DNA of 64,000 nucleotides from Lineus longissimus. Its lineage: Eukaryota; Nemertea; Pilidiophora; Heteronemertea; Lineidae. Positions 1 through 64,000 of the stretch are shown here, one piece after another. The DNA is taken from contig NC_088314.1 of NCBI RefSeq assembly GCF_910592395.1, positions 3,472,001-3,536,000 on the forward strand, read 5' to 3'. How positions within the stretch are numbered: the first letter of the stretch is position 1; every line of letters starts with the position of its first letter. The notes under the pieces were generated by a model. The model saw only the letters and a list, made by a program, of their open reading frames with translations, was not told the origin of the DNA and did no database searches. The position numbers and the translations under genes were made by a program.

Positions 1-101
1 ACGATAATTTCACAGTGGACCCCTAGCTTCCACTTTAAAATTAAACTCTCAATGCCAAATTTGCCTACATAAAAGTTCGTACTGTTTCATATCGGACTTA
101 C

Positions 102-1699
102 TGGAGGAAGCAATGGGCAGCTGATACAATCCAACGAGAGTTGACCAAGGTTCCACCACAGCCGTGGTTACCAGCGAGGAGGAGGGAGACCTGCCATGGA
201 TAGGCACCCTTGGTCGCTTCGCTGCCTCCGATCACACGGTGCAACAGGGAAGGTGGATAGCTTGATTTGCCACATCCTGGAAGAAGACGATCAAGATGAA
301 CCGCACTGACATCAAAACTGAGAGATGGTATGGATGGAAATGTCAACATTTGGCCAGAGGTGGCCGACACAAGGCTAAACTGACGAAGTTTTTTATAAGC
401 TGATGTTGCTATTTTGAAAATGGAGAATGTTTTCAGGCTAAAAATAGTTGCAAAGCCACTACCTGCTACATTGCTCGTTGGAAAGGTTCCACTGGATCCA
501 GAGGTGATTCCACTGCCAGTGCCGCCGGTACCGGAACCGGCAGTGCAACACACCTAGAATGAAAAAATGAGCAGTGAGAAATCTACGGACGCGACAGTTC
601 TATGTATTTCTGGTTCAACATTATTATTGTTATAAACCAAAGAACAAAACATTTTAGTCATGAGATCAACATTTGATTTCTATTCACTCAAGATTTGTGT
701 TGCTATCTGCACGTTTTTTCAAAACACGCGATTACAGCTGAATTGTTTTCGTCGGATAACCAGATATCATCACAGCGTTCGTGTTCCCATATTTTCAGGT
801 GGCTGTGTTCCCACAGAAGTCAAGCAGCAGAGATAACAATTATAACATATCGTGATGTTTGATGTAGGCAAATGCCTCAGAACTGTACAGCGACTTACGT
901 AGTTTTGGTATGGGCAGAGCTGATACTGGGAGCTGGACACGACCTGGCCGTTGCATGGGTAGTTGTTTGGGAGGCACTGTCCAGAATAGTGTGCTTCACA
1001 ATAGTTCGCTGCACCTGCAAAAACACTGGTCGATTTGGTGATCCTAAACCTTAAAAAGACACCGCTGACATCAACTCGGTGGCTTTAATCGTTGCAGATA
1101 AAATTGTATATGGGACTAGATACTCTGGCACACTTTTGATAGCCTAAACCATCAAGTTGCAATTTAGTAAATACATACGTAAGTACATGTAGTTTATAAC
1201 TAAACATAATTTATAGTATACTCAGCCTTTCTATATATTAACGGCGGGAAGAAGTCATATTTTCCTGCGCAGCAAAAGCAATCCTTACCTTTACAGCAAA
1301 CATTTCCCCATGGGCACAGTCCTGGGTAGTTGATGATATTCTGAGTGAGGCACACTGGTATACATTGGCCTTGGTAGTAGATGGAGCAGTAGTTGGCCAC
1401 TGAAACGAGTTACATCGTCAAGTAACGCAACGTAGTGATCTAGCATGACCATGCACCCAAGTGTATGAAAAAGCTTTCTGAAGACTATCGCAATAGGTTA
1501 GCAACAATGTTCGTCTGTTCTTCCTCTGGATAGTCTGCGATAGCATAATTCATTGGCATGGTCTCTGCAGCTAAAAATCCCTCAATAACCGATGAACGGA
1601 TGGCTAAACCAAGGGACTAAATCTACTTGCACTGGTTGTATTATACTCACGGATTCCCTGCAAGCTCCCCAGGAGGACCACGAATGTTGCCAGGAACAT
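102..1699 (-). CDS. CLIP-like domain trypsin-family serine protease, 5' part only
   Basis: Secreted S1 protease zymogen running off the left edge of the window. Exons on the minus strand: 1651-1699, 1289-1399, 899-1014, 463-553, 102-276; all junctions are GT-AG and phases match, leaving an open phase-2 donor at 102. The start at 1699 opens a signal peptide ([15 protein letters not shown]). Two six-cysteine modules follow, each with the order C..GQC..C..C..VCC, resembling arthropod CLIP domains; the second is split by an intron just before its VCC. A Gly/Ser/Thr linker and a cysteine (GCGKSS) lead to the activation site R|VIGG, then PWQVSLL and the catalytic-His motif SAAHC. The Asp and Ser exons lie outside the window. 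It is divergent to, and paralogous with, the protease starting at 2739. The protease call is firm; naming the Cys modules CLIP is inference from cysteine spacing. Confidence 0.85.
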
Positions 1700-2738
1700 G
1701 ATTGCCGATTTTGTGTGAAAATCTGCGATCAAGGCTTTTTCGAATGGTTTCGGCGTTTCTCGATATCAATGTTACTAGCGTGTCATTTTAATGACTTCTT
1801 ATGCAATGCCAATATTATCATGGAGCTGATATGTATTAAAGCCGAAATAGCTGAATCGCCTCTATTGATTCTGCTTGATTGTCAGCCATAATTTCTCTGT
1901 CATTGCAATACCAACGAAAAGGTACTGAAACATAGACATCTTACTTCACCTTTTCTCATGCTACTCTTGAGTCCATTATACCAAAGGGAAATGAACTCCT
2001 AGACTCCAAAAGAATTCTAGATTATCGAGGATAATTGGCTAGTTGCTTTAATATTGTTATCAAATTCAGCTGTTTTGTTCTCACGAAGATCATCCGTTAC
2101 CTATGATTCTCAGTGCCAATGCCGAAAAGCAATTGAAATATATCGAGCTTCTTCTTGAAGTTACATGTACATGTACATGTACATGTACATGGAACTACAT
2201 GAACACGTACATGGAACTACATGTACACGTACATGGAACTACATGTACATGTACATGGAACTACATGAACACGTACATGGAACTACATGTACACGTACAT
2301 GGAACTACTTGTAATAAGTGTTTGGCATTAATCCGTTCCTTTAAAAGTGAATTTTAAATTTCTTTGTTTATATCATTCGACCTTCGTCTGCAATAGTCTA
2401 CTCTGGTGTTTGATTTACATAAAGACACGGTTGAAAGTTGCCAGATGCTAGATGCTAATTCTGAATTGTAACTGCAAAGTACGCCGATAAGTGCACTTGC
2501 GGAGTTGTCAAAATATCAAACCTTGTCGATTGACAAGAGCGAGTATGTCACATGGCTCCGTGCGTATCAGTGGGTAGCGACAAAAAGATAATACAGAATA
2601 CACAAAGAATCCAGTTTCTATATGTCCAGGACGGAAGACACCTAGTTTAATAGATAAACTAGAAATGAGCAATTGGCTTGGCCATATCAAACAGGTGTTT
2701 TGTATAGCCACCAGTTTACAGTGTCCTTCGTCATACAA
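1700..2738. other. Shared upstream region of two divergent protease genes
   Basis: About 1 kb separates the start codons of two head-to-head protease genes and should hold both promoters. Apart from the 22-bp tandem array at 2163-2306 I see no gene and no clear TATA box. Confidence 0.4.
2163..2306. repeat. 22-bp tandem repeat with 66-bp higher-order structure
   Basis: A 12-base ACATGTACATGT lead-in is followed by six 22-base units ending ACATGGAACT. The units come in three variants (ACATGTACATGT.., ACATGAACACGT.., ACATGTACACGT..) in the order A-B-C-A-B-C, so the array is a 66-base higher-order unit present twice. The core is self-complementary (ACATGT/TACATGTA) and could fold. Confidence 0.9.
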
Positions 2739-5245
2739 ATGCGCTTTCTTGTGATATTTGTTTTGTGCGGGCTGCCTATAGTCCTTGGGTGGAGAGGAGG
2801 CCGGCGTATCGACTGGAAATGGTGGGAGAAGTTGGAGACCAAAGTATTACAACCAAAGTGTACGTAAACTATTACTTTTAAGATCATTACGTGTATAGCC
2901 TTATTTACAGTTTCATCTTTTATGTCAAATGCTTTGGGTTAATACCTGATCCACACTCTCCCAAAGCAGCAATGTAGTAAAAGGAGCGTGTTTGAGAGTC
3001 AATTACTCAATATATTTTGCCAGACCATCAAAAATGTTCATCACTGTATGTTTCGTATCAGTGTGCTATAGGAGGCGTGGTTATTGCATCTTTGACTGGC
3101 GGGAGGGATGGTGTCCCGAAGGTTATGAAACCAGATGGAACCGACAATGTGGATATTATGGGGTTTGCTGCATCTTTCCGCCAAGACCCATAACGGCAGT
3201 ACCACCAACACTAATAACAACATCTCCACCTAAAGTGACGGGTGAGTGGGCGCTTGAAACAGTTTGTTATCCAGCGTTTTCCAGGTTTCCGTCACGATGA
3301 CGGTCATCTTAATTTCAGGCGTTTTCTGTTGCATGATCCCCTTCGATATGTGACAAAAGAGACACGGTTCCAGAGATATAGAATCATTCGAATCACTTTG
3401 ATGATCTGCAAATTACATATTCCCACCATGTATCATCTACACTGCTACGCAATGATTGGATTTGGAAGTAATAGAGACGACATACTAACCAACAAGTAAG
3501 TACTTGCGTTTGAACACCTGCACTGCTTAGGAGTTTACCTACATTTTGTATCTTAATGCCTTGTTTCAGAGTTTGAATGTGGTGTTAGTAAATTTGGTGC
3601 CGACGCGATGAAGTGGCGGATTGTTGGCGGTCGAGACGCAGATCACGGTGAATATCCATGGCAGGTAAGAGTTGGAGAGCTCCTGGGCAATGGTTACTAT
3701 TACATTTGAATTGTTTGAAATTGATACGTTATACTAGATTTTGTCTGTAGTTTCTGATAAAAAAGGCAAATTTCATGCCAATATCAAGGAAGAGCTTATC
3801 TGAGGCAAAAAAGGCAAAAGAAAATGTTTCGATATTTCATAATCCAATCAAAACCAAGTGAATGACTATGAGATAACTATGGATTTTATTCTTTCCTCTT
3901 CATCATGATAGGTGTCGATTTTGTACCTTGGTGTCCATTGGTGTGGTGGTACCTTAATCAACAGAGATTGGGTCATGACAGCTGCTCATTGCTTCATAAG
4001 GTGAGTTTTAGTATCTAAACTGTTTTGCCCCAACCCCTGCGACATAGTCAGTTTGACTCAGCTATCATACTGACTGATTGTTTCTCATGTTGTTGGTTTT
4101 GTTCTGATTCGATTATTGACAACTATAATGTTCTTTATCCTAGTAAACCTGCCAGAGATTTCTCAATCATTCTTGGACAGCATCGCCTAAACGACGACGA
4201 TAAAACAGAACAGCATATTGGTATATCCAAAATCATCGACCATCCGGAATATCACTTCCATGACACCGAACACGACCTCTCATTGGTCAAACTAAGTCAC
4301 GCGGGCACATATAATGATTACGTCATACCTGCATGTTTGCCTGGGAAAGAGGAGGTATTCGAGGGGATGTTCTGCACCGTGACTGGCTGGGGCCACACAG
4401 CGGAAAGTAAGTTTGATGTCCGACAAGCCTTTACATTGACCTAAGATTTTGAAGTTTTCAAACTGCCCCTCTTGTGTTCATCATGAAAAAACATAAATCT
4501 TAACACCGAGACGCGTTAATACCAAACTGATGTCCTGTATCAAAGACGACATAGTCGTATTTTGTATGGTGAAATTAACAAAGTCAGAAATCGGAAAACA
4601 GCAATACATGGTGTGTATTGAAGTAAGTATGAGACAGTAAGAAAAATGGTTTTGGTATGTTTCTTTTTGCAGATGGACTGAGGTCAAACGTTCTTAAGGA
4701 GGTTACCGTACCCGTGGTGACGCGGGATATATGCGCAAAGAGGTTAGAATCGAAGGGGGATGTCTATGGGACAAACATATGTGCTGGTTATGAGGATGGA
4801 GGGAAGGATGCTTGTCAGGTAGGATCATAAAATCTTTCTCAATTTGTTTTTTAAATTCCTCCCCCAAAGACGAAGATGGCTGTTCATGTGCACGCGGGGT
4901 TCTCGAAAACGGTCATACCGCAAACCTCCACCTTTGGTGGCTGGGCTCCAGCACAAGGCAATGGGTGTATGTCCATGGAGCCGTTTCCAGCTACGGGGTG
5001 ACCTTTGAGAAGCTTTCAGCTGAGGAACACGTACAAACAATAGCAAACATTACATTATGGAGTTGCATTTTTCTCTGCAGAGTGATTCTGGTGGTCCACT
5101 GAACTGCCGCAAATTTGGCGAGAACTGGATGGTGGCAGGCGTTGTGTCTTGGGGCGATGGCTGCGGAAAAGCAGAGAAGCCTGGGGTCTACACCAGCGTA
5201 GCAGCTTACTCCGAATGGATAAAGGAAACCGTTGCAGCAAATTAG
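2739..5245 (+). CDS. Secreted CLIP-like domain trypsin-type serine protease
   Basis: Complete gene, 352 aa. Exons 2739-2859, 3062-3241, 3570-3664, 3912-4000, 4144-4406, 4673-4818, 5081-5245; phases match throughout. Residues 1-17 are a signal peptide. Cysteines 42, 49, 58, 70, 76 and 77 form a CLIP-like module (C..GYC..GWC..QC..GVCC), followed by a Pro/Thr linker and a lone Cys104 likely pairing with the catalytic domain. Activation is at Arg117|IVGG. The triad is His158 (TAAHC), Asp206 (HDLSLV) and Ser301 (DSGGP). Asp295 (GKDACQ) at the base of the S1 pocket and the Gly residues of SWGDGCG and KPGVYT predict trypsin-like cleavage after Lys/Arg. Odd: the residue before DSGGP is Ser299, where nearly all family members have Gly193 of the oxyanion hole; the exon junction gives no alternative in frame. 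Likely extracellular, in a cascade or digestion/immunity; the substrate is unknown. Confidence 0.9.
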
Positions 5246-5440
5246 GGAAGCTGCTTTGACGCCGAGGACAGCACTATAAAATGGTCAGAAGTGATACCTT
5301 AATGAACAACAGACCATGCCACTCTGTCTATTGGATTCACTTGAATGTACACAATTCGCATCAACTACATCGATGTATCGTGGCTTTGTAAGCATATTAG
5401 CTGCATTTTCGAAACACCCTTTACTGAAATATTAGTATCA

Positions 5441-5446
5441 AATAAA
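5441..5446 (+). promoter_or_regulatory. Poly(A) signal of the plus-strand protease
   Basis: AATAAA lies 196 bases after the stop codon of the protease gene, a normal 3' UTR distance. Confidence 0.6.
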
Positions 5447-6438
5447 ACACGACTCCGTCACTCTACATGCACATCGTATCTTTTAAACAAGGACTTTGTT
5501 TGAGTTTCATTATACTAAGAACAAAGCAGTGCTTACGGCAAAAGCGTTAATCTAAATTTCATTGTTTCACATCGAACCAAAGTTTCAGCAGTTGTTGGCT
5601 ATTATGGGAAATGGAATTCGACAATAATAGAAAAAATATTCAGAAATAAAATATGATAAAGAATGAAAGATAAACTTTGTTCCGAGGTCGGCCCTGGGTT
5701 TAGCAACGACATTGGCTTTTGTAATGATGATCAGTTCAGTATTCTGTTCACCACCTTGAGCAGTGTACTCTCATGGTTCCGTTTCTCTATCAGACATTTT
5801 AACCTGAGACTACACGATGGACAGTCCAACCCGACAAGCTCGCCCATTCAACATTATACTTTCCTCCGGCGAATTTGACCGGAAGTATTTCATTCTGACT
5901 GTGACGGTGAAGCAGAATTGGGGGTTTATGATTTTTTACTTGAGGAAAGATATGACTGCAAAAACGTCTTCAACAACACTGACATGACACTGCTTCAAGT
6001 TTTTTTAGCCGGTTGTTTAAATGTTCTTGTTAGATTGATGAATAATATTCGTGGAGCTGGTGTGTCCATCGACACTTACATGTAAAAGCTATACTCACTA
6101 TAATCAACCAAACTCCCATAGACATGGATATTTTTCTTTTGCATCTTTAACGATTTCAAATCCGGCTACGTTTAAAGGGAGTATAAGTGTCGACCAAGAT
6201 TGTCATACAAAATGTCACTACTTCAAAGCATGGCCCGTATCCGGTTACGCCGTTTTGTTATGTTCTTATTAGGCGGAAGTTGGCAAAACAGTCAGCTTTC
6301 TACCATGCTCAGGAAATTAATTTGATCTTTTCATTATAAAATATATGAAACTTCGAACTATACGCACACAGTACATAGTTCCAGGATTTAAATAGAGCAT
6401 GGTTGTTTAATTTTGATTGCAAGGGTCAAGTGTTCGTG
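5447..6438. other. Intergenic, nothing recognised
   Basis: About 1 kb of AT-rich sequence between the protease and the next secreted-protein gene. Short open frames occur, but none has a signal, domain or splice context I can support. Confidence 0.4.
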
Positions 6439-7971
6439 ATGCAGTTCTCGGGTTTAGTGATAATCTGTGTTGTGCCTTTCAATTCTGGTAAAGGCTCTGG
6501 GAAAAGAAAACAGGACATCACAGTGGCTGTGTTCCAACCTGCTTATACTACAAATGAAATCAAAAAGGAAATATACCTCAGATATAATTTCACCAGGTCT
6601 CCAGTTGAGTGCTCTGTTCTCTCCCTGCCGGAAGAAGGTGTTTTTTATTTCGTCTACAGAGGAAATGTTTGCAATTTTCACAGAGATACCCCAGCCGCAA
6701 TCTGTGAGATTGGACTGACGAGGCTGCCCGGTGTAAAATACATGAGAAAGAAAGTAAGTACGTGTTTGTAGTGATCAGGAAGTTGAACAATGGGATAGGC
6801 GTGCATAGGCGTTTCGGGGGCTTTGCGAAAACTCCCTATTGGTGATGTTGCCCCTGAATGATGTCGAGTGAGATGCATATTTGAGCGAATCAAATAACCA
6901 GGTAATCTTTCATATCGATAACCCTATTTTGATCATAAGTTTGCAGGCGAACCTTCTTGGAGTTTCACAAGTGAATTCTCAATGAAAGATATGAACTTTT
7001 TAAGCGTGTACGGAGGAGTATATTATCATTACTATATGAAAAGGATGATCATAGAATACCCGTTAAAGGGCGGCTGGAGATTTCAAGCATTCGAAAAGGA
7101 TGAAGCAAGCAAAAGTTTTATTCTCAGAAATGAGCCACCCGCCCTGAGTGATATGTTGGATAGCATTAGGGGTGGCCTCGTCGAACACGGACTGATAATT
7201 TGGCAAAGAAATAAAGCCAAGTGGAGGATGAACTTATATAATATAGAAACGGGACAGTATACAGGGCGAATTGTATGGATTGATGCTTATAGAGACACTG
7301 GTGACAACTGCTTACAATATCAACCCATTGCTTTATTCTTTGTAGGGAAGTCGGCCATCGTCCGTTGCCCCATTACGAAGACATCATTCAGGTATTTCTT
7401 CTTCGACCAGTATAAAGAAGAGCTTCAGAGGGGTATGAGGAATATCGATCTCGGAGAAGGGATGCTTTTGCGCGAGGTTGGAGATATGCATCACCCATTG
7501 TGTGCCCGCGATGGAATATTTGCCATGGCGTACCAATCAACGAAGACCGAGATCAGTGTAGACGTCATTCGAGTAGGGGTGAAAGACGGTGACACCTCGC
7601 TAACAACAAATTTTAAGCTTAACCTTGATATTTTGGGAAACATGTACGGAACTGACGGCCTATGGCGAATTTACGTCATAAAGAACACTGTGTTATTGAT
7701 ATTTAATCAGTGTACTCCGACTAAGATTTTCGTGTACAATGTGGTTGAGAGAGGTACGGGGATGGATACTGTCATTGAAGCCATTCCATATCCCGGCAAC
7801 CCGATCGTGACTCCGCTAGCTTTCAAGTATAGGCGGTTTTTTTTTGACAACGATGGAAACTACTATGATGTCATGATAGAGTCTATGACACAACCAAGAC
7901 GCATTAGCACTGAAGAGATGCTGAAAGTGACGTCTGTTAAAATGTTCAACATATCGGAATTGGAGTTTTGA
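6439..7971 (+). CDS. Unrecognised putative secreted protein, ~447 aa
   Basis: Two exons, 6439-6757 and 6947-7971. The second exon must be entered with two bases (GC|GAA), so the GTACGT donor at 6758 is used instead of the GTAAGT four bases upstream, which would give an early stop; the same kind of GTACGT donor ends exon 1 of the preceding gene. The start at 6439 gives a hydrophobic N terminus (MQFSGLVIICVVPF) consistent with a signal peptide; an in-frame ATG at 6403 is an alternative. The long second exon is dense in aromatic and beta-prone residues, with scattered cysteines (SPVECSV, GNVCNFH, DNCLQY, VRCPITK, LCARDG, NQCTPT). I recognise no family; the texture would suit a beta-propeller or beta-sandwich ectodomain, but this is speculation. 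That it is a real gene is likely from the 341-codon exon and the coherent junction. Confidence 0.6.
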
Positions 7972-9605
7972 AGTCGTGAATATGTTTTGAATTGACAGGT
8001 AAAAAGTTGTTCAAGAACCAAGTGCATGTTTAAGTACATTGTATTAAGTGCAATCACAATCACGGGTACATGTACATTATCATCCGGTTTAAACAGAAAA
8101 TACGTCAGTGGTTAAAAGAGATATAAAAAAAGCGTAACGTCAATCGTTGACACCCAGACGACACGACTATAGAACAGAACTTCCCCCGGTGTAAAAGTAA
8201 ATCATGTCAATGATGATTGTTCAGGGATTTAAAACAAACAGAGACATGGTCTTATATCTCTGTGTCGTCGGCTGTCGTATCTCTTCCAAGTTCTTGATCA
8301 CAGGACCAAGGTTGAAGCAACTCGGTCAGTAGCCAGCGTGGCACCTGTCTTGTAGTGGAATATACGATCTGGAAAGTCGCAACAGCTTATGACAAATATT
8401 CCATATAAAAACACGAGATAAATAATTGGGACACAAGCCGTCTCCTTGTTTCTTTTGCGATCATGACAAATAGCCGACATCCGTCCTCCCGGCGTCGTTT
8501 TCTGTCAGCTGATGCCACACGTATCTTGCCGCCAACAGCAAAACGAGTTAAAATAGTGTATCAACCATGTATCAGAAATGTTACGATGACACTGTTGAAA
8601 ATGATGCTTCGAGTAGGCCCAAAACGATTTCAATACCATTCATATCACCATTCGTTCAGATGGTCTTTTTGTGAATTCGCTAGTGGTCGACTGATAGGTC
8701 TTATACATACCCAAAGTGAACTCGTGCAGAAGAAGACCTTCACTCCGGATGCAGTGGACCGGCCTTGTCTTTTCGCCTTAGATAAACGATGATCAGGATG
8801 ACGAAATTGACTGCACGAGTCTAAAATGATACATCTTAGCGAGGCCATTACTGAAATGTTGTGTTTTATCGACTATAGCCAACCAAATATGGTCGATTTG
8901 ATTGAACGCTGCAGGTCAGAGATGGTTACTAATAAAATCAATCGGTTGTCTCAATCATAATATCTTTTGGAGGAACATTTGCTTCATCACATGTGATTCG
9001 TTAAAGAAATATTGACGGTTAGAAGTTAAAATTTATTTCAGCCAGGTAACTATAACTGCCACCTTCTGGCAGAGAAACTCCCTCATCTTATGCTATGGTA
9101 CAAAGTCTGCAATTAGAAATGCTTTTGATCTGCTACTAAACAGGGTGTAACGACTCCTGCTTGTGTTGGATCAAAAGCAAGTCTAGATTGTTGTCTGCAG
9201 CGCGAACGCATTTCTAGCCAGTTAACAGGGTTTTAAAAATGAGAAGAAGGACGACTAGAAATCACACTTTCACAAAGAAAATGCCACAATCCCTCATCAT
9301 TCACACAGAGGCAGATGAAGTGGCGCATCATGTTTTCATCCAACCTGAACGCAAGTGGCTCAGTTTAAATTTCCCGCCTCACATACAGCTCCTCCAGCGG
9401 CTGACGGAGAACCGATCTATAAATAGATCCCTAAAAAGCGGTTGTATGTGCGACATCGGACAAATTGCGACCCGGCGAGTACGATTTTTGTACGACAGAA
9501 TTCAGTCTAAATTCACGTTATTGGAGGTCTGATTTCTAGTCTTCGATATCCTGGACATGAACACTTAAGTGTAGCATATTTCTGCACTCAAAAGAACGAA
9601 GAAAG
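7972..9605. other. Intergenic, nothing firmly supported
   Basis: 1.6 kb containing open frames of 60-109 codons on both strands (for example 8463-8792 and 9239-9532) without recognisable domains, splice partners or signal peptides. The right end should hold the LSM8 promoter. Confidence 0.4.
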
Positions 9606-10977
9606 ATGGCTTCTGCTTTAGAAACGTACGTCAATCGTATCCTTTACAAATCGTGCTCACAGACTCGGGACCCCGCTCCACACAATACACGTACACACCA
9701 CAGTAGTCAGTACGGTCATCCTAAATAGCGTCCACCAGCACCCACCAGCGTCCACCAGGTTTAAAGTCGGATATAAAGTCATCGAAATAAAATTTAGTAG
9801 CCATAAACGAAATAAGTATACCATAAAACACACTTCATGAAAATTTCACGACATTTGGGTGTAAGAATTAAGATACTAGATAGGGGATCTATATTGTCTA
9901 AAATCACAAGGCTCCTGTAGTATTGGGAGGCCCTATCATTTCCTCCAAGTCAATCAGTATGACAACCCACTCTTTATAATATAATATTATTTGTCCTTAA
10001 CCCATTATCAGGAAATGTTGCAATTATCACTGCTGACGGCCGAACTATTGTGGTAAGTTCTTCCTTAACTGTGACGGGTGGGTTGTGTTCCTGGAACAGA
10101 ACAAGGAGAAAAGAGCTTTACAGAATTGCTGTTTTCACAACAAAGACCTTTCGGAAGACAGAAGTTGAATGGGATTTTTATGATGTACGCTTGAAGTATT
10201 GCTAATGTTTGTTGGAAGGACATGTAGCTGCCTACCACTAGGCACTACCAGGGAAACATTTCCAGGCCTGTTCATCGGTCTTTTTACACTCTAGGACTAT
10301 GTACATTGCAAAACACAGTGAAATGTTTTAAAAATCATGCTACTACATGTAACCTAACTTATGCAGTTGACACCTTGCTGATTTACAGCACACTGTGACA
10401 CCAAGAGTTCAACACATGGGTTGACTTCTGGACAGCTTTGATTTGAATCAAGTACAACAGTCAGTTTCTTTGTAAATGTTATTTTATTGAATTTTTCAGG
10501 GTGTACTGAAAGGATTTGACCAGACCATCAACCTGATCCTTGATGAGAGTCATGAACGTGTATACAGCTCTACTCAGGGAGTGGAGCAGGTCTTATTAGG
10601 ATTGTACATCATCAGGGGGGATAATGTGTAAGTATGGGTTATGTGAGACGCTCCGACGAAGTGGGTGACAAAGGGGGAGAAGCGAGAGAAAGTATTTTTC
10701 TCAACATTCGCTTTTCTTCACGGAAATGTTTCTATAAGTCACATGAACATTCAAATCATTCTACAATTTACCAGGTTAGTCATTCACCTTCCATTTAAAA
10801 TCTAGGTATATTATGTGTCCGTTTAGTGAAGGCTAACTATCGTTGGTTAGGGATTGCAAATTTTCAATAAATTCCTTTAATTTCAGTGCTGTGGTTGGTG
10901 AAATTGATGATGACGCTGACAGTCAATTAGATCTCTCAAAAATACGGGCAGAGCCACTTGGACCTGTTTCCCATTAA
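9606..10977 (+). CDS. LSM8: LSM8, U6 snRNA-associated Sm-like protein
   Basis: 96 aa, the length of the human protein. Exons 9606-9636, 10012-10052, 10500-10627, 10887-10977. The product carries the Sm1/Sm2 fold residues LKGFDQTINLILDESHERV and YIIRGDNVAVVGE and ends in the LSM8-type tail IRAEPLGPVSH. LSm8 completes the nuclear LSm2-8 ring, which binds the 3' oligo(U) of U6 snRNA and supports spliceosome assembly and recycling; LSm8 distinguishes it from the cytoplasmic LSm1-7 decay ring. Intron 1 is U12-type (separate entry). The open frame fits no other LSm paralogue as well. The 3' UTR probably extends to the AATAAA at 11649. Confidence 0.97.
9637..10011 (+). other. U12-type (minor spliceosome) intron 1 of LSM8
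   Basis: The 5' splice site is GTATCCTTT (9637-9645), matching the U12 GT-AG consensus. TCCTTAAC at 9994-10001 is a perfect U12 branch-point motif placed about ten bases before the CAG acceptor. There is no polypyrimidine tract, as expected for this class. The splice gives the phase-1 join that restores the conserved LSM8 reading frame. Confidence 0.92.
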
Positions 10978-11640
10978 CATCAGGACAGGAACAATCATAT
11001 TCCAGTAATGTTGGTTGTGAAACGAGATGGAATGTGCTATGCCTATGTGAACTTTCTCCATAGTTTCTGCCAGTCTCTAACTGATGCTAAATGCCAAGGA
11101 GGGAGGACTGGACAAATTGCAGCTACAGATTGAGTGTGTTTCCGCATCACAGTTGGCCATGTTGATAAAAGGAGATTGCCGCAGTTAGCTCTAGAGACAG
11201 AAAGATGAATGTTCAAATGCTTTTTTGAAAAGATATGGACTCCTTTAACATTTCCTTTGATGCAAGTTTAAGAAACATATGATTTGCTTTGGACTTGTGT
11301 TGGAATTGTGTGCTGTAGTTGAAAAGTGAGGGATCATCTCAATGTACATTGAAGCTGAAAAAGGACAAAGTCATTTCGTCTTACAGAAGGAAGAGGTGTG
11401 GTACATAATCTTAATTGTCTGCAATTTGGTCTCGTCAGCATGTTTGTGTTTCTAAATCTTCAAATTCAAGTCACAAGGCCACTTTTACTTGTCTTTCAAA
11501 AAAGGGGAGGGGTGAAGTGAGAGACTAAATAGTTTTGTCTTTTTTATCTTCAGTGTATTTTGGGGTGATCCTGTACACTCTATTGCAATTGTGTGCATTT
11601 TATAAGGATTACACAATCATGTATATGTGTGAATCATCTT

Positions 11641-11654
11641 TTTATTGAAATAAA
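11641..11654. promoter_or_regulatory. Back-to-back poly(A) signals
   Basis: TTTATTGAAATAAA contains AATAAA on the minus strand (11641-11646) and on the plus strand (11649-11654). It lies between the convergent LSM8 and CABIT/SAM genes and could serve both 3' ends. Use by the minus-strand gene is inferred only from position. Confidence 0.45.
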
Positions 11655-12256
11655 ATAATGGTGAATAATGTAGTTATAGATTCTCTCAGATTCCACATGT
11701 AAGAACACAATATTCCTGGTCATGTGGTGGGACATGTACAACAGCTCAAAGCTTGGTTGTGACCAGATGTCAAATTGCATACACAGAGATGCAGCATCTT
11801 GTTTTCAGAAGTTGTGCTGGTTGTAACCGGAACATGTCCTGTTGAATATTCTGCAGTTGTGAGGATATGTTTAGGCTACCCAGATTGCTGTCCTTGCACT
11901 GTATCTTCCCAAGTTTGAGTGGTTGTAACTTGACACAGGTTATTTACCAGGAACTATCTCATTCAGTCTGTCTGCTTGTCAGTTCAGTTGTGTCCTACAT
12001 GCCTGAGATGTGAAATTGGGTGTTGGCAATTGGGACACAAGCAATGGACATCTTCCAAGGAGGCATTTGATGGCCCCATACTCCAAAAATTGGTCATATG
12101 AAGACAAAGTCACAACCATATGGCTGGGATAAGGTAATACCGGCAAATATCACAATGAGTGATTTGACATTCCTTTTGGCAATATCAGACTGACTTCTGG
12201 CCAACAGATGTCGTAATGTTCGGCTTACAATCCATTTGGCAATGTCGAACTTCCAA

Positions 12257-13951
12257 TCATTCCATTCTTATCCTACGCAACTGCTTTAGGTCGAAGACAG
12301 ACGCGAAAAAGGGACTACCCTTGAAGTCGTCGTCCCCAAGAGTATCAAAGAATTGTCCGTCCACGCGACACTTTTCAATTCCTGTCGCAACTGTCTCTAA
12401 GCCGAAATATCTCATGAGTGTCACCAGTTGGTGCATGTCCAGCTCTGTGATGGGGACAGACGGAAACCCAGCTGGTCCTCCAGACGTGTTGCTCCTCTTC
12501 GTGGAGCTGGTGGTTGTGGCGTCTGATTCGATTGGGATCATTGGTACCGTGGGAATCTGCATGACTTGTTTGGTGGTTGATACTGGTATTGGTGGTGGTG
12601 GCCTCAACGATTTCGCATTCTTCCTTTCGGTTTCAGCACTCGATGTGACGACTGGCGGCAATGGCAAAGGTTTTGAGTGACGCAACTCAGCAGACGGTAA
12701 CGTGGCCAGGTCATGTGATGACCGTGGTTGTTTGCCAGGGATGTCGCGTGGTGCAGGTGAGGGTTTCTTAGCCTTAACCTCGGGCCTCCGATCATTCCCT
12801 TTAGTTTGACTTGGGACCGGAGGTGGTGGTATCTTCTGCGATTTAACCTCCTCACTTCCGTCAGCGAAGCAAACGATATCAGGTTCAATGTATTCTTGCA
12901 AATACGAGTCATACGGCGTTGTCTCATCCGCCGTTTCGTTCGCCGAAATTAAGCACTCGTAGACAGCCTCGGCGGCGTAAGATTGGATAGATGAGCCAGC
13001 CGCCGGGAGTACTACATTGATGTCTTTGAAACAGTCCATGCTATACTGCGAGGCCCGCTTCGAGATCTGGTCATTCGTGATGGATCCAGGAGTTCCCGTC
13101 CCCCAGAGATAGAAAAGACAGTCTTCAAGTGGTTTGAAACCGTCGGTTTGTGCGGGGAGGAAGACGAAATTGACCTGACCAGTAGATTCGATGTTGTAAT
13201 AGTGTCTTGGTTCGGTGCTGCAGAAAAGACAGCCTAGAGGAAGAGTGATAAGGACCTCGTGGACACACTCCTCTAACAGCATGATGTCGGTGGTCGGTAA
13301 GCCGGATGGTTGTGATTCGAATAGAACGCGCTGCGGCAGAACCCGCTGGGTGTTGTAAGTGCTGCGAATTTCTTCTATGGTGTAGCGGTTACTATCCTCG
13401 ATAACCTTGAAGTCCCCTCTCGCTGAGAGTGGTACATCCACGGTCTTCATTTCATCAATGAAACGACAGACGACACAACCATCAACCAATTTCTTCAACT
13501 CCAACGTATTTCCTTTCTTTACGCTAACTTTCTTAACGGTGAAGGATTTGGTCGGTTTCACATACCTGGGACAAAATTCTAACAAATCCTTCATCAACGG
13601 GAAGATTTTCTCGCTGTCCCAAAAGGGCAAAACCTGAAGTCCGATTGGTTGTCGTTCCCCTGCTATCGCAATTGGTATCGTGTACTTCGGCAAGCCTTCA
13701 GCTCTTTTCTTCACCTCATCAACACCAGTACAGTTCTTGAAGCGCTCGTCGTAGGCGCATGCGGTCATCCGCGTGAAGCGCTGGACGCCAAGCGCAACCA
13801 ATGGTTCATCCGTCTCACCTTGTAAGGCCTTCTCGGCTTTAATCAACTTCGGCCAATCGCTCAAATTGCAGAGTTCATCAATAGTATATTTATGTCCGTT
13901 TGCCTCGTTTACATCATTCATGTTCGATTGGCGTACGTTTTCCCAATCCAT
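12257..13951 (-). CDS. CABIT and SAM domain adaptor, GAREM-like
   Basis: Single uninterrupted frame of 564 codons. Residues ~20-300 resemble a CABIT module, the cysteine-containing all-beta fold of THEMIS and GAREM: a central CPRYVKPTKSFTVKKVSVKK stretch, then DGCVVCRFID and further beta-rich sequence. Residues ~375-470 are proline-rich and basic with possible SH3 ligands (KPLPLPPVV, RPPPPIPV). Residues ~495-564 form a SAM-like helical domain (LDMHQLVTLMRYFGL..DGQFFDTLGDDDFK..). CABIT + Pro-rich + C-terminal SAM is the GAREM architecture, a GRB2-binding adaptor in receptor tyrosine kinase/ERK signalling. The human protein is longer and multi-exonic; this copy is short and intronless, so it may be a retrocopy or a lineage-specific family member. 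No frame damage is visible. The exact orthologue is uncertain. Confidence 0.7.
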   Translation of the reverse strand: MDWENVRQSNMNDVNEANGHKYTIDELCNLSDWPKLIKAEKALQGETDEPLVALGVQRFTRMTACAYDERFKNCTGVDEVKKRAEGLPKYTIPIAIAGERQPIGLQVLPFWDSEKIFPLMKDLLEFCPRYVKPTKSFTVKKVSVKKGNTLELKKLVDGCVVCRFIDEMKTVDVPLSARGDFKVIEDSNRYTIEEIRSTYNTQRVLPQRVLFESQPSGLPTTDIMLLEECVHEVLITLPLGCLFCSTEPRHYYNIESTGQVNFVFLPAQTDGFKPLEDCLFYLWGTGTPGSITNDQISKRASQYSMDCFKDINVVLPAAGSSIQSYAAEAVYECLISANETADETTPYDSYLQEYIEPDIVCFADGSEEVKSQKIPPPPVPSQTKGNDRRPEVKAKKPSPAPRDIPGKQPRSSHDLATLPSAELRHSKPLPLPPVVTSSAETERKNAKSLRPPPPIPVSTTKQVMQIPTVPMIPIESDATTTSSTKRSNTSGGPAGFPSVPITELDMHQLVTLMRYFGLETVATGIEKCRVDGQFFDTLGDDDFKGSPFFASVFDLKQLRRIRME

Positions 13952-15580
13952 TTGTATGACTTCGACACTGATTATCAGGCTGTTGAACTGTCTCTAGCTT
14001 TATATCGTCGCTCTCGGTTGTGACCAAAGAATAAAAAACTCACAAACGTTATTGTCCCAGGATTTTGAAGACTGGATCACTTGACTGTTACACTGCGAAA
14101 TAAATTGAAGACTGCGTATCTGCGTATTGTCCGAATATTTCGGACAGGAACGTCGTAATGTGAATGTCCTTTAGGTTTGTGTCGCCGTCCGGCTTGTCCA
14201 CAAGCGAGTCGCAATCACTGGCTCAACGTCAAGGCTGCCGATTGTGTTGAAGTTGTTGTCACGATCGATATTCGTGAAATTTAGTAGTTCTCTTTGCTCA
14301 TGGACTCCTAGTAATTCAGGAACAAGTTCGTATAATGTCTTCATTCGTATTTGACTTTGATCAATTAACTCGTTATGATACAGGACAACCGTTTACGTGA
14401 TAACATATCAGCTGTTAAAGACCGGCAAGTTCATACTATCAAGAATGAGTCCGAGACTTTCAACCAATAAAGCGACGTCTAGCACGTCTGGAGTTATAAC
14501 ATTGGCTTTTGAACCTATTCCTTATCACATCAATAAAAAACCCGGTCAAAAAGTTTCACCTTTATGTCATCATGATATAATCACATTATCGAAAACATTT
14601 ATGCGAATTCGTGATAATTCGTTCGGACAATCTTTGTGATATCATGAATAGATAAACCAATGGATTATTACCACCCATTTCATTTATTGTTCTGTTGTTG
14701 TCGTCGATGCCAATGAGCACAATGACCATTATTGTATGGAAAGACATAACGTATAACAATTATCATTCATCCCAAGTTAATCTTTTGACGACAAAGTCAC
14801 AACCTGCAGAATTAATGCAGGGGAGAAGATCGTATTATTCGTGACATCCCATTGTTTGAGTCATAGAACTGCAGCGAGATGCAAACTTCTATTGACTAAG
14901 TCCGTGGTTCAAGCATGATGGTGTGTCCTCAGGTAGATGTGACCATGGAGGGTGATATGAATTCAAACTACATTTGTGAGTGTATTTGAGTTTTGTATAT
15001 GCCTAGTGTAAATTTAAAAGAACTAAAGACTAGTAAAAGCATTTACTAGTCTTTATTCATATCATCAATTTTTCATGGATACTTGATATCATCCATTGTG
15101 TCTTTAATTTCGTTCAAAACGAATGGACGCTGCATGTTGGTACATGACCATAGGGCCCATCGCAACTTCGACACAGCCCTTGTGCCGAACTGGGATCAAC
15201 ATTCTCATTGAAGACACTGCGGCTGTGACCCTGATATACAATGTGCTTTCAAATTTTCTCATGATTCACGTGATTTATGGCCAAAAGACGTGGTATATAA
15301 CCTCATTTTTTTCGTGGTGACCTAATCAGACCTGAAAGAAAAGCATCAGCATCCTGTCCTTGGTTAGTTCAAAGAATGTATCCGTTCTTCAAGTGAGGCA
15401 ATGAAACATGATCCAGGACGTTCATATTGTTCTAAATATTTAACTGATAAGATCCAGGGGCATCTCACGTCACCCGAGCTGAGTCAGTTCTGAGGACAAG
15501 TCTGTGTGAGAAGCTTTGAAGACAGATTGCGGCTCATTGACATAAGGACATAAGGACAAGACTGAAGACGGACTGACAAA
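13952..15580. other. Intergenic upstream region of two divergent genes
   Basis: 1.6 kb between the GAREM-like gene and the histidine-rich gene. It is AT-rich and contains a perfect hairpin (separate entry) and a TATATAA at about 15294, too far upstream of the start at 15581 to assign without a transcription start. No gene seen. Confidence 0.4.
15024..15055. repeat. Perfect 14-bp inverted repeat
   Basis: TAAAGACTAGTAAA and its exact reverse complement are separated by a 4-base loop (AGCA). It is a short cruciform/hairpin-capable sequence with no adjacent gene context that explains it. Confidence 0.8.
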
Positions 15581-18176
15581 ATGAACGCGCTACTTGCATT
15601 GACCGCAGTTGCGGTGTTAGGGTGTTTTCTCCAAGGAGCTAACTCTCAGTCCGGCGAACCAGAGTCGGCGCCAGAGGTAGAGCCGATGATGGGTAAGTCA
15701 AACATGTCTGTTTCCCGATAGTTTACACAAGGGTAGCGTAAGTTGTTCCCGGTGGTGACATAAGGGACCCTTTCATCCACGTGTAATAGTTGTAAATCGC
15801 AGAAGAGAAAGTGTCCGAGAACAGAGGATTCTATTGTGCGCTTTTGATTTCTGGGGTAATGACGGTTGTGGATCCCCAGCTTTAGATCTATAAAATGCTA
15901 CACCGGTGTAATGTTTTTGAGTGTTTCTGTTTTTGAGTGTTTCACCTCATTGTTTGGGAACGCTCAAAAATAGATTGACGAGTATTTCTGTGTATCCCCC
16001 CTATTGAAAAGTCATGGTCTCTCTAGCTGCCTATTGTTTGGAAACACTGAAACATGGGGAACAACCACAGATGTTACACCGGCCTTGCCGCCGACTGAAA
16101 TACGTTGTTCCTCCACATCATCATAGACTGATAGAGCAGGTCGTATAATATCATCCAAAGATTTACCTGAACGTCACTCCCGTAATAGGGATAAATATAT
16201 GATGGCCATCCTCCCTCCCACCCTCCCAACCTCCCGGCCGCCTCCCTCCCTCAATTTAAATCTTATTACATGCATTGAACCCCTAAAATTATTCGTGTTG
16301 AAGACATGCATGATTATAACGATGGGGGTGGGGTGCTACATGACCACTTATCCGAAGATATAATGCCTATCCATGCATTTTCTTCATTCAATCGCTTGTC
16401 CTTTTCCATTTAGAAGTTGTCCCCGCACTTTCATTGGATGAACAAGTACAAGATCTGAAAAGAAACCTCACTGCCCTATGGAAAGTCGTCCGATTATTAC
16501 AGGTAAGGTGGTCCTCGTTACCAATACGCATCCTAAGAGAAAATCTCCCAGAATAGGCCAATGTCAGAGTAGAGCGGATCGGGGTTCTCGCTAAATTGCC
16601 TGACCGGGAGTTTTCATCACTGATTGTGATCAGAGTTTGCCATTGTTCAAGAAGGCTCGTGACCTAGTAACACACAAAACTATTTTAGCTACTTGGTATC
16701 AACGTTTTCGAAGAAAGGCTTAATGAGTCTTATCTGTCAACAGAAGGCCTACTTTCTGTAAAATAATGATTATCCATGACCGGATCTGATAAGCTTCAAC
16801 CAATCTAATATTTAGAACCCTGAGGCAGTCCAGTCGTCTAAACATACCGATATTAAATAGGCTGAACAGGACCGGCCCACTGCATCCGAAATGTCCAATG
16901 CGCTATCGGTTATTCCACACAAAAGAAAATTCATAAATTTACATAAGACACATGAGGATACAATTCAGTAATAAACATTGGTCACAATATTTTGGCAACA
17001 GAATGATGACAAAAATCATCTGGCCAAGTAGAAGTTATATAATGTTCTGAACTATTTTCCCTATCAAAGGCAGAGCGTATTCGGTCGTTTCGCAGGATTC
17101 TCGACAATCATATGCCTCGGGAGTTCGAGACACGTTACATACTATCAAAGTAGTGAAAGTTGTTTTTGGTTTGTTCTCTCCAGGCACAGGTCATTATCCG
17201 GAGTCATGACACCAACGCTCACGCCATCACCAACCCAGACCATTTGGATGCGGAGAAGACCAACCCTGGCGGCGCTGGCAGGAGTGTCCACGTCCACATG
17301 CACGAAGGCCACATGCATCTCCATGAAATCATCGACGGAAATCCCGCCAATGCTGATACTTATGATGACGATGTGGCACACAGCCATACCAAGCATGCCC
17401 ACCGTCACGGAGACCACTATCATTTCCACGAGGACATAACTGGCAATCATCACCCCCAGTTAACCGGTTCTGGATCCATTGACAACGTAAATGAGGACAT
17501 TGTTGGTATTGTGTAAGTGACCTTTTGTCTACAATTACAATGATTACACATATTTTTGATACCTAAAAGTAAACATCCTGAGAAAATCAGAGGTTGCCTC
17601 TACCGTGCAGACAGTAGAGCACTAGAAGCGAAAGATAACCCCATCATCAGTGTGAAATTCTGTGGTTTTATGTGATATTGCTTGCTGACCACTGGGTTTA
17701 ATTGCCTCGCACGAAAATTCCTAATTATTTTTTATTCCCTATATGACGTTCTCTCCCTACGATGATGGAACCCAGGCCAAACTTGCTCACTTCTATAAAA
17801 ACGGGGTTTAAAACGGAGACCAGCTCTGCGATCGCTCTTGAGCCGGCGACACAAGGTTGTGATTGTGACTTCGTCACGCGCAATACCCTTGGCCCTGACT
17901 TTGATTCAGGCTTTCATTTCTACTTTTTGGATCAGTTCCTCCAGTTCCTGAGACAACACCCGAGTTAGGACAGTCTCATCAATGCTGAGAATCGCTCCCG
18001 AGGACACCCATCTTCACGATGAGTGAGGAAAACCTCTCCAAGCGAAAGTACTCATGTCCTCTGGGTGGGGGCACAGCAAAAGGACATCCACTTTTATTGA
18101 CTATAATGATAGTTAAGACAATTTGCTTGGTATTATGTAGTTTTTCATTCTTTTTAGGGATGAAGCTACCAACTAA
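15581..18176 (+). CDS. Small secreted coiled-coil, histidine-rich protein
   Basis: Four exons: 15581-15692, 16414-16502, 17184-17512, 18158-18176; 182 aa, all phases compatible. It opens with a clear signal peptide (MNALLALTAVAVLGCFLQGA) and an acidic Glu/Pro segment. Exon 2 encodes a leucine-rich heptad helix (VQDLKRNLTALWKVVRLLQA), likely a short oligomerising coiled coil. Exon 3 carries two tracts with histidine at nearly every second residue (HVHMHEGHMHLHE and HSHTKHAHRHGDHYHFHE) and a later NHHP. Such spacing on a beta strand puts histidines on one face and suggests Zn/Cu/Ni binding or pH-dependent assembly; this is inference. The last exon adds only DEATN; if the final donor is not used, an in-frame TAA at 17514 ends the protein at ..GIV, so the C terminus is uncertain by five residues. 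No family recognised. Confidence 0.75.
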
Positions 18177-18460
18177 ATGTGACGGAAATTTCACATTACA
18201 ATGCACACTTCCATGCTGTATTCAACCAACTGAAAGCTTCTGTGTGGAGGACGGACATCTGACTGACGTGTCTTTCTAAAGGAACGAAACCATGGCAGCA
18301 GACCAGAAGACATGTCTTGCGATATTATACTACGGTTATTATACTGACTAACTCCTTTTCAGACCCTCGCAAGTCATTCTCCTTTTCAGTGCATGGAACC
18401 CGTATAGTACGGTTGTGCGATGATATATAGTCAGGATAGCACACCCTAGGACTGTCACTA

Positions 18461-18466
18461 AATAAA
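18461..18466 (+). promoter_or_regulatory. Poly(A) signal of the histidine-rich gene
   Basis: AATAAA lies about 285 bases after the last predicted stop codon. Confidence 0.5.
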
Positions 18467-18762
18467 TTAGAAACACTTCAAGCGGACGGTATGGATCTGT
18501 TTGTGTCGTTATTTCCTTTGCCTTGTAGATGTATGGTCTTTAGCACTATAGATCCGTGGTTTGATCTAAGTTTACCCCGTATAAACATTGTGTTCTTGAT
18601 ACTCATCGTCCTGTTTACCAATTACCAATTGAATAGCCATAAACAAATGTGTTTATAAAACTTCTTTCTGTCTTTGTTTGTCCTGCCGAACGACCTGTCT
18701 TCAAAAATCGTATCCTGGTGGTCTCAAACTCCAGCCTTCTCTACTAATAAGTAACTATTGGT

Positions 18763-19290
18763 CATTGGAGACCACAGGAGAGACGATAGAACAGCTAACC
18801 ACCGCCAGCTGGTCACCTGACATGTTTGTTGTCAGAGGCACAACCTGAAATCCCAAGGTTACCTCATAGAACAACCTAACCCCATCTGCTGGTTATCTGG
18901 TCATAGTTCTCTTTTAATCAGTTGCCATTCGGCATTGGAGACCACAGGGGAGACGATGTCACAACAACCAACCTCCGACAGCTGGTTATCTGGCCATGTT
19001 GGCTGTCGAAGGCACAACCTGAACATACCAAGGTTCTCTCGCATTAAGTTACCATTCGGTATTGGAGACTACAGGAGAGACGATAATGTCACAACAACCA
19101 ACCTCCGACAGCTGGTTATCTGGCCATGTTGGCTGTCGAAGGCACAAACTGAACATACCACTGTTCTCTCGCATTAAGTTACCATTCGTCATTGAAGATT
19201 ACAGAAAATACGATGGTACAACCAATCTCCACCAGCTGGTTATCTGATTATATTTGGCGCAGGTGTCCGAGGCACAACCTGACAGAGTTG
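18763..19290. repeat. ~127-bp minisatellite, four units
   Basis: Units begin with CATTGGAGA.. near 18763, 18933, 19060 and 19190 and contain CAGCTGGTTATCTGG and GGCACAACCTGA. Units 2 and 3 are nearly identical; unit 1 is longer (~170 bp) and unit 4 is diverged. Single diverged relatives (CATTGGAGA..CACCAGCTGCTNATCTGAT) recur near 19825, 19959, 20839 and 37967, so the unit is part of a dispersed family. Confidence 0.8.
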
Positions 19291-20117
19291 GAACCGGACA
19301 GAGTCGGAACAGGCAGTGTCACAACCTTGCTAACGTGGTGACGGATATGAGACAGTAAAAACTATTTCGAATGGGACCTGGCAGCTCCATTATGCTGCCA
19401 ACACGGAGAGGCACCCGAAGCAGTCACACCAACTTCGAATCGGGGGGTCTCACAGTTCGACTGTTGCCAAACCCTTGAGAAACTGAGACTGGGATAATAA
19501 CAGAGTGAATGGCCGGCCTAGGACAAGTAGGGACACCGTGTTGTCAAAACAGTGAGACCAATGAAACAGTCACAACCAGATCAGTACCGTGTAGCCAACA
19601 GTCACAACTAGATCTGAATCGTACCTGGCCGCTCAGCAGTTGCACGGTTTTGCCGTCAAGCCCTGTGCCTTTAGTATTTGACGAGCCTTGCCACAAACGG
19701 TAAGAGGAACACTCTTGGTCTCAACTAAGTACTCTTTACTGAGGGTACGTCTATGCTTAGCTTAGCTTAGCCTAAAACCTACAAGGTTCTCCACCCATGC
19801 AATGATTAGGTATACGAGAAGGGCAGACGATGGAGTAACCGATCAACCTCCACCAGCTGCTTATCTGATTCTGTTGGTTGTCCGAAGCCCAACTGTATGG
19901 TGGGAATGGCCTTTTGTGGTGTCTTCAAGGGTTATTGATTGTCAACAGTTACTGCTGAGCATTGGAGAAGGACAGACGATGGATTAACCAATCAACTTCT
20001 TCTTCTAAAGGGTTCGGTTGAGCATGCAGATATCATTATCTGCAGTGTTGATGGACTGACAAAACGGGTAGTTCGCGTCAGGTCGTCAGCATTTCCCCAC
20101 AGCTTCGTCTGGAGTGT

Positions 20118-20735
20118 TGTCTCGTCGGGCAAGAATTTCCTGCGTGCCAGCTCTAGTGTAGTGGGCAGGTGTTAAGGATGTGCTCTGGGGTCTGTTCTCC
20201 GTTGCCGCACTCGCAGTTTGCCGTTTCTCGGATTCCTAGTCGCTTCAGGTGTTTGTTAAGCCTGCAGTGTCCTGTCCGAAGCCGGCATATAATCACCTGG
20301 CTCCTCCAGGTCTAGCTTGTCGATGCTGTCCTGTGCTGTTCTGTAACCGCTCATTTCCATGCACTCCTATATGGACTGGGATCCACTGGACGACAATTCT
20401 CTTCGGCTTGAAGAGAAGGGGATCTAGCCTGTCTAGTGAGCTGTCAGTCAGTGTCTCGGCTTTCCCGCTCTCGAGAGCAGGAGGGCTGACAGTTAGTCGG
20501 TCATTAGGACGATGTTGTCTCCACACTTGGTACAGTTCCTGGCAAGGTAGTCAGCAGCGGTGGTGAGTGCCTGTTGTTCAGCTCTGTAGTTGGAACAACA
20601 TTTGCCGGCAGAGACTGCAATGGAGTGCGATTCTCTGTCAGAGTGTTTGACAAAAATTCACTTCCTCCATTCCTGACAGCATTCTGTGAGGATCCGTCAG
20701 AGTAGACATGGGTCCATGCGTGGTTGGATTAACCG
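20118..20735 (-). mobile_element. Decayed LINE 3' fragment (RNase H domain), copy 1
   Basis: The minus-strand translation contains the RNase H C-terminal signature VVQWIPVHIGVHGNE and upstream TDS-type sequence, as in non-LTR retrotransposons that carry RNase H after the reverse transcriptase. Directly after HGNE a 122-base deletion relative to the second copy removes the final Asp motif and shifts the frame, so this copy cannot encode an active domain. The reverse transcriptase and endonuclease are absent. Confidence 0.8.
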
Positions 20736-21859
20736 ATCAACCTCCACCAAGTGTATGTTGGTGGGAATGACATTTCGTTGTGTCTTCAAGGGTTGTGACC
20801 ATCTCTAGATTCGTTGATTGTGATAAGTTACTGCCAGGCATTGGAGAGAACTGACGATGGAGTCACCGATCAACCTCCACCAGCTGCTCATCTGATCCTG
20901 TTGGTTGTCCGAGGCCCAACAATGTACAGTGTATGTATGGTCGGAATGCCCTTTCCTGGCGTCTTCAAGGGTTGTGACTGTCTCTCGATTCATTGATTGT
21001 GACAGTTCCCATTTTTGTTCAAATGCTAAGGACCTGCTGACGCAAGTGCTGTTCTGTACAAATGCATAAAAACACATTCAGAAGTGCTGCTTGATGAGGA
21101 AGCAGGGCATAATATAGTAATGACAAAGACATGTCACATATTGTCTGATGCAGTCAATAAAGAAAAGACAGTAAAAAGCCAAACGAATTATGTGCAGAAA
21201 GTTGTATGTATTTAAATAGGTATAGGAATAACAGTGCATAAGGTATACAATACACTACAATCAACAACATCTAAGAGGACACACATCGGGGTTGCCCAGT
21301 CAAGGTAAGATTAGTGAAAGGAAAGGAAATAGTAGAGCTCCTCACTATCAATGTACATTCCAACCAAGTATCAAAGACACTGAGAAATGTGTAGAAATTT
21401 CCAAAGCACAAAAGTTCCAGAATTTCAATGATCAATCAAAGTTTTCAGAACAGTATGATGCACCACACGAATATTAGAAAAACTCACAATCTTATTACAT
21501 GTCTTCATGCATTGTGATGGTTGTGACAGCATATCAGGTGAAGACAGACTTTTAGGATGTGACCCATCTTACTTTTACCCGCTGGTTGCTGCTTTGTGCA
21601 CAATTTCGCAAGCAAACCAATCCATTTTCTTGACACAATGATCCTGCTAGCTACTTAAGGACAACACTACTGCAGGGACTACAATCCCATTCAGGAGGTC
21701 TGTCTATGCTCATTTTGGAATCACAACCAGAACACTAATACTCCAAGAAAACCTGTCCAACATAGGGAAGATAACCTATATGGACATCGAAGTCTGCCTT
21801 TTGGCCATAGTCTCTATAGATAGCAGAAATAAAAGCACAAACTCCTAATTTTTGTAGTA

Positions 21860-23559
21860 TCATCTGCCTTTAGCAAGACGTAAAATCAAGTCTATTAAGT
21901 CTTTCCTCTTTTTTGACACGTATCCTGGCGTTACAAACTCATCCAGTGGAGATTTGAATGATTCCAGATATTTCATACAGAGACACTCAGTTACAGACAC
22001 TACGTATATCCCACAGTCATAGCCTGAAATAAGGATATGAAAATGTTTTGAGAATTTGTGACAATACAGAAATATTGATTATTTTGAAACGAATGCACAG
22101 GGTTGATTTAGAATCAATAAAGACATTGCTGATATTCACTTTAGAACCAGATTATGATGTTACTCATATCAGGCGGTCCTCAGGATTGAAGACTAAGCTT
22201 TGAAAATTGGTTACATTCTCTGGTTTTACTTCATTCTAGCATGCTAATTATGTTCACACACGAACACTTGTGACAGATGCAGAGATTAACAAAAAGTTTC
22301 ACCCCTCTCCCACATGGCAAATTTGGAAATGAGGTAATTTTAAACTAGCAACTCTGCTGCCCTCACTCCAAACTACAAAACCCCCAAGACCAAAAACAAC
22401 TTGTCTGCAATCGAGCACAAGCACTCTTTGATACTCACAGTTGTTCTGTTGAGGAGTTAGAGCCTCCTGATACTCCACTTCACCATATGCTGAAATAGAT
22501 GAACAATTATACTAAAAGCATGCAAATAAGAACAAGGTTGAAGGAGAGGAGATTCGTCATCGAGTCATCTCAAATTGCTTCTAGCTGATTTTAAGCAATT
22601 TTATTCAATTTTGCAAATTTAAGAGCAACTGGCAAGATTTTTCACTGCAAGGATAGACATGATAGAATGAAGGTTTTGACAGAGAAGTCCAAATCTTGAT
22701 CATCAATCAGGTCTATACCATGATTATATCGGAAATAGAAAATGGTCTCAATCAATATTTCGTTTGGAGGTCCTTGGAGTTTCAATTGCACTGTCTGTAG
22801 CCTACTTACCCCGTAGATAAGGATAAATCTTTTTGGCAATACTTCTAGCAGCAGCTTCGTTGTAACCATGATTAGAATCATAATGTGAAATGATCCCATC
22901 TTTCCGGGAGAATACTAGAAGACTCCAATGGGAACCTCCTGCCTGGCTTGCATCGGTACTGTCATTAACTGCAAGGAAGACTAGCTTCTTTGTGTGTAGT
23001 TCAAGTTTGATAAATTGCGTGACATCAGGGCTGATGAAGCGAACATGGTGGCACCTTTCTTTGAAGCGGTCATTTTCAAAATATCTGAAATTGAGAAAGA
23101 GAAGGCACAAGTTGAGCGAAGACAGTGCCAGTGGCAGTCATGGCAGTGGTGGTGGATTGCTATCCACATGGACGATGTCTGTCTGACCAAGGCCAGGGTC
23201 CATAAATTGGTACAGCACTACTCTTGACTGAACCGCATTGTCACCAATTATCCTTTCAAAATGGATATGATGGCAGTGATGCTTTGACGAATCAACTGGA
23301 AGGCCAACAGGAAAGGGTAGGACTGATTCTACGGAAAGCCGCGAGATGGCGCTTTACTTGACACTTTCGCTTTGTCGGTCAATTTCAAAGGACTGAAAGA
23401 AGAAATTAAGGCCGATTCAGACCATGTAACTTACTCAAACGAAAACCCTATAAGTTTGTCATTCAGCCAGTGCGGTCCTTCCAGCAACGAAACGTCTGAC
23501 TTTCTCAAAAGCGAGTCATGATAACTGAGAACGACCGCTTTTTCGTCGCTTTCGGCCAT
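21860..23559 (-). CDS. SENP8: SENP8-like NEDD8 protease, copy A (internally deleted)
   Basis: Four exons on the minus strand: 23435-23559, 22810-23084, 22439-22489, 21860-22023; 204 aa. SENP8/NEDP1 is the Ulp1-family cysteine protease that matures NEDD8 and removes it from non-cullin substrates. Conserved marks include WLNDKLIGFSFEYFEN, FISPDVTQFIK, the catalytic His in GGSHWSLLV, Asp in HYDSN, and Cys in YDCGIYVV. All three catalytic residues and the frame survive. Compared with copy B, 39 bases of exon 2 are missing in frame, removing 13 residues (GSHVELELFLQPL) corresponding to the AEIAMFLEPL region of the human enzyme, a structural helix near the substrate face. Activity is therefore doubtful, though transcription may persist since the upstream sequence is shared with copy B. 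Confidence 0.88.
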
Positions 23560-25127
23560 TGTTGTACGTTCTTTACGTTTACCCAAACTGCAACACTTTT
23601 AATTCACCATTTCCATCACTTTTAGTATCAAAAAGTTAGTTTGATACAAAATAATTATCATCATGCGTTTATTAGAGTTAACGAATGGTTAATTTTAATT
23701 TAAAAGCTAGTTAATTGGATAAAAGGGCCTTATATATCGAGTGGCCAATAAGACAACGCTTCTTGGTTTCCATCTTTTTTAACATTTTCTAGGAAAGTCA
23801 AAACTTATACAAAATAGGCCAAAGTCAGCCTCGTTCTGGATTCACCTAGTTTGTGTACTATCTAGTGCATTCCAGTTTCAATGCACTATGATCTCAGATA
23901 GTGCTTTGATAGCTGGGGTCATTATTTGAAATGACTCTGACACAGCCCAAATCTTTTTTTACCTCAATAAACATGCTTAATATTGTTATCCTAATGCAAC
24001 ATGTATTCCATTTAAGCACTTTTGAGAGCATAAAATGCATTTCATTGTGAGTACTGTCCAACACACACCCCACCCCCAACTTCTAATTGGGATAGAAAAA
24101 GTTTCTATGTCTAAAACAAGAGACCATTGATGGGAGACCTTTGATTGACATCTTGGCTGTGGAATTCAACCACTTTTCTCAATGAATATGCACACCCCTT
24201 GATGTATGAGGCTTATATGAATGGCTGGAGTCCATCCAGCACAGCCCCCTCCCCCTCAACTAAACTGTCAATAACATTCTTGGTGGTCAACTTGTGTATG
24301 GTATCATGATACAGTCTGGTACAGGGACCTGTCTGCTTTATTAATTACACACATTTGGGTTAATTTGTTTATACACTTGTCTGCTATAATCTCTCAAGCA
24401 GGCTGCTTGTTTGCAAGGCGGCATTTTCCTTTGATCTTGTAATAGGGATAGATTTTGTTTCTGATACTTCAAGTGCAGAAGGTCAATTCCATGGTGTTGA
24501 CCATGTCTTACTGTAGTGAATGAGTACAATTTACACCATTTCTGGTCATCAACGAAGTGGCTATCACATTTTTGATGTTGCTTGTCCAGCTCATTATCAG
24601 CCGCTCATTAGCATATTGGCCTAGTAACCATGATGAAACACGTGGTGGTGAAGATCAAGTGCTTCCTGCCTTGTCAATTTTGTTACATCTTTCCTGGTTC
24701 CAGTTCTTCTGAACAGGTTAAACTTGTTTTGTTGTTCCTTTGGTGGATTATATTCTTACTTCTTTTGGATTATTAATGTTTCACATGTGTAGGCCTATAT
24801 TCATTCAGTGACCCTTACTTTGATTTATATTTTTCGACCAAAAAAGGAATATGGAATGAAATAATTGTTTAGATATTTGGATATTCTTGATTCAATGGAT
24901 TAGGAATGTTGGGAGGGTGATTTTATTTTTATTGTACTGCAATAGTGAATTCAATGCACATTTCAGATGGACAAACTCCACATTCCATGCATTGCACTAT
25001 TAATGTTTACATTCCTAATATAGATAAACTAGGACATATTATGCATGAATCTATGTCAGTGGGCGGCCAAGTTTATGCTAACCAGGTATACTAAACCGAG
25101 GCTATAATCTGCTGAGTCACTTTGGAT

Positions 25128-26050
25128 GGTGTATTCCTGTTTCGCCTATTCCTGTTTCGCCTAATTCCTGTTTCGCCTAATTCCTGTTTCGCCTATTCCT
25201 GTTTCGCCTAATTCCTGTTTCGCCTATTCCTGTTTCGCCTAATTCCTGTTTAGCCTATTCCTGTTTCGCCTATTCAAATGTATTGCTAACCTCCCCACAG
25301 ACGTAGGAATATGAACCGTCCCTTACTGACCGACCAAACCCGAGGAGAGCTACATATGTACGCATTGACGAACGCATGTTACGCCTCAAAGAACAATACG
25401 TCAATGGAGAGAGGGACATAATGAGTTACGTTGATGCCATCAGTTACCTTGTCTGACATAATATCATGATATGTATTTTCCACCTTGTTTGACTTTATAT
25501 GTGCTGTACCTACATGTATATTATGACATGGGTTTTACAGCTGATTTTGATCAAATAATTATGAGAATGTACAATATTATGTATTTTTATCAAAAACTCA
25601 TGAATTCAGTTTTCATAAAACAAACGACTGCTTTACTCTACTTAATCTATTAGTTTTTACTGTGTGTCAGTATGGTCCTATGGTCCTATGGTCAAATAGG
25701 CATGGTTTGTTAACAAAGTTGATGCATTTGATTAGTCAAATTGTCATCACATCGTTAACATCATCCAATTGTCCCCTCACATTTTCCCCATAAAATGGAC
25801 ATGCATCCCTAAGGTTCTCCGTGGGAGAGTCGATTTATTGTAGGGGTACTGGAAAGTAGGCGAAGCAGGAATAGGCGAAACAGGAAATAGGCCAAACAGG
25901 AAATAGGCCAAACAGGAAATAGGCGAAAAAGGAATAGGCGGAACAGGAATAGGCGGAACAGGAATAGGCGAATCAGGAATAGGCGAAACAGGAATTTTGT
26001 GGGCGAAACAGGAATAGGCGAAACAGGAATAGGCGAAACAGGCATAAACC
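25128..26050. mobile_element. Non-autonomous hAT-like element with tandem-array termini
   Basis: 923 bp bounded by an 8-bp target-site duplication CTTTGGAT (25120-25127 and 26051-26058). The termini are inverted: GGTGTATTCCTGTTTCGCC at the left and the complement of GGTTTATGCCTGTTTCGCC at the right, 17 of 19 matching. Each end continues into a tandem array of 15-16-base ATTCCTGTTTCGCCTA units, about nine copies at 25133-25273 and about twelve inverted copies at 25855-26043. The ~580-base core has no transposase frame. The duplicate promoter at ~27236 has the uninterrupted site CACTTTGGATATCAG, a paralogous empty site. An 8-bp duplication points to hAT-type transposition; the superfamily is inferred from that length alone. 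Confidence 0.88.
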
Positions 26051-26146
26051 CTTTGGATATCAGTTACACTTTGGCTATACCCAGAGCACTTTGAAAACAA
26101 GTTGTTCGTTTGGAAAGACTGAACTCTGCGAGCTGTAGAATAGACA

Positions 26147-26255
26147 ATGGGCGTTGTCGCGAAGGTGTGGAAAGTACGGGGACCTCTACTGGGCCATGTG
26201 AGCAAAGATGATTTCACCTTCCACGAGGAAACCTTGCCGGACCCAAAGGATGGAG
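26147..26255 (+). other. Upstream duplicate of PTGR1-like first coding exon
   Basis: The exon starts ATGGGCGTTGTCGCG and ends with GATGGAG before a GTAGTA donor, phase 1, exactly as the downstream copy at 27346-27454. It can splice to exon 2 (29166) and give the same protein. The transposon ends only 96 bases before its ATG, so its promoter may be altered. It may be an alternative first exon or a silent duplicate. Confidence 0.8.
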
Positions 26256-27345
26256 GTAGTAAATATATATCATTTTCAATCTGGATTTATTAAAAGGTTC
26301 TCATCAAAACAGTTTGAACCGCGAAGGTTTCTTAAAAACCTCAAACTCTACGGTTTTTAATTTTCGTGAATAGAGGTAATCAAGAAAAGAAACATTTCGC
26401 GCGCAGGTTATTTTCGCAAATTTCGCGAGTAGGTCACGTACGCAAAAATATTCTGCAGCGAAAATGTCTCGCTTTTTACCACACCCAGACTGCTATAATC
26501 TCTCAAACTCAGCAGGCTGCTTGTTTGCAAGGCGGCATTTTCCTTTGATCTTGTAATAGGGATAGATTTTGTTTCTGATACTTCAAGTGCAGAAGGTCAA
26601 TTCCATGGTGTTGACCATGTCTTACTGTAGTGAATGAGTACAATTTACACCATTTCTGGTCATCAACGAAGTGGCTATCACATTTTTGATGTTGCTTGTC
26701 CAGCTCATTATCAGCCGCTCATTAGCATATTGGCCTAGTAACCATGATGAAACACGTGGTGGTGAAGATCAAGTGCTTCCTGCCTTGTCAATTTTGTTAC
26801 ATCTTTCCTGGTTCCAGTTCTTCTGAACAGGTTAAACTTGTTTTGTTGTTCCTTTGGTGGATTATATTCTTACTTCTTTTGGATTATTAATGTTTCACAT
26901 GTGTAGGCCTATATTCATTCAGTGACCCTTACTTTGATTTATATTTTTCGACCAAAAAAGGAATATGGAATGAAATAATTGTTTGGATATTTGGATATTC
27001 TTGATTCAATGGATTAGGGATGTTGGGAGGGTGATTTTATTTTTATTGTACTGCAATAGTGAATTCAATGCACATTTCAGATGGACAAACTCCACTTTCC
27101 ATGCATGGCACTATTAATGTTTACATTCCTAATATAGATAAACTAGGACATATTATGCATGAATCTATGTCAGTGGGCGGCCAAGTTTATGCTAACCAGG
27201 TATACTAAACCGAGGCTGCAATCTGCTGAGTCACTTTGGATATCAGTTACACTTTGGCTACCCAGAGCACTCTGAACTGTAACCCTCACTTGAAAACAAG
27301 TTGTTCGTTTGGAAAGACTGAACTCTGCGAGCTGTAGAATAGACA

Positions 27346-30300
27346 ATGGGCGTTGTCGCGAAGGTGTGGAAAGTACGGGGACCTCTACTGGGCCATGTGA
27401 GCAAAGATGATTTCACCTTCCACGAGGAAACCTTGCCGGACCCAAAGGATGGAGGTAGTAAATATATATCATTTTCAATCTGGATTTATTAAAAGGTTCT
27501 CATCAAAACAGTTTGAACCGCGAAGGTTTCTTAAAAACCTCAAACTCTACGGTTTTTAATTTTCGTGAATAGAGGTAATCAAGAAAAGAAACATTTCGCG
27601 CGCAGAATATTTTCGCAAATTTCGCGAGTAGGTCACGTACGCAAAAATATTCTGCAGCGAAAATGTCTCGCTTTTTACCACACCCAGACTAGCTAGACGA
27701 TTGTTAGCAGACGTTATCTACTTCATCCGCAGCAACAGGTAGAAACAAAATGGCTGTCATGATGATTTCATTTCAAAATCATTTCACAGTGCCTTGGTAT
27801 GTTTCCTTCCTTGGAAGTTTTCTCCTGTTTTGATAAACATATCCTGTTAGATCGTTCTTAAATCTTGATCATTTCGTTCATTTGAGACATCCAGTAGAAT
27901 GGTCTGTTGTCTTCGGGACCAGACAAGAGGTCATTCCTGTGACCGATATGTCGGAGGAAAGACTGTATTATTTCCCGTTGACAGCCTTTGTGACTGGATA
28001 TAATAACAGGTACATTATATATCGACCAGTTTTATGTGAAGCCATAAACGATGATTACATGTTGTGATTAAACTCTTTGACATACACGACTTGTATTGAA
28101 GCTTATGATTTGTGAATGTGAACGCGGTGACTATTTATTATAGTCCCCACATACAACAAATGTGGGGTCTATATTGTCTTATTGAGATTACTAGGAGAAG
28201 ATACTAGGCTTCTGCATTCTTCCCAGGTTATATTATGGAGGTAGTCCAGCAAAACTGCTATTTGAACTGAAAAACTGTCACCCCTGTCCCATCAAACTAA
28301 ACTCGATCTAGTGCACCTGGCAAAGATTTTTTCGAAATTCGGATAATTTTGATGACTTTGAAGCGTTTTTATGCGCCGATTTTCTGATTTGCTTTCAAAT
28401 CTCCGACGCGATTCTGTCAATAACACGTACATTAGCATAAATGTAGGAATAAAACAAAGGAATAGCCTTAAATGCTTATCGATGATCCATCCTGCCCATC
28501 TGAAAAGGTTAGGGTGCTGTTTAAATGTTATTGAGCGTGTGATTTTGAGAAAGCGCGAGAGTGTTTGTCCGGAAATAGATCATCCGCGAAACGGAATAGA
28601 CTTCACTCCTCCATACGTGTACCGTTGTGGGCCCGTAACTATCAGACGATTATGACAAGACTTAGAAGAGAGTTCTTTCAGTATTTGAATTTGTTTCCTT
28701 TTTAAAACAGTATGTCCAATGTCTGCATAATAAGTTATATCAGGGTATGTCTCAAGTATGGGTATGTCTATTGAGGCGATGCATGATCGTCCAAGTTTGA
28801 ACCTACGTAAAGGGTGTTTTCGTAACTTGACGCGAAACAGGTTCACGCACGTAGGCGTTTGCTCTGGGTTGGGTTTTTTTGCATTCGCCAAGTGTGTACG
28901 TGTCACCTCGGTAAAAAAGTAAATGAACACTTGAAATTTCCCCATTATATCTCCTAAGATATACACTAACCCGTAAAAAATTTGAGATCCTCGCATCATT
29001 TGAGATCAGCATTAGTGTGATACTACAAGTTGCGGTTCATGGTGGAAAGCAGTATCAGTATCTTCCTGGCCAAGTAAATGCCACGCCCAAGTTGCCCCTT
29101 GAACAGACTTGAAGGTCATTACATTTGTTATGTACAGCAACAATCATGTTTTTATGTTCTTTCAGAGTTTCTCGCAGAAGCCGTCTACCTGACCGTTGAC
29201 CCATATATGAAGTAAGCCAAAATCAAACATTTGCAAACCTGTTGAGATTTAAAGTGTTTTCAGATAGATCAGGCCAAAGGTCCTTGGCTGACCTCTTGTC
29301 ACTAAACGGGAATAGTGGGATCGCAAATAGCAATGTTACACAGCACTGGGCAGTCAGTGTCATAGTTGACCGGCTTGTTGACACCGTGAACGAGCATTGG
29401 TTAGACCTATACCCTGAGAATAATCTAGTGTTGTGCCACACCACTCTCTTTTGGTGAATGTGATCTGGTCACATTCCTGAGGTTAACTAAGTACAGTGGG
29501 CGTGAACTATACAAAAAACACTTTATTCGACACTGGTATTAGTACCTATTGTTCTGGTAGAAAAAAACCTGTTCGCTCATCCGAACACGACGCTTATTCG
29601 ACACAAGTAGTGACCCCTACCAGGGGGTTCAGACTTTACGTTGACCGCGGCTGCATATTCGGCTGAATGGAAATTGTGGTTTATCCACATTAGAATCCAG
29701 GTTGTTCGCCTTTCGTTCCACGTGGCTGATGAAGAGGGAGCGTAAATACACAGAGCGACATGAACACAATGATTGCTATAACTAGACTAAACTTTAATGA
29801 GTAACAATATCACACATACGGTATAGATACAAGATAAGATAATATGATTGGTTATCAAGACATGAGTAGGAGGAGCCAAGAGTCTTAATGTTGTGAGTGA
29901 TGCTAAGAGGAATATGCAAATTCCGACAGAAATGGACAAGGGACATGAATAATTTACCCGCCTTACAATACATGGGCGCCACCTACGAACAGAAAGTGAA
30001 CTAGACAAGTGATATTTGAACATCCCATGTCGATTCCACTTTCTGATTCAGATCACACAGTTTGATTTTTTCCTTTGAATTGGCGGTTGAAAAGAACTAA
30101 ATATTAGTGATGTTTACTTTTAGAGGGTTTGGATTTCAACATAAGAGCGGAGAAGTGATGTCATCGATATATGGTGAGATGGAGCTGGCTAACCAAGTTG
30201 CCAGGTAAGTCGTCACGTTCTGATTAATTTCGGCAAAACAACAACTTCACCCTATAGATTTAAAACTTTTTCGTCATGAATATTAGTCAGTCTAATCAGA

Positions 30301-33300
30301 TGTTGAAAATTTTAGATGCAAAAATGTAAAAAATCACATTGTCGCGGATGAGCCTTCTAACCCCAGCGACAATGGTGGGACAGATAATACCCTCTTATCA
30401 TTTAGTCTTTCTTTATTCTCGAGGAACTGGAATATTCAATATATACAGCATGAATGACAAGATATATACACATCAAATACAATCCACCAAGTCAAACAAT
30501 AGTTGGGCAGTTCAGCTTTAAAGATTCACTGACCTACACTACTAATATCTGGCTTTACTTTGTACTATAACATCCCTGGAGCTCCACACCACACCGATAC
30601 GAAAATAAACTACCTGTGCACTACACATTTGACATACTCTTCTCTACAACCGCACACACAACTACACACACAGGGCTCTCTACAGTCCAATTATCAAAGA
30701 CTTACACTACACCATGTACACTGACGTTCACTTCCAGACACGCCGAATCGGTAGATGTCGTCCTGGGTACCCCTAAAAGGTACCAAGAACGATCCTGGGT
30801 AACTTTTAGGACACTAAAAGTAACCCAGTTTGAAATTCGCGCACTTTTGGAACCTGCCGACGAGGTTCTTGAAAACGGTACTTTAGCGTTTTGCAGTGCA
30901 CGAATTCAGCTCAGTTCATCAAGAAGGATGATCTGATGATCTGTTGAAATCGTATTTTTTTGCACATAAACGGAGTGAAATGGATTTAATACGGCAATAT
31001 GATGATGATGGTGATGATGATGATGATGATGGTGATGAAATAGCCATCTAAATCATCGGCAGAAACTCGCATTTTGACCACGTGTGTTTTGACAGGTGTC
31101 AAAAATTCCAATGAATTCGTGCACTGCAAAACGCTAAAGTAACGTTTTCAAGAACCTCGTCGGCAGGTTTCAAAAGTGCGCGAATTTCAAACTGGGTAAC
31201 TTTTAGTGTCCTAAAAGGTACCCAGGATCGTCCTGGGTAACTTAGGGGTACCCAGGACGACATCTACCCATCAGTGTTTCTGCCAGAAATAAATTCAAGT
31301 GAATTGGCCAAAACAGTCCTCCTCAAAATATTCTTACATTTCGATATTTGTACAATATTTTCTCCATAAATTGTCTTTATATTTATATGTTTGTAGCTGA
31401 TTATATCGTTCGATTCACATTTTGAAAAAGACATTTGAATCGAAGTCAAGAGAATTAGTTTTTGGCGCCATGATGACGTCACCAATGGCGGATTTGCACT
31501 GGGGATCGAGTCGATTCCCTTAGAATGTGTAGTGCCGCTGCTCTTCTGTTGATACTAAACAAACAAACAAACAAAAAGATAACGTTTGAACCCTTCTGTT
31601 TATCATTCACATGACGAAATTTTACCATGTCTTTCAATTACAGAGTCATAGAGAGTAAGAATGAGAACTTTCCAGTTGGAACCCTCGTACTTAACTCACA
31701 AGGATGGAGAACTCATTTCGTCAGCGACGGAACCTTCGCGAGCATCGTACTGGACTTCGGAGACCTGTCACCATCACATGCCCTCGGTGCATTGGGAATG
31801 CCAGGGTAAGCTGTCCCTCAAAGAGTATTTAGTTCCCTATTGTAAGCCAAAGCCATCATTTTGGTCTATAATAAACCACATAACAATTCGGAGGAAAAGC
31901 TAAAAAAATTAATTATCATCAGCAAATATCTCATCGCATACACGGTAAGTGTGCTTGCCTCCGGATCCCTTCGTATTACACACCAGCAAATTTATGGAAC
32001 GACGTCTCACTAAAATTGCAAGCTGATATATATCTACTGGTCACGTGTATTATTCTTCAATTTTGTACCGCAGTTCTGATTCCGAAACGAGGTGTGTCTG
32101 TTTTGTGGTGTTTTTGGCCGCCTCAGGTGTGGCGGGTCGTTGCTTGAATACGATATCATCCTAAATCAGCCAGAGAAACATGGTGTGATCAATAATATGT
32201 AGACGTAAATCCGAGTGTAGGCCAAAATGGGGTTCAAGCCAAAATCACCCATCCTGCTTCGGACTTTGCAGGGCGTATCTCTTACAACTCAATATCATAT
32301 TTCTTATGGGGATGACCTAGGCTGTATGCGCTCGAAGGCTAACGCATTTCTGTCATTCTCGAAACGTGGAACCATGATAATTGAGAATAGAAAGTCAACG
32401 TTGGAATAAACATGTATAACATATTGTTCCTTGCTTAAAAACTACTGACCTCATTCTTTTCTTAGGCTGACAGCATATTGTTCTCTAATGGTTGTTTGCC
32501 AACTAAAAGTGGGAGAGGTTGTGGTCGTTAACGCAGCTGCAGGAGCTGTTGGTAATCTCATAGTTCAAATTGGCAAAGCTGTGGTAGGTATACTAGTAGT
32601 TTAAATCCATGCTAAATATCAGTCGCTTATGTTCCATCTGCTCATCAATGCATCATTGCTTCGATACATATAGGCAATGGCTTTATTGTTCAGTGTGCGC
32701 TCCACGTTTGGATTTTTTGTCACTTGAGAAGGGTAAAAACTCTAAATATTTCATGACGCTTTCTATTCTGAGATTTGTGTCCCGGTGTGGGATGATGCGA
32801 ATGTTAAAGAGGTGGAAGAGCAATCATAGTAACGCTTATTCTACCACTAATTCAGGTAGTCCGGCAAACTGGCAACGCCGTAAACATTGAACGAAACTTT
32901 TCCTATTCTTTTCAACTTCTCATCAAGGGCTGCAAAATGATAGCATACGCGGGGACCGATGAGAAATGTGCCTGGTTAAAGGAACTCGGAGCTGATTACG
33001 TCTACAACTACAAGAAAAAAAACCTTGCGGACACTTTGAAAGAGGCTGCTCCAGAGGGCGTGGACTGCTTCATTGATCACGTAAGTAGCAGGACTGTTTA
33101 CTACCTTGCGGCGAGGGGGAGGGGGAGGGGGGTGTTAAACACCGTAACTTCGCGGTGGGTTGTGACCCATTTACTATTTTTGACCAGGTTTCTCCATGTC
33201 TTATGATGGCAAAATGACCATCGCACTTCAAAAATCTGTACGGCTACTGATTGTGTTATACTTCCAGCAAATCTCGAGTCCATATGGCCATTCTATTTGT

Positions 33301-34923
33301 AGGTTGGAGGCACCACTTTCGCCACCGTCCTGAAAACTGTACGTAAGGGTGGCCGCATCTGCATCGTTGGTGAAATATCGCAGTACAACAAGACCCCGGA
33401 GCAAAGGGACAGAAGTGAGTATTGTAAACTGCTGGACGCTTTATATTGTTGTGCCCAATATTTCAGTGTTTCGACACGATAGACAGCTTTGTAGATCAAG
33501 AGGTACTACTCAGAGCTAAATGAGAGCCATGTAGAGTTAAAAGATACAAAATAGGGAGAAACAGAAAAAAGGGCCAATCGGCCTTCAGCGTTCCCAAACA
33601 ATTAGGGGAACACTCAGAACGGTAACATCGAAAAATGCTAAAAAGACACCGCCATTGAAGGGTATAAACACATTTTTGTAAGCGTAATTTTTCCTGTACA
33701 TACATGTACGCCATTTACCCCAAGTTACTTCTATGCGCCACCTTTCCGTTACACCTATACTTGCAAACTCCTTCTCCGTATATACATGTGACCTTTCCTT
33801 TAGAACAAGTAACTTTTAAAAGACAACTTTTCCTCCCCACCCGTGCCCTACTCATTACACAAAGTGACTCAAATAAGCCACCTCCTTCTCAATACACGTG
33901 CTCTTCATTTTATTGCAAGTGACATAGGCAATCTTCGCCTCAATACACCTGCCATTCCCTTCCGACCCAAGTGAGTGAGTGAGTGAGTGAGTGAGTGAGT
34001 GAGTGAGTGAGTGAGTGAGTGAGCGAGCGAATGAATGAAATTTACACTTCTATACCGCAAAATCCAAAAGAAATTTCCCAAGCGACCTCTACAAGCCACC
34101 TTCGCCTCTATTAACGCACCCTTCCCTTCACACAAAAAAACATCTTCACCTCCTTACAAGTAACCTTCGCTTTACACAAATTTGACTTCTATCAGCACCT
34201 CCTTCTCAGTGCACGTGCCCTTCCTTTTACTCCAGGTCACTTATAGAAGCCACACTCCTCTCTATGCACGAGCTCTTAGGTCAGACTCCCTTTAGAATGC
34301 TTGTTTATTTTTCAGTCGACTTCAACAGCAATAACATTATCGCTAATGAAATCAACATCAAAGGCTTTGTCTCATCCAGTTACCAGCAAAGAGCAGGTGA
34401 GGTAGTTGCACAAATGCTAAAGTGGAACAAGGAGGTAAGAGCAACGCGCTATTTCCAACTTTAACAATAATGCTTTTACATGTATTTACTTTGGCCTAAC
34501 AAGGCCGATGGCTTGGGATGTATGAAAATTCTGTCACCATTTTGAAAGAAAATTATGTTACGAAATCATATTTAGGCTACAGGCTTTTAAAAAAAAATCA
34601 AACGTATTAAATTAGTTTTGTTCAAAAACAAGTTTCATTGAGTTTAATTTACAGCTTGATATCGACTGACGATATTTGTGCGTACGTACGCAGGTGGTGT
34701 CTGGGCGCTTGCGTACGCCTGCGATGGGAGGGGGAACTGAACAGTTGTGCTTAAGAAATAAATACACGGCCCCTTACCGACCCTGATCAATTTATAACTC
34801 TGATTTCAGGGCAAGGTGAAGTTCCGTGAAAGAATAGTGGACGGATTTGAGAACATGGTTGATGCGTTCCTCAGTCTCTTCACGGGTCAAGATAATTTCG
34901 GCAAGGTCATCATCAAGGTTTAG
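27346..34923 (+). CDS. PTGR1: Prostaglandin reductase 1-like NADPH-dependent enone reductase
   Basis: 337 aa, the usual length of the family. Exons 27346-27454, 29166-29211, 30124-30204, 31644-31805, 32466-32583, 32928-33080, 33303-33414, 34316-34434, 34810-34923; phases all match. PTGR1 (leukotriene B4 12-hydroxydehydrogenase) belongs to the zinc-free medium-chain reductases and reduces alpha,beta-unsaturated ketones and aldehydes such as 15-keto-prostaglandins with NADPH in the cytosol. Supporting motifs: AVYLTVDPYMK, VIESKN..FPVGTLVL, ALGALGMPGLTAYCSL, the nucleotide-binding NAAAGAVGN at residues 155-163, LGADYVYNYKKKNLADTLK, VGGTTFATVLKTVRKGGRIC, and a C-terminal IVDGFENMVDAFLSLFTG..GKVIIK. 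PTGR1 versus a paralogous family member cannot be settled by eye. Its exon 1 and promoter are duplicated upstream; a foldback element and microsatellites occupy the introns. Confidence 0.93.
30750..31268. mobile_element. Foldback/MITE-like element with ~158-bp inverted arms
   Basis: The arm at 30750-30908, beginning GGTAGATGTCGTCCTGGG, is almost exactly reverse-complementary to 31112-31268, ending CCCAGGACGACATCTACC. The ~200-base centre holds a GATGATGGT microsatellite (~31000-31040) and no open frame. Each arm itself contains GGGTACC/GGTACCC and CTAAAAG repeats. No target-site duplication is visible at the edges. It lies in intron 3 of the PTGR1-like gene. Confidence 0.85.
33971..34037. repeat. 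GTGA tetranucleotide microsatellite
   Basis: Uninterrupted GTGA repeats over ~50 bases, degenerating into GCGA and ATGA, in intron 7 of the PTGR1-like gene. Confidence 0.9.
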
Positions 34924-35352
34924 GAAGGAATGGCCAGGCTGATATGCGATGGTGCGCACAAAAAATTAATGCTCAATCATCTTTTTTACCACGAAATTTA
35001 AAATATGGCACGTTGTGTTTCACGCGGTGGCTATTCATATGTGACGGTAATGCAAATCCGGCAGGAATCACGTGGATTTCGGGAACACCCGGCCATCTTT
35101 GAAATTTCGGACTTGGGTATCGCAATTTCTTATGAAATTTCCATGACGTTTGCATGGTTGGTGAGCCGAACGCGAAGTCAACACGTCACTAAATTTAACT
35201 TTTGGGGTAACTGGCATTGTGTCTTGTAAATCTAGATGGACCTGTGTGATCATGATGGGAGGTACTAGCATGGAGGAACTTTCCTGGTACAAGCAAGTAT
35301 GGATTAAATGTATACTTGCTACTACATGTACCAGGTAGTCAATTTAATTGGA

Positions 35353-35358
35353 AATAAA
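35353..35358 (+). promoter_or_regulatory. Poly(A) signal of the PTGR1-like gene
   Basis: AATAAA lies about 430 bases after the PTGR1-like stop codon, the first on this strand after the gene. Confidence 0.5.
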
Positions 35359-37013
35359 ACTAATCTGATTGAGAACGAGTTTTATTCTTTTTGATCATAA
35401 AATAGACCACTGCAGACCAACACTGCGGAACACTGTACCTTATTTTTTCACTTTGAGCAGAACTCGAGGTTACAACAGTTTAGTGTGTTTGGAAATGTCT
35501 GGATGGGGTTTCTGTTCTAATGGACTCTCCACATTTTGGTCTTTCCCCTACTGATGATCAACTCCGGTGAATGATGTGAAAGTGGATCTGGCCAATACCG
35601 GGTACATCCATCTGTCTTGCTGCACTTTGACCACATTTCTGGGCATATTTCTTGGTGGTCTTTCTCGAGTATCTCGAATACACCTTTGATATGTATGATA
35701 TGGATGGATCAATACCTCCGTCCGTAGAAGTCGGTACAAAGTTTCAAGATTTTGCATCTGGTTACGCAAGCGCACTGATAAGTAACCGAAGTAACTAAGC
35801 CGTTACCAAGGTGAACTAACTCATCCGCATGCATAACCGGATGCCATATCTGGAAATTTTGTCCGAATTTCTGCTGACCGTATGAGTGCTGTCATGTGCA
35901 GGACCTGACGCGCTCATTTCCCGACAAAAACAACACAAACAAGGACACCCGCGGGACTGACAAGTGCTGTCCTAAATAGAGAGGTGTCCCGATTACAGAG
36001 GTCAAATTGAATGGAAATAACAACTTTCGGACCACAACTAGCATCTTCAACAGAGAGGTTGTCCTTTTAAAAGAGAGGTCTCCGCTAAGGGACGTTCCAC
36101 GGTATATCAATAACAAGAACTGGAGGGTCTTTAAACATGGTTTGCTGGTCTTATACAAGAAAAACGGGGATGCACCATGTGTCTTGACTGATGTTCAACA
36201 TGTTCATTGTCACTGGCCAACAGGCCCTGGCCTTCGACCCTATTTAGATGATGATGATGATGATGATGATGAAATACCGGTTCCAGGCATCAATAGACTA
36301 GCTGGGCTCAATGGCAAATTCTCTTTTTTCGACGAAGGGTTTGAGGGAGTTCGCAAAGTAACTATTGTCCAGTACGATGGCACACAAAGTCAATTTGATA
36401 TAACCTTGTGCCCATGTGAAAGCGCAGAAAAGCGATCTTCCAAATTTGTTGTGCCTAATCACTCAAAAAGGATCAAACGTGTCTTTTTAGTAGGTAATGC
36501 GTGCAAAAAGTGCATCCACACTGTGAACATGTTATCTAACTTTCTACATGAACAGTGTACACAGCTTCATGCTTATACAGTTCTGACTTCTCTTGGAATG
36601 CATGTTCGTGACACCATTAACACACAGTGCAAATAAGCTCAGCATAGCCCAAGAAGACATTTCTACAACGAGTACAAATGAACTGATTCCTGGATGCACT
36701 GCAAATTTTATGGGAAAATTCCCCGTAGTTCTTTGACGGTCGTGGTTCATACTTTGAGTGTGATACTTCGGGCATATGTTGCCAAGCATGGTCAACAAGG
36801 TGGCGAGGGGATTCGAATGTTTCATCGCAATGACAACCTCTAAAAGCTACCATCTGTCATCGGAGACAGGAGAGACGGACAAATGCTGTTTAAGCCATCT
36901 AATGCAACATTAGGTTCATATTTACATAGGAAATTGTTCCGGACGCGCACTTTCTCTTCCGGACGCGCTCCGGACTCACAAATTGTTCCGGACGCGCATT
37001 AGGTAGACCGGAC
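35359..37013. other. Intergenic, repeat-like, one low-confidence ORF
   Basis: Apart from the open frame at 36007-36636 the stretch shows no gene. Near 36930-37010 the phrase TTGTTCCGGACGCGCA recurs (TTCCGGACGCGC three times), a short local repeat that abuts the left edge of segmental duplication copy 2. Confidence 0.35.
36007..36636 (+). CDS. Uncharacterised 209-codon open frame with Asp run
   Basis: A single open frame with an eight-aspartate run encoded by a GAT microsatellite (36248-36270) and some protein-like stretches (KFSFFDEGFEGVRKVTIVQYDG; paired cysteines LCPCES and NACKKCIH). No domain recognised, no splice partners found. On the opposite strand, 36617-36853 holds a zinc-finger-like CHC..HLVDHAWQH motif followed by ICTRC, so the segment could instead be a decayed transposon or zinc-finger gene. 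Coding status is doubtful. Confidence 0.25.
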   Translation: MNGNNNFRTTTSIFNREVVLLKERSPLRDVPRYINNKNWRVFKHGLLVLYKKNGDAPCVLTDVQHVHCHWPTGPGLRPYLDDDDDDDDEIPVPGINRLAGLNGKFSFFDEGFEGVRKVTIVQYDGTQSQFDITLCPCESAEKRSSKFVVPNHSKRIKRVFLVGNACKKCIHTVNMLSNFLHEQCTQLHAYTVLTSLGMHVRDTINTQCK

Positions 37014-37107
37014 GGACAGAGTCGGAACAGGCAGTGTCACAACCTTGCTAACGTGGTGACGGAGATGAGACAGTAAAAACTATTTCGAATGGGACCTGGC
37101 AGCTCCA

Positions 37108-37850
37108 CTATGCTGCCAACACGGATGTCTCGTCGGGCCAGAACTTCCTGCGTGCCGGCTCTAGTAGTGGGCAGGTGCTTAGGATGTGCTCTGGGGTCTG
37201 TTCTCCGTTGCCGCACTCGCAGTTTGCCGTTTCTCGGATTCCTAGTCGCTTCAGGTGTTTGTTAAGCCTGCAGTGTCCTGTCCGAAGCCGGTATATAAAC
37301 ACCTGGCTCCTCCAGGTCTGCTTGTGGATGCTGTCCCGTGCTGTTCTGTAACCGCCAGTCTGCCTGCTCGAGCTCGCCTTGTAGCTGGCCTTTAGGAGGG
37401 TCTTGGACTCCGCATATGAGATCCTGTGTTGGAACTGCGGGAGCATTCTGCCTTACTTGGCTAGGTGATCAGCTTGCTCATTTCCATGCACTCCTATATG
37501 GACTGGGATCCACTGGACGACAATTCTTTTCGGCGTGAAGAGAAGGGGGTCTAGCCTGTCTAGTGAGCTGTCAGTCAGTGTCTCGGCTTTCCAGCTCTGG
37601 AGAGCAGGAGGGCTGACAGTGAGTCGGTCATTAGGAGGATGTTGTCTCCACACTTGGTACAGTTCCTGACAAGGTAGTCAGCAGCGGTGGTGAGTGCCTG
37701 TAGTTCAGCTCTGTAGTTGGAACAACATTTGCTGACAGAGACTGCGATGGAGTGCGATTCTCTGTCAGGGTGTTTGACAAAAACTCCGCTTCCTCCATTC
37801 CTGACAGCATTCTGTGAGGATCCGTCATAGTGGACATGGGTCCATGCGTG
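37108..37850 (-). mobile_element. LINE 3' fragment with RNase H domain, copy 2
   Basis: Minus-strand frame of a non-LTR retrotransposon tail. RNase H acidic residues are all visible: YDGSSQNA, RAELQALT, MTDSLSAL and NEQADHLAK, with VVQWIPVHIGVHGNE before the last. A TAA (37453-37455) interrupts the frame right after HLAK; it resumes with a tail ending CECGNGEQTPEHILSTCP, the Cys/His region typical of such elements (I-like, jockey-like or related clades). No reverse transcriptase remains in the window, so it is a 5'-truncated, dead copy. Confidence 0.85.
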
Positions 37851-38984
37851 GTTGGATTAACCGATCAACCTCCACCAAGTGTATGTATGGTGGGAATGAC
37901 ATTTCGTTGTGTCTTCAAGGATTGTGACCATCTCTAGATTCGTTGATTGTGATAAGTTACTGCCAGGCATTGGAGAGAACTGACGATGGAGTCACCGATC
38001 AACCTCCACCAGCTGCTGATCTGATCCTGTTGGTTGTCCGAGGCCCAACAATGTAGTGTATGTATGGTCGGAATGCCCTTTCCTGGCGTCTTCAAGGGTT
38101 GTGACTGTCTCTCGATTCATTGATTGTGACAGTTCCCATTTTTGTTCAAATGCTAAGGACCTGCTGACACAAGTGCTGTTCTGTACAAATGCATAAAAAC
38201 ATATTCAGAAGTGCTGCTTGATGAGGAAGCAGGACATAATATAGTAATGACAAAGACATGTCACATATTGTCTGATGCAGTCAATAAAGAAAAGACAGTA
38301 AAAAGCCAAACGAATTATGTGCAGAAAGTTGTATGTATTTAAATAGGTATAGGAATAACAGTGCATAAGGTATACCATACACCACACAATCAACAACATC
38401 TAAGAGGACACACATCGGGGTTGCCCAGTCAAGGTAAGATTAGTGAAAGGAAAGGAAATAGTAGAGCTCCTCACTATCAATGTACATTCCAACCAAGTAT
38501 CAAAGACACTGAGAAATGTGTAGAAATTTCCACAGCACAAAAGTTCGAGAATTTCTATGATCAATCAAAGTTTTCAGAACAGTAGGATGCACCACACAAA
38601 TATTAGAAAAACTCACAATCTTATTACATGTCTTCATGCATTGTGATGGTTGTGACAGCATATCAGGTGAAGACAGACTTTTAGGATGTGACCCATCTTA
38701 CTTTTACCCGCTGGTTGCTGCTTTGTGCACAATTTCGCAAGCAAACCAATCCATTTTCTTGACACAATGATCCTGCTACTTAAGGACAACACTACTGCAG
38801 GGACTACAATCCCATTCAGGAGGTCTGTCTATGCTCATTTTGGAATCACAACCAGAACACTAATAATCCAAGAAAACCTGTCCAACATAGGGAAGATAAC
38901 CTATATGGACATCGAAGTCTGCCCTTTGGCCATAGTCTCTATAGATAGCAGAAATAAAAGCACAAACTCCTAATTTTTGTAGTA

Positions 38985-40717
38985 TCATCTGCCTTTAGCA
39001 AGACGTAAAATCAAGTCTATTAAGTCTTTCCTCTTTTTTGACACGTATCCTGGCGTTACAAACTCATCCAGTGGAGATTTGAATGATTCCAGATATTTCA
39101 TACAGAGACACTCAGTTACAGACACTACGTATATCCCACAGTCATAGCCTGAAATAAGGATATGAAAATATTTTGAGTATTTTGTGACAATACAGAAATA
39201 TTGATTATTTTGAAACGAATGCACATGGTTGATTTAGAATCAATAAAGACATTGCTGATATTCACTTTAGAACCAGATTATGATGTTACTCATATCAGGC
39301 GGTCCTCAGGATTGAAGACTAAGCTTTGAAAATTGGTTACATTCTCTGGTTTTACTTCATTCTAGCATGCTAATTATGTGTACACACGAACACTTGTGAC
39401 AGATGCAGAGATTAACAAAAAGTTTCAACCCTCTCCCACATGGCAAATTTGGAAATGAGGTAATTTTAAACTAGCAACTCTGCTGCCCTCACTCCAAACT
39501 ACAAAACCCCCAAGACCAAAAACAACTTGTCTGCAATCGAGCACAAGCACTCTTTGATACTCACAGTTGTTCTGTTGAGGAGTTAGAGCCTCCTGATACT
39601 CCACTTCACCATATGCTGAAATAGATGAACAATTATACTAAAAGCATGCAAATAAGAACAAGGTTGAAGGAGAGGAGATTCGTCATCGAGTCATCTCAAA
39701 TTGCTTCTAGCTGATTTTAAGCAATTTTATTCAATTTGCAAATTTAAGAGCAACTGGCAAGATTGTTCACTGCAAGGATAGACATGATAGAATGAAGGTT
39801 TTGACAGAGAAGTCCCAATCTTGATCATCAATCAGGTCTATACCATGATTATATCGGAAATAGAAAATGGTCTCAATCAATATTTCGTTTGGAGGTCCTT
39901 GGAGTTTCAATTGCACTGTCTGTAGCCTACTTACCCCGTAGATAAGGATAAATCTTTTTGGCAATACTTCTAGCAGCAGCTTCGTTGTAACCATGATTAG
40001 AATCATAATGTGAAATGATCCCATCTTTCCGGGAGAATACTAGAAGACTCCAATGGGAACCTCCTGCCTGGCTTGCATCGGTACTGTCATTAACTGCAAG
40101 GAAGACTAGCTTCTTTGTGTGTAGTTCCAGTGGCTGTAAGAATAACTCTAGTTCCACATGTGAACCAAGTTTGATAAATTGCGTGACATCAGGGCTGATG
40201 AAGCGAACATGGTGGCACCTTTCTTTGAAGCGGTCATTTTCAAAATATCTGAAATTGAGAAAGAGAAGGCACAAGTTGAGCGAAACCAGTGCCAGTGGCA
40301 GTGGTGGTGGATTGCTATCCACATGATGGACGATGTCTGTCTGACCAAGGCCAGGGTCCATAAATTGGTACAGCACTACTCTTGACTGTACCGCATTGTC
40401 ACCAATTAGCCTGTCAAAATGGATATGATGGCAGTGATGCTTTGACGAATCAACTGGAAGGCCTAAAGGAAAGGGTAGGACTGATTCTATGGAAGGCCGC
40501 GAGATGGCGCTTTACTTGACACTTTCGCTTTGTAGGTCAATTTCAAAGGACTGAAAGAAGAAATTAAGGCCGATTCAGACCATGTAACTTACTCAAACAA
40601 AAACCCTATAAGTTTGTCATTCAGCCAGTGCGGTCCTTCCAGCAACGAAACGTCTGACTTTCTCAAAAGCGAGTCATGATAACTGAGAACGACCGCTTTT
40701 TCGTCGCTTTCGGCCAT
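38985..40717 (-). CDS. SENP8: SENP8 NEDD8-specific protease, copy B (full length)
   Basis: Exons on the minus strand: 40593-40717, 39935-40248, 39565-39615, 38985-39148; 217 aa against 212 in human. It is a Ulp1/C48-family cysteine protease processing the NEDD8 C terminus and deneddylating substrates. Start MAESDEKAVVLSYHDSLL matches the family N terminus. Catalytic residues are His107 (GGSHWSLL), Asp124 (HYDSN) and Cys167 (YDCGIYVV), with the oxyanion Gln in TPQQNNC. The region ELELFLQPLEL, aligned to human MFLEPLDL, is intact here but deleted in copy A. Other differences from copy A are slight, such as Leu instead of Ser in IGF(L/S)FE. It is probably the functional parent or the better-preserved copy. 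Confidence 0.95.
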
Positions 40718-41342
40718 TGTACGTTCTTTACGTTTACCCAAACTGTAACACTTTTAATTCACCATTTCCATCACTTTTAGTATCAAAAAGTTAGTTTGAT
40801 ACAAAATAATTATCATCATGCGTTTATTAGAGTTAACGAGTGGTTAATTTTAATTTAAAGGCTAGTTAATTGGATAAAAGGGCCTTATTTACTACTTCTT
40901 ATATCGAGTGGCCAATAAGACAACGCTTCTTGGTTTCCATCTTTTTGAACATTTTCTAGAAAAAAACGTTCTAACGCTCATTCACAGGTACTCGTGGGGT
41001 TGATCGTGATTCGTAAGTATAGAGAATATAGAATTTAACCTCTGAAATAATTTCCATTATTGTTTAGACAGCTACAGTGAGGAAAATATCAAATTGCAGC
41101 TCTTACGTAATTCTCCAGTAACAAAATTAAAGCTGAACTGTCACTCTCGACTTTACCAACTTAAAGCGAAACTGTAACCTCAGTTCCTCACAAATGAATT
41201 TATGTATAGAATGTTTGCACAGCTCACAAAACTCTTGTCCTACTCGGACGCTCAAGTCTCAATGTTCTTGGTCTTGGTGGCAAAATTTATTTGGTGATCT
41301 TGCTTTATTTCCATATTCTTCAATTACTTTTTTTAGACATCC

Positions 41343-44300
41343 ATGACATTGACAAGGGGATTTGCTGCCATTGTGAAGACGCTTGGGTGGAGATTAGGAG
41401 GCTACACAAGAGTAGCAAGCTTTGCAGGCCGGCAGAATCGGCTTTTTTATACTGCTGGTGGTGAAGGCCCCATGTCGAGAGAGGTCAATGTCAAGCAAAG
41501 CCCACTTGTGGCTGTTTGTCAGATGACAGCGACATCCAATAAGCAGGAGAACTTTTCAGTTTGCAAGCAACTGATTGAAAAAGCTAAGGCCAGGGGAGCT
41601 CAGGTAAAAATGGTTGATGGAGAATTGAATTCCTAAGTGATGATGAAACAATTAAACCAATATGGACCTGGAGAGATGATGCTTCTGGAAGACCTCCTGC
41701 AGGAAATTTTTTAAATGTAGAATTTCAGACAATTTTTTAAATTAAAAATCAATGGTAAATAACCTACAAATACCAGGCTTTATACTGGGTAGTGAATCAT
41801 ACTACATTTCAATTTCAGATGGTGTTCCTCCCAGAGTGTTTTGACTTTGTGAGTGAATCCCGACCACAAGCTCTGGAATTTTCTGAAACCCTATCTGGTC
41901 CTCTGATAACTTCATACCAAGAATTAGCAAAGAAGCATGATATTTGGCTATCTTTGGGTGGATTCCATGAAAAGGTCAGTTTAATTTTGAAAACCATTGA
42001 TTCACTCATAAATATGGCCAGGGCAATTTTGATTATTGAAGAGCGAAACAAATAATCAAAACTCCGGTGAGACATTCGAAGTTTCAAATATGCTGGTGAC
42101 TCAAAATTTTTCCGGTAAAACATTCGAAGTTTCAAATATGCTGGTGACTCAAAATTTTGGTAGATTTACTTTGTACATGTAAGATAGTAAGCTGTTTTCC
42201 ATAAAAGTGAGTGTGCTGGACAATTAGACCAATGTTCATTGATGATGATGATGCAAATTATTTAATTTTAGGGTCCAGAAGACGAACCATGTCGCCTATT
42301 CAACACCCATTTAGTCATCAACAATGAAGGAAATATCTCCGCCACATACAACAAAACGCACCTCTTTGATCTCCACATCAAAGGCACCATCAGACTTTCT
42401 GAATCAGACTTCACCGTTCCAGGATCTCAAGTGGCACCTCCTGTTGCAACCCCAGTTGGGAAAGTTGGTTTGGGAGTTGTATCCTTTCATTGTGACGATC
42501 ATCACTAATTTTGCATATTTAGGTAAAACTTTCTGTAACTTAGATTTTGTGGGTTACTATTCCATACCAGTACCCTTTGTCTTGTTTTGCCAAATCCCAG
42601 CTGGAAATATTGCGAACATTCCATACTGTTTCATCTTCCTTAACCTTAACTCTTCAGTGTTATGATATGAGGTTTCCAGAATTTTCTGTGGCTCTTACCC
42701 AGCAAGGTGCTGAAGTGTTAACCTATCCATCTGCATTTACTGTACCAACAGGAATGGCTCATTGGCATGTAAGTGGCAGCTCTAATCTGCATAATCATGT
42801 TCTAGGTTACGAATTTGAGACCATTTTTGGGAACTGATTTTCTTGACGGTGATTCCTTGTGTCTTGTTTCGTTCTGACTGACCAAATATTTTTCATTTAG
42901 GCAATATTAAGAAGTCGAGCTATCGAAAACCAATGCTATGTAATAGCAGCTGCACAGGTTGGAAGACACAATGAAAAGAGACAGTCTTATGGACATGCAC
43001 TGGTATGTTAAAAAAAATGAGAGTCCTGGCATGCTGTGGAGGAACCAGTAATCTTTACTCTCAGGATTGTTCATACTACGACATGTTTCCTTGCTCAGAT
43101 TGTTACGAGAGTAACCTCAAGTCTTACATGTAGATATTCTTGTTATGCTATAAACTGGATAAAACTTTGCCATGAAATGTGGTGTCCCCATGATGGCAGT
43201 TCAGTTAACCAGTTGCCCTGCAAGGGATTAAAAAGGGGTCACAGTATTGAGCCTTTGTCATAAGTAGATTAAGAATGTTTGTGCTTCTTCTGTGCAAAGC
43301 ACTGGTACTATACATCGTAGAAAGTGAGTAGGACACCAATGTGATATGTGGCACTTACATTGGGGTTTTACTTGCCAGGTGATTGATCCCTGGGGCTGCG
43401 TGGTTGCAGAGTGTCAAAATGGGACAGATATTGCCTGTACCGAGATTGATCTTGGTTACCTTAACAAGATTAGACAGGACATGCCTATGGACAAGCACCG
43501 GAGGCATGACATTTATGGACATATCGAAACAAGGAGCAATGGTAAGCAGTCTGTGCCTCTACCAACACTTTTCTAAAATTTAAATTGCTGAAATGGAAGG
43601 TTGTCGGCTATACATGTACGGGTAGGCTGTGTCACAGACCTTTCTGACACTGATACTGCAGTGAAATGGTCTGTTTCTGATTCTTTCAGTTCCTATTGAC
43701 AGTGAAGCCAGCTACCAATTTGGACAGTTTTCAATAAGATCTGACCAGGTGTTCCACAGATCTAATCTGTCCATTGCGTTTGTGAACATAAAACCAGTGG
43801 TTCCTGGACGTATCCTTTTGACACTCGTGGAATCATGAAACTAAGTGCATGCATAACGACATGCACTGTAAACTTTTGCTATCCAGCCAATGCAGTAAAT
43901 TACATTCAAAGATTGTCTTGGTACTCGACCTCAGTATCGCTGGTCCATTTGCCGTTTTCCATTCCAACCAAATTGTCTATGACCATTCAATCGGAAAGAT
44001 GCATTGCTGGGTAATTGATTGGGTTAAATTGGAAAGTTTGTTGCTACTGCTTCAGGCAGGAAGTATTATTTTTCTTAACCATGACATAGATGTTTTAGTC
44101 TCACCCATCAGAGTTGTAGAAAAGTTTGCAGACCTGACACCATCAGAAGTGTCTGATCTGTTTAATTGTGTGAAACGAGTAACCAAGGTGATAGAGGAAG
44201 TCCATGGTGCTACATCATCCAGTGTTGCCATACAAGACGGGCCGGATGCTGGACAAACAGTTGCAGTTAGTTTATAATATTCATAAGGATAACATGTACA

Positions 44301-44905
44301 TGTACTCTTCTCAAGTTCAGACCAGCCAAAGTTGCAGGGTCCCCATGCTGTTGTACTGAAACTGCAGCCAGTGATACATAACACCATGTCAAAGTCTAAT
44401 ACTGAAACAGTGTTCTGCAGTATATAGACAAATACTGAATTGTCACATTTTCTTTTCCAGCATGTTCATGTCCACATTCTTCCAAGAAAAGCTGGTGATT
44501 TTAAAGAGGATGAAGTATATTCAAAGGTAAGCAAGAAGACTGGGGTCGCAGTAACTATCTAAAGAAATACTTTCAGCTGAGTAAGACAGTTGCCAGAGAT
44601 TTGAAGATGAATGATTGAAGTATGTTTAGATTTGTTCAATGTTTGGACTAGAGTCTACATGTACATGTATGTAGAATCTGATCATAATTCTATTGATGGT
44701 TATTACAAAGTTATAACACCACTTTAAAGACATTGCTAGAGAATAGGATACATTATCATTATTGAGATTAAAATCTCAATAATCTTCATTGCAGCTTCAA
44801 GATCATGATAAAAATCTACAAGAAGACATGAAGCAAGGGAATATTCGGACTGAGGAGGAAATGGCAGAGGAATCGGCAGGGTTAAGAAGGTTCTTCTCAT
44901 GTTGA
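41343..44905 (+). CDS. NitFhit: NIT-FHIT fusion: nitrilase-like amidase plus HIT hydrolase
   Basis: 490 aa. Exons 41343-41603, 41819-41974, 42272-42478, 42658-42768, 42901-43002, 43379-43541, 43690-43809, 44090-44265, 44461-44526, 44795-44905. The first ~45 residues are basic and hydroxylated with no acid, like a mitochondrial presequence. Residues ~55-325 are Nit1: catalytic Glu93 (FLPECF), Lys167 (YNKTHLF) and Cys209 (CYDMRFPE). Nit1 proteins hydrolyse deaminated glutathione. Residues ~340-490 are Fhit, a diadenosine polyphosphate hydrolase: [26 protein letters not shown], the histidine triad HVHVH (433-437, catalytic His435), LPRKAGDF, and an LRRFF end. The joined form is known from flies and nematodes, whereas vertebrates have separate genes. 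Two introns are U12-type. An ATG-proximal acceptor (41336) implies an upstream non-coding exon. Confidence 0.96.
42479..42657 (+). other. U12-type intron in the nitrilase half of NIT-FHIT
   Basis: 5' splice site GTATCCTTT at 42479-42487 and branch-point TTCCTTAAC at 42636-42644, 13 bases from the CAG acceptor. Splicing joins GLGV to CYDMRFPE, placing the intron directly before the catalytic cysteine codon. Confidence 0.92.
43810..44089 (+). other. U12-type intron in the FHIT half of NIT-FHIT
   Basis: 5' splice site GTATCCTTT at 43810-43818 and branch-point TTTCTTAAC at 44071-44079, about ten bases before the TAG acceptor. Splicing is phase 1 and joins PVVPG to HVLVSP, exactly the conserved FHIT sequence. 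Confidence 0.92.
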
Positions 44906-45555
44906 TTAGGGAAAGACACTCAATAATAAGGACATTTTGTTATTCTGGACTGTGATTTTGGACTAGTTGTTATTGAGATGGGAGGGCAGAGGAGTGAGCA
45001 GGTTTACTGGCACAGACATCCTCAATGTGCATTATTCAGAGACAGATGCTTTTTGTTAGGGACGTAAAAGTATGTTATGGTGTGGCGTGTGATCTTGGAC
45101 AGGAAAGATTGGGCTGATGATGATGAAAATTACGATTAAATAGAAATTTTATACTAACAATTTGTTGGAGTTATCAGTTACACTGTACTGTATCATGGTC
45201 ATGGAGATTTAATTTCACTTTTGTTATTTTTTTCTTAGAACTGCCAATTAAAGATCTTCTATTATATAAAGTGTCTCATCAGAGGATCTAGACCTACCAG
45301 GTCACTTGTGTATCTTTATAGATTAGGGAAGAAATATATTTATAAATGGAATCGACAATTTAGTTTCTCCTCTCATTTGCATCTACAGAGGCAAAAGCAA
45401 TTTCCCCCCGTCTTCACTGGCGGAGGTGACTGCAGTGGATGTGGCAGCTGTGGTGTTTCCAGTGGATGTGACTACAGTGATTGTGTAACAGTTTCAACAA
45501 GTTGATGCGAATTAGTTGTGCTGAAAGTTTTTTCTATGACTTTGCCAGTGTCTCA
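44906..45555. other. 3' flanks of convergent NIT-FHIT and DNAJC28
   Basis: 650 bases between two convergent stop codons; presumably both 3' UTRs. A short Gly/Cys/Ser-coding frame at ~45390-45505 is present but has no supporting context. Confidence 0.4.
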
Positions 45556-47531
45556 TTAAGGTGGTATACCTCTCCTGAACAACGCTGCAATTTCCTTCAT
45601 TACATCCACAAATGTAACATAGTTTTCACCTCGACCAGTTCTTTCAAGTCTATCACATTCTGCTTTATTTTCCTTTTCCATCCGTCTACTAATTGCATCG
45701 TAATCACTGAGGACAGAATCCTGAATGAATTCTGCCTTGATTGGTATTATCTGTTGCTGCATAGTCGGTACAATCATGTTGAATTTTTCAATTTGTTTAT
45801 TCACCAATTTCATTTCCTCTTCAAACGTTTGACAGAACATAGTCCATCTTGATTCCTCTAATGGTGAAAAAGGGAGCGGTCCTAGTTTGTATCTTTTCTT
45901 TTCAAGTCTTTCTTTGGCATCTCGAATGTCTTTTCTGTGAAGGGAGATATTGAAAACGTTAATGTAAATCATCATAAATTTCGAGTCGGCACCATAAATG
46001 GTCTACTGAGGATAAGGTCTTGCTGATTTCTTAGTAGAATGCTTTTCTGTCCTTGGTTTGTTTACTTTCAAAAGAAGGTGTCAGTTTTTCGAATGCAAGT
46101 GCATGTGCATTGAAGTTGCATTAAAGTTTTAGAAGCAATATTTGTAAGTGTAATTACTGCAAAAAATGCAGTTGTGAGAATGGCCCATCAATGTGGGCTT
46201 ACATGTATCTTGTTTACTCTAAGCCCCTAAAACACCATCTATTATCAGAAATCAACAATTGTTGCTGTACACACCTGAATTCTTTTTCTAAACTGATCCA
46301 CTCTGGCACATAGCCATTGTCGATCAGTATTCGGTTCAGATTCTGGGTCGTGGTATCAACAAGAGGGTTGTGATAAGTTTGAGACAGTGGCTTCCCCTTT
46401 CCCTGGAGGTCCCGAAACTCCCCTTTTGCCATCGAGTCGAGGATTAAATCTTCAACCAAGCGATCCATGGTATTCCTGAAGCAAGAAGAGGATTTAATGA
46501 CTATTAATAACTGAGCTAGAATAGTTCACGAATAGTTCCTGGTTGCAGTACCCTAAGTGTATTGATATCTATAAGAAAGATTATGACACATACAATTTGT
46601 ATGCAAACTTGCCCCCTATCTCATCAGGAAATAAGATAATTTGTTTTTTACCTTATTTTTGCCTTGCTGGCCTCTCGTTTATCTTTCACCAACAAGGCGT
46701 CCTCGACTTTCCACATAATTTTCTCTGTCCTGTAATCCCGCAGATTCTCAGATGCTCTCATCACCCGATACTTCTCATATTGTTTCTGGCGCTGACGTGG
46801 CGTACCATAGCCAATACCCTCATAGTTCAGATATTGCCGATGTTGAGGTGCTGTATGTTTGATGTCAAACTCAAGCTCTCCTTTTTGTTGTTCAGCTTTT
46901 TGCCTGTCTTCGATTTCGGCCTTTTTCTTCAGGTGCTTCTGAAAAATTTGAAAGGACAATTTGACTATAATATAATCTTTTTTAGAAAGGCAGTTAGCTC
47001 ATAACGCCATGCTGACATGTAATAATTTCAATGCACTTGTAACAACATGTTCGCATGCTTTCTAACAACTGGGCCCAGGTTGTGACTTGGTCTTCCTCAA
47101 GGACACATTTTGGCTAATCTGACAATCATTGGACAAGCATGCTGATTCGGCCCCACTAAAACCTCGTTGTAACATTTTCTTGGTCCGATTGTGACACTGT
47201 CTCAACTTTTTTTAATGATTTGTACCTCAATCACTTTGTAGGCTTCCTTTATCTCAGTAAACATTTGCGGATCAGCTGTTTTTGCACCGCTGTCTGGATG
47301 GTACACCTTTGCTAGCTCAATGAATGTGGCTTTGAGGACGCCTAGCTCAGCATCTGTTGAACAATCAAGCAGGGCATAGCTTTCTTTCAAAGTCAAGTGG
47401 CGACTTCCCAGAAATGATGACAGGGTTATTCTTCTGGCCTGCTGGCCACCAGATTTATTCAGCTGGCCACGTAGAAGTGCTCTAGCTAACTGAGATCGGC
47501 AAATGGAACACAGCTGCATCCTCTGCAGCAT
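45556..47531 (-). CDS. DNAJC28: DnaJ homolog subfamily C member 28
   Basis: 390 aa (human 388). Exons on the minus strand: 47226-47531, 46652-46938, 46275-46475, 45556-45934. The N terminus is basic and could direct mitochondrial import. Residues ~50-105 are a J domain (LKESYALLDCSTDAEL..FIELAKVYHPDSG) with the HPD tripeptide that stimulates Hsp70 ATPase. The rest is the DUF1992-type region: YEGIGYGTPRQRQKQYE, then MDRLVEDLILDSMAKGEF and GKGKPLSQTYHNP, ending in a coiled-coil helix. This J domain + DUF1992 combination defines DNAJC28. Its precise cellular role is poorly known; an organellar co-chaperone is likely. Head-to-head with the coiled-coil gene at 48042, 510 bases apart, so a shared promoter is possible. 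Confidence 0.95.
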
Positions 47532-48041
47532 TCACAGACCTGTAAGTAATGAGGACCAATCAGTTAAACCCAATAACATCACAGGTAATCACACTACTGA
47601 CAACTTGTCCAAGTGTGGTCCGCCTTTTGAGTTGGTTGTTCACATGCCCGATGTGCAGTAGCCAGACGTATTGAATTTTGTCATAAATGGCGCCCCATAC
47701 ATTATGCAATCTTTTATGAAAGCCACAAACTTCACAAGATCGGCATATTCCTTCCATACTAGCCCCATATATCGCACTCTACGGCTTCTAATATATAACG
47801 TTATCATAACAGATATCAAAACTAAGTAAGATTATCTCACACACTTTGGAAAATAAGGTTTTTGTCAGTGCAGAGAAATGCCTGTCAAAACAGTGGCGGC
47901 ACCAAGCGGCGAAATGTGGCACCGAAACAATGTATTCTGCTAATCTCCAACACAAACATTAAACAACCGTTTAGAGGCCTATAATAAAGTCACATGTGTG
48001 TTTTATCAACTAGGTCAGTGTTGTAGTGGCTGTTTGTCACT
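47532..48041. other. Intergenic between two divergent genes
   Basis: 510 bases separating the DNAJC28 and coiled-coil gene start codons, a compact candidate bidirectional promoter. No TATA box or other element identified. Confidence 0.35.
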
Positions 48042-50902
48042 ATGGCTGATCAGGAATCGACTGAAAATGACAAGAAAAACGCAAAAGAAGAGGTAAACCA
48101 AAATCATGAAATGACTGACACTGACAGATGTCAAATGTCAAACTCAAGAAGTCAAATGCTGTCTCTTCTGATCTCTCTGACTGTTGAGTGTGCTTAGTTC
48201 TAAAATGTTGTTCAAATATTTGATGAAAATGCTGGAATTGAATGATTAGCCAGGTCAAGTTGGCCTAGGCTTCAGTCTATCTGTCAGATGTAGGTGGGGG
48301 CCGATCGATGGGTCTGGGAATATGTTACCGCCGTTCAGTCAGTGAGTCACTGTCTGATGACACTTCCCAGCAGAATACAATGTCCTTCCCGCCTCTTAAC
48401 ATCCAAATAGAATACCAACACTACAGTTATGTATGTGCCGAGTGATAAGCCTTGTTGTAGCAATGTAGGTCAATTACAGAACAGTTCTGAGGCACCTACA
48501 AATCAAGGACTCGCCACTTCTTTCATTTTCTATACAATAGTCTTTTATTGCAGCAAAAAGATGGCTCTCCCGATCAGACGGATGAAACAAAGATGCCAAC
48601 AGATGGCAGCCCTGAGGAGAAGGGGGACAAACTAATCAAAGACAAGCCAAACAGGAAAGAGTCGCTATTGTCGAATAGAGCGAAGTATGTGATGGTTTAG
48701 GCTACCACTCTCATGTCACGCAAACCTACAAACTTGCTTATCCTATCCCTTTGCATGACCATGACCTTACTGAATCCATATGTAAGGCATCTTCAACTAA
48801 AAAAGTTTAGGCAATTGTGATCTTTGAAAAGACAGGACCTTAGATAACTGTATGCAGATCAAGTCTAAATCAATCTTTATGTTGTGACAGATTCAGTTTG
48901 CCTTTATTTCAGCAAACCTCAATTAACCCCTGAAGAGCAGGAGCTGGCATATGAGCTGAAAGCCCAAATGATGCGTACCATCGAAGTTCAGAACACCAAG
49001 TTAAAAACAGAGTTAGCTCTCCATGACAAGATGCAAGAATTGCGGGTAACGACACCTTCGCACAGGAACCGGATTGATGAGTGTAATTTGTCTAGAACAA
49101 ACCTGGTGAAGCTCATGCGTTTATATGAGAAACGAGCAAATGAGGGTAAGTTAAAATATTTTGTTGCTTTATTACATAACTTGAGTTTAATTGTGAATAT
49201 TACCTAGATGATGACAGGTCATTGCTTGGACACAGTTGGAAATGTTTACCTCTGGCAATGCGTCTCATTGCACCTTCACTTTGTATATATCAGATTGATC
49301 AGTTTTCGACAGGGACTGGGTCGGACTATGTAACAATGAGGCAAGTCACTTGACTGTTTTAAAGACTTGCTGGTTTCCCTTTGAACAAAGAATGGGGCCC
49401 CAACATCTCCATGACATTCTTTCGATGAGGCCTTGAGGAGTACTTTCGAATGCCTTCATTCTCTTCGATTCTTTTTTCAGCTACCAACAACGTAGTTGAT
49501 CTAAAACAAGAACTCCAGAAGAGCCAGTTCATGACACAAAAATTTCAGAGCCTCTACGAAAGTGAGAAGAGGAAAAACTCATCTCCGGGACAAAAGACTT
49601 TGTTCTCAAAAGGTGATGAGCAGAATGAAATTAGTCATACCTGTACAGATTCTGAAACTGCATCAACTCAAGGTTCCCGTATGCGTAGACCATTTACACC
49701 TATGATGAGACCGCAGTCAATGGCTGGATTCAGATTTGATGATTTTCAACGAAAGAGTGAGGTAAGTTTAACCCTGATTTCATAACTGTTTGAACGCCCC
49801 ATAGTGAAGTGGTTAAGTCATGCTTGGAACAGGTGGTACAACTTTCAAAAACCAAACAAATTCTGTCTTCCTGATTGAAAATCATGCAGCTTAGTGGTGT
49901 GATATCAGACAGCATTACAAAAGACAAATTGAAAGGGATAGGTAGCATTTCTTGATTGAAATTCTTATATTTTTGCTTTCTTGTAGTACCTGATCATGGA
50001 GAATGAGAACCTCAAGCAGGAAATCATACGACTCAAGAATGACAATGCCAGATTGATTCAACAGACCAAGCATGCTGAAAGTGATAGGGCAACTATGTGT
50101 GTAAGTTGATTGCTATACCCAGTGATGGCATCAGAAGCTGGATTTCAGTCAATGGGTACGGTATTGTTCTTCCCTTCCCTTGACTTGATGTTGAGTGCTT
50201 GCATGTAGCCTAGTTGTGGAGTAGGTCACATTCAGAGAGGCCATTGGACTAGATGGAATTCTATTTGCACATTTAGCAATATCTTCTTCTGTTCACTTTA
50301 CAGCATCAGATAATCACTCGTGACATGTCCAGGAAACAACTTGTGAATAAATTAGAAAAGGAACGCAAAGAAGTGAGTATTGTTTATTTCTTGACACAAA
50401 ATATTTCGGAAAGCGATTTGTACCATAGTTGCCTGAAATGCCATCTTATTCTGGATTCCAGCCTTTACTTGCCACTGATGCCTTTTTTGGAGCTATCCTT
50501 TTGAATCTGAGACCTTTCTTAACTTCCCTAAAAGTAATAATCTTTTCCAGCATCGTCAACTGAACAAAAGTCTGACAAGGCAAGCAGCAGATTGGCTGCA
50601 GCAGAAAAAGATGGCTCAACAGTTGGAGGAAGAAATGCGTTGGAATCAGGTAAGGATTTTATGTAATCATGTAGCAAGCATACATGTACATGTCAGACCA
50701 GTTTAACCAACCCACATTTCGATGTATTCGGCAATTCATATCATCAAGTTATCTCTTCCAATGATATTTTCAGGTTGGTCCAGTAGCTGTTCTTGGAGCT
50801 GAAGGTCGAACCTATTCCCACAAAGTAACAAAGAATGTCTACCAGCCTCACATGATGATGCCTGTCGAGAAATACGCAGGAACAACATCCAGCCACTTTT
50901 AA
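48042..50902 (+). CDS. Uncharacterised coiled-coil protein, ~368 aa
   Basis: Eight exons, 48042-48092, 48554-48684, 48913-49145, 49481-49761, 49987-50100, 50304-50372, 50551-50649, 50774-50902, all phase-compatible. There is no signal peptide. The N terminus is charged and low-complexity (Asp/Glu/Lys). Residues ~62-140 form a helical segment (LTPEEQELAYELKAQMMRTI..), a Ser/Thr-rich linker follows, then a long heptad coiled coil from ~235 (MENENLKQEIIRLKNDNARL.. to QQLEEEMRWNQ). The last ~42 residues are non-helical (VGPVAVLGAEGRTYSHKVTK..). It looks like a conserved cytoskeletal or ciliary coiled-coil protein, but I cannot name a family, and coiled-coil similarity alone would mislead. Gene structure is well supported. 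Confidence 0.8.
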
Positions 50903-51009
50903 TGTTACGTGCACTGTCGTTCAAATGAACAAAAAGTAAAAAATTTGAAGACAATTCATTGAGTCAAATTAATCAAAAGTAGGTGGATTAAATGTATTAG
51001 TGACAATCG

Positions 51010-51015
51010 AATAAA
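51010..51015 (+). promoter_or_regulatory. Poly(A) signal of the coiled-coil gene
   Basis: AATAAA lies 108 bases after the stop codon. A second AATAAA at 51749-51754 could end a longer 3' UTR. Confidence 0.55.
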
Positions 51016-51754
51016 ATCAAAATTTTACGTTGAGAACTTTTTTTGAAAGCGCATTCCTCAGTCCTAACCAAACATGTATATCAATTCTATTGTTGTAGAT
51101 CAGATTTTATATATATACATAATACATGTACATGTATTGTAATAATGATTGCTGGATGTATCACTGTACATGTAGATGAATACATGTAGTAAACTGTGTT
51201 TCCATGCTGCTTACCCTGGTATAAGCTCTTACATGTTAGCGTGTGAAAGAATTCCAACAACCTGGGTCAGTTGCTGAAACAACGATAGCAGTACTACATG
51301 TACAGTTGTGATGATCTCGTGTTTTCTATCTTGAACTGACATGACCAGTAACTTTCAGTATAGATGCCTACAATGTACAATGGGTCTATGGTAAAGTGTA
51401 TACGGTATTAGAATTTTTGTGCTAGTTCCAGAAATGCCATAAGTATGCCCAAATTTAGTTGAATCTCAACTTTTTTTAACCCTGAGTATCAAACGTAGTC
51501 CTTTGTCTTTCTTGAGATGTTCCTCTTTCTTGAGAGAAATGCAATGAAAGTGAATTTTTTAGATTGTTTTTCGCACATACGTATGTACGTGTAGTCATTT
51601 TTTCAACTTGTCAAATGGTTAATGATCAAGTAAAAAGTGATAGGACAGTTTTATATATCAATATTTGATGTTAAGCTTTTGCTGAGTAAAGATATCTATT
51701 TTGTTAGTAACCTCTGTCCATGTGTTGTTTGTTAACAGTTGTTATTATAATAAA

Positions 51755-53902
51755 GTTTTATGATTAGAAAAATCGACTACGTAGCTTGATTTCCTGGTCC
51801 CAGTTGCTCAATCAGTCCTAACGTTCCTTCTGTAAATGAAATACAGTATACTGAAGGAATCAGCCTTGTCCCAGGTTGTCCTATCATGAGGAAAGATATA
51901 TAGGATGACGAATTGGGCTGCCTTTGGATGCGATACAACAGGTTGCTTGTTGATACCCCCACCACCATGCACACACTGGAAGCTAAAGTTGCGGGCTCTC
52001 ACTTTGCTCATTGGACTTCAACACAGGATCATGGCATTCCATAGTCTTCACCCTGTGAGGAAAGAACACTCTTTAGATTGTCAAGTCAAACGTCACATCT
52101 AGTCTACCCTAAAGGTGGGGACCGGAGTACAAGCTAAGAATTGACAGTTATGTAGAGACTGTGCAATATAAGCACAGTGTCTCAGACTTGATAATCTCTT
52201 CATTATAATGGTAGGGCTGGATGTGATAGCGTTTGTCACACTAACCACAGCTGTTCTAAGGTAGATATGGAAATCCACAGTTGGACCACAAAGTTTTACC
52301 TTAGCTGTGAATGGGAAAGTCATCTCCAATTTCATCTATGTAATGTGTTGGACTTCTTAATGGCACACATGTACCAGATGACAGTGCATCAAATGCTCAA
52401 GGTAGTATCTTAGACTCCACTGCTGAACTGACTGCAATGAGAAGAGGGTCTTCAAAGGAGCTGGATGACACCTCTATGATCTATATCAGTTTCAATTTGA
52501 CATGAAGTGATTGTGACAAGACTGAGAAGGGTCTCCAAAACGGAGGAGCTGGATGTGAACTGTCTACAGTGTCTGACCTTGGCATTTTCTGGTTGTGACT
52601 CTGGAGCAGTTTATAGAGAGACTAGGAAAAAAGAAGAGAACAAACTTTTCTGGTTATACCATTTCTGATATTTTGTCATACATGTACAAAAGTAAAAGAA
52701 TATCTTAACAGTATGTAAATCATTACGCGGCCAAGGTGGATGATGCCAAATCGCCCTCGACATGTAATTCACCCAATGAAAGCTCAATCCCATCACGTGG
52801 AAGAGCTTTTAGTGATTAAACACTGTGTGCAAGCATATGCATTCAGGTGAATCAGGTCCAAGGAAATTATGCACCACACCTTGAATCAATATTCTAAGTT
52901 CATTAAGATCAGTTCACAAGAAGAATGTACAATGCTGAAGACTCCTACTCACTACAGTCAACATGATCAATACGAAAAAGCACTTGCCTCTTTAGACTCT
53001 ACGGAGTGCCACAATTTAACAAAACATTGCCGCTTCTAGTCAGAAGCTGTAGCGGTTAGTTTTCATGAAAATTAGAAAATATATGGGTCATCTAAAAATT
53101 CTGTCTGGCCACCGTGTAGATTTAAGTCAAATCTTACTAACAGTCCACATGAACATCTGATGGTGTAATTGCTATAAACAAGAAATGCCACATGTACGCA
53201 CTATTTCAATGAGGTAGGCCAGCTTGTCCCTGCTTTACAATTCAATACATATGCATGTATGTGCCACAAATATTAAGACTTTGAAATGGGACAACATTGC
53301 CTCGTTTACATGTACTGAATGAAGACAGACTTGGTACTTTTGAAACGACGGTTTTCAATGGTATCAATGAGGTGTTTAACAATCTTTGCTTTAGGACAAA
53401 AAAGGTCCATAGTTTAGAGAATAACAGAATAATCTATCAAAATTTGCTTTCCACTACATTCTAGTCAAAACCGATCCACGGTACAACATCATAAGTAAAA
53501 TTAAAAGGCATTTTACAGGCAGTAGATGAATTCCAACAATTGACAACACTCTCTATCCAACCGTGGAACCCAGTCCACTTGATGATACACGTACATCCAA
53601 TTTTCAATAACTAACATGTCCTTGCTGTTTCTGGTAATGCTCTGGCATACGTATGCACACACTACTGGTACATGCACATACTTCTAAAGTTGTCCAACAC
53701 TATACATATAGCTACAAATGCACTCAAAAGTTCTACACATTTGAACTACCAATGCATTTACAGCAAGTCAGCAACTTCTCCTGTACAACCCCTCTCGTTC
53801 TGGCAGTGGTGCGATGCTTTGATGAGACATTTATTAGTATGAATGAGACGATGAAGAAATCTCATTTTTGTCCTTCCTATATTGATGTTGAATGCAGTGT
53901 GT
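51755..53902. other. Probable 3' flank of WDR82, no gene seen
   Basis: 2.1 kb downstream of the minus-strand WDR82 stop codon and past the coiled-coil gene. Presumably 3' UTR or intergenic sequence; no coding exon, RNA gene or mobile element recognised. Confidence 0.35.
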
Positions 53903-56900
53903 TCACTCATCCAGTTGAGGCAACCAGAAACCCTGGGAAAGATAAGAATTAGGCTATCAGACACATGTCTATTCCTTGTAGTCATGAACGACAGTTACAT
54001 CCTGACAAAATGACCAGAACTAGTGGCCCTGAGGGAGGAGTTATGGCCATTCAGAACAACCTGTATCCAGGGCTAGCTTCACAACTACGATGACCAGGAC
54101 GAATTATGACTCTAGCATATTTCACTAGACCAGGACTGTCCTTCTAAGATTGAGAACACAAGAAGAACATAATGGTCTTTAGGTCACTTACCATGTTTAC
54201 ACAGGCACTAGCCAGCATCATGTATTTGGGATTAAACTGGACACACTGCACCGGACCAGAGTGCTCTGCATTGAGGATAGCAATACGAGACCCCGTCTCT
54301 GTATTCCAGCAATAGATCTTGCCATCAGTGGAGCCACTGAACACAAACTGAGAGTCGGGACTAAAGGATGCTTCAATTGGGATTCCCTTGTTGTTGGGTA
54401 CTCCCTGAAACGGAAAAACAAATGGTGAAGCAAAAGAATCCACTCCGAGTCAGTGTTTGACATGCTGCAAGTCAAATTGTCAGATGACTCAGTGTTTGTT
54501 TCACCAAGCAGCTCCATGAGACAAATGTCAAAAGAGATCTTGTTTTTCTGATGAATCAAATAAACTGCTAGGGAGAGACACAAATTGTAATCTCCCAGTC
54601 AATTCTGGCTTTTGCATGAAGATGGCTGTATCAATGGTTTTCCCGATTGAAGGAACTTGACAAACAATTTAAGTGTAACTAAGAACTTCAAATATTTCTC
54701 TCGATATCTAAAACATCTCAGGAACTCACCATGAATGTTTGTAACGGAGAGCCAACAAACGCATCAATCACCCGAATTGTCGACCCATTCGTTGATATGA
54801 GGATAAGTTTACCATCCGGACTGAACTTCAAGCCTGTCCAGTCACAATCTTTGTCTTGCTGCAGTTTGAATGTTGCAAAAGGACCCTGTAAGTAAGTAGT
54901 AAGATGGTGTCAAAATATGCTTACAGCATCCAGCCAAAGAGATTTGTAGTGGAGAACACTGCTGGCATACTAGCAAAATCAAGGTTACAGCGACTGCATT
55001 CATGTTTCTGTGGTTTATTTCCAGCAAAATGGATCTAGAATTTCCTCAAGCAGAGGGGCCATTAATCAAGTTCAAATTTGTGCAGGGGTTTGCTGTATTT
55101 CTTGGCTTCAGCACCAACATCAGTATTTACCTTGTCAAAGGACCGCACATCATATAACTTGACTGCTTCACTGTTGATCCCTGCAGCAAAGATGAGGCCT
55201 TCAGGATCAAAGGCTGCCACAGGTCGTCCTGTCAGATGCATCAAACCCTAAAGAGGAATCGCGAGCATTCAATTATAGCTAACAGACCTTGATACAAAGA
55301 AGATTATATTTGAAATACTACAATAGGCAAAAACACTGTTAACACCAGAACAGTGATTATTTAGCTTCTGACTTCATTTCCATGACCTTCGAGTCAACTG
55401 TGACCGATTCCTCCGTGTCCTCAATTTTGCAATGGTTTGCAATATGATCCCAGGTAAGTGATACAGTCGAGGTAAATGCGTCAAGACTGAAATTAGTTGG
55501 ACTTGAACTGACTCTTACAATCTCTACCAATGTTGGTGTTCATCATACTTGCATTCATATCATGACAGAAAGTAGCCACAGAAAGGTTGGATTCAGACGG
55601 TGGGGGGCGAGGGAGCAGCGGCATTCAATCATGCACAGTGAACACTCTATATTGTGTTTCTTGAGGGCGCATGCATTTTACTTCTAAAACATGTGAGGAA
55701 CACATTACATTTCACTAGCCTGACTCCCCAGGTCTCTAAGGAGTTGAGTTGAATTTGGCATTTTCAAGGTTTACAGTTCACAACTACTATGTACACATGT
55801 TAAGTAGATTCAGTCTGTAAAAACCCTATTTTTCGGCACAATGAGAATGACAACAGTGACCAAACTTTAGGCACAATTATTGCAGAATAGCTATGTATTG
55901 TGCATTGTGCAACACTCTAAAATAAACGTTTTGAAAACTTATTAGACTTTTTCTATTGAGAGACACAGAAAGGAAATTCTTACATGAAAAGCTTCTTACA
56001 ACATTGAGCTGAGCAACCCATTACCAAACAATCTCCCAAACCAACACGGCAAGGTTTAGTTTTACAGTCAACAATACGAATATTGTCAATCAATAAGGAG
56101 TTCAACTACTAATCAACAATTATAAGTTATCGCAAAGGAAAAGAAATAACTATTTCAGAATAAAATCAAATGCATCTTTACAGGAACAAAAATGAGAATT
56201 TTTAACTCAATTGCAACTGCAAAAAATAAAATATTTTTTATGGACTTATTTTGCTGATCTGCTTTTCAGGCTGATCATGATTTTGAATTTTGGGAATTCA
56301 CCATTGAATTTGATATTCTATTTAATTTCATCTTCAGCACTCGTCACAATAAGCTTATTTGTCCCCAAATTGAATGACACCAAATCTTTTTCAAACACAG
56401 ATAGCAAAAGGTTAGACCATGACAACGTGTCGCTATAGCGACAGTCGAAGCTCTGGTGCGGTACGGAGGCTGGACACGGAGAACAAGTCAGGATACATAT
56501 ACCTGATGCTTCTCTGCCCGAGTGTCCCATAACATCAACGTTTTATCCAAAGATCCGGACAGAATTTTATTGTCGATTGGGGAGGCACTTAAAGTCACTA
56601 CTCTGCAAGTATAATGAACACAAACTAAATAAAAATTGGCAACATAAGTGAACACCTAGATGCACATCAGTGCACTGGGTGAAATTAAAAGCCTACCTGA
56701 CAATTTGGTGACCGGAGATCCCATAATCTGATAGTTTTGTCCAAAGACCCCGACAAAAATGAATCATCCACAGGTGACATACATAATGAGACAACCCTGA
56801 AAAAATTTCACACAGAGGCATGAATCACATTCATCATAAGTTTATAAAATACCGGAGGTTTTAGAAATATTCTCAAAAATTGAAATGTGCAAGGCTTTTG

Positions 56901-58034
56901 TTTCTGAAGAACCATCATCATCATCTATCATGCTCTAATTTTTATTCAATATAACAGTATGCTGTTCATAGATTAAATCAACAAGAAGCCTAGCACTTCG
57001 TCAAAGAGCATCACTAAATTTAAACTTACTTTTTTGTGTGACCTTGGAAATACCTTATATATTTGTTGTCATGTAACGATAAATAACGAATTGTGTCTGA
57101 AATGATATGAAGAAAAGAAAACAATAATGTCAGTGTTACAACAATTATAGGCCTACTGTTGCAGTGGACAGCAAGTGTTCCTTATCACCATTTTCTCAGA
57201 TTTTGTTGGGATGGCATAGTAACAACAAGTCCAACAACATGATATTTGTATTACTATACTATCAGACAAACTCAACTTTGTGAAATCTTTGTCCGATAGT
57301 TTTAGCTTCAAGTTTGCTTCTCAAGTCCTTGACCTTGAGCAATGGGCTACTAGAATAACTGAAGCCTGGCTTATTTTCTGGATTTGTACCTGGCACTAAA
57401 AAGTAACCAAACTTACCATCAACTTTTGTTGAACTGTGAATAGCTGCATTTGGTGCGTGTGTAAACTGGATGAGGTCAACTCCGTATTTTTTACTGTTTA
57501 GGGTTCTTTTCGGCCTGTAACACAATTGTAAACAAATTAGACCTGGAATAGACTCAAGCTCACTTCGTAGCGACCTAGTCGATCGTCTTTAAGTTTTAAG
57601 ACTAGTCTTAGTACTAACTACTAACTAGTAGCGACCAATCCAAGGTTCCAATTAAGAAAATCGACAATCCAATGGCCAATGCAGCTACATTGACTTGTTG
57701 AGAGCTACACACTGCCTTCCATGACTTCAAGTAGGCTATCATCTGCGCATAGGCCTACTGCTAGACAACATTGATTTTAAAGATTAATGAGATTTCACTG
57801 AACCTAAATGCACTACAAAATGTACAGGCGAATGCACAAAGTAAAAATCCAGAATGTAAACACTGAAACTTACGTTCCGTTTTGACAGTCATAGATCACA
57901 ATAGAATCATCATCACTACTTGAGATTAAAGTTTCGCCATTTGGGTTAAAGTTCATGTAATTGATGCGATCATTGTTCTCTCTAAACACTTTAGCGACAC
58001 GAAAACTCCGAAGGACATGATCCGTCAACTTCAT
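53903..58034 (-). CDS. WDR82: WD repeat-containing protein 82
   Basis: 313 aa, the same length as human WDR82. Exons on the minus strand: 57874-58034, 57417-57514, 57030-57096, 56697-56796, 55131-55247, 54730-54885, 54192-54404, 53903-53932. WDR82 is the seven-bladed beta-propeller subunit that tethers SET1/COMPASS H3K4 methyltransferase to Ser5-phosphorylated RNA polymerase II and also joins the PNUTS-PP1 complex, in the nucleus. Matches include [105 protein letters not shown] and the short last exon GFWLPQLDE. The start at 58034 is the family start; an upstream in-frame ATG is unlikely. The exon at 56697-56796 has a diverged twin at 56503-56602 (separate entry). Head-to-head with GLYCTK. 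Confidence 0.97.
56503..56602 (-). other. Alternative, mutually exclusive version of WDR82 exon 4
   Basis: 100 nt flanked by a CAG acceptor (56605-56603) and a GTATAT donor, entering in phase 2 and leaving in phase 0 exactly like exon 56697-56796, which is also 100 nt. Its 33-codon product ([20 protein letters not shown] followed by [13 protein letters not shown]) matches the standard exon at 19 of 33 positions. Using both exons would shift the frame; skipping both also would. The intron between them is only 94 bases. Confidence 0.88.
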
Positions 58035-59002
58035 TTTCAAGATCATGGCGCAAGCGACGAACAGACAATGCCGCTTAATCGGTAGATGGCGCCTTTTTCG
58101 CACACCTGTTAACCCCTTTCGGGCTTGAACACGTGGCAGTTATTGAGCCAAATTAAGCCATGACAAACCTAAGTGCTTGTAAAAAATGATAAGGCGTAAT
58201 CTATACTAAGTGGTTTAAGACTTTATTACGACCCGGAAATGATTAATTGAGATTTACAAATTTAATTTAATCTTACCTTGGCGCTCCGTATAGATAGAAC
58301 TCCGCTGGAACTTTAATGACGTCATTTTAGCAACAGAGGTAATTCTTTGAGGTTTGGCTAATTTGCTACTGAACCTGACCCTTTATGACCTTTGGGGAAG
58401 CCCTTCTGGAAATTTTCACAAAATTGGAAAGTAGCAGAAAGGAAAATCAGTGCAGATTTCTTGTGGCATCCTGACAAATCAATTGTTTCATATATCTTGA
58501 AAGACGGATCGTCAATTGATGATATGATTGAAGAACAGCTGCCAATTATATGTAAATGTAATAATGGTTAATCAATGAACTAAAGTGAAGTTGACAATCG
58601 AATCAGTCAATCCCCACTCAATGTCAATCATCAATGATGATTCTTCAATGCCAATGTATGTCAATGCATTGACAGTGTTTTTACTCTTTGCTTTTAGACA
58701 CAGACAATGCATTTATCTGAGAAGTGACATGGTCCTGTGGGCTAATTACTGTCAGTGTAATCAGTAATCTTTAATACGAATTCAAGAGACATGCAGTGTA
58801 TTCTGAATAAATGCAGGCCTAGATTGAATGTGCTATCCAAATTAGGCCACTGGCACTGGTTCATGGCCATGGGCTTGTTGGAAGTGAAATCAGAGTTATG
58901 TGTAGTTGTACAGACCAAGTATACCATGAAAAATCCTTTTTTCTTCACAGGTTGAAGAAATTGTAGAATGACCATTAGTTTAACCTCCCATCAATGGTCT
59001 AG
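58035..59002. other. Shared upstream region of WDR82 and GLYCTK
   Basis: 968 bases between two divergent start codons. Contains short TCAATG-rich sequence (58595-58670) and no gene. Expected to hold both promoters and 5' UTRs. Confidence 0.4.
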
Positions 59003-61261
59003 ATGCCTCCACTAATGCTGCCAAGGATGTTTGCTGCACTACGGAAACCATTTCTTCTTTCGCCTTGCATTCTACACAGAAGTTATGCTGCAACAGTGTG
59101 GCCAACATCAACTACTGGAATAGCTTCCCTCTTATCCAAAAGTATGCCAGATGATAGCTTGAAGAAACATTGCCAAATGGTATTTGAAAGTGGTGTCAAG
59201 TCAGTCCTACCTAAACAAATGGTGTTTAACAATTTAAAGATAGAGGATGGTGTGATGACTGTTCAGGATCGTGAATATTCGCTGGAGCGTAACGTCTATG
59301 TTGTGGCCTTTGGTAAAGCTGTTATCGGAATGTGTCGCGCTGTGGATGATATGTTGAGGGAGCACATTGTCCAAGGAGTTGCTAGTGTCCCCTTGGGTAT
59401 CCAGGAGACGTTCGGTCAGTGTGGAAAACAGTAAGTTCTTTGGGTTCAGGCTTGTACGGTGCAAGTTTTAGGGGTTCAATTGAATCAAATTCTCTATTAC
59501 TTACCTGTGGTATTAATATTGGAGTATAGACCATCTGCAGTATCTTCAGTCAGAGCTTGCATGGCAACACCTTTGTTTCGCCTCACTTGATTGATCGCAA
59601 GAATTTTGCGCTTACTTTGTTTACAGACCACTTCTTAAATTGTTGTTTGAAACTTTTCAGAGAGTTTCTACTAGAGCCAGGGAGTAAGATTCAAGTTTTC
59701 GAAGGTGCTCAGAACAATCTCCCCGATGCCAACTCCCATGCCACTGCCATCAAGATCCACAAATTAGCCCAATCACTTACAGAGAATGACTTGTTGCTTG
59801 TACTTATTTCTGGTGAGTTGATACTTTCTGTGGTAGGATTGATTCTCGTGACTCTTGTTGGCCAAGACCTAAGTTTTAGGAGCCTTATCGCCCAGAGGTT
59901 AACACTGAGACTGACAATGATAAAACTTGTATATGGTTGAGAATGCAAAAATCTAATTGGGGGATTCCCTCATTTTCCAGGTGGAGGGTCGGCTCTGCTG
60001 CCTGCCCCTATTCCTCCGATAAAACTTGAAGAGAAGGCCAGCGTTACCAAGCTATTGGCTAAGAATGGTGCTAATATACATGAACTCAACACATTGAGGA
60101 AACATCTAAGTCTGCTGAAGGGAGGTGGCCTGGCAAATGTGGCCTATCCAGCCAATGTAAGTAAAAAAAGTCAGTTATCCTTACTGACTGAGTCCATTTG
60201 ATATTCCTTTTGAAATTAAGTTGAGATGGCATTCCAAAGTTAGCAACGGAGATCAAAGGTGTGATACCAGTATATTGTATGTCTCATCATCCCCATATCT
60301 GTTACAGGTGGTGTCCCTGATTCTCTCCGATGTCATTGGCAACCCCCTGGACCTTATTGCCAGTGCCCCGACTGTACCAGACTCGTCAACTGCTCACCAG
60401 TGCCTTGATTTGCTGCAGACCATGAAACTGGAAGACTCCATCCCAGCCTCGATAAAGAAAGTATTGAGACAACAAGATGAGGCCGATCGTGACAACAGTT
60501 CTCTGCCACATTTAAAGAAAGGTGCTCAGAAAGTGGACTTTAGTCATGTACAAAATGTAATTGTTGGCAGCAATTCTATAGCTGTAAAAGCAGCGAAGAA
60601 GACTGCTGAAGGTTTAGGGTATACAGCCACAGTTTTGACAACTACTTTAGATGGCGAGGCGCAGAAGGTCGGAGTCATGTTGGCACGGTTGGCCAAGTTT
60701 GTCTGTTTGTGCCATAAGAATAAAGCTGCGCCTAATTCTGCGGGTAAAGAGCTGACAAAGAGTGAAATAAGTCTGTTTTCCTCTGGATTTGAGAAAACTT
60801 GTTCGAATGAGTTGGCAAGATTGGCAGCCGAGGCCGTCATGCACGATACTCCCATCTGTATCATATGTGCAGGGGAGACCACTGTGCAGGTACGCGGGAA
60901 GGGGGTGGGTGGCCGCAACCAAGAAATGGCCCTGGCAATGGGAATAGAAATGAATGAGATTTTCCCGCTGTCCAATTTGAGTGAGAGTTATAGTGTCGAA
61001 TTCCTTAGTGCCGGCACTGATGGTAAGGATGGGCCTTGTGACGCAGCGGGAGCTTTTGCTGATCCAAGCCTGTACCGGCGGGCGGAGCAAGAGGGGTTAA
61101 ACACCTACAAATATCTGAACGAAAATGATTCATATAACTTTTTCAAGGTGCTATCTAAGGGAGCTGACCACTATGTAACGGGTCACACTGGTACTAATGT
61201 AATGGATGTACAGATTTTGCTCATTAAGCCTGTGCAAACTCAAACTAATACGAAACATTGA
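59003..61261 (+). CDS. GLYCTK: Glycerate kinase
   Basis: 569 aa, somewhat longer than the 523-residue human enzyme. Exons 59003-59430, 59661-59812, 59981-60156, 60308-61261. It phosphorylates D-glycerate (to 2-phosphoglycerate in animals) in serine and fructose catabolism. The N terminus (MLPRMFAALRKPFLLSP..HRSYA) is basic and without acid, suggesting mitochondrial import. Family marks: VVAFGKAVIGM, EGAQNNLPDANS, the nucleotide-loop SGGGSALLPAPIPP, LNTLRKHLSLLKGGGLA, LSDVIGNPLDLIASAPTVPD, and a C-terminal MOFRL domain with GETTVQVRGKGVGGRNQEMA, FLSAGTDGKDGPCDAAGAF and YFV-type end DHYVTGHTGTNVMD. The start could be the ATG at 59015 or 59027. Its neighbour in head-to-head orientation is WDR82, as in human 3p21. 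Confidence 0.96.
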
Positions 61262-64000
61262 TTGAAAAAGAGAAACAAGTAAAACAGTGTATAAACAAAA
61301 TACTGCACCAGTGTGCATATAGTAAAAATAACCGGGTTGTGAGCACTGCTTTGATAAAGAAACCGTGACAGCCCCACTGTTTCTGTGTGAGTTACTGAAA
61401 ATTCTCTCCTCTCTCAAGCATGTCCCAAAGCGGGCAGAATTGTATCGGGAGTACCCAGGTATCCAAGGGTTTTACTGTGTAATCTGCTGGCCACTTTCAT
61501 GTAGGCCACAGCTTGGTTTCTGTGCTTATTTAGTGCATCTTGCATTAACTCTCTGCACATTGTGCATATTAGTGAAAAGTTGTTCGACTGATGCATATTT
61601 ACATTATGTAATCACTTGGAAAATGGAAAAAAACTGGGTGTATTGCTCACTTCAAACTTGTTAGTCAGGTTTGGTACCTGTGTTGTCCAATCTAGGGACA
61701 TTATTAAGCGGCGTCTTATGTTCTTTGCCCTGTATCTAAGTCAGCTCTATCGGTATACTTGTAGAGCATTGCCATTTTACATAATCTACCTTTTGTTCTT
61801 CATGTACGCACAGCCACATAAAATGTGAGAAAAAATCTTATAAAGTTGTTTAGGCAGCTATTTCATAGACTTGTGGTGATTTTGGGATGATTTTATTTTT
61901 GTTATTGCAGTACTGTACCTTGTGTAGGCTTTGTATTCAAAATGTAGTTTCAGTAAGAACAGCTTTTCATGTTGTTGTCCCTTAGAATATAATCAGTTTA
62001 GAAACATCCAAAGCTGGTGGTGGTAATGACAAAGGCCAAAGTTTGGGCGAGGATGCCAGTGCTGCTGATGATGATGGAATACATACATGCCAGTGGCAAT
62101 CGAGCACAAAAAACATTAAGTCCTACATGTTTCAATTTATGAATAATATTGTAAATATTGTTATTGTATTTCGAATTGATCAGTTTACCGCTTTGAAGGT
62201 TGCACGATGCAAGATAACTGTAATTTTAATTTGTTGCCTTCAATGTTGGTAGGCATTTGATCGCGAGCTGTATGCGATGACATTACCTCCTACATTTCTC
62301 ATTTAAGAAGTGGGTGTTAAACATGGTCGATTCAAAAGGCCTAATACCTTGTGTTTTAAATGAGGTGGGCCTGTAAAAATTATGACACAAACTTTTCTGC
62401 CTTTCTGTTGATCATTCATTTCATCACGAAATCGGAAGTTATTTTGCCTTTCGATGGGGCCATGTTTTAATTAAAACCATGTACAAATGCATTCATGATA
62501 TTCCACGGTCAGGCTTAGTTGTTAACTAGTGTTTAAAATATATTTTGGAGAGGCAGTTGATGTTATCAAGGATAGATAAAAATTAATCGACAAAATACAA
62601 ATCTCAAATTATGCTTTCATATCTCGCGTCAGTGTTTTCTTTTAATGCCAGGAGTGAACAAGTCAAATGCAGCAGTTGCTTTGGCTCTGTCTAATGAATG
62701 CATGGCCAGAAAGTGGCAAGAAAGAACGCTGAATGAAGACAGCATTGTTACCTGACTTGGATCGATGCCCGAATGAACGTCCCCTTCCGGACATTTATCT
62801 AACAAAAGTCTTGGTGGATTCTTTCCATGGACTGGCTATCTAAAGCTCATTCACATATGGATGCATAATGTGAGACGATGTCATTCCGCTACATCATCAA
62901 AGGAATCCTACTCGCACCATGAGCAGTAGAACTATCATGCATGCCACAAGATCTGGATGGAAGAGACGGGCAGTCGCTTTGCAAGTGGGAAGAGGTCACT
63001 TGTCCACATTGCTCCAGGCAACATTCCCTTTGCCAATACACTATGAATCGGATCAGTGCCGAGCAGAGTGTTAAAACCTGCTCATGGAACAGCATTTTAC
63101 AGATTGTGACACTGTCCTCGAGGTAGGTTCCTCAACTGATTGAGTGAGGTAAGGGTACAATGTTGCGACATAAATTTCTCAGCATATTTGAGCCCAGGTC
63201 TCCAAAATATAAATGGTCTTGGCAGGTTGTGAAAATGTCCCAGGTTGAGCCTAGCTGTACATTTTTGTGGGCTGTGACCAACCACTTCAGATTTCTTAAA
63301 GAATTGGCCGAGTTAAGCGCAATGACCACTGTTGTGATGGCAAATCCTAACAAAATCCTCCTTGTAATGACTGAGATGTGCAAGGATTCTGTAGTGTTTG
63401 ATTATCTATTCAACTCAAGTACGTGTAAGACGTCACAACCGGAATGGTAGGACAAGTTCACTTTCAAAGCATCAACTGTATAGTTGTCTTGGTCTCTAGG
63501 TTGTACAGATTGTTTCAGTCATCATCTCAAGCTGGGCTGGAATGATTGGGAAGAATTGGTCCATTGCCTCTGGACACAGATTGTGACAACGACTGCTGTT
63601 CCGATTCTGGATTGAGAGGACAACGGTTGGTATCGGACTACGATACTACAGTATCACAATTAGGGGCTCACATTTTCAACATGCAAAATGATCATTCAGC
63701 CTTTTTTGTCAATTGGTGAAATTATCAAGCCCAGGAGCTTTATGGTGGCAAAGCATCACACATAACATCATGACCAGAGCATGGTCAGCCATGTTCGACC
63801 ATTATGGAATCCTGCTCCCATCCCAAAGCATGGGGACTTATAATGCTGGATATTGAAACAAAACAATGAAATACTTATTGCCAGCCAATCATAATAGTTT
63901 ATTATTTCGACATCAACAACAAATAAAGTACATCATACGTAGCTACATTTCTGGTCACCTCCATTCACTGGCTCTACCTTACCAAATAACCCAATAGCCT
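61262..64000. other. Downstream of GLYCTK, no gene recognised
   Basis: 2.7 kb of AT-rich sequence with open frames under 100 codons on both strands, none with domains. It may be a long GLYCTK 3' UTR; AATAAA occurs at 63923-63928. No RNA gene or transposon ends seen. Confidence 0.4.

Follow-up and report, generated by a model that had tools for sequence, protein, structure and literature searches.

Why does the WDR82 gene of Lineus longissimus carry two versions of a single WD-repeat exon next to each other, and what could decide which of them enters the mature transcript? The 64,000-nt stretch of genomic DNA that was analysed (the window) contains a complete WDR82 coding frame on its minus strand (53903-58034), for which gene model and translation give nine coding exons when both twins are counted, with GT-AG borders at every intron. 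The coding part of exon 1 runs from the ATG at 58034 to 57874 and is followed by exon 2 (57417-57514), exon 3 (57030-57096), the canonical WD-repeat exon 4a (56697-56796), its twin 4b (56503-56602), exon 5 (55131-55247), exon 6 (54730-54885), exon 7 (54192-54404) and a final coding exon that includes the stop codon (53903-53932). Exon 3 is the upstream and exon 5 the downstream partner of both 4a and 4b, and the product has 313 residues with either twin. The intron separating the twins (56603-56696) is only 94 nt long and is the shortest in the gene, the seven others ranging from 233 to 1255 nt.

The name WDR82 rests on similarity and is presumptive. The 313 residues contain several WD40 matches and make up a full-length WD40 propeller related to Swd2 proteins. 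Among the 60 of 69 matches to solved structures that were listed, the best single stretch over the whole length is with C824.04 (9scd chain D; E 3e-46, residues 7-310), which we take to be fission yeast Swd2.2, while the generic WD-40 protein 2ymu outscores it over several partial stretches in the same set. A search for WDR82 relatives gave 2 pattern matches among viruses and 5 among prokaryotes, none of which was confirmed. On the plus strand, a glycerate kinase gene (59003-61261) lies head to head with WDR82 (start at 58034), the start regions of the two genes being about 970 bases apart; its frame at 60188-61261 carries the MOFRL and DUF4147 domains of Pfam. In the human genome, GLYCTK and WDR82 are neighbours as well.

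The first-pass annotation had described two 100-nt exons of equal phase separated by a 94-nt intron, with exon 3 ending at 57030 and exon 5 beginning at 55247, and the gene model reproduces each of these positions exactly and shows GT-AG borders. Exon 3 supplies the first two bases of a codon that either twin completes with its first base, and both twins end on a codon boundary. The reported 19 identities among the 33 encoded residues are likewise exact, rising to 20 of 34 when the split codon is counted. This similarity is far beyond chance: a tblastn search of the 64-kb window with either peptide retrieves the other twin at E = 6e-10, and the next match is another repeat of WDR82 itself (E = 0.6 with 4a and 0.03 with 4b as query). 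No third copy of comparable score was found in the window with either twin peptide. Nor could the pair easily be two alleles placed side by side by an assembly or haplotype artefact, an idea for which no support was found and which has a practically negligible probability, as 38 of the 100 bases differ (62 identical) and the flanks are unlike, far beyond what allelic difference would produce.

The two exons are adjacent and internal, equal in length, in the same phase, similar in sequence and bordered by GT-AG introns, and the reading frame allows only one of them at a time. Joining 4a to 4b leads to a stop at codon 154, inside 4b, and skipping both leads to a stop at codon 111; a shift of frame in either case had been proposed from the length of the exons. 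Stop codons well ahead of the last exon junction generally expose a transcript to decay, so decay is expected for both of these products. The anatomy of the gene and the constraint on the coding sequence give good support to a mutually exclusive pair, in which one exon or the other would be used. The stop at codon 154, far upstream of the last junction, would also suit a poison exon, in which 4b would mostly be included together with 4a to lower WDR82 levels and no 4b protein would be made. Such a function needs no WD repeat, whereas 4b keeps its frame, its equal length and 19 of 33 residues, it scores above the WD40 cut-off, and the intron that would have to be removed between the twins is the shortest of the gene. 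A poison exon is accordingly an improbable reading of 4b.

The pattern of substitution between the twins points to constraint on the encoded peptide. The 99 coding bases hold 37 differences, 13 of them at first, 6 at second and 18 at third codon positions, and the NG86 method returns a dN of 0.35 and a dS of 1.98, the latter near saturation. The resulting dN/dS of about 0.18, a purifying pattern, describes the 4a-4b pair and not 4b alone; LWL85 and YN00 gave no value for the ratio. When the same number and kind of changes were scattered randomly over 4a in 200,000 neutral simulations, mean identity fell to 11.7 of 33 residues and the frame stayed open in 20.6 percent of cases. At least 19 identities were retained in 49 of the 200,000 simulations, and in only 18 was the frame open as well. 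Read together with exons 3 and 5, both peptides exceed the Pfam WD40 cut-off of 27 bits (4a, 40.6 bits; 4b, 33.3 bits). The introns flanking the two exons, on the other hand, resemble each other no more than shuffled sequences do (shuffles scored as well in 615 of 1000 cases upstream and 835 of 1000 downstream), and homology between them was rejected on these chance-level scores. Only the exon has thus kept its sequence, which looks like the pattern expected of an old duplication under selection.

A duplicate that was once used and is now silenced, perhaps by the RNA helix described below, could also have left a recognisable exon behind. Its lower score shows 4b to be further from the WD40 model than 4a, as drift would predict, yet its frame is open, its GT and AG are intact, and neutral change did as well in no more than the 18 simulations just mentioned, so that a dying copy appears unlikely, if somewhat less so than a poison exon.

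What would the second exon change in the protein? By the order of strands in WD40 repeats, exon 4 presumably encodes strands a to c, with the a-b loop and the b-c turn between them and the c-d loop at the end. The two isoforms differ at 14 positions, all within this one repeat. Seven of these are in loops, namely V/I, D/N and S/K in the a-b loop and S/A, P/E, N/K and C/H in the c-d loop (4a/4b), and seven are in strands (S/T, C/S, M/A, F/I, I/L, R/M and L/T), while the b-c turn SLDK is the same in both. The suggestion that structural residues are kept and surface residues vary was consequently half right: it holds for the two loops, and the seven strand differences do not fit it. The a-b and c-d loops of a WD40 repeat share one face of the propeller, and by altering both of them 4b may tune the binding of partners there; SET1/COMPASS and the Pol II CTD are the candidate contacts put forward in the first-pass annotation. 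In budding yeast Swd2, the substitution F250A weakens COMPASS and has been placed at the tip of blade 6 (PMC7195483); this contact is not in the repeat encoded by exon 4 of WDR82.

How one exon might be chosen over the other is not apparent from the strength of the splice sites. Weaker 5' or 3' sites, considered as a possible signature of the twins, were not found: U1 pairing of the twin donors amounts to -10.7 and -7.2 kcal/mol against -5.1 to -8.7 kcal/mol for the other WDR82 donors, and the pyrimidine share is 0.65 at both twin acceptors against 0.60-0.85 at the others. A scan for splicing-factor motifs gave scattered matches without a pattern. In the 94-nt intron, candidates for a yUnAy branch point occur at +12, +17, +30, +48, +52, +67 and +82, and an AG ends at +72. 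A branch point less than 50 nt from the upstream donor would create steric hindrance, an optional feature that is reported for 9% of human clusters (PMC5740500). A further AG (TTTAG) sits at 56625-56626, close to the helix described below but not within it and 22 nt ahead of the 4b acceptor; splicing there would add 22 nt to 4b and put it out of frame.

A candidate for the missing control lies in RNA structure. Ten pairs of segments from the region of the twin exons were compared with shuffled sequences, and the 94-nt intron with the intron after 4b stood out, at -59.9 kcal/mol against -47.7 kcal/mol for shuffles, none of 60 being as low; for each of the remaining nine pairs, at least 7 of 60 shuffles were equally or more stable. 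This low energy is due to an uninterrupted 18-bp helix with 17 Watson-Crick pairs and one G-U pair, whose first arm (56604-56621, minus strand) spans the 3' splice site of exon 4b as far as the A of the AG, and whose second or docking arm (55536-55553, minus strand) is the complementary stretch in the next intron. The helix is present in the minimum free energy structure of a 1651-nt segment, and whether 1651 or 2411 nt are folded, its pair probabilities are 0.98-1.00.

The helix could nevertheless have arisen by chance or from repeats, as an inverted match that plays no part in splicing, the choice being made by proteins and by competition between splice sites, an explanation that would leave the exon part of the argument intact. 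The pairing was picked from ten region pairs, and the repeat clusters of the window yield many longer helices. On the minus strand, 40 helices that span less than 1400 nt contain 16 Watson-Crick pairs or more, and the 18-bp helix is the only one of them outside repeat clusters, the other 39 lying in clusters near 2.2, 25-26 and 30.7-31.3 kb; 45 such helices exist on the plus strand, and the 30 of these that were listed belong to the clusters at 25-26 and 30.7-31.3 kb. Neither arm has a further copy in the window within 3 mismatches, which argues against an origin in repeats, and the helix ends within one base of the acceptor of a twin exon. Among 1000 random 1255-nt stretches of the window outside the gene, none reached 18 bp with the 94-nt intron and the best had a run of 13 Watson-Crick pairs, while in another control, whose draws could include WDR82 itself, a helix of this length (G-U free) occurred in 3 of 150 stretches and an equally low energy in 1 of 100. 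Together, 26 dinucleotide-shuffled windows contained one helix with at least 17 Watson-Crick pairs. Of the 15 other WDR82 splice sites, the 13 examined have best helices of 8-12 Watson-Crick pairs, and the best partner of the docking stretch on the whole strand is the 4b acceptor (-32.4 kcal/mol), the next sites following at -25.3 kcal/mol. A fortuitous helix is on balance doubtful, but it is an alternative to be taken seriously.

Several other structural features were set aside. General occlusion of the 4b acceptor was rejected because its mean pairing (0.90) hardly exceeds that of the exon 5 acceptor (0.88), with 0.74 for exon 4a; since the exon 5 acceptor is nearly as paired overall, the 4b acceptor is distinguished just by the specific long helix. 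The next-best partner of the docking stretch within the gene, 56635-56674 inside the 94-nt intron (-22.1 kcal/mol), is no better than several unrelated sites in the window. A 14-bp match (12 Watson-Crick pairs) links 55525-55538, beside the docking arm, with the sequence that follows exon 5; it was discounted, a match of the same size being found at the 4a donor. Folded locally, 56480-56830 shows no gain in stability over its shuffles (-87.5 against -86.7, SD 5.0), and nowhere in the window did an Rfam family attain its gathering score.

Other parts of the window contain repeats and gene fragments of their own. Units similar to CCTGTTTCGCCTATT are arranged in tandem at 25130-26042, in both orientations and facing each other, and at 30750-31268 an inverted repeat, long and almost perfect, has unbroken stretches of 19 to 55 bp and could form a large hairpin. 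Two minus-strand frames (22802-23137 and 39927-40511) share a nearly identical peptide stretch, which suggests a recent duplicate or a retrocopy; the former matches an Ulp1-type protease (Peptidase_C48 in Pfam). A fragment at 37108-37452 resembles the end of a retrotransposon reverse transcriptase, zf-RVT scoring below Pfam's cut-off, and an open frame of 349 codons at 6922-7971 has no Pfam match at E 0.001.

Taken together, the exon pair and the helix are best explained by an old tandem exon duplication that is now probably spliced in a mutually exclusive manner, giving two WDR82 proteins with a bias to 4a imposed by the RNA helix, a reading to which we assign a probability of roughly 0.7. 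Once formed in the pre-mRNA, the helix would hide the polypyrimidine tract of 4b and the A of its AG and would loop out the exon, so that 4b would be skipped. In the linear pre-mRNA, 1449 nt separate the 4a donor from the exon 5 acceptor; with the helix in place, the effective distance would shrink to about 360 nt (75 + 288 nt lying outside it), near the size of other WDR82 introns. With 4b masked and looped out and exon 5 brought closer to 4a, exon 4a would be the default. If the helix were opened, or formed too late, the 4b acceptor would be freed and 4b could be used. Since transcription reaches the docking arm some 1.05 kb past the 4b acceptor, elongation speed could matter for this choice. 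Joint use of the two exons would be curbed by the frame, and perhaps by the shortness of the 94-nt intron. Permanent masking of the 4b acceptor by such a helix would also be expected of the silenced, drifting copy considered above. For a regulated pair, the predicted helix offers a direct handle on how the switch might work.

Swd2/WDR82 is common to the SET1/COMPASS and PP1 termination modules, which have opposite effects on transcription. The most attractive functional reading, at present a guess by analogy, is that the two exons divide these duties. In a bolder form, one isoform would serve SET1/COMPASS and the other PNUTS-PP1 or ZC3H4 termination, as an intragenic version of the Swd2.1/Swd2.2 split, and the choice would be kinetic, slow Pol II leading to 4b and fast Pol II allowing the helix to form and leading to 4a. 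PNUTS-PP1, a complex that holds WDR82, is reported to slow Pol II (PMC9718767, PMC12278311), and WDR82 would therefore sense and adjust its own isoform ratio. This extended scheme is speculative and, in our estimate, improbable. If the two exons do divide these duties, the animal could switch the two roles of WDR82 within one gene, cell by cell.

Among the matches listed, titles and the beginnings of abstracts on WDR82 or WD40 together with mutually exclusive, duplicated or alternatively spliced exons do not describe this exon pair, in a literature set with subscription papers mostly outside it. Papers with both WDR82 and "mutually exclusive exons" in their text are, by title, on other subjects, and the human atlas of Hatje et al. 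2017 is not among them. That atlas treats mutually exclusive exons as neighbouring internal exons of identical length, in the same frame and with similar sequence (PMC5740500). WDR82 4a and 4b share with the human exons a length not divisible by three, such that joint use shifts the frame, but they are at this stage a pair predicted from genomic sequence.

Mutually exclusive exons with long-range RNA pairing are already known as a kind; what is new here is the 18-bp complement of the 4b 3' splice site in the next intron. Docker-selector structures have been described for Dscam exon 6, 14-3-3zeta, Mhc and MRP1 (Ivanov and Pervouchine 2018, PMC6071210). The predicted 18-bp helix resembles them in that an intron element, downstream of the cluster and shared by it, would pair over a long range with the cluster and could loop one exon out. 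It differs in that WDR82 has one strong selector, on the 4b acceptor, whereas a competing selector for 4a was not found, the docking stretch pairing with the intron before 4a at best at -15.9 kcal/mol. The WDR82 helix therefore looks like one-sided masking.

At the level of the protein, the pair can be likened to species that keep two versions of the Swd2 propeller. Fission yeast has a dedicated paralogue for each duty, Swd2.1 and Swd2.2 (PMC2614481), and in Arabidopsis the work is reported to be divided between S2LB and APRF1 (PMC7616277). In those organisms the two versions arose when the gene was duplicated, and Set1C/COMPASS and 3'-end processing are reported to be shared out between them (PMC2614481, PMC7616277), whereas in L. 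longissimus two propellers in one species would stem from duplication of a single exon.
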